DNA of 64,000 bases from Candidatus Stoquefichus sp. SB1 (GTDB lineage: Bacteria; Bacillota_I; Bacilli_A; Erysipelotrichales; Coprobacillaceae). Of the stretch, positions 1-64,000 are shown piece after piece. The stretch is from NCBI RefSeq assembly GCF_001244545.1, contig NZ_LN852694.1, positions 254,172 to 318,171 of the forward strand. Direction: 5' to 3'. A program made the position numbers and the translations under genes. The first letter of the stretch is position 1. Every line of letters starts with the position of its first letter. Below the pieces are notes generated by a model. The model was not told the DNA's origin. It saw only the letters and a list, made by a program, of their open reading frames with translations, and searched no databases.

Positions 1-119
1 AGTAGAGTATTTGTAAGTAGAATAAGAAAATATGGAAGATAATGAGATTATTTATTTTTTATGTCCTTACTTGTTTAAAGGTGTCAATATAAATAAATTT
101 AGAAGAGGAAATTAAGTTT

Positions 120-422
120 TTATCAAGGACTTTATTCCTTTTTTTTCATTTGCTTATTTTGCTTTAGAACATAGTTGAACTTCATCAAGATAGTAACAGA
201 TTTTCTAGTTTTCAATTCAGTATGTTATTGTAATTGAAGTTGTAGAAAAAATAATTAACATCTGATATATCATCAAATAATTCTTTTACATTGCTTGAGA
301 CTGTAGAAAAATCAATTAAAATAACTGTCGACTTTCCTACACGTCTAGCACCTTCAATTAATAAAATAGTTTTACCATGAGAACTGTATGAATATTCTTT
401 TTTAACATCTTCATAATCGTAT
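120..422 (-). pseudogene. Decayed AAA ATPase (DUF4143-type) remnant
   Basis: Reading the minus strand from about 422 gives a stretch ending in an intact P-loop, LLIEGARRVGKST (about 327-370), then ILIDFS and KELFDDISDVNYFF. In a second frame DEVQLC (169-186) matches the Walker B and sensor region of the same family. Known members are about 400 residues with roughly a dozen residues between the P-loop and ILIDF; here those are deleted, a frameshift precedes the DEVQLC part, an in-frame TAA follows it, and no start codon remains. This is a heavily decayed host gene next to the prophage end. Bases 1-119 hold nothing I can assign. Confidence 0.6.
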
Positions 423-646
423 TATATCTAAATAAAATACTAATATTTATGGCGTACCTCCAATTTCCGCAATTCAAAAATACATAAAACCTCCAAAAAA
501 CGCAAAACATAAGAGAAAAATAACATAAACTATAAAAGTTAATCAGAATTTTAATTGTTCATTCATTTTTATAATTATGAAAAGAAAACTAGCATTAAAC
601 CACGGTTTTATAAGGTCTAATGTTAGTTAAAGTTAGTAAAAACTTA

Positions 647-673
647 TTTAAAAGTTACAAACAAGTTACAAAT
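647..673. repeat. Left prophage-end repeat (attL or integrase arm sites)
   Basis: The 27 bp at 647-673 match 39909-39935 at 26 of 27 positions in the same orientation, and each copy contains two tandem AGTTACAAA-type units. It lies immediately past the integrase stop codon. Such direct repeats at both prophage ends are either the recombined attachment core or the integrase arm-binding repeats; a short shared AAAGTTAGT lies just outside both copies. The exact crossover base cannot be fixed without the empty site. Confidence 0.6.
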
Positions 674-674
674 A

Positions 675-1829
675 TTATAGCTTTATTTTATTTATTTCTG
701 TATACAACTTGTTAATAAAAATGTCTGTATATACATCATCTGTAAGGTCATTAGATTTATGGCCAACAATTCTTTTTCTTGCAAACGGATCCATATTATA
801 AAGTTTTGCAAGTGATACAAATGTATGTCTACATGCGTAAGGAACTTTGTTATAATTCAGTTCTTTCATCAATGGCTCAAATAAATCACGATGATATTTA
901 TTTACAATATTATCACACTGTTTGATAATAAGATAATTAGGATGTTTTTCCAACAAATCTATTATAATAGGTTTAATTGTATCATGAATAGGGACTATTC
1001 TATCTCTCCCTGCCTCTGTTTTAGAGCCAGTAATCATATAAGATATCTTTCTCTTTACACCATCATCATTGCAATCTACATCTATATAAATTTTACTTGT
1101 GTCTATTTCTAGAAGTTCGTTAGGTCTGCAACCAGTAAAAATATATAATAATGCATATTTAGATTCTAATGTATTATGCTTCATAATGTTACGCACTTCG
1201 TCAACTGTAAATGATTTTCTTTTATCCGTATTATCTTCTTTTTTATCGTAACCTTTTAATGATATATCTATAAATTCAGTATAATCATCATCGCGGCTAA
1301 TATATTGATGTTTAACAGCATATTTGAAAATATCCATAGTAACACCTTTCACATGAGATAAAGTACCTGTTCCTAGTCCTGCCTCTTTAATGTTGTCAAA
1401 GATGCTTTGTAAATCGTAAAGATTAATAGTGTTTATATTTTTATTATGTATGTCTGTTAATTTATTAAACCAACTCTTTACAGAGGCTTTGTTATTTTGA
1501 AACTTATATTTTTCTTCAAAAAGAATATAAAATATTTCTTTAAATGTAAGCATATCGGGAGTGATTGATTGCATGACTTGTTCGGTCAAATCCTGATCCA
1601 ATGAATTTGCTTGAGTTGCATTAATTTTCTTTTTCTTCATGAGAGTATATAGTTTTATAAAATCCTCTGCTTCTTCTCTTGTCTCAAAGTACGCAATATA
1701 TTTTTGTTTTTGCGAATAAGACATTTCTACAGTTTCACGGATCGCAAAAGGTTTAGAACGATTGCCTTTTAATTGTGTTATAGATAACGCACCATTAGCA
1801 CGTCTTTTGAGTTTTCTTTTCTTAGGCAT
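675..1829 (-). CDS. int: Phage tyrosine integrase
   Basis: Site-specific tyrosine recombinase that would integrate and excise the prophage. The C-terminal catalytic domain shows the expected set: Arg in TGCRPNEL (about residue 237), the ACRHTF box (about 335), VGHKS (about 355) and the nucleophile Tyr in DDVYTD (about 366). The N-terminal third is a basic arm-binding type region followed by a SAM-like core-binding domain. An ATG at 1838 lies directly against the AGAAAGG ribosome site; the next ATG at 1829 has proper 9-nt spacing and starts MPKKRK, so it is preferred. Gene end and prophage end repeat almost touch, the usual integrase-next-to-attL layout. Confidence 0.93.
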   Translation of the reverse strand: MPKKRKLKRRANGALSITQLKGNRSKPFAIRETVEMSYSQKQKYIAYFETREEAEDFIKLYTLMKKKKINATQANSLDQDLTEQVMQSITPDMLTFKEIFYILFEEKYKFQNNKASVKSWFNKLTDIHNKNINTINLYDLQSIFDNIKEAGLGTGTLSHVKGVTMDIFKYAVKHQYISRDDDYTEFIDISLKGYDKKEDNTDKRKSFTVDEVRNIMKHNTLESKYALLYIFTGCRPNELLEIDTSKIYIDVDCNDDGVKRKISYMITGSKTEAGRDRIVPIHDTIKPIIIDLLEKHPNYLIIKQCDNIVNKYHRDLFEPLMKELNYNKVPYACRHTFVSLAKLYNMDPFARKRIVGHKSNDLTDDVYTDIFINKLYTEINKIKL

Positions 1830-1855
1830 ATACAACATCCTTTCTTTTTAAAACC

Positions 1856-1884
1856 TTGTACACGCCCGATAAATATGCTAAAAT
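1856..1884 (+). promoter_or_regulatory. Extended -10 promoter for a small RNA
   Basis: TTGTAC (1856-1861), a 17-bp spacer and TAAAAT (1879-1884) preceded by TG at 1876-1877 form a good sigma-A extended -10 promoter. It points rightward, away from the integrase start and into a region with no rightward gene, which supports a non-coding transcript ending at the hairpin and T-run near 1985. Confidence 0.55.
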
Positions 1885-1889
1885 TGGGT

Positions 1890-1985
1890 ATGTAAAAGGA
1901 TATCCTTAATAACGTTAAATTCTTTTTACATTAGAGATATTACCAGTATCTCTTTGGCACATGTTACCAGCATGTGTCTTTTTTT
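1890..1985 (+). ncRNA. Candidate small RNA with twin TTACCAG-loop hairpins
   Basis: About 95 nt between a strong promoter and an intrinsic terminator. Three stems are visible: TGTAAAA (1891-1897) with TTTTACA (1924-1930); AGAGATA/TATCTCT (1933-1953); and CACATG/CATGTG (1958-1976), followed by a run of T. The last two hairpins have unrelated stems but exactly the same 7-nt loop, TTACCAG (1940-1946 and 1964-1970), which suggests selection on the loop. No ribosome site or useful reading frame occurs. It is convergent with the gene ending at 1984 and divergent from the integrase. Function is unknown; I do not recognise the family. Confidence 0.5.
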
Positions 1986-2547
1986 ATATTCCTAATAATT
2001 CTTTTTTCTTTATCTCAAATTCCTCTTGAGTAATGATTCCCATGTCTAATAATTCTTTTACTTTTTTTAGTTCTTCGTAATTATCAAAAGAAGTATTATT
2101 CGAAGTTTGATTAGAGCTAATTGATTTTGCTTTATTGATAGCATTTGTAATATTCTGCATAACTGTGTGATTGTTACAATCGATTATCAACATTTCTGTT
2201 ATACCTTTTATTCTTAATTTTCCATATCCAGCAAGTGGCGTTGTCTTACTATCAATGGAGGTTATATCGCTAATATTTATTTGTTTAAATATCACTTGCA
2301 TTAATACCTTTTGGCAAAACATAATTCTTTTATTAGTAACCACAACAATTCCAGATGTTTTATTTTTCATTGAAAGATTGTTTATATTTAATTTGTCATC
2401 ATTACTATTGTTTTCTATATTGCATGTTGTAGCATAAATAGGATTTTCATCTATTTCCATTAATTCATCTAAATATTTTGCTGCGGACTTCATCATACCA
2501 ATTTTTTGATTGTTTTTTTCATAAATTTTAATTATAGTATCCTTCAT
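1984..2547 (-). CDS. PH-like and SHOCT domain protein
   Basis: 187 residues. The middle (about 65-140) reads GIVVVTNKRIMFCQK and LRIKGITEMLII, the pattern of bacterial PH-like (YokE/bPH) domains. The C-terminus (about 155-187), EELKKVKELLDMGIITQEEF, is a clear SHOCT domain, a short module usually found at the ends of proteins and thought to aid oligomerisation. The preceding gene ends 9 bp upstream on the same strand, so the two are probably co-transcribed. Position between integrase and repressor is where temperate phages carry superinfection-exclusion and defence genes. Specific function unknown. Confidence 0.75.
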   Translation of the reverse strand: MKDTIIKIYEKNNQKIGMMKSAAKYLDELMEIDENPIYATTCNIENNSNDDKLNINNLSMKNKTSGIVVVTNKRIMFCQKVLMQVIFKQINISDITSIDSKTTPLAGYGKLRIKGITEMLIIDCNNHTVMQNITNAINKAKSISSNQTSNNTSFDNYEELKKVKELLDMGIITQEEFEIKKKELLGI

Positions 2548-2556
2548 AATAATCTC

Positions 2557-3717
2557 CTATTCACTGGTCATGAAATTTTCAATAATATAATTACCATCCC
2601 ATAAAACAACATTACTTTTACTAGATAATTCTATTGCCTGTCTTGTGAAACTACTGTTAGTCGCTACTATACCGATATTACAATTATAATATTCTTTTCC
2701 ACCTAATACCTCTTGAATAGCAGAAACTCCAATAGGCGATGAATAAAATTTACATTGTATTGCATACTTTATGTTATCTTTTTCTGCTATTATATCAGCA
2801 CCAAAATCATTAGATTTTTGAGTTATATATGATTTGTAACCAATTTTATTTAATAATGTTGATAAGAAAACTTCAAATTCTAAACCATTGGATATTTTTT
2901 CGTATTCTTTATAAATATTTGAATCATATATTTTGCTAAAAGTGTCATATACATCATCTTGTTTATATACAAAATCATAATTGACTGAAATATTTGATAA
3001 AATATATTTTCCATCACTCATCACAATCACATTATTAGTTAGAAGTTCTTCTATTGTATGATCGTACTGATATTCATTAAGGGATAATAGGTCCATAAAA
3101 TATTCCTTGTCTACATATCCTTTTGTTTTAATAGTATTATAGAAAATATTTATGTAACGATTTGAAGACGTAATTACTTTATCTTTAAAAATGTTAATAT
3201 CATAATCATATTGATAGTTACTAATATAATATTCTTTCCATAGTACTTCACGTGGAAGTGCTCGTATCTGTGGACCGATAACACCTTCTTTTTCTAAGTT
3301 ATCGATAATTCTAGCAGATAGATTATAGCCTATATTGAATTTTCTTTGCAATGATGACGTGCTTGCCATTTGAGTTTGAATAATAAATTTCTTACATTCT
3401 TCATATAATTTTAATTCATCTTTTTCATAAAAATTGATAGCAGTGTATGCATCATTGCTTTCATTAGATATATCATTAAATTCTGTATTAATTAAAGAAT
3501 AACTTAAATCATCATCAAAATTCATCTCTTTTTCTATATGCGTTTTACTTTTTATATATTTGTATATTTTAGGTATTATATATTTAATAGACATGAATAT
3601 TAGATATATAATGCCAGCATAGAAAAATATACTAATTAATATAATTCCAAAAGATATACATAAGATTAATTTAATAAAACTTAGCTTTTCTTTTTTTGGA
3701 TGAGCATATACTCTCAA
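2557..3717 (-). CDS. Membrane-anchored Mrr-type nuclease with winged helix
   Basis: 386 residues with three parts. The N-terminus has one or two hydrophobic segments (about 14-46), predicting membrane anchoring. Residues about 108-160 resemble the FtsK gamma winged helix (STSSLQRKFNIGYNLSARIIDNL type pattern). The C-terminus (about 280-380) is an Mrr_cat restriction-endonuclease fold with Asp in NDFGADIIA and the QCKFY motif, the D...QxK signature. Nuclease residues look intact. It heads a two-gene unit with the PH-SHOCT protein. Mrr-like proteins cut modified or foreign DNA, so a prophage-borne defence or exclusion role is plausible, though not demonstrated. Confidence 0.78.
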   Translation of the reverse strand: MRVYAHPKKEKLSFIKLILCISFGIILISIFFYAGIIYLIFMSIKYIIPKIYKYIKSKTHIEKEMNFDDDLSYSLINTEFNDISNESNDAYTAINFYEKDELKLYEECKKFIIQTQMASTSSLQRKFNIGYNLSARIIDNLEKEGVIGPQIRALPREVLWKEYYISNYQYDYDINIFKDKVITSSNRYINIFYNTIKTKGYVDKEYFMDLLSLNEYQYDHTIEELLTNNVIVMSDGKYILSNISVNYDFVYKQDDVYDTFSKIYDSNIYKEYEKISNGLEFEVFLSTLLNKIGYKSYITQKSNDFGADIIAEKDNIKYAIQCKFYSSPIGVSAIQEVLGGKEYYNCNIGIVATNSSFTRQAIELSSKSNVVLWDGNYIIENFMTSE

Positions 3718-3807
3718 GTAAAATCGCCTCTCTTTTCTTTGCCAATGTAAAAATAAATTTTTTGTGAGATTACTTTATATCTAACTATTTAATTATTCCT
3801 TCACAAA

Positions 3808-4101
3808 CTAATTTTCGGTCTCTTTACACAGTTGTTCTAAATTCTTTATAATTTTCGTTATTGTATTATAGTGAAGTTCCTTGTTCTCATCTTCGTATAT
3901 GAAGTTGTTTCTTAATATATTAATAATATTTCCATATAACTCCATCTGATGTTGAATATATTTTTTATTAACAATTACTAAATATGTGTTGTTTTTATAG
4001 TATGCAAAACCTTTCATATTGCTATAAGGCATATTTATAGGTCTGTATACTATTTTATGTTTCTTTAAAAATTCCTCAATACTATCATTACTAAAATACA
4101 T
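3808..4101 (-). CDS. Degenerate ImmA-like protein
   Basis: 97 residues from the ATG at 4101, which has GAAGGG six bases upstream; a TTG at 4161 lacks such a site. The pattern MKGFAYYKNNTYLVIVNKKYIQHQMELYG resembles the region before the zinc motif of small phage ImmA/IrrE-type peptidases, and it sits directly downstream of two repressors, the usual ImmA position. Where the HExxH helix should be, the sequence reads YGNIINILRNN, with no zinc-binding histidines. It is therefore either a non-catalytic relative or unrelated. Assignment is tentative. Confidence 0.4.
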   Translation of the reverse strand: MYFSNDSIEEFLKKHKIVYRPINMPYSNMKGFAYYKNNTYLVIVNKKYIQHQMELYGNIINILRNNFIYEDENKELHYNTITKIIKNLEQLCKETEN

Positions 4102-4171
4102 TAATATCCCTTCAATCTTTTTTATTGTGTCAGCAATTCTTTTGGTCAAAGTACACAACAACTTTAAAGAT

Positions 4172-4591
4172 TTAGTCCAAATCTCTTATTATTTTTAAAA
4201 TTTGATACACCTCCTCGACAGATAAATCTTTATCCTCATCTAGCAATATCATTAGACTATTATTTTCGATAATTTCTTTATAGAGTTCTATTAATTCATA
4301 CTCATTTTTTTCTTCTAAAAATTTAATTACGAGTTCTTCTTTATTCAAGTTTTTTTTATCTCCTATAACATATTTTGCGTTTAGTTTTGCTTTTTCTAAA
4401 ACATTTATCTTATCAACCTCTAATATATCACATATCTTTTCAAGAACAGTTGATCCTATTCTTTTACCGTTTTCATAATCTAATAAAGTATCTTGATCAA
4501 TGTCAAGTTTGCAAGATAGATACTGTACAGACATACCTTTACTTATTCTAATCTCTTTTAATATCCTACCAATTTCTTTATTTAGGTTCAT
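4172..4591 (-). CDS. XRE-family repressor paralog
   Basis: 139 residues; ATG 4591 has a GGTGAC site and overlaps the stop of the upstream repressor gene by 14 bases, so translation is probably coupled. Residues 1-65 form a lambda-type HTH (EIGRILKEIRISKGMSVQYL and LLDYENGKR). The C-terminus, LYKEIIENNSLMILLDEDK, matches the same region of the neighbouring repressor (LYKELINNESLILLMDKAT), so the two arose by duplication. It may form mixed multimers with its paralog or tune immunity. Confidence 0.8.
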   Translation of the reverse strand: MNLNKEIGRILKEIRISKGMSVQYLSCKLDIDQDTLLDYENGKRIGSTVLEKICDILEVDKINVLEKAKLNAKYVIGDKKNLNKEELVIKFLEEKNEYELIELYKEIIENNSLMILLDEDKDLSVEEVYQILKIIRDLD

Positions 4592-5030
4592 CTTTGTCAC
4601 CGAATGTTTCTTTTTCAAATGCATCAGCAATTCTTATTAAGTTTGCGACATCTGCTGGTTTTAATTTGGTTGCTTTATCCATTAGCAATATTAAACTTTC
4701 GTTGTTAATAAGTTCTTTGTATAAGTCAACAAGATGTCCGCCTTCATGTTCCATTAGATATTTAATGTTTTCATCATATCCTTCTTTTAATGCATCAGGA
4801 TTGTTTTCTAGGTTTTTAAAGTATTGATCTTGTTTCCAACCAGTTAAATAATTCATATCGACATTAAAATAGTCAGCGATAATTTCAAGAGTTTCAAAGT
4901 TTGGTTCGCGTTTTCCTTGTTCATAATTAGCTAAAGTACTTCTTCCTATTTTTAGTTCGTCAGATAATTCCTGCTGAGATAAATTCATACTAGTACGAAG
5001 TTGCTTTAATCTTTCTCCAAAAACACCCAT
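4578..5030 (-). CDS. CI-like prophage repressor
   Basis: 150 residues. Residues 1-66 are a textbook XRE HTH: GERLKQLRTSMNLSQQELSDEL and GRSTLANYEQGKR. The rest is a short helical dimerisation region ending in LMDKATKLKPADVANLIRIA. There is no LexA/CI-type Ser-Lys autoprotease domain, so induction probably uses another route, classically an ImmA-type peptidase, although the ImmA-like neighbour lacks the zinc motif. It is transcribed leftward from the divergent operator region and most likely represses the rightward early promoter and its own. Confidence 0.88.
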   Translation of the reverse strand: MGVFGERLKQLRTSMNLSQQELSDELKIGRSTLANYEQGKREPNFETLEIIADYFNVDMNYLTGWKQDQYFKNLENNPDALKEGYDENIKYLMEHEGGHLVDLYKELINNESLILLMDKATKLKPADVANLIRIADAFEKETFGDKDEPK

Positions 5031-5055
5031 AATCTCACCTCTTTTCTATATTATA

Positions 5056-5153
5056 ACACATTGCGTGTCATAATCAACACAAAAATGTTTCAAAATGTGT
5101 TGACACATAATGAAACAAGTGGTATTATACATACGTAGACACAAATCGAAACA
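5056..5153. promoter_or_regulatory. Lysis-lysogeny operator and divergent promoters
   Basis: Three 15-bp sites fit ACACANNNNGAAACA: 5086-5100 (reverse orientation), 5103-5117 and 5139-5153. A related sequence lies near 5057-5067. The rightward promoter is TTGACA (5100-5105), 17 bp, TATTAT (5123-5128), so its -35 overlaps a site and another lies just downstream. A leftward promoter (TTGATT, 16 bp, TATAAT, reading toward the repressor) overlaps the 5057-5067 element. This is a compact genetic switch in which repressor and Cro should compete. Confidence 0.8.
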
Positions 5154-5170
5154 AAAAAGGAGGTGATAAA

Positions 5171-5377
5171 ATGCCAAGCAATGTTATGATAGGTGAAAGA
5201 TTGAGAAATTTAAGGTTAAAAAAAGGAATAACTCAATCTAAAGTTGCTCAATCAATTGGAGTATCGTTATCGGCAATTACGAACTATGAATTAGGAGTAA
5301 GAATTCCGAGGGATGAAGTTAAAATTAAATTAGCTAGTTTTTATGGTTTAACAGTTGAAGAAATTTTTTTTAATTAA
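5171..5377 (+). CDS. Cro-like XRE transcriptional regulator
   Basis: 68 residues, essentially one HTH domain: GERLRNLRLKKGITQSKVAQ, then SAITNYELGVRIPRDEV. It has an AAAGGAGGTGAT ribosome site and is the first gene rightward from the operator. Size and place fit Cro, which would shut off repressor synthesis during lytic growth. A further palindromic copy of the operator half-site (TGTTTC/GAAACA, 5380-5396) follows the stop codon. Confidence 0.85.
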   Translation: MPSNVMIGERLRNLRLKKGITQSKVAQSIGVSLSAITNYELGVRIPRDEVKIKLASFYGLTVEEIFFN

Positions 5378-5379
5378 TA

Positions 5380-5396
5380 TGTTTCAATATGAAACA
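5380..5396. promoter_or_regulatory. Palindromic downstream operator
   Basis: A perfect 17-bp dyad, TGTTTCAATATGAAACA, built from the GAAACA half of the operators found 230-300 bp upstream. It lies three bases after the cro stop and could let the repressor or Cro control read-through into the early genes. Confidence 0.5.
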
Positions 5397-5418
5397 GAAA
5401 AAGAGAAAGGAGTAGATT

Positions 5419-5454
5419 ATGAATAAAAAGAGCATCCACATAGGATACTCATAG
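5419..5454 (+). other. Possible leader peptide with hairpin
   Basis: An 11-codon frame (MNKKSIHIGYS) follows a good AAAGGAG site. Its body contains the hairpin GAGCATCC/GGATACTC (5430-5450) with one mispair. There is no T-run, so it is not a simple terminator. It may be an attenuation-type leader for the following early genes, or only the 5' trace of a lost gene. Confidence 0.25.
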
Positions 5455-5583
5455 GAATTGCTGACCACATATATTATACCAAATTTTACCACATTATTAT
5501 TTGTTAATATTTGGTAATTGTCGAATTTTAGCGAAATATGTTTGTCAAACTATTCAATACAAATTAGAAAGGAAGTGAATGTT

Positions 5584-5793
5584 ATTAATAAACACAATAA
5601 AGTTAAAATGTATTCAAATGGAACTTGTATGCACATTAGTATAGATGGTGTTGAGTTAAACCATGTATTATTAGCAGAAATAAAAAAAGGTGGATCATAT
5701 CCAAAACTATTATTAGAAATTGAATGTGATATTGAAACACTGAATAAAGATGAATATAGAAAGTGTGTTTTAGATAAACACACTAATGATTGA
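5584..5793 (+). CDS. Small phage protein, unknown
   Basis: About 70 residues, INKHNKVKMYSNGT then HISIDGVELNHVLLAEI, with a beta-rich look. The frame is open from a TTG at 5518, but the only good ribosome site (AAAGGAAGTGA, 5568-5578) serves an ATT codon at 5584, so an ATT start is likely. No family recognised. It is convergent with the next gene; the two share their last 11 bases. Confidence 0.5.
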   Translation: MNKHNKVKMYSNGTCMHISIDGVELNHVLLAEIKKGGSYPKLLLEIECDIETLNKDEYRKCVLDKHTND

Positions 5794-6106
5794 GTTTTGA
5801 AACAAAGCTAACCAAATCTTTTATTCCATTCTTAAATCTTTTCTGCATATAAACGATTGCTTCATCAGTAATAATGAAGTTACCTATTATATCTTGAGCA
5901 ATAAGATTTTGTTTATTAAGTTCTTCTAAATAATATTCATAATCTCCACCATTAAACTCAAGTAGAAATGATTCAACAGAACCTAGTTCATCATTTGAAA
6001 ATGATTGAGCGACTTCTTTTGAAATGTTGTTGGATAAACGTGTTAAGTAATGTTTGTATATTTCACAAAGAAGTTTATCAGACATTGTTGTTAATTCAAC
6101 AGACAT
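5783..6106 (-). CDS. Hypothetical winged-helix-like prophage protein
   Basis: 107 residues from ATG 6106, preceded by AAAGGAGGTGATTAT; the upstream in-frame ATG at 6124 has no site. The sequence is helical with a small beta pair, NLIAQDIIGNFIITDEAIVYM, as in winged-helix proteins. It is the only leftward gene inside the early region and so probably is expressed in the lysogen or under separate control. Function unknown. Confidence 0.6.
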   Translation of the reverse strand: MSVELTTMSDKLLCEIYKHYLTRLSNNISKEVAQSFSNDELGSVESFLLEFNGGDYEYYLEELNKQNLIAQDIIGNFIITDEAIVYMQKRFKNGIKDLVSFVSKLNH

Positions 6107-6184
6107 ATAATCACCTCCTTTCAAACTGATTATATCACGAAAAGAGGGTGAGAGTTATTTAAAACAGAAAGGAGGTGATAACAA

Positions 6185-6418
6185 TTGGTTGCCGAAATTG
6201 AAGAAATTAGTGTACAAGAAGCTGCTAAAGCATTGCATAAAGGTGAACAGTTTGTAAGACAGGCAATTATAAATGGTAGTCTACCAGGTGCTTACGCAAA
6301 AGTTCGAGAGCGTACAAATTTCTTTATACCAAAAAAAGCGTTTTATGACTTTGCTGAACGTTTTGTTCGTAAAGAAAAAGAGCCATTGCCGCAAACAATG
6401 ACTCAAGAGATTAAATGA
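6185..6418 (+). CDS. Excisionase-like HTH protein
   Basis: 77 residues starting at a TTG with GGAGGTG seven bases upstream. ISVQEAAKALHKGEQFVRQAI is the winged-helix pattern of excisionases and MerR-type DNA-binding modules, followed by a basic linker and wing (VRERTNFFIPKKAFYDF). Size and place in the early region suit an Xis or a small early regulator. The substrate sites were not identified, so the excisionase role is inferred. Confidence 0.65.
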   Translation: MVAEIEEISVQEAAKALHKGEQFVRQAIINGSLPGAYAKVRERTNFFIPKKAFYDFAERFVRKEKEPLPQTMTQEIK

Positions 6419-6431
6419 ATATCAAATATTT

Positions 6432-6454
6432 AATCGCTTATATTGTAAGCGATT
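6432..6454 (+). other. Perfect intergenic hairpin
   Basis: AATCGCTTA and TAAGCGATT pair perfectly around a 5-nt loop. No T-run follows; the next gene's ribosome site starts within a few bases. This is more like an RNA processing or translation-control element than a terminator. Confidence 0.4.
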
Positions 6455-6469
6455 GGAAAGGAAAAGTAA

Positions 6470-6820
6470 ATGAAAATTAATGAAAACAGTGTATATCATG
6501 GCTTTGTTTTATATGAAGTTATAGATATGAGTAACTGGTGTAAGAAGAAAACTATTTTAAAGTTATTAGAACAAAGTGGTAACAAGATGAATGAAAGAGT
6601 ATTTAGAGGTCTTGTTGCCTATAACAATATTTTATTTGCAGAAGGACAAAGAGAATTATATATCGCACATAGTAATGAGTATGGGTATATTGCTACTCTT
6701 GATGAAAACATTATAAGAGCAAGTACAGCCGATTTAAGGGCACGTGCTTATGACATGCTTTCAAAGGCAAATATGACAGAGAAGCAACTTTCAAAGAGAG
6801 GATATGATCCTTTGTTATGA
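6470..6820 (+). CDS. Conserved-looking early phage protein, unknown
   Basis: 116 residues, AAAGGAAAAG ribosome site. A short N-terminal beta segment (VYHGFVLYEVIDMS) leads into a mainly helical body ending KANMTEKQLSKRGYDPLL. No recognised motif. Its stop overlaps the start of the next small membrane protein (ATGA). Confidence 0.55.
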   Translation: MKINENSVYHGFVLYEVIDMSNWCKKKTILKLLEQSGNKMNERVFRGLVAYNNILFAEGQRELYIAHSNEYGYIATLDENIIRASTADLRARAYDMLSKANMTEKQLSKRGYDPLL

Positions 6821-6972
6821 AAGAAAGAATAAGTTTAATGTTAATGATATTCTTTACTGTAATTTTGTTCTTGTCAAACTTCGTTGAATGTTCTATGAAT
6901 GTTCAATTAATTATTGTAATGGTTATGATTAGTTCGTTTATAAGTTTTGAGAGGTGTCTAAATGGAAGATAA
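6817..6972 (+). CDS. Small two-segment membrane protein
   Basis: 51 residues, with an ATGA overlap with the preceding gene. Two hydrophobic stretches (about 7-22, LMLMIFFTVILFLSNF, and about 28-43) separated by one acidic residue suggest an inner-membrane hairpin. Its last bases overlap the next small gene. Unknown function. Confidence 0.5.
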   Translation: MKERISLMLMIFFTVILFLSNFVECSMNVQLIIVMVMISSFISFERCLNGR

Positions 6973-7066
6973 TACATATTTAATAATACGCATTGTATGT
7001 TATTGGATAATAGCAATTACAACGTTCTTGTTAGTTTTATATTTAAAAATGAAAGAGGTGTGTTAA
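6962..7066 (+). CDS. Single-pass membrane microprotein
   Basis: 34 residues with one transmembrane helix (about 6-28) and a GAGAGGTG site before ATG. It ends directly against the next ATG (TAA then ATG), so the small genes here are tightly coupled. Unknown function. Confidence 0.45.
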   Translation: MEDNTYLIIRIVCYWIIAITTFLLVLYLKMKEVC

Positions 7067-7324
7067 ATGAATGAAGAAATGAATAGTCTATTGAAAATTA
7101 CTGAACTTGCTTATAAGGTATCTACTGCAAAAAAAGCAGATGTATTTGTTAATTATGCTCCACATGTAAATAATGTTGATGTTGTTATTCATAAAGAAGG
7201 ATACTCCGAAGATAACGAATCGCAGATGTATTTTGTCTATTTGGATAATCGTTATAGATGTATAGGCAAAACACTTCATACAGAAACGGTTATCAAAATG
7301 TTAGAGGATATGTTAAATGAATAG
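7067..7324 (+). CDS. Small early phage protein, unknown
   Basis: 85 residues, AGAGGTG site. The sequence predicts a helix followed by a beta sheet (KKADVFVNYAPHVNNVDVVIHKEG, split by turns). No known family. Overlaps the following gene by 8 bp. Confidence 0.55.
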   Translation: MNEEMNSLLKITELAYKVSTAKKADVFVNYAPHVNNVDVVIHKEGYSEDNESQMYFVYLDNRYRCIGKTLHTETVIKMLEDMLNE

Positions 7325-7508
7325 CGATTATCACATGGAAATCTACAAAGGTGAAGATTTCTATGAAAAACAAGCAAGTTTAATTGAATGTCACACATGT
7401 TTAGAAAATGCAATTGATTGCTTAAAACCTTTTGATGAATTTAAAGATGAAGTTGATTACATAAAGATCGCTCTAATTGAAGTAAAAAAGAAAGAGGAGG
7501 AGTATTAA
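7317..7508 (+). CDS. Small acidic early protein, unknown
   Basis: 63 residues, acidic and helical, with two Cys (SLIECHTCLENAI). Its start overlaps the preceding gene, implying translational coupling, and it ends just before the ribosome site of the ERF gene. Confidence 0.55.
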   Translation: MNSDYHMEIYKGEDFYEKQASLIECHTCLENAIDCLKPFDEFKDEVDYIKIALIEVKKKEEEY

Positions 7509-7510
7509 AT

Positions 7511-8455
7511 ATGTCAGATGCTAATGTAGAAACAATATTGTCCTTAGAAGAGCGTCAAAAAATGAATATCTATGAAAAGATGTCTCACATTACTAATGAA
7601 CTAAAAAATATAGAAAAGGATTTGACTGTCAGTACTGGCAATAAATCTAGCTATAGAGCGTTAAGCGAAACAGCTATTTTAAATGCCGTTAAACCATTAG
7701 AACAAAAATATGGAGTTTATTCTTATGCTAAGCAAAGAAAGATAGTAGAAAGTAATGTATTTGAAAGAGAGAATAAATCAACAGGAAATAAATTAAATAC
7801 ATACTTTATGAGAATTGAGGTTATCTATAAATTTGTAAATATAGACAATCCTCAAGAGGTGTTAGAGACAACAACTTTTGCAGATGGCTTAGACAACGGA
7901 GATAAAGCTAGTGGAAAAGCAATGACATACGCTGATAAGTACGCACTTATGAAATCTTATAAAATTTCAACAGGAGAGGACCCTGATCAACAAACAAGCA
8001 ATCCCAAAAATGACAATGAAAGATTTGAAATATCATTAGACATGTATGTTGATGAAAGTTATGCTAGGGAGATTATTAAATTAACAATCTATGATCTTAT
8101 TAGAAAAAATGGAATTATTCAAGCAGAGTTAAATGATGTCATATCTAAAGAGTTGTGGACGGATTTATCGCATTTAAATTCATATCAATTGTTAAAACTA
8201 GAAGAAGAACTAAACTGTGTTAATATGTCTAATCACAAATGGCACAAGTTGTATAATCAAAATTCAAGAATAAAGGAAGTTGTACAAAAAGATAAAAAAA
8301 TTGAATATATAAAAAGTTGGGAAAGGCTAGGGCGTGAAGCACTTAGATTAGCAGGTTCTGACATCAAGCAAAAAAATAAAATTGTAGAATTCTACCTCAA
8401 TATTGGATATGACTTTTCTAAGGAACTGGATAATGAAGATAGTAGGAGCAATTAA
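7511..8455 (+). CDS. erf: ERF-family single-strand annealing protein
   Basis: 314 residues. Residues about 12-160 match the ERF superfamily: an N-terminal helix (NIYEKMSHITNELKNIEKDL), the YRALSETAILNAVKPLEQKYGV region, then EVLETTTFADGLDNGDKASGKAMTYADKYALMKSYKI, here described in pieces, with the typical TGEDPD end. ERF proteins pair complementary single strands and circularise or recombine phage DNA. The C-terminal half (about 170-314) is helical and variable, as usual. It heads a recombination block with the NinB-like and HNH genes. Confidence 0.88.
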   Translation: MSDANVETILSLEERQKMNIYEKMSHITNELKNIEKDLTVSTGNKSSYRALSETAILNAVKPLEQKYGVYSYAKQRKIVESNVFERENKSTGNKLNTYFMRIEVIYKFVNIDNPQEVLETTTFADGLDNGDKASGKAMTYADKYALMKSYKISTGEDPDQQTSNPKNDNERFEISLDMYVDESYAREIIKLTIYDLIRKNGIIQAELNDVISKELWTDLSHLNSYQLLKLEEELNCVNMSNHKWHKLYNQNSRIKEVVQKDKKIEYIKSWERLGREALRLAGSDIKQKNKIVEFYLNIGYDFSKELDNEDSRSN

Positions 8456-8915
8456 AAAAATAGGAGATAGGGTTTTAGCAATTGAAAGCCCTACTCCTAT
8501 ACAGATTGATGAAAGCAAGAAGTACAAGATTGATATTGCTGAATATCGTTCTAAGAGGTCACTAGAGCAGAATTCTTATATGTGGGCATTACTAACCGAA
8601 ATTGATAAAAAAATCAATGGTGGAAAGGCTAATAATCCTGTAGAGATTTATATTCAATGTCTTGAGCGTGCTCATGCAAAATCTAATTTCTATCTATGTG
8701 TTGAAGATGGATTAGATATGCTTAAACGTCAATTTAGAGCAACTCGTGAGATAGGCAAAGAAACAATAAATGGTATTGATTATATAAACGTTGAATGCTT
8801 TTGAGGTTCATCACATATGAACACAAAAGAAATGACTGATCTTATTGACATTGTGCTTGATTATGCAAGCGAGGTAGATATTTATACTCCATATTGGGAG
8901 GGGTTATTAAAATGA
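8433..8915 (+). pseudogene. NinB-like recombination gene with in-frame TGA
   Basis: From ATG 8433 (AAGGAAC site) a frame runs through YKIDIAEYRSKRSLEQNSYMWALL, a signature of phage NinB/YqaN-like recombination proteins, to a TGA at 8802-8804. Without that codon the same frame continues GSSHMNTKEMTDLIDIVLDY to a stop at 8913-8915 that overlaps the next gene's ATG (ATGA). NTKEM...LID is the normal C-terminal part of this family, so one point mutation has split the gene. The 123-residue product may be partly active, or the TGA may be read through at low level. Confidence 0.65.
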
Positions 8916-9208
8916 ATAGTATTGATAAGGTTAAAAAGAAATCAATTATTCAAAAAGCATCATATTGTTGTATGGAATGTGGTAGCCATAATTTATTACA
9001 TCTGCATCATTGTTTACATGGCATAGGTATTAAACCAAAGGCTGATAAAGATGGATTATTTGTGTTGTTGTGTATTAACTGCCATAGAAGATTGCATGAC
9101 TCAGATGCACAACTAGACATGAAATATAAACAAATAGCACAACGTGCATATATGAAAAATCATACATTAGAAGAATTTAGAAATAGGTATCACAAAAATT
9201 ATTTATAA
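8912..9208 (+). CDS. HNH-like zinc-finger recombination protein
   Basis: 98 residues from ATG 8912, with GGGAGGGG upstream and a 4-base overlap with the preceding stop. Two CxxC knuckles (CMEC and CINC) frame HLHHCLHG, and HRRLHD follows, matching the HNH/NinG-like fold of phage recombination nucleases. It probably acts with the annealing protein in recombination or branched DNA processing. Confidence 0.75.
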   Translation: MNSIDKVKKKSIIQKASYCCMECGSHNLLHLHHCLHGIGIKPKADKDGLFVLLCINCHRRLHDSDAQLDMKYKQIAQRAYMKNHTLEEFRNRYHKNYL

Positions 9209-9231
9209 AAGTTGGAAACGTAGGTGATTAG

Positions 9232-10047
9232 GTGTCAAAAAAATATTATTGGATAAAGCTTAAAAATAACTTCTTTGATGAACCAACAATTGATTTTCTT
9301 TTGTCTCAAAAAAACGGTTGTGAGTACATAGTTTTATATCAAATGCTATGTCTAAAAACATCAAATAACAATGGCATTCTAGCAACAGAAATCGGTGAAA
9401 TGATTGTACCGTTTGATGCCGAAAAAATATCGAGAGATACAAAGTATTTTGATGTTGATACAGTTTTAATTGCTATGGAATTATATAGGAAATTAGGGCT
9501 TATATATGAGTCTCAAGAAGGGGTTTTATATATATCAAATTTTGATGAAATGGTTGGTGGAGAAACATCAAGCGCAAAGCGTGTAAGAGAGTATAGAGAA
9601 CGTCAAAAGGCGTTACAATGTAACGATAATGTAACAGAAGAACCGTTACAAGAAGAGTTACAAAATAACAATGAAGTAACACAAGAGATAGAGATAGAGT
9701 TTAGAGATAGAGATAAGAGTAAAGATATAGATAAAGAGATAGAGATAAGAGTTCCTTATCAGGAAATCATCAGTCTTTACAATTCTATTTGTAGTCGTTT
9801 ACCTAGTGTCATTAAACTTACAGATAAGAGAAAAAAATCAATGAGTGCAAGGTTTAAAGAATGTAGCAATGATTTATCGATTTTTGAAACATTATTTAAC
9901 AAAGCAAATTTAAGTGATTTCTTATGTGGCATTAATGACAGAGGGTGGAAATGTGATTTTGATTGGCTTATTAACCAACAGAACATGGCAAAGGTTTTAG
10001 AGGATAGATATGTTAATAAGTCAAATGGAAGGGGTATGGCATTCTAA
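9232..10047 (+). CDS. Phage replisome organizer
   Basis: 271 residues from a GTG start. Residues about 1-125 match the phage replisome organizer N-terminal domain: KYYWIKLKNNFFDEPTIDFL and the ending SNFDEMVGGETSSAKRVREYRERQ. A charged low-complexity linker (about 130-175) leads to a C-terminal DnaD/O-like region ending CGINDRGWKCDFDWLIN. Such initiators bind the phage origin, often inside their own gene, and recruit helicase through the loader encoded next. GTTACA repeats in the linker-coding DNA fit that model. Confidence 0.85.
   Translation: MSKKYYWIKLKNNFFDEPTIDFLLSQKNGCEYIVLYQMLCLKTSNNNGILATEIGEMIVPFDAEKISRDTKYFDVDTVLIAMELYRKLGLIYESQEGVLYISNFDEMVGGETSSAKRVREYRERQKALQCNDNVTEEPLQEELQNNNEVTQEIEIEFRDRDKSKDIDKEIEIRVPYQEIISLYNSICSRLPSVIKLTDKRKKSMSARFKECSNDLSIFETLFNKANLSDFLCGINDRGWKCDFDWLINQQNMAKVLEDRYVNKSNGRGMAF
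9612..9680. other. Candidate phage replication origin iterons
   Basis: Five copies of GTTACA or its complement TGTAAC occur in 51 bp (9612, 9619, 9630, 9645, 9657), with a sixth partial GTAAC at 9676. They sit between the sequence for the DNA-binding and C-terminal domains of the replisome organizer, as in lambda O and many Firmicute phages. A purine-rich tract follows (9684-9750). Confidence 0.5.
9684..9750 (+). repeat. Purine-rich AGAGAT microsatellite
   Basis: Repeated AGAGAT/AGATAG units code for a run of E/I/R/D/K residues in the organizer linker (EIEIEF, RDRDK, DKEIEIR). The strand asymmetry and simple repeat could act as the unwinding element beside the candidate iterons, and could vary in length by slippage. 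Confidence 0.6.
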
Positions 10048-10511
10048 TGACTGAACAGGAAACACAACAGATACTAAAAGTATTAAAAACAAATTATCCT
10101 AATTCATTTAAAAGCATGTCTAGCGAAGAAAGTTATAACTATTTGTCATTGTGGCATGAGGCATTCAAAAATAATGATGTCATATTAGTTATTAAAGCAG
10201 TTAAAGAAATTATTTATACAGACACAAGAGAGTTTGCTCCTAACATTGCACAAGTTAAGTCGGTGATTGCTAAATACAATACAAGCAATTTGTTAGAGAG
10301 TAAACAATCTCTAATGAAAAAGTATGATAATGATTTTGATGATAATTACGATTATAGAGAAGATGAAATGATATGTCTTATATTACACAAGATGAAAGAT
10401 GCACAAGGTGATGTTTTAGCAGAATGTAAGCATGACTTTAATAAAGTAACTGGTCACGACTATGATACATATATGCAAAAAATATTTAGAAAAGAGGTAG
10501 AACTATGTTAA
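10047..10511 (+). CDS. Replicative helicase loader (G39P-like)
   Basis: 154 residues. LSLWHEAFKNNDVILVIKAVKEII followed by FAPNIAQVKSVI matches the helicase loader/inhibitor family (SPP1 G39P type): a helical bundle that carries host helicase to the origin-bound organizer. Its ATG overlaps the organizer stop by one base, so the pair is coupled. The tail (DDNYDYREDEMICLILHKM) is acidic and divergent. Confidence 0.72.
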   Translation: MTEQETQQILKVLKTNYPNSFKSMSSEESYNYLSLWHEAFKNNDVILVIKAVKEIIYTDTREFAPNIAQVKSVIAKYNTSNLLESKQSLMKKYDNDFDDNYDYREDEMICLILHKMKDAQGDVLAECKHDFNKVTGHDYDTYMQKIFRKEVELC

Positions 10512-10972
10512 ATAAAGAAAAATATGCAAAAGAGATAGTGGAGATTGTAACAATGAAATCTCCAGAAAACATTGCATTTGATACACGTATAGGAAAACTA
10601 TGTAAATGTACGATATTAGAATGTGATAATTGTTTGTTTAGAACAGGAAAAGGTATATGTGATGAAAAAAGAAACATATGGGCTAACAGCGAATACGTTG
10701 AACTTATTAAATTAACACTTGCAGAAAAGATTATCTTAGAGAATATAGATAGTAATTTTAAATGGATTGCAAGGGGTGAAAATAATTATTTATTTTGTCA
10801 TGAAAGAAAACCAATGAAATCAAAAGTTGATAGAATGATGTTTCTTGATGGTGGTCATTTTTCTCGAATACCGTTTGACAATTTGTTTAAATTCATAAAA
10901 TGGGAAGATAATGAACCGTACAAGATTAAAGATATTTTGAATAATTGTGAGGTGGTAGAAGATGTGGATTAG
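10505..10972 (+). CDS. Early phage protein with Cys cluster, unknown
   Basis: 155 residues overlapping the previous gene by 7 bp. Cysteines in CKCTILECDNCLF followed by GKGICDEKR suggest a small zinc site near residues 36-56. The remainder is mixed alpha/beta. No family recognised. Confidence 0.55.
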   Translation: MLNKEKYAKEIVEIVTMKSPENIAFDTRIGKLCKCTILECDNCLFRTGKGICDEKRNIWANSEYVELIKLTLAEKIILENIDSNFKWIARGENNYLFCHERKPMKSKVDRMMFLDGGHFSRIPFDNLFKFIKWEDNEPYKIKDILNNCEVVEDVD

Positions 10973-11261
10973 AAGTCAAAATAAAGAAGAAATAGTTAAA
11001 TGTTATGGTGCTAGTATTGTACATAACAATAATGATATGTTTAGTCTATTGTCCGTATTAACTAATAATTATACGATTGCATTAGGTGAATACTCAACAA
11101 AAGAAAAAGCGTTAAAAGTCTTGGATAAAATAGTTGCACAAATGGAGACATGCACAGAAACAAGAACGCAAATAAAACCATACTCAAATGGATCTGATTG
11201 GGATACATGTGAAAGAGTTGCAACTGTTGTTTTCCAAATGCCACAAGATGATGAAGTATGA
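10962..11261 (+). CDS. Conserved small phage protein (MWIRSQ type)
   Basis: 99 residues. The opening MWIRSQ, the ALGEYSTKEKALKVLDKI segment and a closing VFQMPQDDEV are typical of a small protein common in Firmicute phages that seems to replace a host-like PH/beta domain. Exact function unknown. Overlaps both neighbours, so it is part of a continuous early operon. Confidence 0.6.
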   Translation: MWIRSQNKEEIVKCYGASIVHNNNDMFSLLSVLTNNYTIALGEYSTKEKALKVLDKIVAQMETCTETRTQIKPYSNGSDWDTCERVATVVFQMPQDDEV

Positions 11262-11530
11262 AATTTAGACAAGAAGTCGAAAAAATTCTTACAGAGTTTC
11301 TTGTAGGGATTAATGTAAATTACATTGTCCCTCTTGAAATGGAATGTGATGAATTAAGAAGAAAGAATATTCAGCTTAATAACAAGGCAACACGTTACAA
11401 GAATAAATACAATGAGTTAAAAAGTTCAATCGGCGATGATACAACAAATTATCGTGACATGGCTATTAAGTTAAAGCAAGAAAGAGATATGTACAGAAAT
11501 ATGTATCGTAAATTAAAGAGTAGGAAGTGA
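11258..11530 (+). CDS. Coiled-coil phage protein
   Basis: 90 residues, ATGA-type overlap with the previous gene. From about residue 25 the sequence is a charged heptad-like helix (ECDELRRKNIQLNNKATRY and KQERDMYRNMYRKLKSRK). It probably forms a coiled coil. Function unknown. Confidence 0.55.
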   Translation: MKFRQEVEKILTEFLVGINVNYIVPLEMECDELRRKNIQLNNKATRYKNKYNELKSSIGDDTTNYRDMAIKLKQERDMYRNMYRKLKSRK

Positions 11531-11534
11531 CAAT

Positions 11535-11945
11535 ATGCAACAACTTCAATTTGATTTATTTAATGAATTTGATCAGTACAATCCATCATTAGAAGAAATT
11601 TCTTTTGCTAAATCTGTATGCATAAAACATATATTTGAAGAGCATTTGTCTAAATTTGGAATTGATGATTTTTATGTGAATAGGGTGAAACCAAAACAAT
11701 TAACATTAGGTAAAATCAAAAATGAACTTTGCAGGCAAACGAGATATATTGAATATTTTAATGAGTTTTGTGAACTATGTAAAAAGTATCTAAATTTAAC
11801 AACATATGAAAATAATTCTTGTGGTATATGCATTGAATACGATTATGTAAGGTACTTTATGGATAGGAAGTCAGGTCCAGCGTATTGCATGTCCATGCTT
11901 CCAGATAAAGTTTTTGAAAATGGAATTAAAGAAGAATGGAAGTGA
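11535..11945 (+). CDS. Early phage protein, unknown
   Basis: 136 residues, mainly helical, beginning MQQLQFDLFNEF. The later FCELCKKYL and CGICIEYD carry several Cys that may bind metal. The short QLxxF(D)LF opening recurs in the next gene (DQLDIFEF), and such short termini are common among phage early proteins. No function assigned. Confidence 0.5.
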   Translation: MQQLQFDLFNEFDQYNPSLEEISFAKSVCIKHIFEEHLSKFGIDDFYVNRVKPKQLTLGKIKNELCRQTRYIEYFNEFCELCKKYLNLTTYENNSCGICIEYDYVRYFMDRKSGPAYCMSMLPDKVFENGIKEEWK

Positions 11946-11949
11946 TGAT

Positions 11950-12348
11950 GTGGATCAATTAGATATATTTGAATTTATTAACGAAGATAAATTTTGTTTT
12001 GATGATGATATTAACCATATTGTTGAACTTGTCGAAAAATTAATGCAACCATATCTTGATGATGGAACGTTTACGGAACTATGGGAAAAGGAGTTCGGTA
12101 TATGGGAAGATGGCGAAAAGTATGGTTATCGTTTGAGTATGAACTATATTTACAATGATGACATTGAAAAGGATTATTTTAAATACTATGAAAAAAATCC
12201 ATTGTACATGAAAAAAATAAACGAACTTAATCTTGATGAACTGTTTGAGTATAGTGAACAACACAATATCGAATTAAGTATTCATCCAACGCCATTTATG
12301 GTTTGTATTTATACAATGTTTTTAGATAAGAGAAAAAAATTGAGGTGA
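11950..12348 (+). CDS. Acidic early phage protein, unknown
   Basis: 132 residues if started at GTG 11950, the first start with a ribosome site (GGAAGTGAT) and just after the preceding stop. Very acidic, with DDDINHIVELVEKLMQPYLDDG and IYNDDIEKDYFKYYEKNP. No known motif. A longer frame back to 11914 would overlap the previous gene and has no site. Confidence 0.5.
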   Translation: MDQLDIFEFINEDKFCFDDDINHIVELVEKLMQPYLDDGTFTELWEKEFGIWEDGEKYGYRLSMNYIYNDDIEKDYFKYYEKNPLYMKKINELNLDELFEYSEQHNIELSIHPTPFMVCIYTMFLDKRKKLR

Positions 12349-12353
12349 TTGAA

Positions 12354-12584
12354 ATGGAATCATTTTTTTGGAGAGAAGATACATGCTTTACATGCAAACA
12401 TTTAAATAAAAAGATAAAGAAAAAGGAATATGATTTTTTTTCTTATGGATGCTCAAAATGTGGTGATGTTGGTTTTGGAATAAGATTTGATGAAACGCAA
12501 GACGAAATCGATATAAAATTAAAGTCGCATGTCTGCGGTGATTTTGAGAAAAAAATGGAATGTGAACAATTAAGTTTATTTTAG
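12354..12584 (+). CDS. Small zinc-ribbon-like protein
   Basis: 76 residues from ATG 12354 with GAGGTG six bases upstream. CFTCKHL and CSKCGDVG give two CxxC pairs about 30 residues apart, and CGDF follows, so a metal-stabilised fold is likely. The end EQLSLF resembles the short QLxLF tails found on several proteins in this operon. Unknown function. Confidence 0.55.
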   Translation: MESFFWREDTCFTCKHLNKKIKKKEYDFFSYGCSKCGDVGFGIRFDETQDEIDIKLKSHVCGDFEKKMECEQLSLF

Positions 12585-12592
12585 CAAATAAT

Positions 12593-12724
12593 ATGACAAC
12601 ACAAGAAAAACTAAAAGAAGTAGAGAAAAGAATTAGAAACTCTACTTCTTACAAGAATAGAAATGATTTAAAGAAGCATAAAAAGAGATTGCTGAAACAA
12701 TTGAAGAAAGAAGTGAAAACATGA
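12593..12724 (+). CDS. Basic coiled-coil microprotein
   Basis: 43 residues, almost entirely Lys/Arg/Glu/Leu helix (EKLKEVEKRIRN and DLKKHKKRLLKQLKKE). ATGA overlap with the next gene supports it as a real cistron. Possible nucleic-acid binder; no family known. Confidence 0.45.
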   Translation: MTTQEKLKEVEKRIRNSTSYKNRNDLKKHKKRLLKQLKKEVKT

Positions 12725-13002
12725 AAGTACATAGACTAAAAATATCAACAAAATATCTTGTAGCACAAGTAGATGGACGCAAAAATTTTGAAGTTAGATA
12801 TAACGATAGAGATTATCGGGTTGGAGATATTCTTCTATTAAATGAATGGGAGAATGGCAATTATACAGGAGTGTTTATCTGCGTTAAGGTTACGTATGTA
12901 TTAGATAACTTTATAGCGTTAAAAGACGGTTTTGTAGTATTGGGAACAGAGCAAATAATAGGAAAAGAGTTGGAGGAAGTTTTAAAATGTGTGACAGAAT
13001 AG
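12721..13002 (+). CDS. DUF3850 (ASCH-like) RNA-binding-fold protein
   Basis: 93 residues. HRLKISTKYLVAQVDGRKNFEVRYNDRDYRVGD, read in parts, and the late VTYVLDN and VVLGTEQI are hallmarks of DUF3850, a PUA/ASCH-type barrel thought to bind RNA or modified nucleotides. Common in Firmicute phage early operons. The biological role is not established. Confidence 0.82.
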   Translation: MKVHRLKISTKYLVAQVDGRKNFEVRYNDRDYRVGDILLLNEWENGNYTGVFICVKVTYVLDNFIALKDGFVVLGTEQIIGKELEEVLKCVTE

Positions 13003-13196
13003 ACTTACTAAAGAAGATAGATAATTTAGATAAGGCATTGGATAAAGCATGTAAAAGATTAGCTGAAATGGGTAAAAAAGCAGTGATGTGTGACCATGTC
13101 TATTGCAACGTTGATGATAAGTTTGATACGAGCACTTGTAGAATGCAATGTGAAAATTCAGAAAGTTGGAAAGAGTGGTGTATGAAAGATGAATAA
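12987..13196 (+). CDS. Small Cys-rich helical protein, unknown
   Basis: 69 residues overlapping the DUF3850 gene. An N-terminal amphipathic helix (LLKKIDNLDKALDKACKRL) is followed by a Cys-containing tail (CDHVYC, CRMQC, WC). May bind zinc. No known family. Confidence 0.45.
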   Translation: MCDRIDLLKKIDNLDKALDKACKRLAEMGKKAVMCDHVYCNVDDKFDTSTCRMQCENSESWKEWCMKDE

Positions 13197-13446
13197 AGAA
13201 AAACTATTAAAAGCTGTAGATGATTTAAAGAATGAATACGATGCATTTTATATGATGAATAGATGCTCATGGGAAAAAGATGAAAACACTCATGCAGAAG
13301 AATTTGAAATGTTATCAAATATTCAAGGCGATAAAGTTCAAAACGCTTTAGCATGGATACATGATTGTTATGATTGTTACTACAAAGATGAATTAGGTGA
13401 AGATAATGCATTTGCATATCTTAAAATGGTGATTAAAGATGAATAA
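13189..13446 (+). CDS. Small early phage protein, unknown
   Basis: 85 residues, helical and acidic, with IHDCYDCYYKDELGEDN near the end. Overlaps both neighbours by 8 bp, so it is translationally coupled within the run of small genes at 12593-14117. Function unknown. Confidence 0.5.
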   Translation: MNKEKLLKAVDDLKNEYDAFYMMNRCSWEKDENTHAEEFEMLSNIQGDKVQNALAWIHDCYDCYYKDELGEDNAFAYLKMVIKDE

Positions 13447-13681
13447 ATATCAAAAATCTTTAAATACGTTGAGAAAAGAGTATCTAAACAACGATTCGAA
13501 AGAGTGTGATATTTTACAGGAATTAGTTGATAAAGCAACGCCTAAGAAACCAACTAAAATATATAAAAGATGTCCAAATTGTGATCATAAAGTTAGTTGG
13601 AATTATTACGCAGACAGAAAACTAAATTATTGTCCTGAGTGTGGTCAAAGATTAGATTGGAGTGATGAAGATGTTGACTAA
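13439..13681 (+). CDS. Zinc-ribbon protein
   Basis: 80 residues. The C-terminal half is a rubredoxin-like ribbon: CPNCDHKVSW and, after 18 residues, CPECGQRLDW. The N-terminal half is a charged helix. Such proteins are frequent in Firmicute phages and may contact nucleic acid or polymerase; the target is unknown. Confidence 0.65.
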   Translation: MNKYQKSLNTLRKEYLNNDSKECDILQELVDKATPKKPTKIYKRCPNCDHKVSWNYYADRKLNYCPECGQRLDWSDEDVD

Positions 13682-14117
13682 AGAAGAATATATAAAAAAA
13701 CATGGTGTTAGTGAAAAAGAATTTTTATACTATTGTATAAACTGTTTGAATAATAAATTTATGCGTGATGATGACAACGTAAATGATTTAAAAGGTTTCT
13801 TATATGATTTAGTGGTGGATTATTTTGAACTTAAAGAAAAATATGAAAGTTTGCTTGATAAAATAGAAGAACTACATGCAACAATTCATTCGCTAGATTG
13901 TGAGTTGTATGAACTTAATAATCCTAAGCCATACAAATTTGAAGAACTTCATGAAGATATGTGGGTATGGGACGATAAAGAACAAATATGCTGTCAAATA
14001 TGTGATATTCTATCATTTAATGGAATAAGCGTTAATTATCATTATGAAAATGTTTTAGAATTTAAAGAAAATCGTTTCTATCCACCATCAAAAGCAAATC
14101 AAGGTAAAGAACAGTGA
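13671..14117 (+). CDS. Coiled-coil early phage protein
   Basis: 148 residues from ATG 13671 with GGAG eight bases upstream; earlier GTG and ATG codons sit inside the site. A central coiled coil (LKEKYESLLDKIEELHATI) leads to the C-terminal module KPYKFEELHEDMWVWDDKEQ, a small beta domain that recurs in unrelated phage early proteins. Function unknown. Confidence 0.55.
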   Translation: MLTKEEYIKKHGVSEKEFLYYCINCLNNKFMRDDDNVNDLKGFLYDLVVDYFELKEKYESLLDKIEELHATIHSLDCELYELNNPKPYKFEELHEDMWVWDDKEQICCQICDILSFNGISVNYHYENVLEFKENRFYPPSKANQGKEQ

Positions 14118-14377
14118 AACAGTTAGATATCTTTGGAAAAGAAACAGATGTAGCAAAACTCAATGAAGAATTAAAAAAGAAAACTATATCAAGACCAACA
14201 ATAAAAGGCAAATTTAGGATGAAGTATGGTTATGATAAAACAAACAGATGTAAAGATTGTGTATATCATGAATGTATGCATTATAACAATAAGAATTATC
14301 ACAAGTGTCAAAAGATTGGATTTTCTAATAGTAAAGCAACAGAGGCGATAGGAGATAGACATGAAATGGGAGGATAG
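14114..14377 (+). CDS. Cys-rich phage protein, possibly frameshifted at 3' end
   Basis: 87 residues. FRMKYGYDKTNRCKDCVYHECM and YHKCQKIGFSNSKAT are characteristic of a small zinc-binding protein common in Firmicute phages. Relatives usually continue after SKAT with IRLKD and a Lys/Trp-rich end; here the frame gives EAIGDRHEMGG and stops, while the -1 frame ends in MKWEDSKQ, closer to the usual tail. A small frameshift near 14340-14360 is possible. Confidence 0.55.
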   Translation: MKQLDIFGKETDVAKLNEELKKKTISRPTIKGKFRMKYGYDKTNRCKDCVYHECMHYNNKNYHKCQKIGFSNSKATEAIGDRHEMGG

Positions 14378-14383
14378 CAAACA

Positions 14384-14548
14384 ATGAAAGCAATAATCGA
14401 ATATAAAAATAATCAACAAGCAGAAATTGATGAAATAGAAGATGTGGCATTTTGTAAATATGATATCGAAATTTATTATCCTGAAACAGATGATGTAACT
14501 GTAATATGTAAAGGAGATATAAACAGTATTGAAATAAGTGAATTTTAG
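14384..14548 (+). CDS. Small acidic beta protein
   Basis: 54 residues, MKAIIEYKNNQQAEIDEI followed by alternating strands (DIEIYYPETDDVTVICKG). Starts 6 bp after the preceding stop. Unknown function; the last gene before a structured untranslated region. Confidence 0.45.
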   Translation: MKAIIEYKNNQQAEIDEIEDVAFCKYDIEIYYPETDDVTVICKGDINSIEISEF

Positions 14549-14586
14549 AGAAAAAAATCATAAAAACTATTTAACATTAGAAACAG

Positions 14587-14657
14587 TCTCAAAGCCCTTG
14601 AAACATAAGGACTTTGGGGCATTGAGATAACGCAACATAATATAGTGGTTATGTTGC
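14587..14657 (+). promoter_or_regulatory. Double-hairpin structured leader
   Basis: First hairpin: TCTCAA (14587-14592) with TTGAGA (14622-14627), enclosing a GCCC/GGGC stem. Second: GCAACATAA (14632-14640) with TTATGTTGC (14649-14657), nine perfect pairs. Neither is followed by a T-run. They sit directly before the ribosome site of the next gene, so they may control translation or RNA stability. Confidence 0.45.
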
Positions 14658-14677
14658 AAGGAAAGAGAGGTGAAAGT

Positions 14678-15022
14678 ATGGTTAAAGTTTATCGAATGAA
14701 TGATTTTAGTTTTGTTGCTAGTGATCTATCTGTTGAAGAAACAAACGCATGGTATGAAAAAGAGTTTGATGATGTAAATGATATAGAAGATATTAGAGAA
14801 GTTGATTTGGATAGTGAGGGAATGTGGTGGTTGCTAACAGATGAAAATAGAATACATGAATTTCTAAATGAATGTATCGAAGAGACAATGACAGAAACTA
14901 AATTTGGTTCATTGATGACTAGAAATTATAATGAAGTATTTGAGTTTATATCTTATAGAGAAGCATTGAAAAGAAGTGGAGAATACACAGAGCCTTATGA
15001 AATTGCTAGTACAGAATTTTAG
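14678..15022 (+). CDS. Conserved-looking phage protein, unknown
   Basis: 114 residues from ATG 14678 (AGAGGTGAAAG site). Opens MVKVYRMNDFSFVASDLSVEETNAW, then acidic, and ends FISYREALKRSGEYTEPYEIASTEF. This beta-then-helix small protein with the EALKRS...EPYEIAST end appears widely in Firmicute phages, but I know no function for it. Confidence 0.55.
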   Translation: MVKVYRMNDFSFVASDLSVEETNAWYEKEFDDVNDIEDIREVDLDSEGMWWLLTDENRIHEFLNECIEETMTETKFGSLMTRNYNEVFEFISYREALKRSGEYTEPYEIASTEF

Positions 15023-15039
15023 AGAAAGGAAGTTAAAGA

Positions 15040-15192
15040 ATGACAAAAAAAGAACTATTAATTCATGCTATTATATTGCTTTTATTTAATTATTTATTAA
15101 CTAATACAATACAAGGAACTTTGTTACTTACTTCTTTAGTAATGAATATAGTTCTATTCAAAGAGCTATTTTTGAGAGGAAGTGAAAGATGA
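15040..15192 (+). CDS. Small two-segment membrane protein
   Basis: 50 residues; GAAAGGAAG ribosome site. Two hydrophobic helices (about 7-22 and 27-42) with a charged C-terminus (KELFLRGSER). Overlaps the next small gene. Unknown role. Confidence 0.5.
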   Translation: MTKKELLIHAIILLLFNYLLTNTIQGTLLLTSLVMNIVLFKELFLRGSER

Positions 15193-15335
15193 TGAATGAA
15201 GTTCAACTAACAGTTGAAGAAATTGATTATATTTTAAACTATCCTAATGAGATAAATATTTTCAAATGGTCAGGTATTGTTAAAAAATTAAAAAAACAAA
15301 AGGAGATATTAGAAAATGAAAAAAATATTTATTAG
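15192..15335 (+). CDS. Short helical protein, unknown
   Basis: 47 residues, MNEVQLTVEEIDYILNYPN and then a Lys-rich helix. Another ATG three bases upstream is equally usable. Its end overlaps the next gene by 20 bp. Unknown function. Confidence 0.4.
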   Translation: MNEVQLTVEEIDYILNYPNEINIFKWSGIVKKLKKQKEILENEKNIY

Positions 15336-15615
15336 TCAGCCTATGAAAGGCAAAAGTAATGAAGAAATTAAGAAAGAACGTGAGTTGATCATAAACGACA
15401 TAGAAGCTATTATGGAAGATGAGCAATTCGTGATTTTGGACACAGTATTTGAAGATTTTAAAGGTGCAACACCTCTAAAGTTTCTAGCTAAGTCTTTAAT
15501 GGTTCTAGCAGATGCAGATTATGTATATTTCGCAGAAGGATGGGAAGAAGCACGTGGATGTCGAATCGAGCATGAATGTGCTTTAGAATATCGCATTACA
15601 CTTTTGGAGGATTAG
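15316..15615 (+). CDS. DUF4406 nucleoside deoxyribosyltransferase-like protein
   Basis: 99 residues. MKKIFISQPMKGKSNEEIKKER, ADYVYFAEGWEEARGCRIEH and ECALEY are diagnostic of DUF4406, a small relative of nucleoside 2-deoxyribosyltransferases. The conserved Glu in the GCRIEHE segment corresponds to the catalytic region. Could act on modified nucleotides in phage DNA metabolism; the substrate is not known. Confidence 0.85.
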   Translation: MKKIFISQPMKGKSNEEIKKERELIINDIEAIMEDEQFVILDTVFEDFKGATPLKFLAKSLMVLADADYVYFAEGWEEARGCRIEHECALEYRITLLED

Positions 15616-15618
15616 AAT

Positions 15619-15723
15619 ATGTACATAAGTGAATTTTGGGTAGGAGTGGGTGCCACTTTATTAGTGGAGTTAGCAGCAATTATTATTTATGCAATTTATG
15701 ACAATGAAAGGAGAAAGGAATAA
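15619..15723 (+). CDS. Single-pass membrane microprotein
   Basis: 34 residues, one helix (about 6-27, FWVGVGATLLVELAAIII) and a short charged tail. TTGGAGGATTAG site. Its TAA overlaps the next ATG. Unknown function. Confidence 0.5.
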   Translation: MYISEFWVGVGATLLVELAAIIIYAIYDNERRKE

Positions 15724-15920
15724 TGGGATTATTAGATGTATTATCAAGAGAAGATAGAGTAGAAGTAACGTTCAGTGATTTTTATAACATGGTTAAGGAG
15801 TCATCAAAATTTGATATTGTAGAAGATGCTTATAATAGAGGTCATGATCCAAAAGCAATATTAGATATTATGTTTGAGACAAAAGGAAAAATAGATGTTA
15901 AAAGTATTTTTGAGGAATAG
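15723..15920 (+). CDS. Small phage protein, unknown
   Basis: 65 residues. EDRVEVTFSDFYNMVKESSKFD followed by a short helix is a pattern I associate with small regulators of early phage operons, but the function is not known. Coupled to the membrane microprotein upstream. Confidence 0.5.
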   Translation: MGLLDVLSREDRVEVTFSDFYNMVKESSKFDIVEDAYNRGHDPKAILDIMFETKGKIDVKSIFEE

Positions 15921-15950
15921 ATAAAGTTACAATAATTAGGAGGTGTTATA

Positions 15951-16415
15951 TTGTCAAAAAAATGGGGAAAAGATGAAATAGCAAAATTAAAAAAATTATA
16001 TCCCTACTATAAAAATAATGATCTATCAATACTTTTTAGAAGGAGTGTTTCATCAATACAACATAAAGCAACTTGTTTAAAATTAAAAAAAGATGATGAT
16101 GCAATGTATCTTATTAGAAGTAAAAACAAGCAAAATGAGAATTGTAATTTTTGGAATGGGGGTAGAAAGCAAATTAAAAAGGGTTATATTATGATCCTTG
16201 ATAAATTACATCCTAAAGCTGATATTAACGGATATGTTATGGAACATAGAGTTATTGTTGAGAAAAGTATAGGTAGATATTTGAAAGATGATGAAGTGGT
16301 ACACCATATAAATGGTATAAAAAACGATAATAGAATAGAAAATTTAAAAATAATGAAATTTGGTGAGCATACTAGATTTCACAATATAGAAAGGAAGAAA
16401 AGACATGATAAATAA
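15951..16415 (+). CDS. HNH homing endonuclease
   Basis: 154 residues from TTG 15951 with AGGAGGTG upstream. Residues 1-45 are a Myb/SANT-like DNA-binding helix set (WGKDEIAKLKKLYPYY). Residues about 60-150 are an HNH_3 nuclease: HRVIVEKSIGRYLKDDEVVHHINGIKNDNRIENL, read in parts, with the catalytic His pair and Asn. It is a free-standing mobile nuclease inserted between early genes and slightly overlapping ssb. Confidence 0.87.
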   Translation: MSKKWGKDEIAKLKKLYPYYKNNDLSILFRRSVSSIQHKATCLKLKKDDDAMYLIRSKNKQNENCNFWNGGRKQIKKGYIMILDKLHPKADINGYVMEHRVIVEKSIGRYLKDDEVVHHINGIKNDNRIENLKIMKFGEHTRFHNIERKKRHDK

Positions 16416-16851
16416 ATTTATTGGTGTTGGAAGATTAGTAAGAGACCCAGAATTAAGAAGAACAAATACAGGTGATGCCGTAACAAGTTTTACTTTAGCA
16501 TTGAATCGTAATTTTCAATCTGCTGATGGACAACAAGCAGATTATATTAACTGTGTTGTTTGGAATAAAGTGGCTGAAAATGTTGAAAAGTATTGTTCTA
16601 AAGGATCTTTAGTTGGTGTAGAAGGAAGACTACGTTCTCGTAGTTATGATAATGCACAAGGACAGAAAGTATATGTTGTAGAAGTTATATGTAGTAGCGT
16701 ACAATTCTTAGAAACAAAGAAAAAAGAAAATTCACAACAATCTCAAGTGGATCAGGATAATTTCTATGATATAAATTCAGTTGATTTGGAAAAGAATTTT
16801 GATAATTCTTTTAACTCATTTGATATCATGGAAGATGATATTCAGTTTTAA
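16405..16851 (+). CDS. ssb: Single-stranded DNA-binding protein
   Basis: 148 residues. The OB-fold (1-110) has GVGRLVRDPELRRTNTG, FTLALNR and the DYINCVVWNK signature. A flexible linker leads to the acidic tail DIMEDDIQF, the partner-binding tip; the usual ending is DDxPF, so this tip is slightly altered. It would protect single strands during phage replication and annealing. Confidence 0.93.
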   Translation: MINKFIGVGRLVRDPELRRTNTGDAVTSFTLALNRNFQSADGQQADYINCVVWNKVAENVEKYCSKGSLVGVEGRLRSRSYDNAQGQKVYVVEVICSSVQFLETKKKENSQQSQVDQDNFYDINSVDLEKNFDNSFNSFDIMEDDIQF

Positions 16852-16860
16852 GGAGATATT

Positions 16861-17340
16861 ATGGCAAAAATAAATAAAAAAGCAGAATATTTAAAAAATG
16901 AATTGCGTAGCTATAATTCAATGAAAGAATGGATTGAGAAAGATGAATATGTTTTTGATGATCGTATTGCATGGTATGATAAAAAGATTAAAGAAATTGA
17001 TATACAATTAAATGCTGGCAATGCAAAAAGTATTGAATATGGATATACACCAACAACTGGCGTTAAGGAACCACTTCTAACTTTATTAGCAGAGCAAGAG
17101 AAGCACATAAAGAGACGTGATGAACTTGTTGATTTAAAGCAAAAAGATATATATGGATTTAAAGCACGTGTTAAGTTTGTGGAGGATTGTTTGAATAAAT
17201 TAGATGAAGCATGGCAAAAAACGCTTATAGAAGAACATTATTGTAATAATAAGTGCATAGATGACTTAATAGATTTAGTTCCACGATCAAGAAGTCAATT
17301 ATATGATGATAGAGAAAGTTTGATACTAAAAATTATATAA
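16861..17340 (+). CDS. ArpU-like late transcription regulator
   Basis: 159 residues. The C-terminal region LDEAWQKTLIEEHYCNNKCIDDLIDLVPRSRSQLYDDRE, read in parts, matches the ArpU/RinA-type sigma-region-4-like phage regulators that switch on late genes. The N-terminal part is a coiled coil. Last gene of the early operon and followed by a terminator, exactly where such activators lie. Confidence 0.78.
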   Translation: MAKINKKAEYLKNELRSYNSMKEWIEKDEYVFDDRIAWYDKKIKEIDIQLNAGNAKSIEYGYTPTTGVKEPLLTLLAEQEKHIKRRDELVDLKQKDIYGFKARVKFVEDCLNKLDEAWQKTLIEEHYCNNKCIDDLIDLVPRSRSQLYDDRESLILKII

Positions 17341-17424
17341 TTTCGGATTTTATCCACTAAATTATATGTTAAAATGTTATTGTAAGGATTTAGGGCAAAG
17401 TCCTTATATCTTTCCCAAACAGTA

Positions 17425-17458
17425 AGAAATCACTAAATGTGGTTTCTTTTTCTTTTGT
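17425..17458 (+). terminator. Early operon terminator
   Basis: AGAAATCAC (17425-17433) pairs with GTGGTTTCT (17439-17447), with one mispair, followed by TTTTCTTTT. A second hairpin, TAAGGA/TCCTTA, lies just upstream near 17380-17405. Confidence 0.75.
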
Positions 17459-17483
17459 GATAGTTTCATAATATTACAAAAAA

Positions 17484-17492
17484 TGGTATAAT
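17484..17492 (+). promoter_or_regulatory. Extended -10 promoter of a moron gene
   Basis: TGGTATAAT, an extended -10 element, lies between a terminator and the membrane protein gene at 17524. The -35 (TTTCAT, 17 bp upstream) is weak. This gives the gene its own promoter, typical of lysogenic conversion genes. Confidence 0.55.
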
Positions 17493-17523
17493 ACCTTATA
17501 TTAATTGTTTGGGAGGAAATTAT

Positions 17524-18177
17524 GTGATAGATATAATTAATAATGTTTTAAATAGTGAAACAGTAAAAATATGGGTTGCTCCAATTGTTACGGGATCTAT
17601 AGTTGTTTTTTTGGGTTATATCTTAAGAATTATTTTGAAAAGAAAGAAAGTAGTAAAAGAATTAGACACAATTAAAATAGCGGAGACGAAACTAGTTGAT
17701 ATTGTTAGACCGTTTTTTATAAAAAAAATAAATTTATCAGAAGATGTATTATTTTATTTAAGAAGTAATATTATTAAGGAATACAGTATTGACGATAAAA
17801 AATTTATGACATTAAAAGATTTAATGTGTGTATTAATATATGATATTTCAAACACTATGTATATTGATGAAATTGCAAAAAAAGAACTTATCATTGAGAT
17901 AATGGATAGTTTTAGTTTTTTAAATGAAAAAGAAACTAAGTCTTTGGAAGCTGAATATTTAAACTTCACAGAAACTAGAAAGTCATTATTCGATAGAAAA
18001 ATGGATTTATCAAATAAATTGGCGGGATCAATTGCTATGTTTAGTACAATACTTGGAATTTATATATCAATTGTTATAACTTTTCCAAATATGTTTTCTG
18101 ATGAGAATATTTTATTTATTCTTCCTGTTATGCTTAGCAGTATAATATTGGTAATAATGTATATAAAGCAAAAGTAA
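17524..18177 (+). CDS. Membrane protein of unknown function (moron)
   Basis: 217 residues from GTG 17524, with GGGAGGAAATTAT directly upstream. One transmembrane helix near the N-terminus (about 17-36), a soluble helical middle, and two helices at the C-terminus (about 170-215, SIAMFSTILGIYISIVITF and ILFILPVMLSSIILVIMY). It is framed by its own promoter and two terminators between early and late regions, the hallmark of an independently expressed prophage gene. A superinfection-exclusion or abortive-infection role is possible but has no direct sequence support. Confidence 0.55.
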   Translation: MIDIINNVLNSETVKIWVAPIVTGSIVVFLGYILRIILKRKKVVKELDTIKIAETKLVDIVRPFFIKKINLSEDVLFYLRSNIIKEYSIDDKKFMTLKDLMCVLIYDISNTMYIDEIAKKELIIEIMDSFSFLNEKETKSLEAEYLNFTETRKSLFDRKMDLSNKLAGSIAMFSTILGIYISIVITFPNMFSDENILFILPVMLSSIILVIMYIKQK

Positions 18178-18207
18178 TATATATTCAAACATTAAAAACG
18201 TTATATG

Positions 18208-18234
18208 AGCAATCTTTATGGATTGCTTTTTATT
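18208..18234 (+). terminator. Intrinsic terminator
   Basis: AGCAATC (18208-18214) pairs with GATTGCT (18221-18227) around a 6-nt loop, followed by TTTTATT. It closes the moron transcript. Confidence 0.8.
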
Positions 18235-18255
18235 ATACAAAGAAAGGACTATACA

Positions 18256-18900
18256 ATGAACAAGGAAAAGATATTAACAATCAAACGTCTAAGATTGGAT
18301 ATTTATAACGAAGATCATGTAGATGGATTCTATAATATGCCAATCATAAGGAAAGAATATGTCAAACCTACAGATTTAGTTGGATTTAATTATATAAAGT
18401 CTTATAAAAATAAGAATGTTGGTATTCATATGTTCCTTGATGATAGTCAGTTTGAAAGATTATGGAATAATCCTGATAAGTATATAGATGTATTAAAAGA
18501 ATATGAATGTGTATTAAGTCCTGATTTCTCTTTATATTTAGATATGCCTATAGCTATGAAACTATGGAATGTCTATAGAAGTAGAATAATAGGACAGTAT
18601 CTTCAAAAAAATGGAGTACATGTTATACCAACGATTAGTTGGGCAGAAAAAGAAACATTTAAGTTTTGTTTTGATGGTATAGAGAAAGGAAGTATAGTTG
18701 CTATATCGACTTTAGGAGTTAAACGTAATGATAAATCGTTGCAAATATGGAAAGATGGAGTAGATCAATTGATAAAGATTCTCAATCCACCATGTATATT
18801 ATGCTATGGTGGTAAAGTCGACTATGATTTTAAGAATATAGAAGTTATATACTATGAAAACAAAATTGTAAAAAGATTCAATCGATTAGGAGATGATTAA
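18256..18900 (+). CDS. DUF4417 phage protein
   Basis: 214 residues from ATG 18256 (AAAGGAC site). VGFNYIKSYKNKNVGIHMFLDD, then LSPDFSLYLDMP and RIIGQYLQKNGVHVIPTISW are typical of DUF4417, found near terminase genes in many Firmicute phages. Biochemical role unknown; proximity to packaging genes suggests a late function. Confidence 0.82.
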   Translation: MNKEKILTIKRLRLDIYNEDHVDGFYNMPIIRKEYVKPTDLVGFNYIKSYKNKNVGIHMFLDDSQFERLWNNPDKYIDVLKEYECVLSPDFSLYLDMPIAMKLWNVYRSRIIGQYLQKNGVHVIPTISWAEKETFKFCFDGIEKGSIVAISTLGVKRNDKSLQIWKDGVDQLIKILNPPCILCYGGKVDYDFKNIEVIYYENKIVKRFNRLGDD

Positions 18901-19299
18901 ATGGGTGGCAGAGGCGCAAGCAGCGGTATAAGTGATAAAGGAAAAGTATATGGTAGTGAATATAGTACACTGCTGAAAAGTGAAAACATAAAGTTTGTAA
19001 AATACAATGATTCTAAATCGGCAAAGACACCACAAGAAACCATGACAAAGGGTAGAGTGTATGTTACTGTTAATGATAGTGGAGATTTAAAAGCAATAAC
19101 ATATTATGATAAAAGTGGTAAAAGAACAAAACAAATTGACATATCAGGTAAACCACATAAGATTGATGGCAAATGGGTTTTACCACATTCGCATTATGGT
19201 TATTTTCATGATGAAAAAGGTACTTTTAAGCCATCAAAAAGTGACAATGACATAATTGACAAAGTAATACAGTTATGGAATAATAAGCGTAAGAGGTAG
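18901..19299 (+). CDS. Phage toxin-domain-like protein
   Basis: 132 residues. It opens with MGGRGASSG, a leader seen on phage minor-head-associated toxin proteins, and ends with a compact domain containing KQIDISGKPHKIDGKW and PHSHYGYFHDEKG. Paired His in a small beta domain resembles nuclease domains found at the C-terminus of phage MuF proteins, though I cannot name the family securely. Here it is a separate gene just before the packaging genes rather than fused to the minor head protein at 22670. Confidence 0.55.
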   Translation: MGGRGASSGISDKGKVYGSEYSTLLKSENIKFVKYNDSKSAKTPQETMTKGRVYVTVNDSGDLKAITYYDKSGKRTKQIDISGKPHKIDGKWVLPHSHYGYFHDEKGTFKPSKSDNDIIDKVIQLWNNKRKR

Positions 19300-19446
19300 T
19301 AGTTTAAGAGGCAAACGCAATGCATAGTTTGTAAAAATGCATTTATATGAGAATAGTCTAAGTAAAATCACTTTATGGTGTGCACTCGACTAGATAATAT
19401 AGGTGAAACTATGGTTGAAATGACGGTTCGAATCCGTCCACCTCTT
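19291..19446 (+). ncRNA. tRNA-like structured RNA before terminase
   Basis: A perfect T-arm, GACGG-TTCGAAT-CCGTC (19422-19438), is followed by ACCTCTT, which pairs with AAGAGGT at 19291-19297 (7 bp) or AAGAGG at 19306-19311 (6 bp) to make an acceptor-like closing stem. Between them lie AATGCAT/ATGCATT (19319-19343), CAAAC/GTTTG (overlapping, so possibly a pseudoknot), TAGTC/GACTA (19354-19392) and ATAG/CTAT (19399-19412). The length, 141-156 nt, is too long for a tRNA and no anticodon arm fits. An intrinsic terminator follows at 19449. Confidence 0.55.
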
Positions 19447-19448
19447 TT

Positions 19449-19482
19449 AAGCAATCAATTTAAAGTTGGTTGCTTTTTATTT
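19449..19482 (+). terminator. Terminator after the tRNA-like RNA
   Basis: AAGCAATCAA (19449-19458) pairs with TTGGTTGCTT (19466-19475) with one G-T pair, then TTTTTATTTT. It separates the tRNA-like RNA from the terminase gene, so late transcripts must read through it. Confidence 0.8.
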
Positions 19483-19503
19483 TAATGAAAGGAAGTGAAC
19501 TGA

Positions 19504-19908
19504 ATGGCTAAACGCTTAACAGATAAACAGAAGAAAAAAATTATAGCTGATTATGTTGAGTGTCAAAACTATTCAGCAGTTGCTAGAAAATATAAGATAT
19601 CAGCAAATACAGTAAAGAATATAATTTGTTCAAATGATGAATTTGCAAGAAAATGCGAACATAAAAAAGAAGAGAATACCAAAGACATGATAGAGTACAT
19701 GGATTCAAAGAAACAAGATGCAATGAAATTCATTGATTTAGCATTAAAGGAAATGATGAAAGAAGAAAAACTAGAACGTTCAGGTATTCAGGCTTTAGCA
19801 ACTTCAATAGGAATTATTGTAGATAAGTTCTATCCAAAGGATCAAGCGAGCAATAATGATGAAAGGGTTGTGATAGTCAATGATTTGCAAGACAGTAAAA
19901 TTGAGTGA
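19504..19908 (+). CDS. terS: Terminase small subunit
   Basis: 134 residues. The N-terminal HTH (DKQKKKIIADYVECQNYSAVARKYKISANTVKNI, read in parts) binds the packaging site. A central helical oligomerisation region follows (MIEYMDSKKQDAMKFIDLAL). It precedes and overlaps the large subunit gene, the usual packaging pair. Confidence 0.85.
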   Translation: MAKRLTDKQKKKIIADYVECQNYSAVARKYKISANTVKNIICSNDEFARKCEHKKEENTKDMIEYMDSKKQDAMKFIDLALKEMMKEEKLERSGIQALATSIGIIVDKFYPKDQASNNDERVVIVNDLQDSKIE

Positions 19909-21217
19909 TTTAATTATTCCTAAGTATCATGATACATTTAATGACATATCATATGTACATAAGATATTCACAAGTGGTCGCGCTGGAACGAAATCATCAC
20001 GTGGAGGGATAAGAGCAGTATATAAGATTGTAAGTGATCCTGATTGTTCTGTGGTCATTATGAGAAAGTTCCATAACAAATTAAAGAAAACTGTTTATAA
20101 AGAAACATTAAGAGCAATAAGAAGATTAGGCTTAGACAAAAGAGATTTTAAGATTACAGTATCACCAATGGAAATTAAATACTTACCAAATGGAAATACA
20201 ATCTATTTTACAGGTAATGACAGTATTGACGATACAAAAGGTATGATTGATGAATCCAAACCTATTAAGCTTGTTGAAGTTGACGAATTAACAGAGTTCT
20301 TTGATAAAGGTGATGGCGAAGATGAATTAGCAAATATAGAGGCTACTTTCATTCGTGGCAATGATCAAGAATTCTGTATGGAGTACTATTTCAATCCACC
20401 TCGAAATCCAAAAGCACCAGTTATGCAGTGGGTTAAAAAGATGGAACAAAGAAGTGATACAATTCATATTCACACAGATTATAGAGACGTTCCTAAAAAA
20501 TGGCTGGGACAAAAATTAATTGATTCAGCCTTACAAATGCTTAAGTCTGACGAGAAGATGTATAACTGGGTATGGTTGGGTTTATGCACTGGTTTAGATG
20601 AACTTATTTATTATATGTTTAATAAGAGGCATATTGAAGAACCAACACAAGAGATACTAAGTGATTTAAAGATGTTAGGTATTGGTATTGACTATGGTCA
20701 AATGAATGCAACAACATTTGAATGCTTTGGAATAGATTTTAAGAATAGAAAATTAAGGGGTGTTGATGAATACTATCATAGTGGACGTGAGAGCGGACAT
20801 CAGAAATCACCTAGTCAATATGCTAATGACTTTAAAGAGTTTGTTGAAAACATTGAAAAAAGAACAATGAATAAAGTTACATTTGCAGTCATTGATCCAT
20901 CAGCAAAGGGATTAGCAGAAGAAATTAAAAGAGTCTGTCCACATATAAAATTTATAAGTGCAGACAATACAGTTATAAAAGGCATCAACAGGGTACAAAA
21001 GTTGTTGTCTTTTTTTATAATGACATTAAGCTCAAAACAGAAACATGCAATTGATGAATTTCAACTATATGAATGGAATATTGACCTTGTTGAAAAAGGT
21101 CAGGAAGTACCTATTAAGGCTAATGACCACTGTATGGATGCAATTAGATATTATGTAATGTATGTTTGGAAGTATTTAAGAAGATTACTTCCGTTTTTAA
21201 TTGAGAAGGAGGAATAA
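19880..21217 (+). CDS. terL: Terminase large subunit
   Basis: 445 residues, PBSX/SPP1-type packaging motor. The ATPase P-loop is FTSGRAGTKSSRGG (about 30-43), Walker B is KLVEVDELTEF, and the RNase-H-like nuclease shows GIGIDYGQM, FAVIDPSAKG and NDHCMDAIRYYV acidic positions. It translocates DNA into the prohead and cuts it. The 29-base overlap with terS suggests coupled translation. Confidence 0.93.
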   Translation: MICKTVKLSDLIIPKYHDTFNDISYVHKIFTSGRAGTKSSRGGIRAVYKIVSDPDCSVVIMRKFHNKLKKTVYKETLRAIRRLGLDKRDFKITVSPMEIKYLPNGNTIYFTGNDSIDDTKGMIDESKPIKLVEVDELTEFFDKGDGEDELANIEATFIRGNDQEFCMEYYFNPPRNPKAPVMQWVKKMEQRSDTIHIHTDYRDVPKKWLGQKLIDSALQMLKSDEKMYNWVWLGLCTGLDELIYYMFNKRHIEEPTQEILSDLKMLGIGIDYGQMNATTFECFGIDFKNRKLRGVDEYYHSGRESGHQKSPSQYANDFKEFVENIEKRTMNKVTFAVIDPSAKGLAEEIKRVCPHIKFISADNTVIKGINRVQKLLSFFIMTLSSKQKHAIDEFQLYEWNIDLVEKGQEVPIKANDHCMDAIRYYVMYVWKYLRRLLPFLIEKEE

Positions 21218-21220
21218 ATA

Positions 21221-22666
21221 GTGCAGCTAAATACTTTCTTTAAAAGACTAGGATATGATATAGAACCTAGAGAAATCATGATGCCATACATTGATAAGTG
21301 GAAAAGCTGGTATAAAGGTGATGTCGCTAGTTTTCATCATTATTATATCTACAATGGCAATAAAAATGTTCCAATGCACAGAAAGACACTTAAAATGGCA
21401 AAGAAGATAAGTGAAGATTATTCAGGACACTTGATGAATGAAAAAGTATCTTTCAATTTTAAGGATGAAAAGACAAGAAAATGCATTGATCAAATACTTA
21501 ATGATAACTGTTTTTATGTATTGGCAAATGAAAGCATTGAAAAATCTTTCTCAATGGGTACAGGAGCATTTGTTCTTTCGTTAACAGATTTAATTGTTGA
21601 TTCTAATACAAAATATATTGATTCAAAAGAATCTAAATTAAAGATTGAATTTGCAACAGCTGATAAGATTATCCCTTTGTCTTATGCAAATGGTAAGATA
21701 ACAGAATGTGCATTTGCAGTTCAAAAGAAAATAGGAAACAAGAATGTTTTAGTGGTATCTATTCATCTATTAAGAGAAGATAGATATATTATTAAAAACT
21801 ATTTATTAAAGATTAATAGAGGTGGAAATCTAACAGATATAAGTAATGAAATGGATGACAGCCTACGAGAGTTTGACACACAAAGTCATTTACCGTGGTT
21901 CTTTATTATAAAGCCTAATATTATCAATAATATTCAAGATGGCTCACCATTTGGTATATCTGTTTTTGCTAATGCCATAGATGAATTAGAAGGAACAGAT
22001 ATTACATATGACAGTTTCATCAATGAATTTGTTTTAGGAAAGAAAAGAATATTCATTGAAGAGGATCTGACAAAGGTTGATGAGAGTACAGGACAATTGA
22101 AATTTACGTTTGACACAAATGATGTTGTATTCCACCAATTACCAACAGGAGAAATGGGAGAAGGAAAGAATAGACAGCCTATTATGGAGTCTAATATGAC
22201 ATTAAGAATCGCTGAACATAAAGAAGGTATACAACTTAATCTAAATTTATTATCAAGTAAGTGTGGCATGGGAGATAGTTATTATACTTTTGATGGTAAA
22301 GGTGTGAAAACAGCAACAGAAGTCATTAGTGAAAACTCTGATTTATATAGAACAATCAAGAAACATGAAATTGTTTTAGAAGATACTCTAGTAGATATGT
22401 TTAAGTCTATAATTTATATCTGTAAGAATTTTCTTAATTTAGATGTCAATGAAGATGATGAAATTACAATTGATTTTGATGATTCCATTATAGAAGATAA
22501 AGCAGAGAAAAAGCGTCAGGCGTTATTAGAGAAAAACGCTGGACTTATTGATGGTGTAGAATATTTTATGATAACAAGAAATTATACAGAGGAACAGGCA
22601 CAAGAATTTGTTGATAAGATAAGAAATCGTTCTCCAATTGAAGAAGAGCCACCAATTGAGGAATAA
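21221..22666 (+). CDS. Portal protein (SPP1 gp6-like)
   Basis: 481 residues from a GTG start with GAGAAGGAGG upstream. KWKSWYKGDVASFHHYY, then MAKKISEDYSGHLMNEKVSF and the late GVKTATEVISENSDLYRTI are typical of Firmicute portal proteins. It forms the dodecameric ring through which DNA passes and to which the terminase docks. Confidence 0.92.
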   Translation: MQLNTFFKRLGYDIEPREIMMPYIDKWKSWYKGDVASFHHYYIYNGNKNVPMHRKTLKMAKKISEDYSGHLMNEKVSFNFKDEKTRKCIDQILNDNCFYVLANESIEKSFSMGTGAFVLSLTDLIVDSNTKYIDSKESKLKIEFATADKIIPLSYANGKITECAFAVQKKIGNKNVLVVSIHLLREDRYIIKNYLLKINRGGNLTDISNEMDDSLREFDTQSHLPWFFIIKPNIINNIQDGSPFGISVFANAIDELEGTDITYDSFINEFVLGKKRIFIEEDLTKVDESTGQLKFTFDTNDVVFHQLPTGEMGEGKNRQPIMESNMTLRIAEHKEGIQLNLNLLSSKCGMGDSYYTFDGKGVKTATEVISENSDLYRTIKKHEIVLEDTLVDMFKSIIYICKNFLNLDVNEDDEITIDFDDSIIEDKAEKKRQALLEKNAGLIDGVEYFMITRNYTEEQAQEFVDKIRNRSPIEEEPPIEE

Positions 22667-22669
22667 AGT

Positions 22670-23785
22670 ATGTTAAATGATAAGGATTTTGAAGAACTTA
22701 TAAGACCAATTATTGATATGTACAATGAAATGGAGTACGAATTACTTTTAGAAGTAGCAAGAAGATTTGAAACATATCGTAATGTTGGTGGAAGCCTTGA
22801 ATGGTATGTTGCTAAATTGGATGAATTAGGTGGTCTTAATCAAGAGGCTATTAAGATTATTGCTAAGTATTCAAAACGAAGTGAAACAAAAATTAAGCAG
22901 ATGTTAAATGATGCTGGCTATAAATCAATTCCTATTGCAGAGTTTAGAGAAGTCTATAAAGCACGTGGAACATTAATCAATCCTGATGCCATTAATATAG
23001 CAAGAGTTATAGAAAATTCATATATTGAGGCACAAGAGACATTTAAGTTAATCCATACAAAAGCATTAGAGGGTACAAAAAAGGCTTACATGGACGTTCT
23101 AAATCAATCTTATTTAGAGGTAAGTGGTGGCTACTATGATTACAATACATCTATTCAAAATGCTTGTAAGAAAATGGCTAAGCAAGGAATAACATGTGCG
23201 ACTTATCTAAGAAATGGTAAAGAGGTTAAGATGTCGATTGAATCAGTTGTTCGTAGAGATACATTAACAATGGCTAATCAGATGGCTAACAAAGCGAATG
23301 ATAAGTTTATTTATGATATGCAAGCAAAACATGTTTATGTAAGTGAGCATATGGGTGCTAGAAACAGTGGTATTGCTTGGCAGAATCATGAAAGTTGGCA
23401 AGGTCAAGTTTATCTTATTAATGGCAGTGATGATCATTACAAAAATTTTGAATTGACAACAGGATATGGCAAGGTTGATGGATTGGCTGGTGTGAATTGC
23501 AGACATTATCATTATGCTTTCTTTCCAGGTTTTAGCACAATGCCTAAAAGATTAGTTGATGATGAAGAAAACTCTAAATTGTATGAATTGATTCAAAAGC
23601 AACGATATTATGAACGTGGTATTCGTAATTGGAAAAAGCAACTTGCAATCTATGAAGGATTGAATGATGAAATAAACATTGTTCGTTGTAAGAAGAAAAT
23701 AAAGCAATGGCAAAATAGCTTACAACAGTTCATTAATGAGCATGATGAATTGAAACGTGACTATATGAGAGAAAGAGTTTATTAA
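22670..23785 (+). CDS. Minor capsid protein (Phage_min_cap2/MuF-like)
   Basis: 371 residues. Helical N-terminal half, then RRDTLTMANQMANKANDKF, YVSEHMGARNSG, HESWQGQVY and VNCRHYHYAFFPG, the signature of the phage minor capsid protein 2 family. It is packaged with the portal and may be injected. The C-terminus is a charged helix without a toxin domain; the toxin-like protein is a separate gene upstream. Confidence 0.88.
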   Translation: MLNDKDFEELIRPIIDMYNEMEYELLLEVARRFETYRNVGGSLEWYVAKLDELGGLNQEAIKIIAKYSKRSETKIKQMLNDAGYKSIPIAEFREVYKARGTLINPDAINIARVIENSYIEAQETFKLIHTKALEGTKKAYMDVLNQSYLEVSGGYYDYNTSIQNACKKMAKQGITCATYLRNGKEVKMSIESVVRRDTLTMANQMANKANDKFIYDMQAKHVYVSEHMGARNSGIAWQNHESWQGQVYLINGSDDHYKNFELTTGYGKVDGLAGVNCRHYHYAFFPGFSTMPKRLVDDEENSKLYELIQKQRYYERGIRNWKKQLAIYEGLNDEINIVRCKKKIKQWQNSLQQFINEHDELKRDYMRERVY

Positions 23786-23799
23786 GGAGGCTTGATAAA

Positions 23800-23968
23800 A
23801 TGAGACAGAAACGACGGTCTAACAGACCACTGGCATAGATATGTTGTAAAGCAAGATAAAACATTCTATGATCAACAATTGAATATTAATGTACATAAAA
23901 CTATTTACAAATGTGCCATATGCGGATATGAGCATGTTGAAAGAACCTATTTTCTAAAACGAAGATAG
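23800..23968 (+). pseudogene. Frameshifted small zinc-knuckle gene
   Basis: ATG 23800 (AAGGAGG site) opens MRQKRRSNRPLA and stops. The +1 frame from the same place reads DGLTDHWHRYVVKQDKTFYDQ and on through YKCAICGYEHVERTYFL to TAG 23966. The second part looks protein-like, with a CxxC knuckle, but has no start. A one-base indel near the beginning, or a programmed shift, would join them. Confidence 0.45.
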
Positions 23969-23989
23969 GTTTTTAATTTGACCTGAATA

Positions 23990-24060
23990 AGTCAGTAAAC
24001 TATTTGCTACTCGACACGAGTATAAGTGTGAATCCAAGAGAGGGACCGACCTCTATAAAA
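23990..24060 (+). promoter_or_regulatory. Structured leader before scaffold and capsid genes
   Basis: TACTCG/CGAGTA (24008-24022) with a three-base loop and AGAGG/CCTCT (24039-24054) with loop GACCGA form two tight hairpins upstream of the scaffold ribosome site. The capsid genes need very high expression, so an RNA stabilising or translation-enhancing leader is a reasonable guess. Confidence 0.4.
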
Positions 24061-24076
24061 AGGTGAGGAGGATATT

Positions 24077-24580
24077 ATGGATATTTTAGATATTATTGGA
24101 AATTATGGAATTACCATTCCAGAAGATCAACAAGAAAATTTAAGAAAAGACGTCTTAAAAAGCTATAAGAGTGTTAATGAGTACAACAAGGTGGTTGGAG
24201 AAAGAGATACTCTTGTAACAGCAAAGCAAAATTTTGAAACACAAGTAGGTGCTCTAACAACAAAGGTCAATGCCTATGAAACAGACATCAATAAAATGTC
24301 TACTCAATTAAATGGTTATATCTGTAAAGAAAAAGTCACAAAAGCAGGCATTGATCAATCATTTGTAGGATATGTGACACATGAAGTCAATCAGCTTGTA
24401 ACAGAGACTAAAGACTTCGATACTGCTTTAGGTGAGTACATTGAAAGCAACCCACAATTTAAAGCAGGTCAAAAAATTAAAGTTAAATCAGGTCCAGACT
24501 TAGATGGTGAAGGTGGTAAAACAAAATCTACAAGTCAGAGAATGACAGAAGCTATCTTAGTTGGAGCAGGAAAAAAATAG
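24077..24580 (+). CDS. Scaffolding protein (GP20-like)
   Basis: 167 residues. A coiled-coil centre (YNKVVGERDTLVTAKQNFETQ and onward to about 95) and a basic C-terminus (QKIKVKSGPDLDGEGGK) fit the phage minor structural/scaffold GP20 family, which guides capsid assembly and leaves the prohead. Location directly before the capsid gene supports this. Confidence 0.82.
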   Translation: MDILDIIGNYGITIPEDQQENLRKDVLKSYKSVNEYNKVVGERDTLVTAKQNFETQVGALTTKVNAYETDINKMSTQLNGYICKEKVTKAGIDQSFVGYVTHEVNQLVTETKDFDTALGEYIESNPQFKAGQKIKVKSGPDLDGEGGKTKSTSQRMTEAILVGAGKK

Positions 24581-24592
24581 GAGGAAAAGAAA

Positions 24593-25705
24593 ATGGCAGA
24601 AATAGATGTAATTTTAAGAAGTGGAACAGAGGCAATTATTCCAGAAGAAGTATCGCATGAGATTATTCAAGGAGCGGTCGCACAATCAGCAGTGTTAAGT
24701 ATTTTTAGAAGATTACCTAACATGGCATCAAACAAATATAAAATGCCTGTATTAGATATGCTACCAATGGCATATTTTGTTAATGGCGATACAGGTCAAA
24801 AGAAAACAACAAAAATGGCATGGAAAAATAAATATATTATTGCAGAAGAAATCGCAGTTATCGTACCTATTCCAGAAGCTGTATTAGATGATGCTAGAGA
24901 TAGTGGGTATGATATTTGGAGTGAAGTTACACCTCGTGTACAGGAATCATTTGGTAAAGTTATTGATAATGCAATTATGTTTGATGTACAAAAGCCATCA
25001 ACTTGGCGTGACGGTTTAGTAAAATCTGCGATTGCAGCTGGTAATGTTGTTACTTCAACAGGTGATATCTTTATTGATTTATTTGGTGAAGATGGTTTGG
25101 AAGCGAAAGTTGAAAATAGTGGATTCATCCCTAATGGTGCTATTTCAAGTGTACAAATGAGAGGTAAATTAAGAGGGGTGCGTGATGATAACAAGAATCC
25201 TATCTTCATGAAATCTATGTCAGATGGTAATACAACTTATGCATTAGATGGTATGCCTATGTCATTCTTAGTTAATGGTGCTTGGGATACAACAAAAGCC
25301 CATATGATTATGGGTGATATGTCACAAGCAGTTTACTCTATTCGTCAGGACATGACAGTTAAGTTATTAACAGAAGCGGTCATTCAAGATACTGATGGAT
25401 CTATCATTTACAACTTAGCACAACAAGATATGGTGGCATTAAGATTTGTTATGCGTTTAGGTTGGGAATTACCAAACCCTATCAATGCATTAAGCCCAAA
25501 TGAAGCAACTCGTTTCCCATTTGCTGTTTATGTACCTCAAGCAACACCAGCACCTGCTAATTTATCTTTAGATGAAGGGAACACATTAGAATCACCTTAT
25601 AAATCAATGACAAAAGATGAATTAAAGGCGTTGTTAGATGAACAAGGTATTCAATACACAACATCTATGACAAAAGATGAATTAATCGCTTTATTGGAGG
25701 TATAA
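24593..25705 (+). CDS. Major capsid protein with C-terminal HeH domain
   Basis: 370 residues, HK97-fold capsid family: ILRSGTEAIIPEEVSHEIIQ, then PMAYFVNGD, AEEIAVIVPIPEAVLDD and the late RLGWELPNPINALSPN. After a TPAPAN linker the last 36 residues, SMTKDELKALLDEQGI and SMTKDELIALLEV, form a HeH/LEM-like helix-extended-loop-helix module displayed on or near the capsid surface. Such modules may bind DNA or other partners. Confidence 0.9.
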   Translation: MAEIDVILRSGTEAIIPEEVSHEIIQGAVAQSAVLSIFRRLPNMASNKYKMPVLDMLPMAYFVNGDTGQKKTTKMAWKNKYIIAEEIAVIVPIPEAVLDDARDSGYDIWSEVTPRVQESFGKVIDNAIMFDVQKPSTWRDGLVKSAIAAGNVVTSTGDIFIDLFGEDGLEAKVENSGFIPNGAISSVQMRGKLRGVRDDNKNPIFMKSMSDGNTTYALDGMPMSFLVNGAWDTTKAHMIMGDMSQAVYSIRQDMTVKLLTEAVIQDTDGSIIYNLAQQDMVALRFVMRLGWELPNPINALSPNEATRFPFAVYVPQATPAPANLSLDEGNTLESPYKSMTKDELKALLDEQGIQYTTSMTKDELIALLEV

Positions 25706-25707
25706 AA

Positions 25708-26124
25708 ATGTATGCCGATTACGAGTTTTACACAACTAAATATTTTGGTGAACTCGTAAGTGATACAGAGTATCCAAAATATGAATTAAAGGCACGTGAT
25801 GAGCTCAACTATTACACACGTATGCGAATTCCTTTCGTTAATGAAGATAAGATGAATAAAGTCAAGATGTGTGAATGCAAGCTCATTGACTTGCTTTATA
25901 ACTATGATCAGGAAGTCAAGAAAATCAAAGAGTACGAAGATAAGTCAATTCAAGGTGTGGTTGCTAGTGAAACGGTTGGAAAGCAATCTGTTTCATATCA
26001 AAAAGCAACATTAAGAGACATTAAAGTTGTTGAGAAGGAACGTGATGAAATGATTAGCAAGATTATTAGAAAGAACCTATCTATGACAGGTTTGCTATAT
26101 AGAGGTATTGGATATGTTCAATAA
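25708..26124 (+). CDS. Head-tail connector protein
   Basis: 138 residues, directly after the capsid gene. MYADYEFYTTKYFGELV and ELKARDELNYYTRMRIP are typical of the gp6/gp15-like head completion adaptor that binds beneath the portal. The rest is helical. Overlaps the next gene by 11 bp. Confidence 0.75.
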   Translation: MYADYEFYTTKYFGELVSDTEYPKYELKARDELNYYTRMRIPFVNEDKMNKVKMCECKLIDLLYNYDQEVKKIKEYEDKSIQGVVASETVGKQSVSYQKATLRDIKVVEKERDEMISKIIRKNLSMTGLLYRGIGYVQ

Positions 26125-26503
26125 GGATATTACAATCTTTAATAAACTGTATAATAAGGAAAAAAGAACAGATGTCTATAAAAGAACAGTTCTTAAAGGC
26201 GTACATACAGAAATGACACAATCAAGCGATTTTACAGATAAGGAAATGCGAGCAAATGATACATTATTTGTCAGCATTCCTTTTTCCTTTGAAGGATATG
26301 TAAAACCAAAAGAATATCAAGAAAACTTTCTAGATAAATGGACATTGCAAGAGGGAGATATCATTGTTGTTGGAGTGATTGAAAATGATATTGACAGTCC
26401 AAAATATCTCAAACATCTAGACGATTCTTATACAATTAAATCGGTTGATGTTATTGATTATTCTGTAACATGTCTAAATCATTTTGAGGTTTATGCATCA
26501 TGA
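26114..26503 (+). CDS. Head closure protein (DUF6751-like)
   Basis: 129 residues from ATG 26114, with AGAGG eight bases upstream. KDITIFNKLYNKEKRTDVYKRTVLKGVH, read in parts, and a beta-rich body ending YTIKSVDVIDYSVTCLNHFEVYA match DUF6751, a head closure or stopper component. The position in the canonical connector order supports it. Confidence 0.75.
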   Translation: MFNKDITIFNKLYNKEKRTDVYKRTVLKGVHTEMTQSSDFTDKEMRANDTLFVSIPFSFEGYVKPKEYQENFLDKWTLQEGDIIVVGVIENDIDSPKYLKHLDDSYTIKSVDVIDYSVTCLNHFEVYAS

Positions 26504-26937
26504 GAACGACAGTCAATATTGATTTAAAGAACGCTGATGAAATTATCAAATCACATGGCTTGGCACCTGGTGGCATGATACAGAAAATGCTAACAAGTGA
26601 GATACAAAGGATAAGCGATCCTTTTGTACCGTTTGATAGTAGTTTTCTTAAGAATCATGTGGTATTTGCACATGACTACACATGGTTTGAACATGTGGCA
26701 CCATATGCAAGATATCATTGGTTTGGAAAACTAATGGTTGATCCTCAAACAAAGAAAGGCGCTTTCTTTAATCCTTCCTATGGCTTTTGGTCTAGACCTA
26801 ATACTCAAAAAGTCTTGACAGAAACACCTATGAAGTATTCAGGAGCACCACAAAGAGGTCCGAAATGGGTTGAAAGAGCATGGGCGCAACATGGTGATGA
26901 AATATTATCAAATCTAGAAAGGAAATTAATGAAATGA
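26500..26937 (+). CDS. Minor capsid/neck protein (gp10-like)
   Basis: 145 residues overlapping the previous gene. DYTWFEHVAPYARYHWFGK and APQRGPKWVERAWAQHG are typical of the minor capsid / HK97 gp10-like tail-completion family joining neck and tail. Confidence 0.78.
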   Translation: MRTTVNIDLKNADEIIKSHGLAPGGMIQKMLTSEIQRISDPFVPFDSSFLKNHVVFAHDYTWFEHVAPYARYHWFGKLMVDPQTKKGAFFNPSYGFWSRPNTQKVLTETPMKYSGAPQRGPKWVERAWAQHGDEILSNLERKLMK

Positions 26938-27368
26938 CAATTATAGAAAGTGTTAGGAATTACATTCTCTCATGTCCTTATTTAAAGGACTTGAAAAAAG
27001 TAAATGTCAATTTCTTGCCTAAGAATGTTGATAACTGTTCGATTGAGGAAATACCTAGTCCTAATGGAAATATTGTTAAAAGTTATCTAGATGGAACAAC
27101 TGAAAGAGAATTTAACTTCGTATTCGCTTGTATTTTTGATTATAGTGAAGATTTAGAAACAAACATAGAAAATAGTGGATTCTTTGAAAACTTCCAAAAG
27201 TGGATAGAAAACAACGAATTAAACGAAGTCTATCCTAATTTAGGAGAAGGACTTGATCCATTTTCTATTGAAGTAACAACAACAGGCTATTTATATTACA
27301 TACCTGAAAAAAAAGATAGAGCAATCTATCAGATACAATTAAAACTATTATATGTAAAGGAGAATTAA
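26934..27368 (+). CDS. Tail terminator protein (minor capsid 3-like)
   Basis: 144 residues. TIIESVRNYILSCPYLKDLKKVNVNFL, read in parts, and a C-terminal beta hairpin GYLYYIPEKKDRAIYQIQLKLLYV fit the tail terminator fold that caps the tail tube. Last connector gene before the major tail protein. Confidence 0.75.
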   Translation: MTIIESVRNYILSCPYLKDLKKVNVNFLPKNVDNCSIEEIPSPNGNIVKSYLDGTTEREFNFVFACIFDYSEDLETNIENSGFFENFQKWIENNELNEVYPNLGEGLDPFSIEVTTTGYLYYIPEKKDRAIYQIQLKLLYVKEN

Positions 27369-27369
27369 A

Positions 27370-27915
27370 ATGGTAAAACCAGTAAGAGTTAAAAGAAGTC
27401 AGTTTGCCTCATTTTTAAACGTTACTCCAACAGGAGATATACAAAAATGGGGTAGAATGGGTGTGGGTATTACAAGTGCTAGTGTTTCTTATAACCCAAC
27501 AGTCAATGAGGAACAATATATTCATCAAGATAGTGGAAATAAAGAAGTAGACAGTTACGCACCAACAATGGCAGGCGAACAAACAGCATTTAAAGGTGAT
27601 GAAGTGTTTGACTATATTGACAGTTTGCGTCAAACTCGTGCAGTTGGTAATGATGCGAAAACTGAGTTGTTGATGGTTTATATTTATGACAAGGAAGCAG
27701 AGGGTAAATATAAGGCAGAAAAGCAAGAAGTGACTATCTCTGTAAATGAGTTTGGTGGAGAAGCAGGTGGAGCAGTTACTTTATCTTATGATATTGGTTT
27801 CTGTGGTGAAGCCGAGGCAGGAACTGCAACAATTGTTGATGGAGTTGTCACATTTACTAAAAATAGTACACCAGCACCTGCAAATGTATTGAATGAAGGA
27901 AAGGCTACAAAATAG
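27370..27915 (+). CDS. Major tail protein
   Basis: 181 residues. MGVGITSASVSYNPTVNEEQYIHQDSG, read in parts, then EVFDYIDSLRQTRAVGNDAKTEL are typical of siphophage tube proteins. The C-terminus TPAPANVLNEGKATK resembles the capsid protein's TPAPAN linker at both protein and DNA level. A terminator overlaps the stop codon, as expected for a highly expressed gene. Confidence 0.87.
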   Translation: MVKPVRVKRSQFASFLNVTPTGDIQKWGRMGVGITSASVSYNPTVNEEQYIHQDSGNKEVDSYAPTMAGEQTAFKGDEVFDYIDSLRQTRAVGNDAKTELLMVYIYDKEAEGKYKAEKQEVTISVNEFGGEAGGAVTLSYDIGFCGEAEAGTATIVDGVVTFTKNSTPAPANVLNEGKATK

Positions 27916-27932
27916 TAGCTTTTCTTTTTTTA
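27900..27932 (+). terminator. Terminator overlapping the tail protein stop
   Basis: AAAGGCTAC (27900-27908) pairs with GTAGCTTTT (27915-27923), including one G-T pair, followed by CTTTTTTTAT. It would lower expression of the downstream chaperone and tape measure genes relative to capsid and tube. Confidence 0.8.
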
Positions 27933-27944
27933 TAGGAGGAAATT

Positions 27945-28397
27945 ATGGAAAAATTAAGAGTTGCAAGGAAAAATGAGTATGTGATTGAGGTTAATGATAA
28001 AGGGGAAACAATTTCATTGAATCCTGATGATCCTGAATTAATGCTAAAATGCGACAATGCATTACAGAAAGTCAAGAAGTTTGAAAGTGAAATGAAAATC
28101 GAGGAACAAATCATTGATAAACGTCAAGATGAAAAGACTGATTATCTTCTTAGCAAGAATGATAGAGCAAAAGCCGAATTATTGGCTAAGACGTTTAAGA
28201 AAATGCGTGAGGCTGTTAATGAGTTCTTAGGCAAAGATGCATGTCAAAAAATATTTGGTGATACCAATTATATTGGAATGTTTGAAGATCTGTTTGAACA
28301 GTTGGAGCCACACTTTATCGCATTAAAACTTAATGCAGAAAAACTTAAGGAAGAAATCGTCAATAAATACACAGATGAGGATGAAGAAGAATTGTAA
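27945..28397 (+). CDS. Tail assembly chaperone
   Basis: 150 residues, between major tail protein and gp15-like gene in the place of the tail chaperone G. Helical, with KNDRAKAELLAKTFKKMREAVNEFLG and an acidic end YTDEDEEEL. It stops at the start of the next gene (TAATG). Unlike lambda G/GT there is no evident slippery site for frameshifting at the junction. Confidence 0.65.
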   Translation: MEKLRVARKNEYVIEVNDKGETISLNPDDPELMLKCDNALQKVKKFESEMKIEEQIIDKRQDEKTDYLLSKNDRAKAELLAKTFKKMREAVNEFLGKDACQKIFGDTNYIGMFEDLFEQLEPHFIALKLNAEKLKEEIVNKYTDEDEEEL

Positions 28398-28942
28398 TGA
28401 AATATCCAAAACATGTAACTATTGACGGTGTGAAATATCCAATCAATACAGATTTTAGAGTTGCATTAAAGTGTTTTGACATCATTAATGATGAGAATAT
28501 TAGTGATACAGAAAGAACCTATGCAGTTGTCTATAAGTTGTTTGGTTTCATTCCTAAAGATGAAGATATGCCTATCTTTGTTGAAAAAGTAGAGAAATAT
28601 CTAGCTTGTGGAGAGTCGCAAGAGCAACATAAAGAACGCAAGAAAGATATGGACTTTGAGCAAGACTTTAAGTACTTAGTCGCTAGTTTTATGAGTGATT
28701 ACCACATAAATCTTGTAGAAAGTGACATGCATTGGTATCAGTTTATTAATCTTATTCAAGGCTTTACAGAAAACAGTGTCATGAATCGTGTGAGAGATTT
28801 ACGCAATTATGATTTGAGTGAAGTCAAGGACCAAAAACAAAGAAATAAAATCATTAAGGCTCAACAGAGTGTTGCATTAAAAAGTGAATTAACACAGGAA
28901 GAGCAAGAGGCAATAGATGAATTTGAGTCATTGTTTAGATAG
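28397..28942 (+). CDS. Phage Gp15-family tail assembly protein
   Basis: 181 residues. KYPKHVTIDGVKYPINTDFRVALKCFDII, read in parts, and FKYLVASFMSDYHINLV followed by MHWYQFINLIQG are diagnostic of bacteriophage Gp15, the second tail assembly chaperone of Firmicute siphophages. Confidence 0.87.
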   Translation: MKYPKHVTIDGVKYPINTDFRVALKCFDIINDENISDTERTYAVVYKLFGFIPKDEDMPIFVEKVEKYLACGESQEQHKERKKDMDFEQDFKYLVASFMSDYHINLVESDMHWYQFINLIQGFTENSVMNRVRDLRNYDLSEVKDQKQRNKIIKAQQSVALKSELTQEEQEAIDEFESLFR

Positions 28943-28953
28943 GAGGTGACTCT

Positions 28954-31881
28954 ATGGCAGATGGAAGTATAAGAATTAATACCAAATTAGATAATGATGA
29001 GGTTAAAGGTGATATCAAGGACCTTGAAAAAATGGTTAGTGATTGTGCTAAGGGGATGTCTAGGCTTTTTAAAGGTGTTACAACTGATGACCTACAACAA
29101 GAGATAAATGATTTAAACAAGGCTATTAAAGAGAATGAACAATTCATTAAAGATAGTGAGAAGCAGATACAATCATACCAAAACAAGCTTAATAATATAG
29201 ATGCTGATAAGGGAATGTCATCTATCAAAAAGGAAATTGAACAATCAAATAAAGAAATAGAAAAAGGTAAAAAGAAAATTGAAGAGTATGAAAGAAAACT
29301 TGATGAATTAGATATCAAAAAGTCAACCATTACTGATGATGTAATTAAAAATAGTAGAATCGGTATGAATGATACTGATGAAAATGTGGATCGTAGAGTT
29401 GAACAGTCATTAAGTATGAATAAAGACTATCAAAAATTAATTTCTCAAGAGAATGAATTAGTTGCTAAAATAGATGAATATAGTTTAGGTATTAAAAAAG
29501 CAGAGAATAATCTATCTACTTTAAATAAAACATTAGCAAATACAAAAGAAACGTTATCAGATGACTATTCTAGTAATATTAAAAAATTATCAGAAGAAAC
29601 TGATAAGGCTAGAAACAAAGTTGAGATTTTATCTAATAAATTACAATCTTTAAAGAAAAATCTAAATATGGTAAAAGAGTCTGAAAAAACACGCTCTTCT
29701 TTAAAGGATACAACAAAAGAAACAAAGAATTTAGGTAATACAGTTGTGCAAACAACTGATAAAGGAATAAGAAAACTTGGTAGAATGGCTTTAGCAATCT
29801 TTAGTATTCGTACAGCATATACATTAGTCAGCAAAGCAGCTAATCAGTATCTGCAAACCAACGAAAATATGGCTAATCAAGTTCAAGGCATATGGACCAC
29901 TATGGGAAATGTGCTAGGTCCTATCATAAACACGATAGTCGGCTATATATCCAAATTTATTAGTTATATCAATGCGATTGTTAAAGCGTTGACTGGTGTA
30001 GATTTAATCGCAAGAGCGAACGCTAGTGCGTTAAAGAACCAAGCAAATGCAACAAAAGGTGTTGCTAAGGCTACGAAAGATGCTAATCGGCAACTTGCCT
30101 CGTTTGATGAAATGAACAAACTTAATTTTGATAAAGATAAATCATCAAGTGGTGGCAGTGATTTACAATTATTCACACCTGAAAGTTTAGATGTATCTGG
30201 TATTGCTGATAAGATGTCAAAATTATTTGAACCTTTAAAAAATGCTTGGGCTAATTATGGGGAAGATTTTACAAATTCTTTCAATTTTGCATTAGGTGAG
30301 ATTTGGAATTTAATTAAAAGTATTGGTAAAAGTTTTGAAGAAGTATGGCTAAATGGAACAGGAGAATTGACCTGTTCTTTAATTTTACAGATATTAATTG
30401 ATATATTTAATACTATTGGTAATATTGCAAGGCAATTTAGAATTGCTTGGGAATCTGCAGGTGTAGGGACAAAGATTATTCAAAACGTTTGGGATGTTGT
30501 TAATATTTTATTAGATGGTGTTAGAAAATTAACTAAATCATTGTCAGAATGGTCTGGTTCGATTAATTTTACACCAATTCTACAAAGTATTGAGAAATTA
30601 ACAGATAAACTTAAACCGCTAACAGAGTTAATAAGCGGAGCAGTATTGTGGGCATTTGAAAATGTCTTAGAACCTTTAGGAAGTTGGATAATAGAAGATA
30701 CATTACCAGCAACAATCGATATTCTTTCAGGAGCACTTAACATACTCACGAGTGTATTAGATGCATTAAGTGGACCAGCACAGACATTATGGGATAATTT
30801 TCTATCTCCAATAGCTAATTGGACAGGTGGCATTATTGTTACTGTTTTAGAAGGACTAGCAATTGTTTTAGAAACGATAGGCGACTGGATAAGTGATAAT
30901 CAAACAGCATTTACGATAATGGCGGTTGTCGCTGGAAGTCTTGCAACAGCGTTCGGATTAGTTCGAATTGCTTCATGGATAATGGTTGTAGGTTTTAATG
31001 CGGCTTCTGTTGCAGGCGGAGCATTATCGGCTGTTATGACATTTTTAACTTCACCTATTGCGCTTGTTGTTGCAGCAATAGGAGCAATCATTGCGATTGT
31101 TTCTTTATTAATTATTTATTGGGATGATGTATCAAAAGCAGCCTCTGACTGTTGGGATTGGATTTGTGAAAAATGGAATCAGGCAGGTGAATTCTTTAGT
31201 GGCATACTAGATAGTATTCACGGTGTGTTTGATAGTATTGGACAATGGTTCAATGATAGATTCGGTGAGGCTTATAATTCTATTTGTACTACTTTCAAGG
31301 ATACTGGTCTATTCTTTACTGGTGTTTGGTCTAATATCAAGAGTGCATTCGGAAATATTAGCGAGTGGTTTAGATCAACTTTCTCTAAGGCTTGGACCGC
31401 AGTTAAAAATGTGTTCTCTAGTGGTGGAAAAATTTTCGACGGTATTAAAGACGGAATCCTGAACGGACTAAAGGTAGTCATTAACGCTTTGATTAGTGGA
31501 ATTAATAAAGTTATAGCGATTCCATTCAATGGGATTAATTCTGCTCTGAAATCAATTAGAAATATAAGTTTTCTTGGTATTAGTCCATTCGGTTTCTTAG
31601 GAACAATAAGCGTACCACAAATACCTAAACTTGCTAAAGGTGGTATTGTAAACAATCCAGGTCCAGGAGTTAATATGGGTAACTATATTGCAGGAGAAAA
31701 AGGGCCAGAGGCTGTTATGCCTATCACAGATAGTCAATTCATTGCTGATTTCGCAGAAGAAATCGCTAAGAGAATTGATACAAGTCAGCCTATTAATATT
31801 GTTCTTAAGATAGGTGATAAAGAGTTCTACAAGTGGTTTATTAACATGAAAAAGAAATATGACTTTGTAATGGGAGGTTAG
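28954..31881 (+). CDS. Tape measure protein
   Basis: 975 residues. An N-terminal coiled coil of about 280 residues (KENEQFIKDSEKQIQSYQNKL type heptads), a hydrophobic middle with several transmembrane-like stretches (about 330-350, 650-720) and a C-terminal region with repeated W/D/F motifs and LAKGGIVNNPGPGVNMG, EKGPEAVMP, typical of tape measure ends. It sets tail length and helps DNA cross the membrane. No lysozyme or peptidase domain is evident. Confidence 0.92.
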   Translation: MADGSIRINTKLDNDEVKGDIKDLEKMVSDCAKGMSRLFKGVTTDDLQQEINDLNKAIKENEQFIKDSEKQIQSYQNKLNNIDADKGMSSIKKEIEQSNKEIEKGKKKIEEYERKLDELDIKKSTITDDVIKNSRIGMNDTDENVDRRVEQSLSMNKDYQKLISQENELVAKIDEYSLGIKKAENNLSTLNKTLANTKETLSDDYSSNIKKLSEETDKARNKVEILSNKLQSLKKNLNMVKESEKTRSSLKDTTKETKNLGNTVVQTTDKGIRKLGRMALAIFSIRTAYTLVSKAANQYLQTNENMANQVQGIWTTMGNVLGPIINTIVGYISKFISYINAIVKALTGVDLIARANASALKNQANATKGVAKATKDANRQLASFDEMNKLNFDKDKSSSGGSDLQLFTPESLDVSGIADKMSKLFEPLKNAWANYGEDFTNSFNFALGEIWNLIKSIGKSFEEVWLNGTGELTCSLILQILIDIFNTIGNIARQFRIAWESAGVGTKIIQNVWDVVNILLDGVRKLTKSLSEWSGSINFTPILQSIEKLTDKLKPLTELISGAVLWAFENVLEPLGSWIIEDTLPATIDILSGALNILTSVLDALSGPAQTLWDNFLSPIANWTGGIIVTVLEGLAIVLETIGDWISDNQTAFTIMAVVAGSLATAFGLVRIASWIMVVGFNAASVAGGALSAVMTFLTSPIALVVAAIGAIIAIVSLLIIYWDDVSKAASDCWDWICEKWNQAGEFFSGILDSIHGVFDSIGQWFNDRFGEAYNSICTTFKDTGLFFTGVWSNIKSAFGNISEWFRSTFSKAWTAVKNVFSSGGKIFDGIKDGILNGLKVVINALISGINKVIAIPFNGINSALKSIRNISFLGISPFGFLGTISVPQIPKLAKGGIVNNPGPGVNMGNYIAGEKGPEAVMPITDSQFIADFAEEIAKRIDTSQPINIVLKIGDKEFYKWFINMKKKYDFVMGG

Positions 31882-31884
31882 AAT

Positions 31885-32256
31885 ATGGCACAAAAACAAT
31901 TGCTTTATATAGACGGTTGGCTTGTGCCTAAGCTAACCAAATATGAGGTAGCCTATAACCGTTTATGGGCTGATGATAGTGGTAGAGATATGGCTGGAAA
32001 CAACAAGGCTACTCTTATAGGCATCTATCCTAAATTGCAAATTGAGGTAGGATCGTTTACAAAGTCCGAAATGTCCGAGTTTCTTAAAAGAGCAAATAAG
32101 GCAGAATTAAGTGTAACATGGTATGATGCAGAGGGAATGAAGAAACGTGAAAATATCTCCTATTATATAAATGACTTCACAATTTCTTTAAAAGGAAATG
32201 GTAATTACAAACCATTTAGTTTTAATCTTATTCCAAACAAAAAGAGGGTGCTCTAA
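31885..32256 (+). CDS. Distal-tail-type protein (DUF6711)
   Basis: 123 residues. YIDGWLVPKLTKYEVAYNRLWADDSGRDMAGNN, read in parts, is the DUF6711 signature; it lies right after the tape measure, where the distal tail hub begins. A beta-barrel is likely. Overlaps the next gene by one base. Confidence 0.8.
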   Translation: MAQKQLLYIDGWLVPKLTKYEVAYNRLWADDSGRDMAGNNKATLIGIYPKLQIEVGSFTKSEMSEFLKRANKAELSVTWYDAEGMKKRENISYYINDFTISLKGNGNYKPFSFNLIPNKKRVL

Positions 32257-34151
32257 TGGTATCAGAACAATTCAAAAACAACATATTAAAGTTTGGTAAG
32301 ATGATTTCTGTTAGGATAACCTTCAATGATGGAACAATCTATGAAAAAGATGATATTACTTACTGTCAAAAGGCTTTCGATTGTGAGCCTTTTAAAACTG
32401 TTATGCAATTTGTAGATATAGAGATAAAGAACTCCATAAACGTACGCTATAAGGAGTTTACATTAGAATTTGGTGTAAAGGCAGATGAAACAGATGAATA
32501 TGAGTATATTAATTGGGGGACTTATATTGTAGACAATGACTCTATCGAAAAGAAAATAGATACAAATACGACTAAATTTACCGCATATGACTATCTCAAA
32601 AAAGCAAGCAAGAATTATGAGGAAATGAAGATAGAATATCCTACAACACTAAAAGGATATTTAGAAGCAATCTGCAATGTGCTGGGCTATACACTCAAGA
32701 CAGAAGAGTTCGCTAATTTTGATACCGCTCTTCATGATGATAAATTTATAGGAAATATAAAATACACTTATAGAGATATCTTAAACAATATAGCAGGTGC
32801 AGCAGGTGGAATTATCTATCTGAATGGATCTGATTTGTATATTAAGTATCCAACAGAAACAAATTATGTGATAGATGAAAACAATCTAAAGAAGTTAAGT
32901 ATTTCTAATGAATTTGGACCGTTAAACAGTTTAGGTCTAACAATAGCATCTAAAAATGATACAAGCTATAAGAAAGATGAAGACTCTATAAAGACAAATG
33001 GATTGTATGAAACAGAATTGATTAATAATGTAATTGTTAATAGTTCAAGAGGCGATTTTTCAACAAAGTTATTTGAACAAATTAAAGGTCTTGAGTTCTA
33101 TCAATTTGAATTAGATAGTTTTGGATACACATTCTTTGAGCCATATGATTATGTAACAATAACAGACCTAAACGGTGTGGCTCATAAGTCTTTAATTATG
33201 TCAGATACAATAACGGTTACAACAGGACTTAATGAGACGATAAGTTGTCAGATTGATAATCAATATATTGTTGATTACACAAAGACCAATAACATACAGG
33301 ACTTAATAAAAGATACAACTGAGGATCTACAAGATGCTGTCTACTATTACACAAATGATGATACTTTGAGGATAACTAATCAAGATGTCGAAATCATTAG
33401 AATTCGTTTTACCTCTAAGGTTCAGGCAACACCACTTTTTAACGCTAATCTGATAATGAAAATAGACACACCAGGACTTCTTGAGTTTACATATATTTTA
33501 GATAATCTTGAGTACTATGTACATCCAAAGCATAGTGTAGTAGAAGGCTGGTGTACATTACATCTATTTGTACCTTTTTATCAACTAGAAGGCAATAAAG
33601 CACACGACATTGTCGTGTATGTTAATTCTTTAGATGCAGCTGGAAGTATTAGCAGAAACCAAATTCAGGCTACAGTCAATGGACAAGGTCTTGAAGTTGT
33701 TGGAAATGACTGGGATGGAACAATTCAAATCATTACAGAAGTAGATCCTATCACTATTAGAAATATTACTAATTCTAACATTACTATTAAAGGTATAGAA
33801 ACGTCTTTAGAATTTAAAGATAGTCAACCATCAGGATTTAACATGGTAAACGAAGTACAACCAATATCTATTAGTTTTGCTGGTCCTAACATAACAATTA
33901 AAGGCATTGAGGCAGGTATAGGATATTCTAAAATAATTGTAGATGAACAGATCAAATTCAATTCGTTATCAAAACAGAATTTCATATATGATAGCAAGTA
34001 TGTATTGTTTAATGAAAATGCAAGTTTGATAACAGATTATACGTTTGATCAATCAACACCATTAGATGTTGATAGTGGTAAGTTGCAAGAATTATCTATA
34101 GATTTAGAACAGTTCAAGAGTGTTGAGAATATATCGTTGGAGGTAATGTGA
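32256..34151 (+). CDS. Tail tip/hub protein
   Basis: 631 residues. The first ~370 residues (MISVRITFNDGTIYEKDDITYC, YTYRDILNNIAGAAGGIIYLNG, FEPYDYVTITDLNGV) are typical of the Gp18/Tal-like hub of Firmicute siphophages. The remaining part is beta-rich with internal repeats such as NITIKGIETSLEF and NITIKGIEAGIGY. No clear endopeptidase motif. It probably caps the tube and carries receptor-binding parts. Confidence 0.75.
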   Translation: MVSEQFKNNILKFGKMISVRITFNDGTIYEKDDITYCQKAFDCEPFKTVMQFVDIEIKNSINVRYKEFTLEFGVKADETDEYEYINWGTYIVDNDSIEKKIDTNTTKFTAYDYLKKASKNYEEMKIEYPTTLKGYLEAICNVLGYTLKTEEFANFDTALHDDKFIGNIKYTYRDILNNIAGAAGGIIYLNGSDLYIKYPTETNYVIDENNLKKLSISNEFGPLNSLGLTIASKNDTSYKKDEDSIKTNGLYETELINNVIVNSSRGDFSTKLFEQIKGLEFYQFELDSFGYTFFEPYDYVTITDLNGVAHKSLIMSDTITVTTGLNETISCQIDNQYIVDYTKTNNIQDLIKDTTEDLQDAVYYYTNDDTLRITNQDVEIIRIRFTSKVQATPLFNANLIMKIDTPGLLEFTYILDNLEYYVHPKHSVVEGWCTLHLFVPFYQLEGNKAHDIVVYVNSLDAAGSISRNQIQATVNGQGLEVVGNDWDGTIQIITEVDPITIRNITNSNITIKGIETSLEFKDSQPSGFNMVNEVQPISISFAGPNITIKGIEAGIGYSKIIVDEQIKFNSLSKQNFIYDSKYVLFNENASLITDYTFDQSTPLDVDSGKLQELSIDLEQFKSVENISLEVM

Positions 34152-35275
34152 TGAATGATTTAGAAAAGTATCTAAACACAAGCGAAGGAATGACTTTGCT
34201 TGCTACACAACAAGATGATCAGACTGTTTCTTGTGCTGGTGCTGATTGGTTTAAATACAATAGCATAATTGCAAATAACATTTATATAAGTGGTAACAGT
34301 TGGATTGGATTTGGAACATCAAGCGAGCAGATGAAGATTTGTAGACGTGATGCAAAATGTCACAACCTCTACAGACAAGAAATAGCATTGCAAACATGCA
34401 ATTGTATTAAGTATAGATGGGATGGATATTCTGTCTATAATTCAACAACGACCGAAAACAAGTTGACATGGGAGTTATTCATATTTGACAACAACGATAT
34501 TTTCCTGAACTGTATTGATATACCAACGAATGGTACACATAGTTTTGATTTGTTAGGTGGAACTGGAACATTCGCTCCAGGACCTGGTAAGTATATTTCT
34601 ATGTACTGTGAAGATAAAGGAAATGGAAAGATATTTAATCTTGTTGAAGAACTGTATACTTATACCGATATAGAAATTAGGTATTTGCTCAAGGATAACA
34701 ATGGATTATATAAAATAAGTGAAGATAACTCTAGTCTTGTAAAGTTAGAAGAAACAGAGTTATCTTCTTCTTTATTTAGTTTGCATGGGATGACAAACAT
34801 ACCTAATGGAAATTTTATGAAAGAATTAGTTAATCCTAAACTGTTAGAGTGGCACTCAAGAATGGATATTGATGTGAAGTTAAATGCAAGTGTTAAGGCA
34901 ATTCCAAAGAGACAAACAATCGTGCAAAACTACGATTCTTTCTATTCTGATGAGACAATAAAAGGAATAGGAAGTTTTGAAGTAATAGGTGAGATAAATG
35001 AGTTTGCTAATGTACGGTTTGCAATAACATTCGACAATACAACTTACTGTTCATTTGTAAATGATACATGGGTTGTAATAGATATTGCTGATCAAGAAGT
35101 GTTTTTGAATAGTGGTATGACTAAAGAAGTGTTGGAAAATCTAACACAAGAACAGTTAGAAAGTATTTTCTTAATACAAGATGTCTTTAAATTTAGAATA
35201 GCGATTATTATAGACTACTTAAATATCAATGCAGTATGCAATATAGAGCAAGTGAAAGTCAATTTTATAAATTAA
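34148..35275 (+). CDS. Baseplate or tail appendage protein
   Basis: 375 residues, overlapping the hub gene by 4 bp. The N-terminal domain has a jelly-roll look (WIGFGTSSEQMKICRRDAK and TTTENKLTWELFIFDNNDIF). No named family. Gene order suggests a baseplate or receptor-binding accessory. Confidence 0.6.
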   Translation: MMNDLEKYLNTSEGMTLLATQQDDQTVSCAGADWFKYNSIIANNIYISGNSWIGFGTSSEQMKICRRDAKCHNLYRQEIALQTCNCIKYRWDGYSVYNSTTTENKLTWELFIFDNNDIFLNCIDIPTNGTHSFDLLGGTGTFAPGPGKYISMYCEDKGNGKIFNLVEELYTYTDIEIRYLLKDNNGLYKISEDNSSLVKLEETELSSSLFSLHGMTNIPNGNFMKELVNPKLLEWHSRMDIDVKLNASVKAIPKRQTIVQNYDSFYSDETIKGIGSFEVIGEINEFANVRFAITFDNTTYCSFVNDTWVVIDIADQEVFLNSGMTKEVLENLTQEQLESIFLIQDVFKFRIAIIIDYLNINAVCNIEQVKVNFIN

Positions 35276-35288
35276 GGAAGGTGATGTT

Positions 35289-36851
35289 ATGGCTTTGCAA
35301 GGTGTGTGTGAAATAGAACTACGTGACGAGCAAGGGAATGTTGTTCAAAGAACCAAAGATAAGAATATGGTGACGAATGGAATGTCAAATTTAGTTAATA
35401 TAGATGATAATATGATTATGAAATTATTTAATATATCAACAAAATTAAAACATTATAATTTATCTACTCCTATTCTTCAAAGGTTAATAGGTGGAGTATA
35501 TTTGTTTAGTGATATACAAGAAGAATCTGTAGATAATATTATACCAAATTTTGCTAAAATTGTTGGTAGTTGTAGTTTATCAACATCAGATATAAATAAT
35601 AGTCATATAGGAATTTGGAACGTTAGTGAATCTAATGTCATTTATAATGATGATGGTAAAATTATTGGTATAAAATTTGTTTTTGATTTTGCAACAAATA
35701 AAGGTAATGGGACAATTAGGAGTGTCTCTTTAACGACAGATGTAGGAGCAAATGATTTATTGAATAATAACTTTTGCTTTGACTTTTTTAGTGGTGGATC
35801 ATCTTCTGACCCGAATTTATATAATAATTATAAGTTCAATAGAATTAATCCAGTTGAACAAATAATAAATAACAATCAAAATTATTCTTCATTATCATAT
35901 AAAGGTTATCATATAAATAATAAACAAGCGATTATTACAATTACAAAAAATTTTGAAATTGTTGTTATTCATACAATTGATACTACTTCAAAATCATTTA
36001 TATTAAGAAAATACAAGATAAAAAATGAAATACACTTAAACGAAGTTATTGTAGATGATAAATTGGAATATAATAATAACTATTTTACACTATTACTAGA
36101 AAAATCAATAAGCTATTCTGATATGATAATTAGTAATGATAATTTTGATATTTCAAGAATTGTTTGGTCAACTTATTATTATGATAATAATATTTATTTT
36201 ACTAATGCATATGATAAAATAATAAAAGTTAAAAAGATATCATTATCAACATTTGATGTAGTTGAAAATCTGGAACAGTCATTTGAACAAGGGGGATTAA
36301 ATAATGGAATACCTAACAGTTATGCTAGGACTATTTTTGTATATAAGAATTACTATGTGGTTTCCCAATTTAATTCAAATGAACTTTTTGTAAGTTTATT
36401 ATTTATAAATAGAAACAATCTAACAATTCATAAGAAAATATCATATGATTTATATAATTCAAGTCATAAATATAAGGGAATATATACGGCTACAATGTGT
36501 AGTTATATAGGCGATTACTTATATATACGGCATATTTATTTACCAGGAACAAGCGGAGAATTATCTATATGTAAAACAACATTTGTTGATAGTGATTTGA
36601 ATATATATGAAATAGATAATAGTTATGATACTAATAAGTTCATGCCTATCAATCAAGAATATTTTAAATATCCATTTATGATTGGCAGATCATTTAGTGG
36701 AGATAGTGTGTATGCATCTGGTAAAGGAAATACTATGGCAGTTACTCCATATATAAAATTCACAATAGATAACCTAGCAACACCTGTCACAAAGACAGCT
36801 AGTCAAACTATGAAGGTTATCTATACAATTAAAGATGCAGAACAACAATAA
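35289..36851 (+). CDS. Receptor-binding tail protein candidate
   Basis: 520 residues. The first ~30 residues (MALQGVCEIELRDEQGNVVQ) are of the conserved anchor type that attaches to the baseplate. The rest is Asn/Tyr/Ile-rich, and its DNA is noticeably more AT-rich than the neighbours, from about 35400 to 36700, suggesting an exchanged host-range module. Repeating blade-like segments (YYDNNIYFTNAYDKI, YIGDYLYIRHIY) suggest a beta-propeller. A terminator follows. Confidence 0.65.
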   Translation: MALQGVCEIELRDEQGNVVQRTKDKNMVTNGMSNLVNIDDNMIMKLFNISTKLKHYNLSTPILQRLIGGVYLFSDIQEESVDNIIPNFAKIVGSCSLSTSDINNSHIGIWNVSESNVIYNDDGKIIGIKFVFDFATNKGNGTIRSVSLTTDVGANDLLNNNFCFDFFSGGSSSDPNLYNNYKFNRINPVEQIINNNQNYSSLSYKGYHINNKQAIITITKNFEIVVIHTIDTTSKSFILRKYKIKNEIHLNEVIVDDKLEYNNNYFTLLLEKSISYSDMIISNDNFDISRIVWSTYYYDNNIYFTNAYDKIIKVKKISLSTFDVVENLEQSFEQGGLNNGIPNSYARTIFVYKNYYVVSQFNSNELFVSLLFINRNNLTIHKKISYDLYNSSHKYKGIYTATMCSYIGDYLYIRHIYLPGTSGELSICKTTFVDSDLNIYEIDNSYDTNKFMPINQEYFKYPFMIGRSFSGDSVYASGKGNTMAVTPYIKFTIDNLATPVTKTASQTMKVIYTIKDAEQQ

Positions 36852-36852
36852 T

Positions 36853-36875
36853 GAGAGACAAAAGTCTCTCTTTTA
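36853..36875 (+). terminator. Terminator after tail genes
   Basis: GAGAGAC (36853-36859), loop AAAA, GTCTCTC (36864-36870), then TTTT. Perfect 7-bp stem three bases after the stop codon. Confidence 0.85.
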
Positions 36876-36893
36876 AATTAAAGGAGAAAGAAT

Positions 36894-37337
36894 ATGGAAA
36901 AATTACTATTTTATATGAGCAATCATAAAATGATTGTATTTGTTATTATCGCAATCTTATTTGACTTATTTGTAGGTGTTATGCTTGCATTTAAGGACAA
37001 GAGAACAAATAGTGCAATAGGAATTGATGGCATGATTAGAAAAGTAGCAATGATTGGTTGCTTAGGCTTTCTAATCGTCGTTGACTGGCTATTAAAACTT
37101 AATCTAATCGGATGGCTACCAGCACAGATTTTAGAGTTATTTTCTAATATTGGAATTAAAAATGTAGGGGCGAGTGATATTTTTGGTTTACTGTTTATCG
37201 TCTTTGAATGCTTAAGCATTATAAAGAACTGGACTTTATTAGGATTACCAATGTTCAAGAGTGTTAATGCATGGATCAAGAATTTCTTGGAAACATTCAC
37301 GGATGAAATGCCGACAACAGATAAAAATCACAAATAG
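36894..37337 (+). CDS. Phage holin (toxin secretion/phage lysis family)
   Basis: 147 residues. Three hydrophobic helices (about 13-33, 48-66, 95-115) with FDLFVGVMLAFKDKRTNSAIGIDGMIRK, read in parts, the signature of the Cph1/holin_4 family. It would permeabilise the membrane to release the endolysin encoded next. Confidence 0.9.
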   Translation: MEKLLFYMSNHKMIVFVIIAILFDLFVGVMLAFKDKRTNSAIGIDGMIRKVAMIGCLGFLIVVDWLLKLNLIGWLPAQILELFSNIGIKNVGASDIFGLLFIVFECLSIIKNWTLLGLPMFKSVNAWIKNFLETFTDEMPTTDKNHK

Positions 37338-37360
37338 TGCATTTTTTGCACTATTTTAAT
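37332..37360 (+). terminator. Terminator overlapping the holin stop
   Basis: AAATAGTGCA (37332-37341) pairs perfectly with TGCACTATTT (37347-37356) around TTTTT, followed by TAATTTT. It overlaps the TAG stop codon. Confidence 0.8.
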
Positions 37361-37386
37361 TTTACATAAAACAAGGAGGATTATTT

Positions 37387-38433
37387 ATGAGTTTATTATA
37401 TGGTTTAGATATTTCTAAATATCAGGGTGACTTTGATTTCAACAATGCACCTTTAAAAGATTTTGTTATTATTCGCTGTGGATATACTGGCCAGACAAGC
37501 AACAAGTGTTACAAAGATGAAAAATTTGATAGAAACTTAAGGGAGATTAAGAAAACAAATATCCCTTACGGATTCTATTATTATTCTTGTGCAAAGAATG
37601 AAAGTGATGCAAAAAGAGAGGCAGATTTCATTCACTCATTGCTGAAAAATGAAAAATTTGAATTACCATTGTTTATTGATTATGAATATAGCAAAGTCAT
37701 TAATTCATTAGGTACTAAGAAATGTAATGAAGTAATTGAAAGTCTAGGAAAGAAATTAGAAAGTTATGGTTACTTTGTAGGTTTGTATTCTTATGAATAC
37801 TTTTTAAAGAATGCAACTGATAGATTTTGGTTGTGGATTGCATCTTATGGCACTAATGATGGTACTGTTCAAAAAGATTTCAATAATGGAAAGTATAAAA
37901 TGTATCAGTTTACTTCTCAATATAAGGGTAAATATGATGCAAATGTTTTATATGATGCTTCTGTTATGAAAACAATTAAAGATAAAGGCTTAAATGGCTT
38001 TTCTAAGCAACAAACTGTAGATAAGGTAGAAACACCCAAGAAAGAAGAAAACACATCTACATCATTAAAGTATAAAGTAGGGGATGTTGTTTCTATCAAT
38101 GGTGTTTATTCATCATCAGACAGTAACGAGAAATTGAATCCCTACACTAAAAAAGGAAAGATTACAAAAATTATTGCTAATGCTAGAAACCCTTATTTAT
38201 TAGAAAATGGTAACATTGGTTGGGTTAATGATTCATGCATTGTAATTCAATCACAAAGTACTTTAAAAGTCGGTTCTAAGGTGAAGATTAAATCTAGTGC
38301 TAAAAAGTATGCAACTGGACAGATAATTCCTGATTGGGTTAAAAAGAAAACTCATACTATTAAAAAAATCAATGGGGGAAAAGTATTGTTAAAGGAAATT
38401 GTCTCATGGGTATACAAAAAAGATGTAGAATAA
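37387..38433 (+). CDS. GH25 lysozyme endolysin
   Basis: 348 residues. Residues 1-200 are a GH25 muramidase: GLDISKYQGDFDF, VIIRCGYTG, PLFIDYEYS with catalytic acidic residues, WLWIASYG. After a linker come two SH3-like wall-binding domains (about 225-275 and 290-348), each starting KVGDVV or KVGSKVK. No signal peptide, so export relies on the holin. It cleaves the peptidoglycan glycan strand at lysis. Confidence 0.92.
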   Translation: MSLLYGLDISKYQGDFDFNNAPLKDFVIIRCGYTGQTSNKCYKDEKFDRNLREIKKTNIPYGFYYYSCAKNESDAKREADFIHSLLKNEKFELPLFIDYEYSKVINSLGTKKCNEVIESLGKKLESYGYFVGLYSYEYFLKNATDRFWLWIASYGTNDGTVQKDFNNGKYKMYQFTSQYKGKYDANVLYDASVMKTIKDKGLNGFSKQQTVDKVETPKKEENTSTSLKYKVGDVVSINGVYSSSDSNEKLNPYTKKGKITKIIANARNPYLLENGNIGWVNDSCIVIQSQSTLKVGSKVKIKSSAKKYATGQIIPDWVKKKTHTIKKINGGKVLLKEIVSWVYKKDVE

Positions 38434-38465
38434 AACAGTCTGCAATTAAAGTGGATGGTGGATGT

Positions 38466-38594
38466 ATGCCTAACTTTATGTATGATGAAGATTTAGAAAT
38501 AGTAAGAGAAACAGAAAAAACTGTGTTCGTGAAGTATGAACATAGTGATAGCGTTTATATTTTTGATAAAAAGTATATAGATAGATTTTTGTAG
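38466..38594 (+). CDS. Small protein after endolysin, unknown
   Basis: 42 residues from ATG 38466 (GGTGGAT site). DLEIVRETEKTVFVKYEHSDSVYIFDKKY is a small beta module I have seen only as unassigned phage protein. The frame is open back to an ATG at 38406 inside the endolysin gene. A terminator follows immediately. Confidence 0.45.
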   Translation: MPNFMYDEDLEIVRETEKTVFVKYEHSDSVYIFDKKYIDRFL

Positions 38595-38627
38595 CCTAGT
38601 CCCTAATTAGGGAGTGGGCTTTTTTAC
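38594..38627 (+). terminator. Late operon terminator
   Basis: TCCCTAATTAGGGA core extended by GCC/GGGC pairing, followed by TTTTTT. It ends the late operon. The 38628-38789 stretch is very AT-rich and holds the leader of the next gene with repeated ATATACT/TGTAT elements. Confidence 0.85.
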
Positions 38628-38789
38628 GTTTTGAGAAAAATTAAAAAAATTTCAAATAAAAAAAGAAAAATGGGAAATAATTGCGTATATATAGTAGAGG
38701 GGAATATTTAAAATAACAAAAATATACTCAAAAATGTATGAAAACATAATCAAATATGTATTAAAATATACTAAAAAAGGAGAAAAAAT

Positions 38790-39380
38790 ATGCAAAAACG
38801 CAATTTTTTAGGTGGAATGGTGTTGATTTTGGGAATAGGTGCAATTATAATGAAGATGGTAAGAGGTAAAAAGACGGAGGGAAATCATATGGAAAAAGTA
38901 GAAGCAATCAAGGAAGAAGTAAATGCAAATATTAATGATGTTGCTGATTGGTTCATGTTAAAAGGTGCTATGTCAAATAAAAAAGTACAAAAATTATGCT
39001 ATTATGCACAGGCATGGAGTTTAGCTCTTTATGATTCTCCAATTGCTACGGATAGTAAATTTGAAGCGTGGGTACATGGTCCTGTTAACAAAACACTATG
39101 GAATAGGTTTAAGTGTTTTGGGTGGAGCGAATTTCAACTTACTGAGCCAGAACGTGTTAGAGAAATATTGAACACAAAATTTTCTGAAAGTCAAAATAAA
39201 ATACTCGAATCTGTTTGGGAAACTTATGGAGAATTCAGTGCTGATGAATTAGAAAAAATGACACATGAAGAAAAACCGTGGTTAGAGAAAAGAAAGGGTA
39301 TAGGAAAATTTGAAAGTTGTAATGATGAAATTTCAGAGAGTACTATGAAAGAATATTATCGCTCAAGAGTAATAGAATAA
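38790..39380 (+). CDS. Panacea-domain antitoxin with N-terminal membrane segment
   Basis: 196 residues. Residues about 45-165 match the Panacea (DUF4065, SocA/GepA-like) domain: NKKVQKLCYYAQAWSLALYD, then FEAWVHGPVNKTLWNRF and SADELEKMTHEEKPW. Panacea proteins are antitoxins for many unrelated toxins. Uniquely here, residues 5-24 form a transmembrane helix. ATG 38790 has AAAGGAG upstream; a second ATG at 38889, after GGAGGG, would make a soluble 163-residue form lacking the helix. The gene overlaps the next by one base. Confidence 0.82.
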   Translation: MQKRNFLGGMVLILGIGAIIMKMVRGKKTEGNHMEKVEAIKEEVNANINDVADWFMLKGAMSNKKVQKLCYYAQAWSLALYDSPIATDSKFEAWVHGPVNKTLWNRFKCFGWSEFQLTEPERVREILNTKFSESQNKILESVWETYGEFSADELEKMTHEEKPWLEKRKGIGKFESCNDEISESTMKEYYRSRVIE

Positions 39381-39856
39381 TGAAATTAACTAATACAAAT
39401 AAAAAAATCAACCAGAAATCAGATGATTCTCTATTAATTCAAAATGATAATAAACATAATCATCCTGAAATAAGTTTTAAATATTTATATAAATGTGATG
39501 TATGCTGCTTTAAAGGTTTAAATAAAATTGCCCGTAAGGATAGGGATCCTAGTATATTTGATGATTTACAAAAGTTTTTGAATGAGATAGATAATTGTAA
39601 TTCTTTAGAAGAAATGATAACAGATTATACATCACCAAAGGGTAGTAAAATCGATGATAGTAACAGATATATTAAAAGAATAATAAAAAAATTTGAAAAG
39701 GCTTATCCCAATGAAAAAGGGTTATTGGAATCTGGAATAATTCATATTCATACAAAGAAAAACGGAAAAGGAAGTTTTGTCATATTTGGTGTTAACTATG
39801 AAAATATATTTTATATATTAGCTTTTGACCCAAAACATCAATTTGATAAGGGGTAG
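39380..39856 (+). CDS. Putative toxin partner of the Panacea protein
   Basis: 158 residues. It starts at the last base of the antitoxin stop (TAATG). After a Gln/Asn-rich N-terminus comes YKCDVCCFKGLNKIARKDRDPS, a helical middle, and a C-terminal beta sheet, IHIHTKKNGKGSFVIFGVNYENIFYILAFDPKHQF. Short charged helices plus a terminal sheet resemble RelE/HigB-type RNase folds, but I cannot name the family. Gene order and overlap make it the likely toxin. It is the last prophage gene before attR. Confidence 0.6.
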   Translation: MKLTNTNKKINQKSDDSLLIQNDNKHNHPEISFKYLYKCDVCCFKGLNKIARKDRDPSIFDDLQKFLNEIDNCNSLEEMITDYTSPKGSKIDDSNRYIKRIIKKFEKAYPNEKGLLESGIIHIHTKKNGKGSFVIFGVNYENIFYILAFDPKHQFDKG

Positions 39857-39861
39857 TTTTT

Positions 39862-39886
39862 GCACACATTTGTGTGCTTTTTTTAT
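39862..39886 (+). terminator. Terminator of toxin-antitoxin unit
   Basis: GCACACATTTGTGTGC is a perfect hairpin followed by TTTTTTT, ending the prophage transcription unit 25 bases before the right-end repeat. Confidence 0.88.
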
Positions 39887-39908
39887 ATATAAGTTTCATA
39901 AAAGTTAG

Positions 39909-39935
39909 TTTAAAAGTTACAAATAAGTTACAAAT
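39909..39935. repeat. Right prophage-end repeat (attR or arm sites)
   Basis: Matches 647-673 at 26 of 27 bases in direct orientation and contains the same pair of AGTTACAAA-like units. It marks the right end of the prophage, some 120 bp before the capsule switch region. Confidence 0.6.
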
Positions 39936-40054
39936 GTCTGTAAACCATAATAAAATCAAGGTGTGTTTTTTCTAATTATGATAATTTTGATAAATCATTA
40001 TAGAATATATTTGGATTTGTTATTAACATTTTTAATAAATATAATTAAATAAAA

Positions 40055-40093
40055 GAGGTCAGAAAATAAGTATAATACTTAAGTTTTGACCTC
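40055..40093. terminator. Bidirectional terminator left of capsule switch
   Basis: GAGGTCA (40055-40061) pairs with TGACCTC (40087-40093), with inner AAGTAT/ATACTT. T-rich tracts follow on both strands (ATTTTGTTATATTTTT rightward; TTTTATTTAATTAT leftward). It lies in the path of the leftward promoter at 40147-40174, so transcripts made in the present orientation should stop here. Confidence 0.65.
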
Positions 40094-40116
40094 ATTTTGT
40101 TATATTTTTGTCTATA

Positions 40117-40143
40117 TTTCGTAGAACAATTAATTCTACGAAA
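40117..40143 (+). repeat. Left inversion site of the capsule switch
   Basis: Ten-base arms TTTCGTAGAA and TTCTACGAAA flank an asymmetric 7-base core, CAATTAA (40127-40133). The same architecture, with the core reversed, recurs at 40489-40515. This is the form of a tyrosine-recombinase site: palindromic arms and a directional spacer. Confidence 0.8.
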
Positions 40144-40146
40144 GCA

Positions 40147-40174
40147 ATTATAGCACATTTGGTTCATTTTTCAA
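40147..40174 (-). promoter_or_regulatory. Strong leftward promoter inside the invertible segment
   Basis: On the minus strand TTGAAA (40174-40169), 16 bp, TATAAT (40152-40147) with TGC directly before it. This extended -10 promoter points left, out of the left inversion site and away from the capsule genes. Flipping the segment would place it about 100 bp before the first capsule gene, pointing into the operon. The rest of 40175-40488 is AT-rich with only weak rightward promoter-like elements (TATAAT at 40423, no good -35). Confidence 0.7.
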
Positions 40175-40488
40175 TCAAAAATAGTATATTTTGGATGAAT
40201 TCGTATTTCTTGCTTTAACATCATTTTATCTTATCTCTATATTTAAGGATATAATCAAATATAATTTGTTAATTGATATTAATAAGAGAAGTAAGTACAC
40301 AGACAATGATTAACAATAAATAAATTTATTCAATTACTTTTTTGTTTACTATAATCTTCTCTTATAGACAATCTTTTTTACATTATATAGTGAATTTAAC
40401 TTTAACAAAATTTTGTGTCTAATATAATACTTAACTTATATGTTCAATTCTTGTTAGATAAATGAAAATTCAAGAAAGTAAGATTTCT

Positions 40489-40515
40489 TTTCGCAGAATT
40501 AATTGTTCTGCGAAA
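40489..40515 (-). repeat. Right inversion site of the capsule switch
   Basis: Arms TTTCGCAGAA and TTCTGCGAAA around core TTAATTG, the reverse complement of the left site's CAATTAA. Compared with the left site, each arm has one T-to-C change with the matching A-to-G change in the other arm, so both sites keep perfect dyads. The sites are 345 bp apart and inverted. Confidence 0.8.
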
Positions 40516-40597
40516 AATGATGAAAATGAAATTACTATTTATTTATGCATTCAACTAAGTAATTATATCAAATTCATGGATGAGGGGGCATTTACTT

Positions 40598-40828
40598 ATG
40601 GCTTTAGATGATATATATGGTCCAATTTCAAAACAAAATCAAAAATTGTTTGATGATAATGAAGAGCACATAGTAAACATGCTTGATTTTGCGATTAGGG
40701 AATTGGTAGAAATAGCTATAGATAATGAAATTGTTTTAATTAATGATTCATGTGAATGTTTAACTTATGAACAGGTTTTTAATTGTTTAAAAAGCTGGTC
40801 AAATAAGCGAATCTCAAAAGCAAAATGA
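40598..40828 (+). CDS. Short protein at head of capsule operon
   Basis: 76 residues from ATG 40598 (AGGGGGC site). MALDDIYGPISKQNQKLFDDNEEHI is followed by a helical region ending LTYEQVFNCLKSWSNKR. No family recognised. Sitting just before the LoaP-like gene, by analogy with the paired regulators of other capsule loci it may modulate antitermination. Confidence 0.5.
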   Translation: MALDDIYGPISKQNQKLFDDNEEHIVNMLDFAIRELVEIAIDNEIVLINDSCECLTYEQVFNCLKSWSNKRISKAK

Positions 40829-40829
40829 T

Positions 40830-41336
40830 ATGAACTGTTATGTCTTATATTGTCAAATAGCAAAGATAGAAAAAATCTGTAGAACACTTAATCAAAATGA
40901 AAACATTCATGCATATATTCCAAGGATGGAAAAATATATAGGGTCTAAGGATATAATCATTGATGATTATATTTTGTTTCCTGGTTATTTGTTTGTTGAA
41001 ACTGATTTCAATCAGTTGAGTTTTAATGATTTGTTAATGAGTCTTAATGAAAGAAGAGATGGTATTATCAAAGAATTAAAGAAACCAGATGTATCTGCAC
41101 TAACAGATGATGAAATTCATTTATTAGATCAATTATTAGATGAAAAGAAAGTGCTTAGAATGAGTAAGGGTTATAAACAAAATGGTAAAACTGTAATTAC
41201 ATCAGGACCATTAATTCATTTTCAAAATCAAATTAGTAAAGTCAATACAAAGGAAAGATGTGCAGTATTAAATATATCATTTTTAGATAGACCAATACTC
41301 GCATGTTTATTATTAAGGCAAGATATAGAAGCGTAG
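40830..41336 (+). CDS. loaP: LoaP/NusG-family antiterminator
   Basis: 168 residues. The NGN domain (1-110) has MNCYVLYCQIAKIEKI, IPRMEKYIGSKD and FPGYLFVETD; the C-terminal KOW-type barrel has GPLIHFQNQISKVN. It is a specialised NusG paralog of the kind that sits first in polysaccharide or antibiotic operons and lets RNA polymerase ignore terminators. A large branched terminator starts 30 bp after its stop codon, as expected for its target. Confidence 0.85.
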   Translation: MNCYVLYCQIAKIEKICRTLNQNENIHAYIPRMEKYIGSKDIIIDDYILFPGYLFVETDFNQLSFNDLLMSLNERRDGIIKELKKPDVSALTDDEIHLLDQLLDEKKVLRMSKGYKQNGKTVITSGPLIHFQNQISKVNTKERCAVLNISFLDRPILACLLLRQDIEA

Positions 41337-41434
41337 CGCAGGGGTATCCACCTACTATTCATATTTGAATATAGTTATAACAAGTCACGTAGTCAATAAG
41401 CTACGAGACTGGATAACTATATTCTTTTTTTGTT
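41337..41434 (+). terminator. Branched terminator, likely LoaP target
   Basis: GAATATAGTTAT (41367-41378) and ATAACTATATTC (41413-41424) form a perfect 12-bp stem, followed by TTTTTTT. The stem encloses a second hairpin, CGTAG/CTACG (41388-41405). Upstream is another possible hairpin around GGTATCC (41336-41356). LoaP proteins are known to act through a dual-hairpin RNA near the operon start, so this element is a good candidate both for termination and recognition. Confidence 0.75.
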
Positions 41435-41450
41435 TTAGGGAGGTAAATTC

Positions 41451-41685
41451 ATGTTATCAGTATTAAAAAAAAGTGACTTCAAAAGTATTGTGTATAGTTA
41501 AAGAAAGAGAATTTGAATTTAGAAATGGTATAGAAGCTTATGAATCTATGGAAGGCAATTATGTGATTAAATCTATTGATATAAAGAAGGACTATATAGT
41601 TTTTGAATTAAAAGAAGTTAATGAATCAAAAGATTGGCAAGAGGATTATAAGAGACAGTTTGGTGAAGAACCAAGCTTTTTTTAA
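41451..41685 (+). pseudogene. Small capsule gene split at an A8 tract
   Basis: ATG 41451 has the best ribosome site here (GGGAGG), but after MLSVLKK the frame ends at a TAA. In the +1 frame, from just after eight consecutive A (41465-41472), the reading continues VTSKVLCIVKEREFEFRNG and on to FGEEPSFF at 41685. One more A would give a 78-residue protein. The second frame has no ribosome site of its own. Either mutation, sequence error, transcriptional slippage or phase variation explains this. Confidence 0.6.
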
Positions 41686-41709
41686 TAAGGATTGGAGGGG
41701 AAATTTAAT

Positions 41710-42540
41710 ATGGGGAAAAATATGAATTATTTATATATTACAAATGACGTAAACATAGCAAAAATTTGTGATATAAACGGTGTTATACCTTGGATAGATT
41801 TAGAATATTTAGGTAAAGAAGAACGACAAAAAGGAATGAATACTGTCAAATCAAACCACTCAATTGAAGATATAAGAAAAATAAAACCGTATTTAAAAAA
41901 TAGTAAATTATTAGTAAGAATAAATCCAATAAATTTGAATTCAAAAGAAGAAATTAAAGATGTTATTGAAGCAGGAGCAGACATTATCATGCTTCCTATG
42001 TTTAAAGACGAAAAAGATGTTAAATTCTTTCTTGATACTGTAAATAATAGATGTCAAACTATGCTTTTGTTTGAAACTAAAGAATCTGTTGAAAATGTAG
42101 AACAAATTTTAAATTGTGGAAAGATAGATTATGTGCATATAGGACTTAATGATTTACATTTATCATACAAACTCAATTTCATGTTTGAATTATTGGTGAA
42201 TGGTAAAGTTGATAGATTATGTGAAACATTTAAAAATAGTAAAATACCATATGGTTTTGGTGGTATAGCAAAAATAGGATATGGAGATATTCCAGCAGAA
42301 TTCATTCTTTCAAAACATATTAAACTGCATTCATCACAAGTTATTTTATCAAGAAGTTTTTGTAATTTTGATAAATATAGTTCATATACAAGTTTTGAAA
42401 AAGATTTTAATAATGAATTATGCAAATTGCGCAAACTAGAAGAGTGTTTGAATTTTTGTGGAGATGTTTTTATTAATTCTATCATAGAAGTCACTGAAAA
42501 TAAAATAATAGATAAATCAAAGGAGAATGTAAATGTATAA
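41710..42540 (+). CDS. HpcH/HpaI aldolase family protein
   Basis: 276 residues from ATG 41710 (GGAGGGG site). TIM-barrel features: EAGADIIMLPMFKDEKDV, MLLFETKESVENVEQI with the metal-binding Glu, YVHIGLNDLHLS with the metal-binding Asp, and YGFGGIAKIG. Family members join pyruvate or oxaloacetate to aldehydes. In a capsule operon, beside an aminotransferase, it may make an unusual acid or amino-acid decoration. Overlaps the sugar transferase gene. Confidence 0.8.
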   Translation: MGKNMNYLYITNDVNIAKICDINGVIPWIDLEYLGKEERQKGMNTVKSNHSIEDIRKIKPYLKNSKLLVRINPINLNSKEEIKDVIEAGADIIMLPMFKDEKDVKFFLDTVNNRCQTMLLFETKESVENVEQILNCGKIDYVHIGLNDLHLSYKLNFMFELLVNGKVDRLCETFKNSKIPYGFGGIAKIGYGDIPAEFILSKHIKLHSSQVILSRSFCNFDKYSSYTSFEKDFNNELCKLRKLEECLNFCGDVFINSIIEVTENKIIDKSKENVNV

Positions 42541-43138
42541 AGTTTTCAAAAGAATTATAGATTTTACATTATCTTTATTTGGTTTAATAGTGCTACTATT
42601 GCCAATGGGGATTATTGCATTATTGATAAAAAAAGAAGATGGAGGACCAATTCTGTTTTTACAAGACAGAATGGGAATTAATGGACAAAAATTTAAAATA
42701 TATAAATTTAGGACGATGATAGAGAATGCTGAAAATGTAGGAACAGGATTAGATAGCTATTCAGATGATTTTCGTGTCACTAAAATAGGATATTTTTTAA
42801 GAAATACTAGTTTAGATGAAATTCCACAACTATTTAATATTTTAAAAGGTGATATGAGTATTGTTGGACCGAGACCACCTGTATATAAAACGTTCATAAA
42901 TTATCCTAATATAGACAAAAAATTTTTAATTAGATTTACAGTTAAGCCTGGAATAACAGGATTAGCACAAGTTAATGGTAGAAATGAATTGTCTTGGGAT
43001 GAAAAAATTATATATGATAAGAAATATGTTGAATCTTGTCATGGTATTGTTGGATTTATACAAGATTTAAAAATTATTTTTAAAACTATTATTAAAGTAC
43101 TGAAAAATGAAGGTGCATATGATAAAGAGGGGAATTAA
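42533..43138 (+). CDS. Priming sugar transferase (phosphoglycosyl transferase)
   Basis: 201 residues, bacterial sugar transferase family. A single N-terminal membrane segment (about 10-32), then FKIYKFRTM, NTSLDEIPQLFNILKGDMSIVGPRPP (read in parts) and KPGITGLAQVNGRNEL. It transfers a phospho-sugar to undecaprenyl phosphate, the first step of repeat-unit assembly on the inner membrane face. Confidence 0.93.
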   Translation: MYKVFKRIIDFTLSLFGLIVLLLPMGIIALLIKKEDGGPILFLQDRMGINGQKFKIYKFRTMIENAENVGTGLDSYSDDFRVTKIGYFLRNTSLDEIPQLFNILKGDMSIVGPRPPVYKTFINYPNIDKKFLIRFTVKPGITGLAQVNGRNELSWDEKIIYDKKYVESCHGIVGFIQDLKIIFKTIIKVLKNEGAYDKEGN

Positions 43139-43139
43139 G

Positions 43140-44063
43140 ATGATTAATACAATTGAAAATAGATATATATGGCTTAATGGTGAAATAATTAATTTTAAAA
43201 ATGCTCAAATAAATATTTTGTCACCTACTTCTCAATTTGGAGCAAATGTCTTTGAAGGAATTAGATGTTATTGGAATTCTGATAATAAAAAACTATATGG
43301 ATTCAGATTAGATGAACATTATTTAAGATTACAAAAATCTATTAGAATGTTAAAAATTGAAGAAAAGTATTCTTTGAAAGAAATGAAACAAGCATTGTTT
43401 GATGTTGTCAATAAAGAACAATATGATGAGGATATTGCTGTGAGACAGACTGTATTTGTTGATGGAAATGGCTCATGGTCTTCAAAAGGACCAGCTGGAA
43501 TGTTTGTTGCTCCAATTCCTAAGGGTTTATCTAGTGTGGAATATAATAAAAAAGGATTAAATTGTTGCATTTCTACATGGCGTAGAATTAGTGATCAAAA
43601 TTTATCACCAAGAATAAAATGTGGAGCAAATTATATGAATAGTAGAATGGCTCAGTTAGAGGCTTGGGATAATAATTATGATTGTGCTATTCTTTTAAAT
43701 GAAAATGGTAAACTTGCTGAAGGACCAGGCTCTTGTCTATTTATTGTTCGTGATAATAAATTGATAACTCCTTCTTTATCATCGTCAATTTTAGAATCGA
43801 TTACCCGAGATACAATAATACAAATTGCTACTGATTTAGATTTAATAGTGGTCGAAAGGGAAATTGATAGAACTGAAGTATATATTTGTGATGAAGCATT
43901 TTTATGTGGGTCAGCCATGGAAATTACTCCAATATATTCGGTTGATGGTTATGAGATTAATAATAAAATGGGAGAAATAACAAAGAAAATTTATAATTTA
44001 TATATGGATATTGTTAGAGGCAAAAATAAAAAATATATGAAATGGCTAACTGAGGTAAAATAA
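43140..44063 (+). CDS. Class IV aminotransferase (branched-chain type)
   Basis: 307 residues from ATG 43140 (AGAGGGG site). Fold type IV PLP enzyme: LSPTSQFGANVFEGIRCYW, the Schiff-base Lys in SPRIKCGANYMNS, and LNENGKLAEGPGSCLFIV. Branched-chain aminotransferases move amino groups between glutamate and 2-oxo acids. Here it is in the capsule operon directly after the aldolase and priming enzyme, so it probably aminates a 2-oxo acid used for capsule decoration. Confidence 0.85.
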   Translation: MINTIENRYIWLNGEIINFKNAQINILSPTSQFGANVFEGIRCYWNSDNKKLYGFRLDEHYLRLQKSIRMLKIEEKYSLKEMKQALFDVVNKEQYDEDIAVRQTVFVDGNGSWSSKGPAGMFVAPIPKGLSSVEYNKKGLNCCISTWRRISDQNLSPRIKCGANYMNSRMAQLEAWDNNYDCAILLNENGKLAEGPGSCLFIVRDNKLITPSLSSSILESITRDTIIQIATDLDLIVVEREIDRTEVYICDEAFLCGSAMEITPIYSVDGYEINNKMGEITKKIYNLYMDIVRGKNKKYMKWLTEVK

Positions 44064-44345
44064 TGAAAATCGTATATTGGCTCTTAATAATTTTAATTTT
44101 ATATCCATTATGCATATATCCACTATCACTATACATAATATCTATATTTTATAAGAATGAAAAAAAGGATAGATATTCTCTAGATGAACTACCTAAAATA
44201 TCATATATTGTTACAGTTTATAATGAGGAAAATGTCATTTTAAAAAAATTAGAAAATATTATGTCTTTAAAATATCCTAAGGATAAAGTTGAGTATATCA
44301 TTGCATCAGATGATAGCAATGATAAAACACACGAAATCGTAAATG

Positions 44346-44353
44346 AATATATA
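44346..44353. repeat. Left target-site duplication of the IS
   Basis: AATATATA here is identical to 45958-45965. Eight-base duplications are standard for the ISL3 family, and the perfect match shows the insertion is recent. Confidence 0.92.
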
Positions 44354-45957
44354 GGCTCTATAATTTAACTGGAGGATTTAAATAAATCTTTCAGTTTTAT
44401 TTTTTATATAAAAATAGACATAACTATAACCTTACTGTAAAATTTATGTGCTAACTAAAATTCTTTGGAGGTTATATATTATGTCCACTTCTGATTATAT
44501 CAATCTTATTCTTGAAATTCTACAAATTAATCATTTTTCTCATCTTTTTATTCCTGCTCCCTTTGATGATTCTTCTTCATGTCTTAAAAAAGTTCCTGAT
44601 TCTAACGGTGTTCTCACTTTATTCATCCATCTTAAATCTCAAGTCTCTCCTCTTGTCTGTCCTCACTGCGGTTCATATAATCATCACATATCTAAAGGAA
44701 CAAGATCTATCAATCTTAAGCATTTCTCCTTTGGCTCTCTCCCTGTCGTTCTTGTGGTTTCCTATCACAGATATATTTGTCATGACTGTTCTTCCTATTT
44801 CGTTGAAGATATTCCTTTTCAGTTTTACAATAGAAAGGCTACTATTCCTAATGTTCAGTCCGCTCTTTTTGAATTGAATGAAAATCATTCTATGGCTTCC
44901 ATCTCCAGAATGCATGGCCTTGGTAAAAATACTATGTATCGCATCTTCAGTGAAAATATCCATATTCCTGATAGATTCTATCATCTTTCCTCTGTTATCT
45001 CTATTGATGAATTTAAGGCTACCAGCGATAAGGGAACTTATGCTTTTAATATAGTCAATCCTATCACTGGTAAAACTCTTGATATTATCGAAGATAGAAA
45101 AGCTTCCTTCCTGAAAAACTATTTCCTTAGGTTTCCCTTCTCTGAAAGAAAGAAGGTTAAGTTTATCATTATGGATCTTTCTGGTCCTTTTTACTGTATT
45201 ATGCATTCTCTTTTCCCTCATGCCCAGATTATATGTGACAGGTTTCATTACGTCAGACTTGCTGGTCAGAATTTTATCCAGTCAAGACTCGATGCCTGTT
45301 CTTCTCTTCACTATCAGCCATTAGCTAAATCTATCAAAAGACAGCTTCGATTATTCTATAAATTCAGAAAAGATCTGGATAATGAAAAGACATGGTATGA
45401 TTTTCATCTGAAAAGATACTTTACCTGTGCTTCCTATATTGATTATCTTTATGATCTTAGTGAAAGAAGAAATGATAAAGACTGTGATGATAATACTATG
45501 TTCGATTCTCTTGTCATTTTAGAAATGCTTGATAACTATGAAATTTATCAGAATCTATTGAAACTTATACATGAAAAACATAATGACTACAAAAAAGAAT
45601 TAAACAGATGGCTTGATTATATCTTTGATACTCAAAATAGTTATTATCAGATAACTGCTAAAAACTTTAGAAAGAGATGGTTTATTCCTCTTTTATGTTC
45701 ATTATCCTATACAACCATATACAAAAGAAGAAACAGATCATATAGAACGAGCTTTAATAATGGATTCATTGAAGGAATGAATAATAAAATCAAACTTGTC
45801 AAAAGGAATGCATATGGTTTCAGATATTTCTACAATTTAAGAAAACGCATATTTTTACATCTTGGATATAGTTATACTTTTACTTATAAAGACAGAAAAA
45901 AAGGAATCCCTATTTTTCAATAGTTATTCCTTTATCCTCCACTCTTGACACAGAGCC
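44354..45957 (+). mobile_element. ISL3-family insertion sequence
   Basis: 1604 bp with imperfect inverted ends about 24 bp long: both start GGCTCT and share TGGAGGAT near position 17-24. It carries one transposase gene and is flanked by perfect 8-bp repeats. It lies in the same direction as the capsule operon. Confidence 0.93.
44481..45923 (+). CDS. ISL3-family transposase
   Basis: 480 residues from ATG 44481 (TTTGGAGG site). An N-terminal zinc knuckle (CPHCGSYNHHISKG and CHDCSSYF), a helical DNA-binding region, and a DDE catalytic core with SIDEFKATS, IIMDLSGPFY and CDRFHYVRL, ending near NGFIEGMNNKIKLVKR, the usual ISL3 DDE end. Codon use is richer in C than the neighbouring capsule genes. 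Appears intact and full length. Confidence 0.94.
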   Translation: MSTSDYINLILEILQINHFSHLFIPAPFDDSSSCLKKVPDSNGVLTLFIHLKSQVSPLVCPHCGSYNHHISKGTRSINLKHFSFGSLPVVLVVSYHRYICHDCSSYFVEDIPFQFYNRKATIPNVQSALFELNENHSMASISRMHGLGKNTMYRIFSENIHIPDRFYHLSSVISIDEFKATSDKGTYAFNIVNPITGKTLDIIEDRKASFLKNYFLRFPFSERKKVKFIIMDLSGPFYCIMHSLFPHAQIICDRFHYVRLAGQNFIQSRLDACSSLHYQPLAKSIKRQLRLFYKFRKDLDNEKTWYDFHLKRYFTCASYIDYLYDLSERRNDKDCDDNTMFDSLVILEMLDNYEIYQNLLKLIHEKHNDYKKELNRWLDYIFDTQNSYYQITAKNFRKRWFIPLLCSLSYTTIYKRRNRSYRTSFNNGFIEGMNNKIKLVKRNAYGFRYFYNLRKRIFLHLGYSYTFTYKDRKKGIPIFQ

Positions 45958-45965
45958 AATATATA
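45958..45965. repeat. Right target-site duplication of the IS
   Basis: AATATATA, the second copy of the 8-bp target sequence of the glycosyltransferase gene. Confidence 0.92.
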
Positions 45966-46858
45966 CAAAATCATAATGAATTAAATTTAAAATTGTATAT
46001 TGTTAAAGGACGAGTTGGAAAAACGATTGTACAGAATCAAGCAAGAAAAATATGCAGTGGAGAAATTATAGCATTTTCGGATGCAAATAGTCTTTGGAAA
46101 GATGATTCTTTATATTGGTTAATAAGTAGATTTAAAGATAAAAAAATAGGTTACATAAGTGGTAATTTACAATATATAAATTCAAGCATAGATAATACTT
46201 CCTATGCAGAAAGTAGTTATTGGAATTTTGATTTAAAAATAAGAGAAATGGAATCGTCTATTTCTAATATTGTAGGTGGAAATGGATCAATTTATGCTAT
46301 TAGAAATGAATATTATATCGATTTACCACCACTTTTATCTCATGATGGATTTATGCCAACCAAAATGGTAATAAATGGATATAATGCTAAAAGTGAACCT
46401 ATGGCTATTGCATTTGAGAAAGCAAGTGAAGATAGTAATGACGAATTTCAAAGAAAAATAAGGATGCAACGAGGACAACCTTTTAAAAAATATTATGACA
46501 TTAAAAAATTTAATGTTTTTAAATATGGATGGTTTACATATTTTTATATAGGACATAAATACTTGAAGTATTTATTATATTTATTTCATCCTGTTTTGTT
46601 AATAGTTAATTATGTCTTATTAGGTATAAATATTTTTTATGATATAACGTTTTATATGCAATTATTATTTTATTTTTTTGCTTTAGTGGGATATTTTTTG
46701 CGTAATAAAGAAACATCTGTATTATTTTATTTACCTTATCATTATTGTTTAACAATAGTTGCACAAGTTTTTTCAATTAAAAATACATTATTAGGAAAAT
46801 CTAAAGCAACATGGGAGAAATCAAAAACAACACGTCAATAATTTGGAGGAATAATCAA

Positions 46859-48025
46859 ATGAAAATCGCAGTTGCAGGGACAGGATATGTAGGACTAAGT
46901 ATCGCTACATTATTAGCACAGCATCATGATGTTGTTGCTTTAGATATTATCAGGGAAAAGGTAGATATGATTAATAATCATATCTCACCTATCCAGGATA
47001 AGGAAATTGAAGATTATTTAAAAAATAAGGATTTAACCTTAAAAGCAACTCTTGATAAAGATGTTGCTTTTAAAAATGCAAAGTTTATTGTCATCAGTAC
47101 ACCGACTAACTATGATGAGTCAAAGAACTACTTTGATACTTCAAGTGTAGAGGAAACCATTGAATCTGTATTAGAGATTAATCCACAGGCTATCATGATT
47201 ATCAAGTCAACGATACCTGTTGGATTCACGAAGCAGATGAAAGAAAAGTATGGAATAGAGAATCTGATCTTCTCACCTGAATTTTTAAGAGAAGGAAAGG
47301 CATTATATGATAATCTCTATCCTTCAAGAATTGTTGTAGGAGAGAAGTCAGAACGTGCAAGAGAGTTTGCCAATCTATTAGCTGAAGGAGCCATCAAGAA
47401 GGATATACCAGTACTGTTTACAGACAGTACAGAAGCAGAAGCAATCAAGCTGTTTGCCAATACATATCTGGCATTAAGAGTCTCATACTTCAATGAGCTT
47501 GATACCTATGCAGAGATGAAGGGACTGAATACAAAGGATATCATAGAAGGAGTATGTCTTGATCCAAGAATAGGAAGTCATTACAACAATCCATCATTTG
47601 GATATGGAGGATACTGTCTGCCAAAGGATACAAAGCAATTAAAGGCAAACTATCAGGATGTACCAGAGAACCTCATCAGTGCAATAGTGGAAAGCAACAG
47701 AACAAGAAAAGATCACATAGCACAGGAAATCATTGATAGAGGGCCTAAGGTAGTAGGAATCTATAGACTGACAATGAAGAGTGGGTCGGATAACTTTAGG
47801 GCGAGTGCAATACAGGGCATCATGAAGAGAATCAAGGCAAAGGGAATAGAAGTTGTTGTCTATGAGCCAACACTAAAGGAAGAGGAATTCTATAAAAGCA
47901 GAGTGATCAAAGAAATAGAGGAATTCAAGAAGATAAGTGATGTAGTAGTTGTCAACAGAGTGACAGAAGAGATAAGAGATGTAGAAGAGAAAATCTACAC
48001 AAGAGATCTATTTAGGAGGGATTAA
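46859..48025 (+). CDS. ugd: UDP-glucose 6-dehydrogenase
   Basis: 388 residues from ATG 46859 (TTTGGAGGAATAATC site). NAD-binding [18 protein letters not shown], then [27 protein letters not shown] and the catalytic Cys in [15 protein letters not shown]. It oxidises UDP-glucose to UDP-glucuronate, an acidic capsule precursor. From about 47230 the DNA is clearly less AT-rich than its neighbours, so this gene has a different history. A remnant of its 3' end lies at 55812-55850. Confidence 0.95.
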
Positions 48026-48026
48026 T

Positions 48027-48866
48027 ATGGATGATTCTAAGCAAGAATATAAATTTGACGATATTGCTTTATTAATTATAGGATATGATCCCTATGTTGA
48101 TGTCTGGAATCACTATTTTGATTTATTAAACAAATATTGGAAAATAAGACCAAAAACTTATTTAGCAACTAATTCCCTAACACCTGTCTATGATAATGTA
48201 GAAGTTATTCCGGTAGGTGAAAATGCAGAGTGGAGTAAAAAAGTTTATGTTGCTTCAAACAAAATAAAAGAAAAATATATAGTATTATTATTGGAAGATT
48301 TTTTTACAACAACATTTGTCAATAATGATTGCTTTGTTGAACTTTTTGATATTATCAAAAAAAATAATATTGATTATTGTAAATTATTGAATCAATCAAA
48401 AATAAAAGGCATCTGTTTTCAAAATTATAGTTATCTTCATATTATAGATAAGAATGAAAATTATGGCATAAGTCTACAACCTAGTATTTGGAATAAAGAC
48501 TTTTTGTTAACATTGCTAGGAAATGAAAATTATAATGCATGGATATTTGAATTGAATCAAATAGAAAATAAAATACAAAATGAGAAATATATCAACTGTA
48601 TTGCTGATGATAGAAATGTACTGGAAATCACCCATACTGTAGTACAGAGTAAATATTTAAGAAAAGCAGTAAGAACTTTTAAGAGACAAAAATATTATTT
48701 CAATTTAAAGGATAGAGAACAAATGTCATTATTGGAAACAGTGAAATATAGAAGTAAACTGTATTTTAGTGAATATTCACCAGCAATATTAAAAAAGCCA
48801 TTAAAGGGAATTGGAAGATTAATGGGAGTTGATTTTGTATCTGATAGGGAACTGGGAGGAAAGTAA
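48027..48866 (+). CDS. Putative glycosyltransferase, unknown subfamily
   Basis: 279 residues, starting 1 bp after ugd. A GT-A-like beginning (DDIALLIIGYDPYVDVWNHYF) with VLLLEDFFTT in the place of the nucleotide-sugar acidic motif, and a C-terminal basic region. It lies within the glycosyltransferase run, so a transfer step in repeat-unit assembly is likely. Donor and acceptor cannot be told. Confidence 0.6.
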   Translation: MDDSKQEYKFDDIALLIIGYDPYVDVWNHYFDLLNKYWKIRPKTYLATNSLTPVYDNVEVIPVGENAEWSKKVYVASNKIKEKYIVLLLEDFFTTTFVNNDCFVELFDIIKKNNIDYCKLLNQSKIKGICFQNYSYLHIIDKNENYGISLQPSIWNKDFLLTLLGNENYNAWIFELNQIENKIQNEKYINCIADDRNVLEITHTVVQSKYLRKAVRTFKRQKYYFNLKDREQMSLLETVKYRSKLYFSEYSPAILKKPLKGIGRLMGVDFVSDRELGGK

Positions 48867-48868
48867 AG

Positions 48869-49705
48869 ATGAAGATATTAGTAACAGGAGCCAATGGCTA
48901 TTTAGGTCAAGGAATTGTCAAACAATTGATTGAAGATGGTCATCAGGTAATAGCAACTGATCTATCTCTAGAAAATGTAGACAAAAGGGCTACACTGATA
49001 GAGAGTGATATATTTTCTGTTTCTCATCCATTTGAACACTTTAAAGAACCTGATGTCCTTTTACATCTGGCATGGAGAAATGGATTTGTACATAATGCAA
49101 TCAGTCATATAGAAGATTTATCATCACACTATCTGTTTATAAAACAGATGATAGAAAGTGGGCTGAAACATTTGGCTGTATTAGGTACAATGCATGAGAT
49201 TGGTTTCTATGAAGGAAGTATAAATGAAAATACACCCACAAATCCACAGAGTTTATATGGAATAGCAAAAGATGCTTTACGCAAAAGCGTCTTTTTATTA
49301 TGCAATGAAAACAAAGTCATATGTCAATGGATAAGAGGATTTTATATTGTCGGAAATACTCAATATGGATCATCAATATTTTCTAAGATAACAAAAGCAG
49401 AAAGAGAAGGACAGGATAGATTCCCTTTTACGACAGGAATAAATCAATGGGATTTTATTGACTATGAGGAGTTCTGTCAACAGATTTCATCAGTTGTCAA
49501 TCAGACAGAAATCAATGGAATAATTAATGCATGTTCAGGTTATCCAGAAAAGCTATCAGATAGAGTAGAGAGATTTATCAAAGACAATGATTTTAAAATT
49601 AGATTGGAGTATGGTGTATTTCCAGATAGAGCATATGATTCAAAAGCAGTATGGGGCGATAATACAAAGATTAATAAAATTATGGAGTTGAAAAATGAGT
49701 GGTAA
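48869..49705 (+). CDS. NAD-dependent epimerase/dehydratase
   Basis: 278 residues, extended short-chain dehydrogenase. The nucleotide site is MKILVTGANGYLGQGIV, and the catalytic YxxxK is SLYGIAKDALR. Probably changes a nucleotide-activated sugar for the capsule. Overlaps the next gene by 11 bp. Confidence 0.85.
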   Translation: MKILVTGANGYLGQGIVKQLIEDGHQVIATDLSLENVDKRATLIESDIFSVSHPFEHFKEPDVLLHLAWRNGFVHNAISHIEDLSSHYLFIKQMIESGLKHLAVLGTMHEIGFYEGSINENTPTNPQSLYGIAKDALRKSVFLLCNENKVICQWIRGFYIVGNTQYGSSIFSKITKAEREGQDRFPFTTGINQWDFIDYEEFCQQISSVVNQTEINGIINACSGYPEKLSDRVERFIKDNDFKIRLEYGVFPDRAYDSKAVWGDNTKINKIMELKNEW

Positions 49706-50531
49706 TGTATTTGTGGCAGGAGTAACTTTATATAACCCTGATTATAATGCTTTTGAAAGAATAAGGGAATATGCTCAAGTATTTGATTATATATATGTTT
49801 TTGATAATACTGAATTGTCAAATAGTAATAAAGACGAATTTGAAAATATCAGTAACATAATATATTTATCAGAGTATGAGAATATGGGATTACCATATGC
49901 TTTTAATAAAATTATAAGTAAAATGCCTGTTAATGTGAATTATTTATGTACATTAGATCAGGATAGTATTTTTAGTAAAGAAGATATTAAAAGAATTATC
50001 TATAAAATCAATCATATAGATATGACTAATATTGCAATAATGGCTCCAAAAGTTATATATCATAGTTCAAATGTTCAGATAGAAGAAAAGTTACAAAAAA
50101 GAAAATGGGTAATTACATCAGGAAGTTTTTTAAACATTAGGATTCTTAAACAAGAGAATATAAAATATGATGAAAATTATTTTATTGATAAATTTGAAAT
50201 AGATTTATGTCAGCAATTAATTAATAAAAATTATATTATATATCAATATAATGGTTCATTATTACATCAAAGATTAGGTGAAGATAGTGGACACATGCAT
50301 CCTAATCATAATCCCATAAGACACTATTATCTGTTTAGAAATAGATTTTATTTTAATAAAAAATATGTTCATTCTTTTATCAAAAGAATTATTATAAATT
50401 TTTTACAAACAGCAAGACATATATTTTTAATTGTACTATATGAAAACAAGAAGAAGAAAAAATTATCAATGTTGATGTATGCGTGGATTGATTATAAAAA
50501 AGGTGAGTTTGGAAAAGGGAAAAAGAAATAA
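49695..50531 (+). CDS. GT2 rhamnosyltransferase-like glycosyltransferase
   Basis: 278 residues. VAGVTLYNPDYNAFERI, YVFDNTELSN and LCTLDQDSIFSKEDI carry the GT2 beta-alpha-beta core and the DxD-like motif of rhamnosyltransferase-type enzymes. Cytosolic with a C-terminal hydrophobic patch. The 220 bp that follow (50532-50751) hold no gene I can see. Confidence 0.82.
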   Translation: MSGNVFVAGVTLYNPDYNAFERIREYAQVFDYIYVFDNTELSNSNKDEFENISNIIYLSEYENMGLPYAFNKIISKMPVNVNYLCTLDQDSIFSKEDIKRIIYKINHIDMTNIAIMAPKVIYHSSNVQIEEKLQKRKWVITSGSFLNIRILKQENIKYDENYFIDKFEIDLCQQLINKNYIIYQYNGSLLHQRLGEDSGHMHPNHNPIRHYYLFRNRFYFNKKYVHSFIKRIIINFLQTARHIFLIVLYENKKKKKLSMLMYAWIDYKKGEFGKGKKK

Positions 50532-50751
50532 ATTAAAGAAATTATGAGATTTGGTATTTCTTTTGTGAATGTCTAATAATTTATATTTATTATTAAAGTA
50601 ATATGTAATATATTATGTGTTCCTAAATTCAAAATATAAACGATGAATATAATAGATATTCTATTGTTTTTTGATTTGAAAGTCGAAGGGACAAAGAAGA
50701 TTAAGAGGTAATAGATTTTATAAATTTATAAAAAAGAATAGAAGGAGTTAT

Positions 50752-51822
50752 ATGAAAACAAATAGAATTATTTTTGTGTTGCCGGCTATAACGAAAAAAA
50801 TAGTTGGAGGATATAAAATGGTATACACATATGCTAATTATTTGTCGGAAAATGGGTATGCGGTGTGTATTTTTTATGATTGCAACAGAGGAAAGAATAG
50901 CAAAAATATACCCGGTTTTATATGCGTTTTAGTAAGAAAAATATTGTGCATTTTAGAACCTACATGGTATAAGTTAAATGAAACTATACAAAAAAAATCG
51001 ATTTATAATATCAATAAAAAATATTTTTGTAATGATGATATTATTTTTGCAACAAGTGTATATACATCTATAAAACTTAAAGAAATAAATAATGTTTATA
51101 AAAAATTATATTTTATACAAGATTTTGAAAATTGGTCATTGGAGGATAGGTATGTAAAAGAAACTTATTCATTTGGTTTTATTAACATTGTAGTTTCAAA
51201 ATGGCTCAAAAAAATTGTAGAAGAAAATTCTAAAACTGATGCTATTTATATTCCCAATGGAGTGGATGATTCAAAGTTTAAAATTATGACACCTATTGAT
51301 GAAAGACCTAAGTTATCAGTTGCAATGTTATATCATACCAATGAAAGAAAAAACAGTAAAATGGGTTTGAAAATATTAAAAACGCTTAAAGAAAAATATC
51401 CAGAATTAAATGCAGATTTATTTGGAAGTATTCCAAGACCAGAATTTCTCCCCAGTTGGATAAATTATATTGAAAAAGCATCTGAAAAAGAAGTTGTTCA
51501 AATATATAATAGAAATACATTTTTTTTGTGTACAAGCTCTGTTGAAGGATATGGGTTAACAGGATTAGAAAGTTTGTTTTGTGGATGTTGCTTAATTTCA
51601 ACTAACTGTTTAGGAGTAGAAGAATATGCAAAGAATGGATTTAACTGTTTATTGTCTGAGCCTAAAGATGAGGAAGCAATGTTAAAAAATATTGTTATTG
51701 CCATTGAAAATGACAATTTAAGAAGGCAATTAACAAAGAACTCAAAAGAATTAATCAATAATTATAAACTTGATAAATCAAAGCAACTGTTTGCGGAACT
51801 AATTAAAGAAGTAATTAGGTAA
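50752..51822 (+). CDS. GT4-family glycosyltransferase
   Basis: 356 residues, GT-B fold. IIFVLPAITKKIVGGYKMVYTYANYL, read in parts, opens the acceptor domain; IPNGVDDSKF and SVEGYGLTGLESLFCG give the donor-site EX7E-like region. AGAAGGAG ribosome site. Adds one sugar to the lipid-linked repeat. Confidence 0.87.
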   Translation: MKTNRIIFVLPAITKKIVGGYKMVYTYANYLSENGYAVCIFYDCNRGKNSKNIPGFICVLVRKILCILEPTWYKLNETIQKKSIYNINKKYFCNDDIIFATSVYTSIKLKEINNVYKKLYFIQDFENWSLEDRYVKETYSFGFINIVVSKWLKKIVEENSKTDAIYIPNGVDDSKFKIMTPIDERPKLSVAMLYHTNERKNSKMGLKILKTLKEKYPELNADLFGSIPRPEFLPSWINYIEKASEKEVVQIYNRNTFFLCTSSVEGYGLTGLESLFCGCCLISTNCLGVEEYAKNGFNCLLSEPKDEEAMLKNIVIAIENDNLRRQLTKNSKELINNYKLDKSKQLFAELIKEVIR

Positions 51823-51860
51823 TATCAAGAAAGTTTATAATTGGTATATAGGGGGTAATT

Positions 51861-53138
51861 ATGTTAATTATAGGAATTCTTTTGTGCTTTTTTTTATCTA
51901 TTTTTTATTTTAAAAAAAGTATTTTTAATCCAGAATGTATATTCACATTCTCTTTTTTTCTTTTATTATTATTAACAAATTTAGGATTATATGATCTATA
52001 TTCACCAAGTGATGAGGCAATAACAATTATAATAATTGGTATTATATTTTTTTGTTTAGGTGGAGTTTTATATAAAGCGTTATTTAAAGTCAAGATAAGA
52101 AAGAATGAATATATAAGGTTTGATAATATTTTTCAGGGTATATCAAAGTATTATAATAGGTTCATAATTTTAATAATAATAGCAATAATATTTGAAATTA
52201 TGTATGCATCAAATTCTATTAGATATTTATTGCAAGGTAATAATCTATATTCATTGAGGTACATGGATTTGGACACGATTATGTCACAGTCACATTTTTG
52301 GTCATTATTATATACATATTTTTCTATACCTGTTCTTTTCATTTTAATGCCAATAGCATGCTATGAATTTTTTGTAAACAGACAATCATTATTACTTATA
52401 TTGACTTTAATAGCAACTGTAATTTATTTTTTTTCTAATGGTGCGAGATTACCATTTGTTTATTTTGCTATGAATATCTTAATATGCTTTCTATTAAATA
52501 AACGAAGTATAAGAAGTAATAAAAATTTAAAAAAAATAGTTTTTTTTTCAATTATAGTGGTGTTTTTTATAGCTATAATTTCAAATGTGCGTTCAGCAAG
52601 TGTAAATAATGATTATGACTTTTTTAAATCAATGTACCGCTATATTACTGGGAGTACAATCAACATGAGTGAAAAAATTAAGTATATACAGTTACATAAA
52701 TTTGGAACTTATGGTGCGGCAACTTTATACGGTATTTTTAATTTGTTAGATAAATTTTATAGTCTAATAATGAATAACTCATTAACAGTAATAAAAGAAG
52801 CGATGAATTTCTTAGAGGTGATTCAAACAGAATTAATATATATTAATGATGGAGGAAATCTCTATAATTTTTGTACCACAGGTTTTTTGTTTTTCTATGT
52901 TGATTTTGGCATTATAGGAGTTATGTCATTTAGTTGTATGTATGGTTTTATATGTAATTTAATATATCATAAACTTTTGAAATATAGTAATCTAAAATAT
53001 TATCTTTTATATGTTTTTATATTAGAATCACTTGTAATGTTTATGATTACAGATTTATTTTCAGTTGTACCATTTATGATGGCAATAATATATGTCTGGC
53101 TATTTGGAAAAAAATATAAAATGAAAGCAAGGTGTTGA
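51861..53138 (+). CDS. wzy: Wzy-like repeat-unit polymerase
   Basis: 425 residues with about ten to twelve hydrophobic helices and a larger loop around residues 250-330, the layout of O-antigen/capsule polymerases. RYLLQGNNLYSLRYMD and NGARLPFVYFAMN fit the oligosaccharide repeat unit polymerase group. It would join repeat units on the outer face of the membrane. Confidence 0.8.
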   Translation: MLIIGILLCFFLSIFYFKKSIFNPECIFTFSFFLLLLLTNLGLYDLYSPSDEAITIIIIGIIFFCLGGVLYKALFKVKIRKNEYIRFDNIFQGISKYYNRFIILIIIAIIFEIMYASNSIRYLLQGNNLYSLRYMDLDTIMSQSHFWSLLYTYFSIPVLFILMPIACYEFFVNRQSLLLILTLIATVIYFFSNGARLPFVYFAMNILICFLLNKRSIRSNKNLKKIVFFSIIVVFFIAIISNVRSASVNNDYDFFKSMYRYITGSTINMSEKIKYIQLHKFGTYGAATLYGIFNLLDKFYSLIMNNSLTVIKEAMNFLEVIQTELIYINDGGNLYNFCTTGFLFFYVDFGIIGVMSFSCMYGFICNLIYHKLLKYSNLKYYLLYVFILESLVMFMITDLFSVVPFMMAIIYVWLFGKKYKMKARC

Positions 53139-53139
53139 T

Positions 53140-54570
53140 ATGAAAATACAAGTTACTAAATCAGATGTGATTTGGAATTATATAGGAATAATAGTTTCTT
53201 TGGGTTCAAACTTTATTTTAATTCCATTTCTTATAGCTTTTCTAGATACAGATATGTATGGACTTTGGAATGTTTTTATTAGTCTAGGTGCTATATCAAA
53301 TTTATTTGATTTTGGATTTAATTCTATCTTTTCTCGTAATGTTGCATATTGTTGGAGTGGTGTCAACGAATTAAAAAAAGAGGATGTGGTTATTTCTGAA
53401 AAAAACAGCAAAACAAACTATAAGCTAATGAAACAAGTTATAAAAACTTGCCAAATTATATATTCGATTATTTCATCTGTTGCATTTATGATGCTTGCAC
53501 TGTTTGGAAGCATATATATTTTATCAATTAGTTCTTATTTAAATAATAATATAATAATTTTAGTTGCTTGGATTTTATATGCATTGGGAATATTTTTTAA
53601 TCTTTTATATGGATATTTTGATTCCTTTTTACGAGGAATTGGTAAAATTGGTGCTGTTAATAAAATCAGGACCTTTACAAAGATAGTACAAATGGTAATG
53701 ACTGTTATATTATTATATTGTGGTTTAGGAATTATTAGTGCATCTATAGCTTATATTATTAGTGGATTAATCTTTAGGTTTACATGTAAAAGGATATTTT
53801 ATCAGTACTCAAATATAGGTGAGAAAATGCAAAACGAACCTAATCCTACAAAAAAGGAAATATATAATACATTTACAATTGTATGGCACAATGCATGGAA
53901 AGAAGGTGTTGTATCTTTATCTAACTATATAAGTAATCAAGCGACAACATTACTATGTGCTTCTTTCTTGACTCTTACAGAAGTTGGAAAGTATAGTTTG
54001 GCTGTTCAATTAACTTCGGCAGTTGGTCAAATATCTACTGCATTATTTGCCTCATATCAACCATCTTTTCAAGAAGCATATACTCATAGGAATTTTGATT
54101 ATATTAGGAAATATCTTTCATTTTCGATGACTATATATATTCTGTTATTCTTTTTAGGAATAACAGGAATAGTCATAGTTGTCATACCAATATTGCAATA
54201 TGTTCGACCAAATGCAATAGTGGATATTGTAGTTTTATTTGAGATTGCTTTTTATCAATTCATCTTAAAATATAGAGATTGTTATTCATGGTATTTAGCA
54301 GGGACAAATAGATTATATTATACTAAATCATTTGTCTTTTCTTCTATATTTTGTCTTTGTTTATCGTTAATTTTATTAAAATTTTATAATTTAGGAATAT
54401 TTGGCCTCGTGATAGCCCAATTAATAAGTCAGCTAATTTTTAATGCTTGGTACTGGCCAATAGTGGTTGATAGAGAATTAAAATTAGACTTTTTAAGTAA
54501 AATAAAATGTTTTGTAATGGTATGTAGAGAATATTTAAATGTGATTTTTATATCAAAAGGTAATGAATAA
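53140..54570 (+). CDS. wzx: Wzx-like flippase
   Basis: 476 residues, about twelve to fourteen transmembrane helices. ITKSDVIWNYIG-type start, FIPFLIAFLDTDMYGLWNVF-like segment and the paired six-helix bundles match the polysaccharide exporter family. It follows the polymerase by 1 bp. It should flip the finished lipid-linked repeat to the outer face. Confidence 0.88.
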   Translation: MKIQVTKSDVIWNYIGIIVSLGSNFILIPFLIAFLDTDMYGLWNVFISLGAISNLFDFGFNSIFSRNVAYCWSGVNELKKEDVVISEKNSKTNYKLMKQVIKTCQIIYSIISSVAFMMLALFGSIYILSISSYLNNNIIILVAWILYALGIFFNLLYGYFDSFLRGIGKIGAVNKIRTFTKIVQMVMTVILLYCGLGIISASIAYIISGLIFRFTCKRIFYQYSNIGEKMQNEPNPTKKEIYNTFTIVWHNAWKEGVVSLSNYISNQATTLLCASFLTLTEVGKYSLAVQLTSAVGQISTALFASYQPSFQEAYTHRNFDYIRKYLSFSMTIYILLFFLGITGIVIVVIPILQYVRPNAIVDIVVLFEIAFYQFILKYRDCYSWYLAGTNRLYYTKSFVFSSIFCLCLSLILLKFYNLGIFGLVIAQLISQLIFNAWYWPIVVDRELKLDFLSKIKCFVMVCREYLNVIFISKGNE

Positions 54571-54587
54571 CTTAGGAAGGAGAAAAA

Positions 54588-55583
54588 ATGGATAATAAAT
54601 TTAAAGTTGCAATAATTTTACCATATTTTGGTAAATTACCCAATTATTTTCAGTTATGGATCAAATCTGCTGAGATGAATAAAGATTTTGATTTTTTAAT
54701 TTTTACAGATAATACAAATGTGTATACTTGTTCTGAAAATATAAAATGGCATATTTGTGAATTCAAAGACATTGTCAATAAGGTACAGAAATTTTTTGAT
54801 TTTAAAATTATTTTAAATAGACCATATAAATTATGTGATTATAAGCCAATGTATGGTCTGATTTTTTCTGATTATTTAAAGAATTATGATTGGTGGGGAC
54901 ATTGTGATTCAGATTTGATATTCGGAAATTTAAGTTCAAAAATTACAAGTGAAGTTTTAAATCTGTACGAAAAAATATATCAATTAGGACATTTAACATT
55001 ATACAAAAATAATAAAAAAATGAATAATTTATGGAGAGTCATTCTTGCTAAAGAAGCTTATAGTTTTAAGGAAGCTTATAGAACACGTTATCCTACTCAT
55101 TTTGATGAGCAATTAGGAATGACTAAGATTGCTATTGCATCTAATATAAAAACATATAATAATATTGATTTTGCAGATATGAGAGTAGATGTTCCTGGTT
55201 TTCAAAGATGTTGGGATGTAAACAGTGGGCATCTTCCTCATATATTTTCATGGAATAATGGGAAATTATATGGGTATTATGTTGATGAAAATAAAGAAAT
55301 CACAAAAAAAGAGTACATTTATATACATTTGCAAAAAAGGAAAATGTTAATAAATGAATATAAAAATTCTGATTGTAAAGATATGTTGATAATTCCAAAT
55401 GCATTTATTAACTATGAAAAAGAAAAAATAAATAGTAATTACATCATCTATGTAAATGAATCTATAAAAGCAGAACAAAATAGCAGCATAAAACAAATTA
55501 AAATACGTTTTAAAAATCTTTTATTAGGATCATTAAAAAACAAATATATTCGATGGAAAAAAGAGATTGTTGTACCTAGGTAA
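54588..55583 (+). CDS. DUF6625 glycosyltransferase-like protein
   Basis: 331 residues. VAIILPYFGKLPNYFQLWIKSAE, LNRPYKLCDYKPMYGLIF and WWGHCDSDLIFGNL with a DSD motif match DUF6625, a GT-A-like family in capsule loci. AAGGAGAAAAA site. Likely the last transfer enzyme of the operon. It is followed by 304 bp that hold only the ugd remnant. Confidence 0.82.
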   Translation: MDNKFKVAIILPYFGKLPNYFQLWIKSAEMNKDFDFLIFTDNTNVYTCSENIKWHICEFKDIVNKVQKFFDFKIILNRPYKLCDYKPMYGLIFSDYLKNYDWWGHCDSDLIFGNLSSKITSEVLNLYEKIYQLGHLTLYKNNKKMNNLWRVILAKEAYSFKEAYRTRYPTHFDEQLGMTKIAIASNIKTYNNIDFADMRVDVPGFQRCWDVNSGHLPHIFSWNNGKLYGYYVDENKEITKKEYIYIHLQKRKMLINEYKNSDCKDMLIIPNAFINYEKEKINSNYIIYVNESIKAEQNSSIKQIKIRFKNLLLGSLKNKYIRWKKEIVVPR

Positions 55584-55811
55584 ATAAAATGTTATATGCT
55601 TTGAAAAAATAGAAGAATATTGAATAATATATAAAAGTAATCGGGATTTTATTGAATGTATGAATTGGTATGTTTTAAGTACAATAAACTATATCAAAAT
55701 TTAGAACTGAAAATTTGATTAAATTATGATTTATCTAAAGTATGTTTTGGTGTGGTATTAAATTCTTGAAATGATTTATGTTTATTGCAGTACTGTTTGA
55801 ACAATATAAAA

Positions 55812-55850
55812 TGAAAAGTCTACACTAGAGATTTATTTAGAAGAGATTAA
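55812..55850 (+). pseudogene. Remnant of ugd 3' end
   Basis: AAAAGTCTACACTAGAGATT and the following TTATTTAGAAGAGATTAA match the end of ugd (about 47988-48025) at roughly 33 of 38 bases, with one inserted base. It is a scar of a second ugd copy and marks a recombination border of the capsule locus. The remainder of 55584-55887 shows no gene. Confidence 0.7.
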
Positions 55851-55887
55851 ATTCAATGATTATTAAAATTTATTAGGAGGTGAATAC

Positions 55888-56688
55888 ATGTATATCAATA
55901 CAGCAACAAAAGAAACAATGGAGAAATCTATATGTGAGGTATTAAATATCAATCTTAAAGAATTAGATGATTTACTTGAAGATTGCTGTAACAAGGTACA
56001 GGAAAATAAACGAATTATGATATTGGATGATCAGTATGATTATTTTCAATCCTACGTTAAAGAATATCTTACAAAAGATATAGATCAGATATTATTTATT
56101 CATTTATCAAGACGATTATATGGAGATAATGATAATAATGGTTACAGCTTGATTGATGTGTTAACGAAAAAAACATCATTATCCGATTACTTAAAAACAT
56201 ATGATTTGACATTTAAATATAATCAACATATAAATATGTATGTTAACACTAAAGAGGTTAACATTATAGATAACAAATATCTATTGGATAGATTTGGCTA
56301 CCGTTTTGCTGATTATTCATTTAGTGGCTATGCATTTGGAACTCATATTGAAGATATTGATTATTATAATATTGCATTAGGTGGTCCTGAATTTTTTGGA
56401 TATATATATGAATATGATATAGATGATGATGCTATTATTGATAATTTTATTGAAAATAGTCAATTTTATTTATTTGAATATAAAGTTTCTATTAAAGATA
56501 TAGAATTTGAGGGCTATGATGAATTTAATGATTATGAAAAAATGATTCATATAGTAGTTATTGCACTACAAAGATTGTATTTTGAAAAATATGATCCAAT
56601 ATTCAATTGTCATGAAAATCAAGTTATTAAAATGAAAGATGGTAAAATGTTATCTGAGAAATATTTAATTAGTAAAACTGTATTATAA
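55888..56688 (+). CDS. Acidic host protein, unknown
   Basis: 266 residues with a strong AGGAGGTGAATAC site. Very acidic and Tyr-rich, opening MYINTATKETMEKSICEVLNI, with FGTHIEDIDYYNIALGGPEFF and YEYDIDDDAIIDNFI. Beta-rich middle. No family recognised; not obviously a capsule gene. Ends at a clear terminator. Confidence 0.65.
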   Translation: MYINTATKETMEKSICEVLNINLKELDDLLEDCCNKVQENKRIMILDDQYDYFQSYVKEYLTKDIDQILFIHLSRRLYGDNDNNGYSLIDVLTKKTSLSDYLKTYDLTFKYNQHINMYVNTKEVNIIDNKYLLDRFGYRFADYSFSGYAFGTHIEDIDYYNIALGGPEFFGYIYEYDIDDDAIIDNFIENSQFYLFEYKVSIKDIEFEGYDEFNDYEKMIHIVVIALQRLYFEKYDPIFNCHENQVIKMKDGKMLSEKYLISKTVL

Positions 56689-56702
56689 TTTAATATATTT
56701 AT

Positions 56703-56740
56703 AAAGGTACTAGGTTAAAAATAACTTAGTACTTTTTTTA
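56703..56740 (+). terminator. Intrinsic terminator
   Basis: AAAGGTACTAGGTTA and TAACTTAGTACTTT pair around AAAA with one mispair, then TTTTTT. The stretch 56741-56977 holds only a possible promoter for the next gene. Confidence 0.82.
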
Positions 56741-56977
56741 TTAAATAGTTATGTGAAATTACAATTCTAATATATATTTGAATAAAGATTTAAAAGAGAA
56801 AGAAGTATAGTACTACTTTCATTAATGATTAACTTTTTCTATTTAATGACTATTGAGTTAGATTAATACTAATAGAAAAAATACAAAATTTTTGGCTATG
56901 ACAATAATCTTGTTGTTGGTTTTTTCAAATAAATGTATAATATCCTTATCAAATAGAATTTATAGAGGGGAATAATT

Positions 56978-57580
56978 ATGGATATAAGTAAGTTTAAGTG
57001 GACGAGAGATCCACTTGATTATAAAATTGTCAATTGTGGGGTAGAGATGACTACAAAACCACATACTGATTTATGGCAGAAAACATATTATCATTTTCAA
57101 AACGATAATGCACCAGTATTTCAAATGGAAAGTGACAAAAAGTTCTTTAGTTTTGTAGTTAAAACAGAATTTGATGATAGTCATCATAGGTTTGACCAAT
57201 GTGGGATTGTAATGTATTTAGATAGTGAAAATTGACTGAAAGCTTCTATAGAATATGAAAATGAAGATTTTCAACATTTGGGCAGTGTAGTTACAAATGA
57301 TGGATATTCTGATTGGGCTACTACAGAAATTGATGCAAGTATAAAGTCAATGTGGTATCGATTTAGTCGAAGAGAAGATGATTATTGTATAGAATGTTCT
57401 GAAGATGGAGTTGTATATAAACAAATGAGAATTTGTCATATGCATAAAGGAAATGAAAATATAAAGTTTGGTATTTATGCTTGTTCTCCAGAAGATTCAT
57501 CATTCAAGGCTATTTTCTCAAATATGGAAATTACAGAATGTATGTGGAAAGCACATGATGGACAACAACCTGACAAATAG
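56978..57580 (+). pseudogene. DUF1349 gene with in-frame TGA
   Basis: Two parts in one frame. The first, FKWTRDPLDYKIVNCGVEMTTKPHTDLWQKTYYHF (read in parts), reaches VMYLDSEN and a TGA at 57233-57235. The same frame then continues LKASIEYENEDFQHLGSVVTNDGYSDWATTEI to a natural stop at 57580. The family has Trp in this SENWLKASIEYE context, so TGG has become TGA. DUF1349 proteins are concanavalin-like, probably sugar binding. Loss of function is likely. Confidence 0.85.
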
Positions 57581-57596
57581 TTAATCTATAAAAAAT

Positions 57597-57650
57597 ACCT
57601 ATAGTGAATGCCGTATTTTTATTATACTGCGTTCTCTATAGGTGTTTTTT
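57597..57650. terminator. Terminator between convergent genes
   Basis: ACCTATAG (57597-57604) pairs with CTATAGGT (57636-57643), followed by GTTTTTTATAA. An A-rich run precedes it on the other strand, so it may serve both the DUF1349 gene and the leftward HxlR gene. Confidence 0.72.
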
Positions 57651-57691
57651 ATAAGATGATTTCTTTAGAAAATACTGAGATTAAATAAATA

Positions 57692-58030
57692 TTATTTCTT
57701 ATTTTTCAAATATTCAATATATTCATTTCCCCATACTTCGAGTTCAGATAATACATCTTTAAATTTTTCTCCTATTTCACTCATACTATATTCAACTTTA
57801 GGAGGAATTTGCTGGTATTCAGTTCGTATAATCAATCCCTCTTCCTCAAGTTTTTTTAATTGTCGAGATAAAGTTGTATGTGTCATTTCTTCTGGCATTC
57901 GTCTTTGCAATTCATTAAATCGTATAGCACCATTAGATAAAAGATATAAAATATACATAGACCACTTACCTGTTAAAACTTTTTGTGCTGTGACATATGG
58001 GCAACGCCCAAATAACTCCTTTTTTTCCAT
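57692..58030 (-). CDS. HxlR-family transcriptional regulator
   Basis: 112 residues from ATG 58030 with AAAGGAACG upstream. Winged helix with the family Cys in FGRCPYVTAQKVL, and LSRQLKKLEEEGLIIRTEYQQIPPKVEYSM, read in parts. HxlR proteins sense aldehydes or redox-active compounds and control a divergent detoxification gene; here that is the oxidoreductase-fold gene at 58155. Confidence 0.9.
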   Translation of the reverse strand: MEKKELFGRCPYVTAQKVLTGKWSMYILYLLSNGAIRFNELQRRMPEEMTHTTLSRQLKKLEEEGLIIRTEYQQIPPKVEYSMSEIGEKFKDVLSELEVWGNEYIEYLKNKK

Positions 58031-58045
58031 TCTTACGTTCCTTTC

Positions 58046-58100
58046 TGATACCAGTATCATTAAATATCGTACTTGTACTATTGTTCTTATGTATTATAAT
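58046..58100. promoter_or_regulatory. HxlR operator and divergent promoter
   Basis: TGATACCAGTATCA (58046-58059) is a 6-2-6 palindrome and GTACTTGTAC (58069-58078) a second. A rightward promoter TTGTAC (58073-58078), 16 bp, TATAAT (58095-58100) overlaps the second palindrome, consistent with control by the HxlR protein. Confidence 0.65.
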
Positions 58101-58154
58101 TATACCTGTAAATAGAGGGAATAACAACCCATAATTTTGAAAGGAGATTTGACA

Positions 58155-58550
58155 ATGAATGAAGTTTTAGAGTATTTGAAATCTTGTGGTACATTTTATC
58201 TTGCTACTGAGGAAGACGGTCAGCCACATGTCCGTCCGTTTGGTGCTGTTTGTGACTATGATGGTAAACTTTACTTTGTTACCAACAATCAAAAGAAAGT
58301 GTATCACCAGATGATAAAAAATAAAAAAGTTGAGATTTGTGGTATGAATAAAGGGACATGGATTCGTGTTGAGGGTGAAGTGAAAGAAGATTTACGTCGA
58401 GAAGCCCGTGTATCTATGATGAATGCAAATGAAGCATCGCTGAAAAGTATGTATACAGTTGATGATAATCTCATGACAGTATTCTATTTTGAACATGCTA
58501 TAGCAACTATTTATTCTTTTACTACAGAGCCCAAAGTTATTGAATTTTAA
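58155..58550 (+). CDS. Pyridoxamine 5'-phosphate oxidase-fold protein
   Basis: 131 residues from ATG 58155, with GAAAGGAGATTTG upstream. LKSCGTFYLATEEDGQPHVRPFGAV and LYFVTNNQKKVYHQM followed by WIRVEGEV are typical of the split-barrel flavin-binding family. Probably a small FMN-dependent reductase. Divergent from and likely controlled by HxlR. The 149 bp after it hold a short hairpin and no gene. Confidence 0.88.
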   Translation: MNEVLEYLKSCGTFYLATEEDGQPHVRPFGAVCDYDGKLYFVTNNQKKVYHQMIKNKKVEICGMNKGTWIRVEGEVKEDLRREARVSMMNANEASLKSMYTVDDNLMTVFYFEHAIATIYSFTTEPKVIEF

Positions 58551-58699
58551 TTACTATATTTGCAAAAGGTAGTGATAATAATATCACTGTCTTTATATTT
58601 TACTGTGAAGTTAAAAAGTGTTTCGTTTTTGTGCTATCATTTGAAATTTTCAATACTTTAATAGATGATGATTCTATTTTTAGGGAGATAAAAATATAT

Positions 58700-59962
58700 T
58701 TATTTCTTATAATATTTTTGAATCATATGTTGTGTTAAAGCATTATTTTTACTAATTTCACCATAGAAGTAGCCACTAGGCTTAATTGTTCTTTTAAAAG
58801 TTTCTTTATCTACAGAAGCTAAGCCAAATGTTGGCTCATAAATTCCCCATTCCCAATTATCCATCAAAGACCAATGCATATAACCAATAACATGTGCACC
58901 TAAATCAATCCCTTGTTTCATGGCTTGTAACATTGCAGCAATATACTCAATTCGCCTTTGATCATTTTGTGTAGCTATTCCATTTTCTGTAATGAGAATT
59001 GGTTTATCATGAAAACGCATTAACATTTCAAGCATAATATCAGGATTGATTTCTTCTGTGAAATAGGGAATATCAAGAGCTTTAAAGTGTGTTGCTGTTC
59101 GATTGTCAAAACGAAACATAGCTTTTCGACTATTAATGAATTGTCTTACATAAGTATTTAATGCCCAAAAGTCACATGTATCTTTTAATTCTGGCATATA
59201 AATGGCATCATAGAAAGGCATGACAATTTCCCCAGTTTTTATAGCATGGATAAAAAATTCATTTTCTTGATAATCAATATATTCAGCCATTATTCTATCT
59301 GGTGTATCATAGTTGCCTCTATAAGGAACCTTAAAAGAATAAGATAGGGTAGAACTTACTGGTTTATCTGTATATTTTTTGATTGTATGATAACCTTTGG
59401 CATGATATTGAAGAAGATTAATTCTTTCTTCAATATCATATTCAAAACATATATTCATTTCATTAATAACAATCCAGTAATCAACAAGATCTTTATAGAT
59501 AGGAACAACATGTTCTACATATCTTATAAATGCATCCATATTATCAGTCGTTTTAAATGCGCCTTTGTTGTGAAACCATACTGGATGAGAAACATGATGA
59601 AGAGTTAAAACGACTTCAATACCTTCTTCTTTTAATCGAGATAGTTGCTTAAAATAGTGTTCAATAGCCTCCTGATTAAATTCTCCTTCATTGGGTTCAA
59701 TACGGCACCATTCAATAGACATACGATAAATATTTAAATTCATGTCTTTTAATAATTGAATATCATCTTCATACATCTCATAGCTATTACAAGCTTTTCC
59801 AGCCATCACATAAGGCATTCCACCATAGCCAAATTGTGGAGCAAGACTTTCTTCATCATGAAACGATTGATTATTTCCTTCAATTTGTTGACCAGCCGTT
59901 GTAGCTCCCCACTTGAATCCATTTGGAAAATCAATATCTGGATATTCATATAAATCTATCAT
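58700..59962 (-). CDS. GH1 beta-glucosidase/6-phospho-beta-glucosidase
   Basis: 420 residues. GH1 barrel: FPNGFKWGATTAGQQIEG, IYRMSIEWCRIEPNEG, acid/base Glu in VINEMNICF (NEM rather than the usual NEP), nucleophile Glu in ILITENGIA. Last gene of a four-gene leftward operon with a PTS permease. The pair of GH1 enzymes in one operon suggests two steps or two substrates. Confidence 0.9.
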   Translation of the reverse strand: MIDLYEYPDIDFPNGFKWGATTAGQQIEGNNQSFHDEESLAPQFGYGGMPYVMAGKACNSYEMYEDDIQLLKDMNLNIYRMSIEWCRIEPNEGEFNQEAIEHYFKQLSRLKEEGIEVVLTLHHVSHPVWFHNKGAFKTTDNMDAFIRYVEHVVPIYKDLVDYWIVINEMNICFEYDIEERINLLQYHAKGYHTIKKYTDKPVSSTLSYSFKVPYRGNYDTPDRIMAEYIDYQENEFFIHAIKTGEIVMPFYDAIYMPELKDTCDFWALNTYVRQFINSRKAMFRFDNRTATHFKALDIPYFTEEINPDIMLEMLMRFHDKPILITENGIATQNDQRRIEYIAAMLQAMKQGIDLGAHVIGYMHWSLMDNWEWGIYEPTFGLASVDKETFKRTIKPSGYFYGEISKNNALTQHMIQKYYKK

Positions 59963-59965
59963 TTT

Positions 59966-61219
59966 TTATTCCTCGATTTTCATTTCTTCTTTGATATAGT
60001 TTTTATCAATAATTTTAATAAATGGCATAAATAAAAGAATATCTAAGACAAATAAAGCAATTTCCATAATTGCAATACTTATGCTTCCATTCATAATACC
60101 AGTAAAAATCATTGGGATATTAAAGACTGTTACACCTGCACATTTTGCAACAAGATGAACAGAGGTAAGCATATATCCAATACCAAAGTTTAAGATAGGA
60201 ACAAACAACCAAGGAATAAGAATCATAGGGTTATAAACAATTGGTAAACCAAAAACTAATGGTTCACTAATTCCAAAGAATGCTGGAGCAACTGCAACCT
60301 TACCAACTGTTTTTAATCTTTGAGACTTAGCAAAAAGTAAAATAGCAATGGCAATCGCAGGATAAAAGACTGCTGTTGTTGTGATATAAGAAAAAGCCAT
60401 ACCAATAATATTAGGAACTTCTTTTCCTTGAGCATAAAGTGCTTGATTCATTCCATCTAAAGCAAATAATACAGGAGCAGTCATACCTGTAAGATATCCA
60501 GGATGTACTCCAAGAGACCAATTGATTTGAGTTAAGAAAGTAAATAACATATTTGCTAATAAACTACCACCAATTAAAGCTGTAAGAGGAATTTGCAAGA
60601 TTGAATAAACGCAATTAAAGATGTCACCATATGGTGTAAAAGTAATCATCATTCTTAAAGCCATTGCAATAATAGCAATAAAGAAAGCAGGAATTAAAGC
60701 AACGAAAGAATCAGATACATAAGTAGGTGTCCCTTCAGGCATTTTAATAGTTATATTTCTATTGGTAATAAATTGATAACAATGACAAACAATAATTGAA
60801 ATTAAAATTCCAACAATCATTCCCTTTGTGCCTAAAAAATCAAAACTTAGAAAAGCTGTGTCGTTTGCTACTGTAGTAGGAAGAAGTATAACATAAACAA
60901 CTAATGCTAAAATTGGTGTGATTTTATTTTTGATTTTAAGATTCTCAGCCAAAGACTTACAAATACTAAAAGTCATATACAAACCTAAAAGATTGGTTGT
61001 TCCTGCAACAACTGCCCCTAAAGCACTTGTTAAACCTGTCTGTTGAATAAAAGATTGCCATGGTGCAACAGGTAATCCCATAAATAAACTGGCAAATGAA
61101 CCAACGATAATAATTGGTAAAATTCCCATAACACCACGTGATATTGCTTGTAAATAAATATTGTTACCAAGCTTTTCTCCAATAATAGAAAGCTTTTGAA
61201 TAAATTGACTATTTTCCAT
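59966..61219 (-). CDS. celB: PTS EIIC, lactose/cellobiose family
   Basis: 417 residues with about ten membrane helices. GVMGILPIIIVGSFASLFMG, NWSLGVHPGYLTGMTAPVLFALDG (read in parts) and FFGISEPLVFGLPIVYNPM are diagnostic of the Lac/Cel EIIC family. It imports and phosphorylates a disaccharide together with EIIA and EIIB, neither of which is encoded in this window. It lies between GH1 and deacetylase genes with 3-bp gaps. Confidence 0.92.
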   Translation of the reverse strand: MENSQFIQKLSIIGEKLGNNIYLQAISRGVMGILPIIIVGSFASLFMGLPVAPWQSFIQQTGLTSALGAVVAGTTNLLGLYMTFSICKSLAENLKIKNKITPILALVVYVILLPTTVANDTAFLSFDFLGTKGMIVGILISIIVCHCYQFITNRNITIKMPEGTPTYVSDSFVALIPAFFIAIIAMALRMMITFTPYGDIFNCVYSILQIPLTALIGGSLLANMLFTFLTQINWSLGVHPGYLTGMTAPVLFALDGMNQALYAQGKEVPNIIGMAFSYITTTAVFYPAIAIAILLFAKSQRLKTVGKVAVAPAFFGISEPLVFGLPIVYNPMILIPWLFVPILNFGIGYMLTSVHLVAKCAGVTVFNIPMIFTGIMNGSISIAIMEIALFVLDILLFMPFIKIIDKNYIKEEMKIEE

Positions 61220-61222
61220 TTT

Positions 61223-61975
61223 CTACTCCTTATAATTTATAAAATCAACAATAGTGATTTTCTTTTCATTAATATAATTTTTAAATTCATCTGAACAAAG
61301 AAATGCTGTTTCTTGGACTCTCAATGTTGTAAATGTTGAATGCTCTAGAACATATTGATCCAAATATCCTGGATGAAATACTAAAACAGCACATTTTTTA
61401 TTTAATATATTTGCTTCATCTTCTAGAATATAACGTTTCACATTATACTCATGATGACGATTAAGATGATAGAAGTCTGCACATTCTATTTGAAATTCTT
61501 GAGCCCATTTTTTATCAACTGGGTTCACATAAAATAAGTTATATTTATGTGCAATGTTTTCTAATGCTTGAAAGAAATGAGGAGATGCTACTGCATGGCC
61601 TTCAAAGTAGTCAGGTTTTTGACCAGTGATTTCGATAAATCTTTGTAATTGTGCTTCGATTTCAATTTCAGCCTCTTCAATAACAATTCTATCTTCTCCT
61701 CTTGCGCGTATTTCTTGGCTTGAGCAGAATTCGCCATTAGCTTGAACCAATGAAGGAATAAGTTTTGGGTTTGTTAGAGGTTTTCCTAAGCAAATATTGG
61801 TATGTTGCCCAATGCATAGATGTTTATCTTTGATTTTCATATAACCATTTTTGGCTTCAGGCATATTAGGCATTAAGCCAACACTTGAAACGAGACCATC
61901 TTTGACGGCTTTATATATTCCACAATTGACCCCATCACTCATACCTAAATCATCTGCACGAATAATTAATCTCAT
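61223..61975 (-). CDS. chbG: ChbG/YdjC-type carbohydrate deacetylase
   Basis: 250 residues. Metal site residues in RLIIRADDLGMSDGVN and EGHAVASPHFFQ, and VFHPGYLDQY near the end. Family members remove an acetyl group from chitobiose- or other N-acetylated oligosaccharide phosphates so that the partner glycosidase can act. Operon partners (EIIC and GH1) fit that pathway. Confidence 0.9.
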   Translation of the reverse strand: MRLIIRADDLGMSDGVNCGIYKAVKDGLVSSVGLMPNMPEAKNGYMKIKDKHLCIGQHTNICLGKPLTNPKLIPSLVQANGEFCSSQEIRARGEDRIVIEEAEIEIEAQLQRFIEITGQKPDYFEGHAVASPHFFQALENIAHKYNLFYVNPVDKKWAQEFQIECADFYHLNRHHEYNVKRYILEDEANILNKKCAVLVFHPGYLDQYVLEHSTFTTLRVQETAFLCSDEFKNYINEKKITIVDFINYKE

Positions 61976-61978
61976 CTT

Positions 61979-63424
<1,446 letters not shown>

Positions 63425-63475
63425 CTAGCTTGACATCATTATAGTCTTTATTAATAATAAAATGAATGTTATAAT
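63425..63475. promoter_or_regulatory. Divergent promoter region of sugar operon
   Basis: Rightward: TTGACA (63430-63435), 17 bp, AATAAT (63453-63458). Leftward: TTCATT, 17 bp, TATAAT reading toward the GH1 gene near 63437-63442. The overlap suits control by the divergent regulator. No clear catabolite-repression site was seen. Confidence 0.5.
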
Positions 63476-63522
63476 CTTTATATAAATCCGACATTTTCTT
63501 AGATTTGAAAGGATGTGAAATA

Positions 63523-64000
63523 ATGATTGATCGTTATGTGGCATATCAAGATATTCATAATTTAATGGCTTCACATATCAAAAAAACAGGGGAACCTTGT
63601 TCATTTCATGAAGCTCTTCAAAAAGCTATTTCAAAGAAAATGTATACAACTCAAAAGAATGTTTTAAAAAAAAGAATGAATCTAAGTGAGGAAGAATTTT
63701 TAAATTGTATTGCTCATACCCAAATTGATATTAATTATTATAATTGTACAAATCATATGTATACTGATTCACGTCTAATACCTAGTGATTTAGATGTATT
63801 TGCAATTAAGCATTTGACATATAAAGAACAAGTCATTCATCCCCATGATTGTTTTGATATTCATTATGTTTATAGTGGGAAGGCTTGTCTGATTTTTGAA
63901 GAAGAAGTCAAACTATTATCAAAAGGTGAAATCTGTATTATGGCACCCCATTCAAAATATCGTATTTATACTGAAGATGATGAGAGTGTTGTTATGACAA
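63523..64000 (+). CDS. Cupin-type (AraC-like) regulator, cut by window end
   Basis: Partial, 159 residues visible, open at the window end. GAAAGGATGTG site before ATG. The visible part contains a sugar-sensing cupin fold: YKEQVIHPHDCFDIHYVYSGKACLIFEEE and LSKGEICIMAPHSKYRIY, read in parts. The AraC-type HTH expected at the C-terminus lies beyond 64000. Divergent from the PTS/GH1 operon, which it probably controls. Confidence 0.75.
   Translation, partial: MIDRYVAYQDIHNLMASHIKKTGEPCSFHEALQKAISKKMYTTQKNVLKKRMNLSEEEFLNCIAHTQIDINYYNCTNHMYTDSRLIPSDLDVFAIKHLTYKEQVIHPHDCFDIHYVYSGKACLIFEEEVKLLSKGEICIMAPHSKYRIYTEDDESVVMT

What the first reader, a model, noticed from the sequence alone, without database searches (positions are those of the whole stretch)
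40117..40515. Invertible promoter (phase switch) in front of the capsule operon
Two 27-bp sites, each with perfect 10-bp palindromic arms and an asymmetric 7-bp core, face each other 345 bp apart. Their cores are exact reverse complements (CAATTAA and TTAATTG), and the arms differ by a compensated base pair (TAG/CTA versus CAG/CTG), which shows that the dyad is maintained. This is a lox-like recombinase site architecture. Inside, next to the left site, a strong extended -10 promoter points away from the operon, so this genome would be in the OFF state. Invertible capsule promoters are well known in Bacteroides; one built this way in an Erysipelotrichia-like Firmicute with a LoaP regulator would be new to me.
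Basis: partly seen in the sequence, partly recalled or inferred. Interest (0 to 1): 0.95.

Follow-up and report, generated by a model that had tools for sequence, protein, structure and literature searches.

The report
Invertible capsule promoter, one of six
This gut bacterium carries at least six small DNA segments that a recombinase is predicted to flip over, each holding a promoter in front of a different surface-polysaccharide gene cluster, so that each capsule can be switched on or off; the same switch design, seen in both orientations, occurs across many other gut Firmicutes.

Summary
Confirmed and extended. The two 27-bp sites lie at 40117-40143 and 40489-40515 as described: the only perfect 10-7-10 dyads in the window, with reverse-complementary 7-bp cores. 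The same genome (genus Candidatus Stoquefichus) holds six such pairs, all inverted, each with its own matching core. Each carries the same extended -10 promoter 2-3 bp inside the operon-distal site and stands before LoaP/NusG-like and polysaccharide genes. In this assembly all six point away from their operon (OFF). Relatives show the predicted ON form (G036, Beduini, an Erysipelotrichales MAG), collinear Lachnospiraceae loci carry the segment in opposite orientations, and draft contigs end exactly at sites. Over all loci 96 nearest pairs are inverted with identical cores, one is direct. The likely invertase is a tyrosine recombinase encoded inside another of the six invertons; its relatives sit inside most recombinase-sized invertons. 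The mechanism is well supported by comparison, but flipping of this particular segment was not observed (no reads, no second strain). Novelty: a new variant of the multi-locus capsule inverton known from Bacteroides, built with a tyrosine recombinase and LoaP.

The parts
40055..40105 (.). Hairpin terminator just outside the left site (GAGGTCA...TGACCTC with flanking T/A runs); likely stops read-through from upstream and the outward OFF-state transcript
   Evidence: sequence; folds at -22.8/-18.2 kcal/mol on the two strands, and a hairpin lies at the same place in the other five invertons and in G036
40117..40143 (+). Left recombination site TTTCGTAGAA-CAATTAA-TTCTACGAAA
40147..40174 (-). Invertible promoter TTGAAA-N16-TGCTATAAT (extended -10), pointing away from the operon: OFF
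   Evidence: same promoter at the same distance in all six invertons of the genome
40144..40488 (.). Invertible segment, 345 bp, no gene inside
40489..40515 (-). Right recombination site, core in opposite orientation (TTAATTG)
40580..40828 (+). 82-aa protein of unknown family; in relatives its homologue sits between the two NusG-like genes
   Evidence: no Pfam/NCBIfam/PHROG hit; homologues in 5 of 195 other genomes of the order; gene order in G002/G035
40830..41336 (+). LoaP-like NusG paralogue (antiterminator)
   Evidence: PF02357 32 bits; best NCBIfam model NF033641 antiterm_LoaP, 87 bits, below its cut-off of 125
41333..41432 (+). Leader RNA: small hairpin followed by an intrinsic terminator (arms 41367-41378/41413-41424 + T run), the presumed target of the antiterminator
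   Evidence: fold and alignment with the leaders of the other loci
41692..55583 (+). Polysaccharide operon: HpcH/HpaI-type aldolase, sugar transferase, aminotransferase IV, glycosyltransferases, UDP-glucose/GDP-mannose dehydrogenase, epimerase, Wzx-like flippase; interrupted by an ISL3 transposase at 44448-45923
   Evidence: Pfam and NCBIfam

Best explanation
The segment 40117-40515 is a phase-variable promoter switch (inverton). A tyrosine recombinase binds the 10-bp arms of the two sites and exchanges strands within the 7-bp core. Because the cores are identical and inverted, the product is inversion of the 345 bp between them. In the present orientation the promoter fires outward into a terminator and the capsule operon is silent. 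After inversion the promoter would stand 3 bp from the right site and drive the 82-aa gene, the LoaP-like antiterminator and, once LoaP carries RNA polymerase through the leader terminator, the polysaccharide genes. The recombinase most likely acts in trans: the best candidate is encoded inside another of the six invertons (G000 C5:468690-469637). The six switches share arms, so one enzyme can serve all, while the differing cores would keep recombination within a pair. Shown: site pairs, promoter position, both orientations in relatives, recombinase association. Inferred: inversion of this segment, the identity of its enzyme, LoaP action on this leader, and the role of the core as specificity element.
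For: Six pairs in the own genome, all inverted, each with its own core, cores of different pairs differing at 2 or more positions. 96 nearest pairs inverted with 7/7 cores against 1 direct over all loci. At one orthologous locus both cores changed together: CTTCTTA in the own genome, CTACTTA in G001. Same promoter at the same place in all six. ON configuration with the promoter at the operon-side site in G036, Beduini (G007) and L110/G192. Flipped segments between collinear flanks: L087/L130, L098/L115, L066/L127. Contigs of drafts end 0-4 bp from a site. Recombinase: sites in 11 of 43 family genomes; 10 of these 11 have a recombinase hit of 260 bits or more against 1 of 32 others (Fisher p=6e-8, threshold chosen afterwards; rank test p=7e-6); recombinase ORFs lie inside most 1.0-1.8-kb invertons and form a near-exclusive clade; catalytic R, K, H, R, H, Y invariant; fold of Tn1549 Int.
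Against: No reads and no second strain of this species were available, so inversion of this segment itself was not observed. All six switches of the genome are OFF, and 21 of 24 NusG-linked invertons scored OFF, so ON is rare in assemblies. The presumed recombinase has an IS30-like insertion upstream, so its expression is unknown. Two further relatives of this recombinase clade exist in the genome (C2:212316, C6:660697). The window operon lacks the first NusG-like gene and carries an IS element, so it may be partly degraded.
Confidence: 0.9

Rival explanations
1. Relic: the sites and promoter are a locked, no longer invertible remnant, and the operon is permanently off.
For: All six loci are OFF; the recombinase gene has an IS30-like insertion in front; the window operon lacks NusG1 and carries an ISL3 transposase; a relative (G035) shows a broken recombinase and decayed sites.
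Against: Both sites are perfect to the last base and the cores match exactly, which decay would erase; the recombinase ORF is intact with all catalytic residues; the five other pairs are also intact or nearly so.
Confidence: 0.08
2. Not a switch but a hairpin or terminator pair, or protein-binding operators that merely look alike.
For: Each site is a perfect dyad that could fold as a hairpin in RNA; 70% of sites are matched at the variable arm position.
Against: Hairpins or operators would not need cores that are reverse-complementary within a pair and different between pairs, nor flipped homologues, nor an adjacent recombinase.
Confidence: 0.01
3. Inversion happens but is driven by one of the other tyrosine recombinases (C2:212316, next to a degenerate lone site, or C6:660697), not by the one in the C5 inverton.
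For: Both fall in the inverton-recombinase part of the tree; C2:212316 lies in front of a LoaP-like gene.
Against: The C5 protein is the closest relative of the recombinases that adjoin sites in the same family; the C2 copy has only one degenerate site nearby.
Confidence: 0.15

Closest known systems
Mpi-controlled invertible capsule promoters of Bacteroides fragilis, with UpxY antiterminators
   Same: Several capsule operons in one genome, each behind an invertible promoter; a NusG-paralogue antiterminator is an early gene of the operon; one enzyme is expected to serve many loci
   Different: Mpi is a serine recombinase (own knowledge; Coyne et al. 2003 is listed in PMC11868660), here a tyrosine recombinase; LoaP-like instead of UpxY; the recombinase gene sits inside one of the invertons; 27-bp sites with pair-specific 7-bp cores
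PhaseFinderDC inverton group 139 with tyrosine invertase group 35 in Clostridia (PMC11892184)
   Same: Clostridial invertons with a tyrosine recombinase beside nearly every one, orientation changes seen in reads
   Different: Its repeat motif is only in the supplement, which could not be read, so identity could not be tested; the main text names no LoaP/capsule link for that group and no Erysipelotrichia
Tn1549/Tn916-type integrases
   Same: Closest solved structures by fold (Tn1549 Int); same catalytic residues
   Different: The own-genome enzyme (316 aa) has no room for the N-terminal arm-binding domain and stands beside inversion sites, not transposon ends
LoaP antiterminator of Bacillus velezensis (PMC12691694)
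   Same: NusG paralogue with hairpin-plus-terminator leader
   Different: Scores below the LoaP cut-off; two NusG-like genes in tandem at most loci; target is a polysaccharide operon
RecV-controlled switches of Clostridioides difficile (PMC5903667)
   Same: A tyrosine recombinase acting in trans on several Firmicute invertons
   Different: Apart from Cdi2/Cdi5 the C. difficile repeats are described as unrelated to each other; here all pairs share arms

Membership tests
Invertible promoter (inverton) | Inverted recombination sites flanking a promoter upstream of a gene | tested here: met
Invertible promoter (inverton) | Both orientations occur | tested here: met
   in relatives only; for this very segment not testable (no reads or second strain)
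Invertible promoter (inverton) | Site-specific recombinase acting on the sites | tested here: inconclusive
   strong association by position, co-occurrence and phylogeny; no activity test
Mpi-type Bacteroides capsule inversion system | Serine recombinase as global invertase | tested here: not met
   the associated enzyme is a tyrosine recombinase, PF00589
Tyrosine recombinase (PF00589) | Catalytic R-K-H-R-H-Y | tested here: met
   R151, K197, H262, R265, H288, Y298 invariant in 12 proteins
LoaP antiterminator | Scores above the NCBIfam LoaP cut-off | tested here: not met
   87 of 125 bits needed, though LoaP is the best model; therefore called LoaP-like
LoaP antiterminator | Leader with a small RNA hairpin before an intrinsic terminator | tested here: inconclusive
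   hairpin and terminator present in all aligned loci; binding and the UNCG loop not tested
PhaseFinderDC inverton group 139 | Same inverted-repeat motif | not testable with these tools
   motif only in supplementary files of PMC11892184

The most novel reading that the evidence does not exclude
The window switch is one unit of a Firmicute-wide inversion platform: a shared recombinase/site chassis with exchangeable cores and exchangeable output regulators. In Coprobacillaceae-type genomes it drives LoaP-like antiterminators of capsule operons; in Lachnospiraceae the same chassis drives catalytically dead TnpB-like proteins, possibly RNA-guided regulators, near cell-surface polysaccharide genes. 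The recombinase gene rides inside one unit and serves the others in trans, giving a coordinated choice among capsules.
Probability: 0.4. Interest if true: 0.9.

Novelty: new variant of a known kind. Interest (0 to 1): 0.72.

Why it matters
Multi-capsule phase variation by invertible promoters is a hallmark of Bacteroides. Here a Gram-positive gut commensal has the same logic built from other parts, with six loci in one genome and sites simple enough to predict with a 27-base pattern in any genome. That makes capsule switching in Firmicutes, and its role in phage escape and host adaptation, directly testable. The pair-specific cores also offer a set of candidate recombination sites for one small recombinase.

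Tried and rejected
The first viral-contig scan used a pattern one base too long; with the right pattern there was still no hit in viral contigs, and no viral contig encodes a relative of the neighbouring LoaP-like gene, so neither a phage origin nor a flipped copy in prophage-flank contigs was found. Rfam gave only chance matches. A text search for the arm sequences met 234 papers by chance; none of the 30 listed concerns inversion. Other strains of the species could not be compared, because one genome per species is held. Orthogonality of cores as a general rule is not supported: cores within a genome are no more different than between genomes (3.7% against 0.5% identical), although the six of this genome all differ. 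The 4.4-kb length of the C5 inverton is inflated: a 1666-bp perfect duplication joined by a single N is probably a scaffolding artefact. The hairpin/operator reading of the dyads was rejected.

Full report
WHAT IS THERE. The promoter (TTGAAA-N16-TGCTATAAT) lies 3 bp inside the left site and points left, away from the operon. Outside the left site is a hairpin terminator able to form on both strands. To the right come an 82-aa gene of unknown family, a LoaP-like NusG paralogue, a leader with a hairpin and an intrinsic terminator, and a polysaccharide operon with sugar transferase, glycosyltransferases, dehydrogenase, epimerase and Wzx-like flippase.

IT IS ONE OF SIX. The same motif in the own genome (3.59 Mb) gives six inverted pairs, with cores CAATTAA, CTCAATA, CTTTATA, CTTCTTA, TACAATA and TAATCTA. 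Every pair has a 7/7 matching core and the cores of different pairs differ by at least two bases. All six have the extended -10 promoter at the same distance from the operon-distal site and LoaP/NusG-like genes followed by polysaccharide genes downstream. All six are OFF in the assembly. A seventh locus (C2:213398) has one decayed site, its own recombinase and a LoaP-like gene.

THE FAMILY IS WIDE. Counting nearest pairs over all loci: 96 inverted with identical cores, 1 direct, 2 chance pairs, 36 single sites. In 295 genomes of the order, sites occur only in the window's own family and in one other genome; the reversed control motif gave 0 hits in the 43 family genomes.

BOTH ORIENTATIONS EXIST. 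In an all-against-all comparison, 20 locus pairs have the segment flipped relative to the flanks and 62 have it in the same orientation; the weaker pairs rest on one flank only. The clearest are L087/L130 and L098/L115, where both flanks are collinear and the segment is reversed. In front of LoaP-like operons the ON form is seen in G036 (promoter, site, NusG-like gene in immediate succession), in Beduini (where the enclosed recombinase gene is also reversed) and in L110. Of 24 such loci with a readable promoter, 21 are OFF. Draft contigs of several genomes, including an isolate, end 0-4 bp from a site, as expected if both orientations coexist in the sample; this reading is an inference.

THE RECOMBINASE. 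Invertons of about 1.0-1.8 kb almost always enclose a tyrosine recombinase gene; those of about 150-400 bp hold little more than a promoter. In the own genome the gene lies in the C5 inverton. Orthologous loci can have either form: G001 has a 1186-bp recombinase-bearing inverton where the own genome has a 165-bp empty one, and the core differs by one base at both sites. Among 43 family genomes, recombinase and sites occur together. In G036 the best recombinase lies about a megabase from the inverton with no site beside it, which implies action in trans. The inverton recombinases form a nearly exclusive clade, keep all catalytic residues, and fold like the Tn1549 integrase without its arm-binding domain.

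HOW IT MOST LIKELY WORKS. Recombinase-mediated inversion moves the promoter from one end of the segment to the other. OFF: the outward transcript ends at the terminator. ON: the transcript enters the LoaP-like gene, whose product lets polymerase pass the leader terminator into the operon. The first step is supported by comparison; the second rests on the known action of LoaP (PMC12691694) and the conserved leader. The predominance of OFF fits either a biased switch or the expression of at most one capsule at a time; this was not tested.

WHAT IS KNOWN. The logic matches the Mpi/UpxY system of Bacteroides fragilis, but the enzyme class differs, so it is not a member of that system. A clostridial inverton group with a tyrosine invertase was reported from reads in PMC11892184 and may be the same site family; its motif could not be read. 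I found no paper describing LoaP-linked invertible capsule promoters in Erysipelotrichia; subscription papers are not covered.

LIMITS. No reads, no second strain, no biochemistry. The 260-bit threshold for co-occurrence was chosen after seeing the data; the rank test does not depend on it. ON/OFF calls rest on promoter consensus.

Noticed in passing
L098:3625-4995, L061:4428-5795, L127:4533-5924, L040:1288-2709, L137:5396-6763 and about 20 further Lachnospiraceae loci: TnpB-like proteins (Pfam Cas12f1-like TNB; Foldseek best hits Cas12f/TnpB, E about 1e-7) begin directly downstream of inverton sites of the same family; in 22 aligned copies the RuvC catalytic acids appear lost while the zinc ribbon is kept, as in nuclease-dead TnpB-derived regulators. 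A phase-variable, possibly RNA-guided regulator (model confidence low, pLDDT 68; no guide RNA sought).
   Followed up: partly
window 40580-40828: 82-aa family with no database match, found between the two NusG-like genes in G002 and G035; could be a small regulator of the antiterminators.
   Followed up: partly
window 41333-41432 versus leaders in L143, L144, L145, L146, L147, L165: The other leaders share an element like TTTACTTGGGGTAGGGGAAACT in or before the terminator; the window leader has a different loop, so its antiterminator may have its own RNA specificity.
   Followed up: partly
window 38790-39856: SocA/Panacea-domain antitoxin-like gene followed by a 158-aa gene without any match, at the end of the prophage-like stretch next to the switch; candidate toxin-antitoxin pair.
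   Followed up: no
G000 C4:625060-627484: Three tandem tyrosine recombinase genes.
   Followed up: no
L144:7566-10898: 1666-bp perfect duplication joined by one N inside the C5 inverton: probable scaffolding artefact that inflates the segment.
   Followed up: yes
L101:1110, 2545, 3293: A locus with three sites of the same core, two direct and one inverted, so deletion as well as inversion is possible.
   Followed up: no
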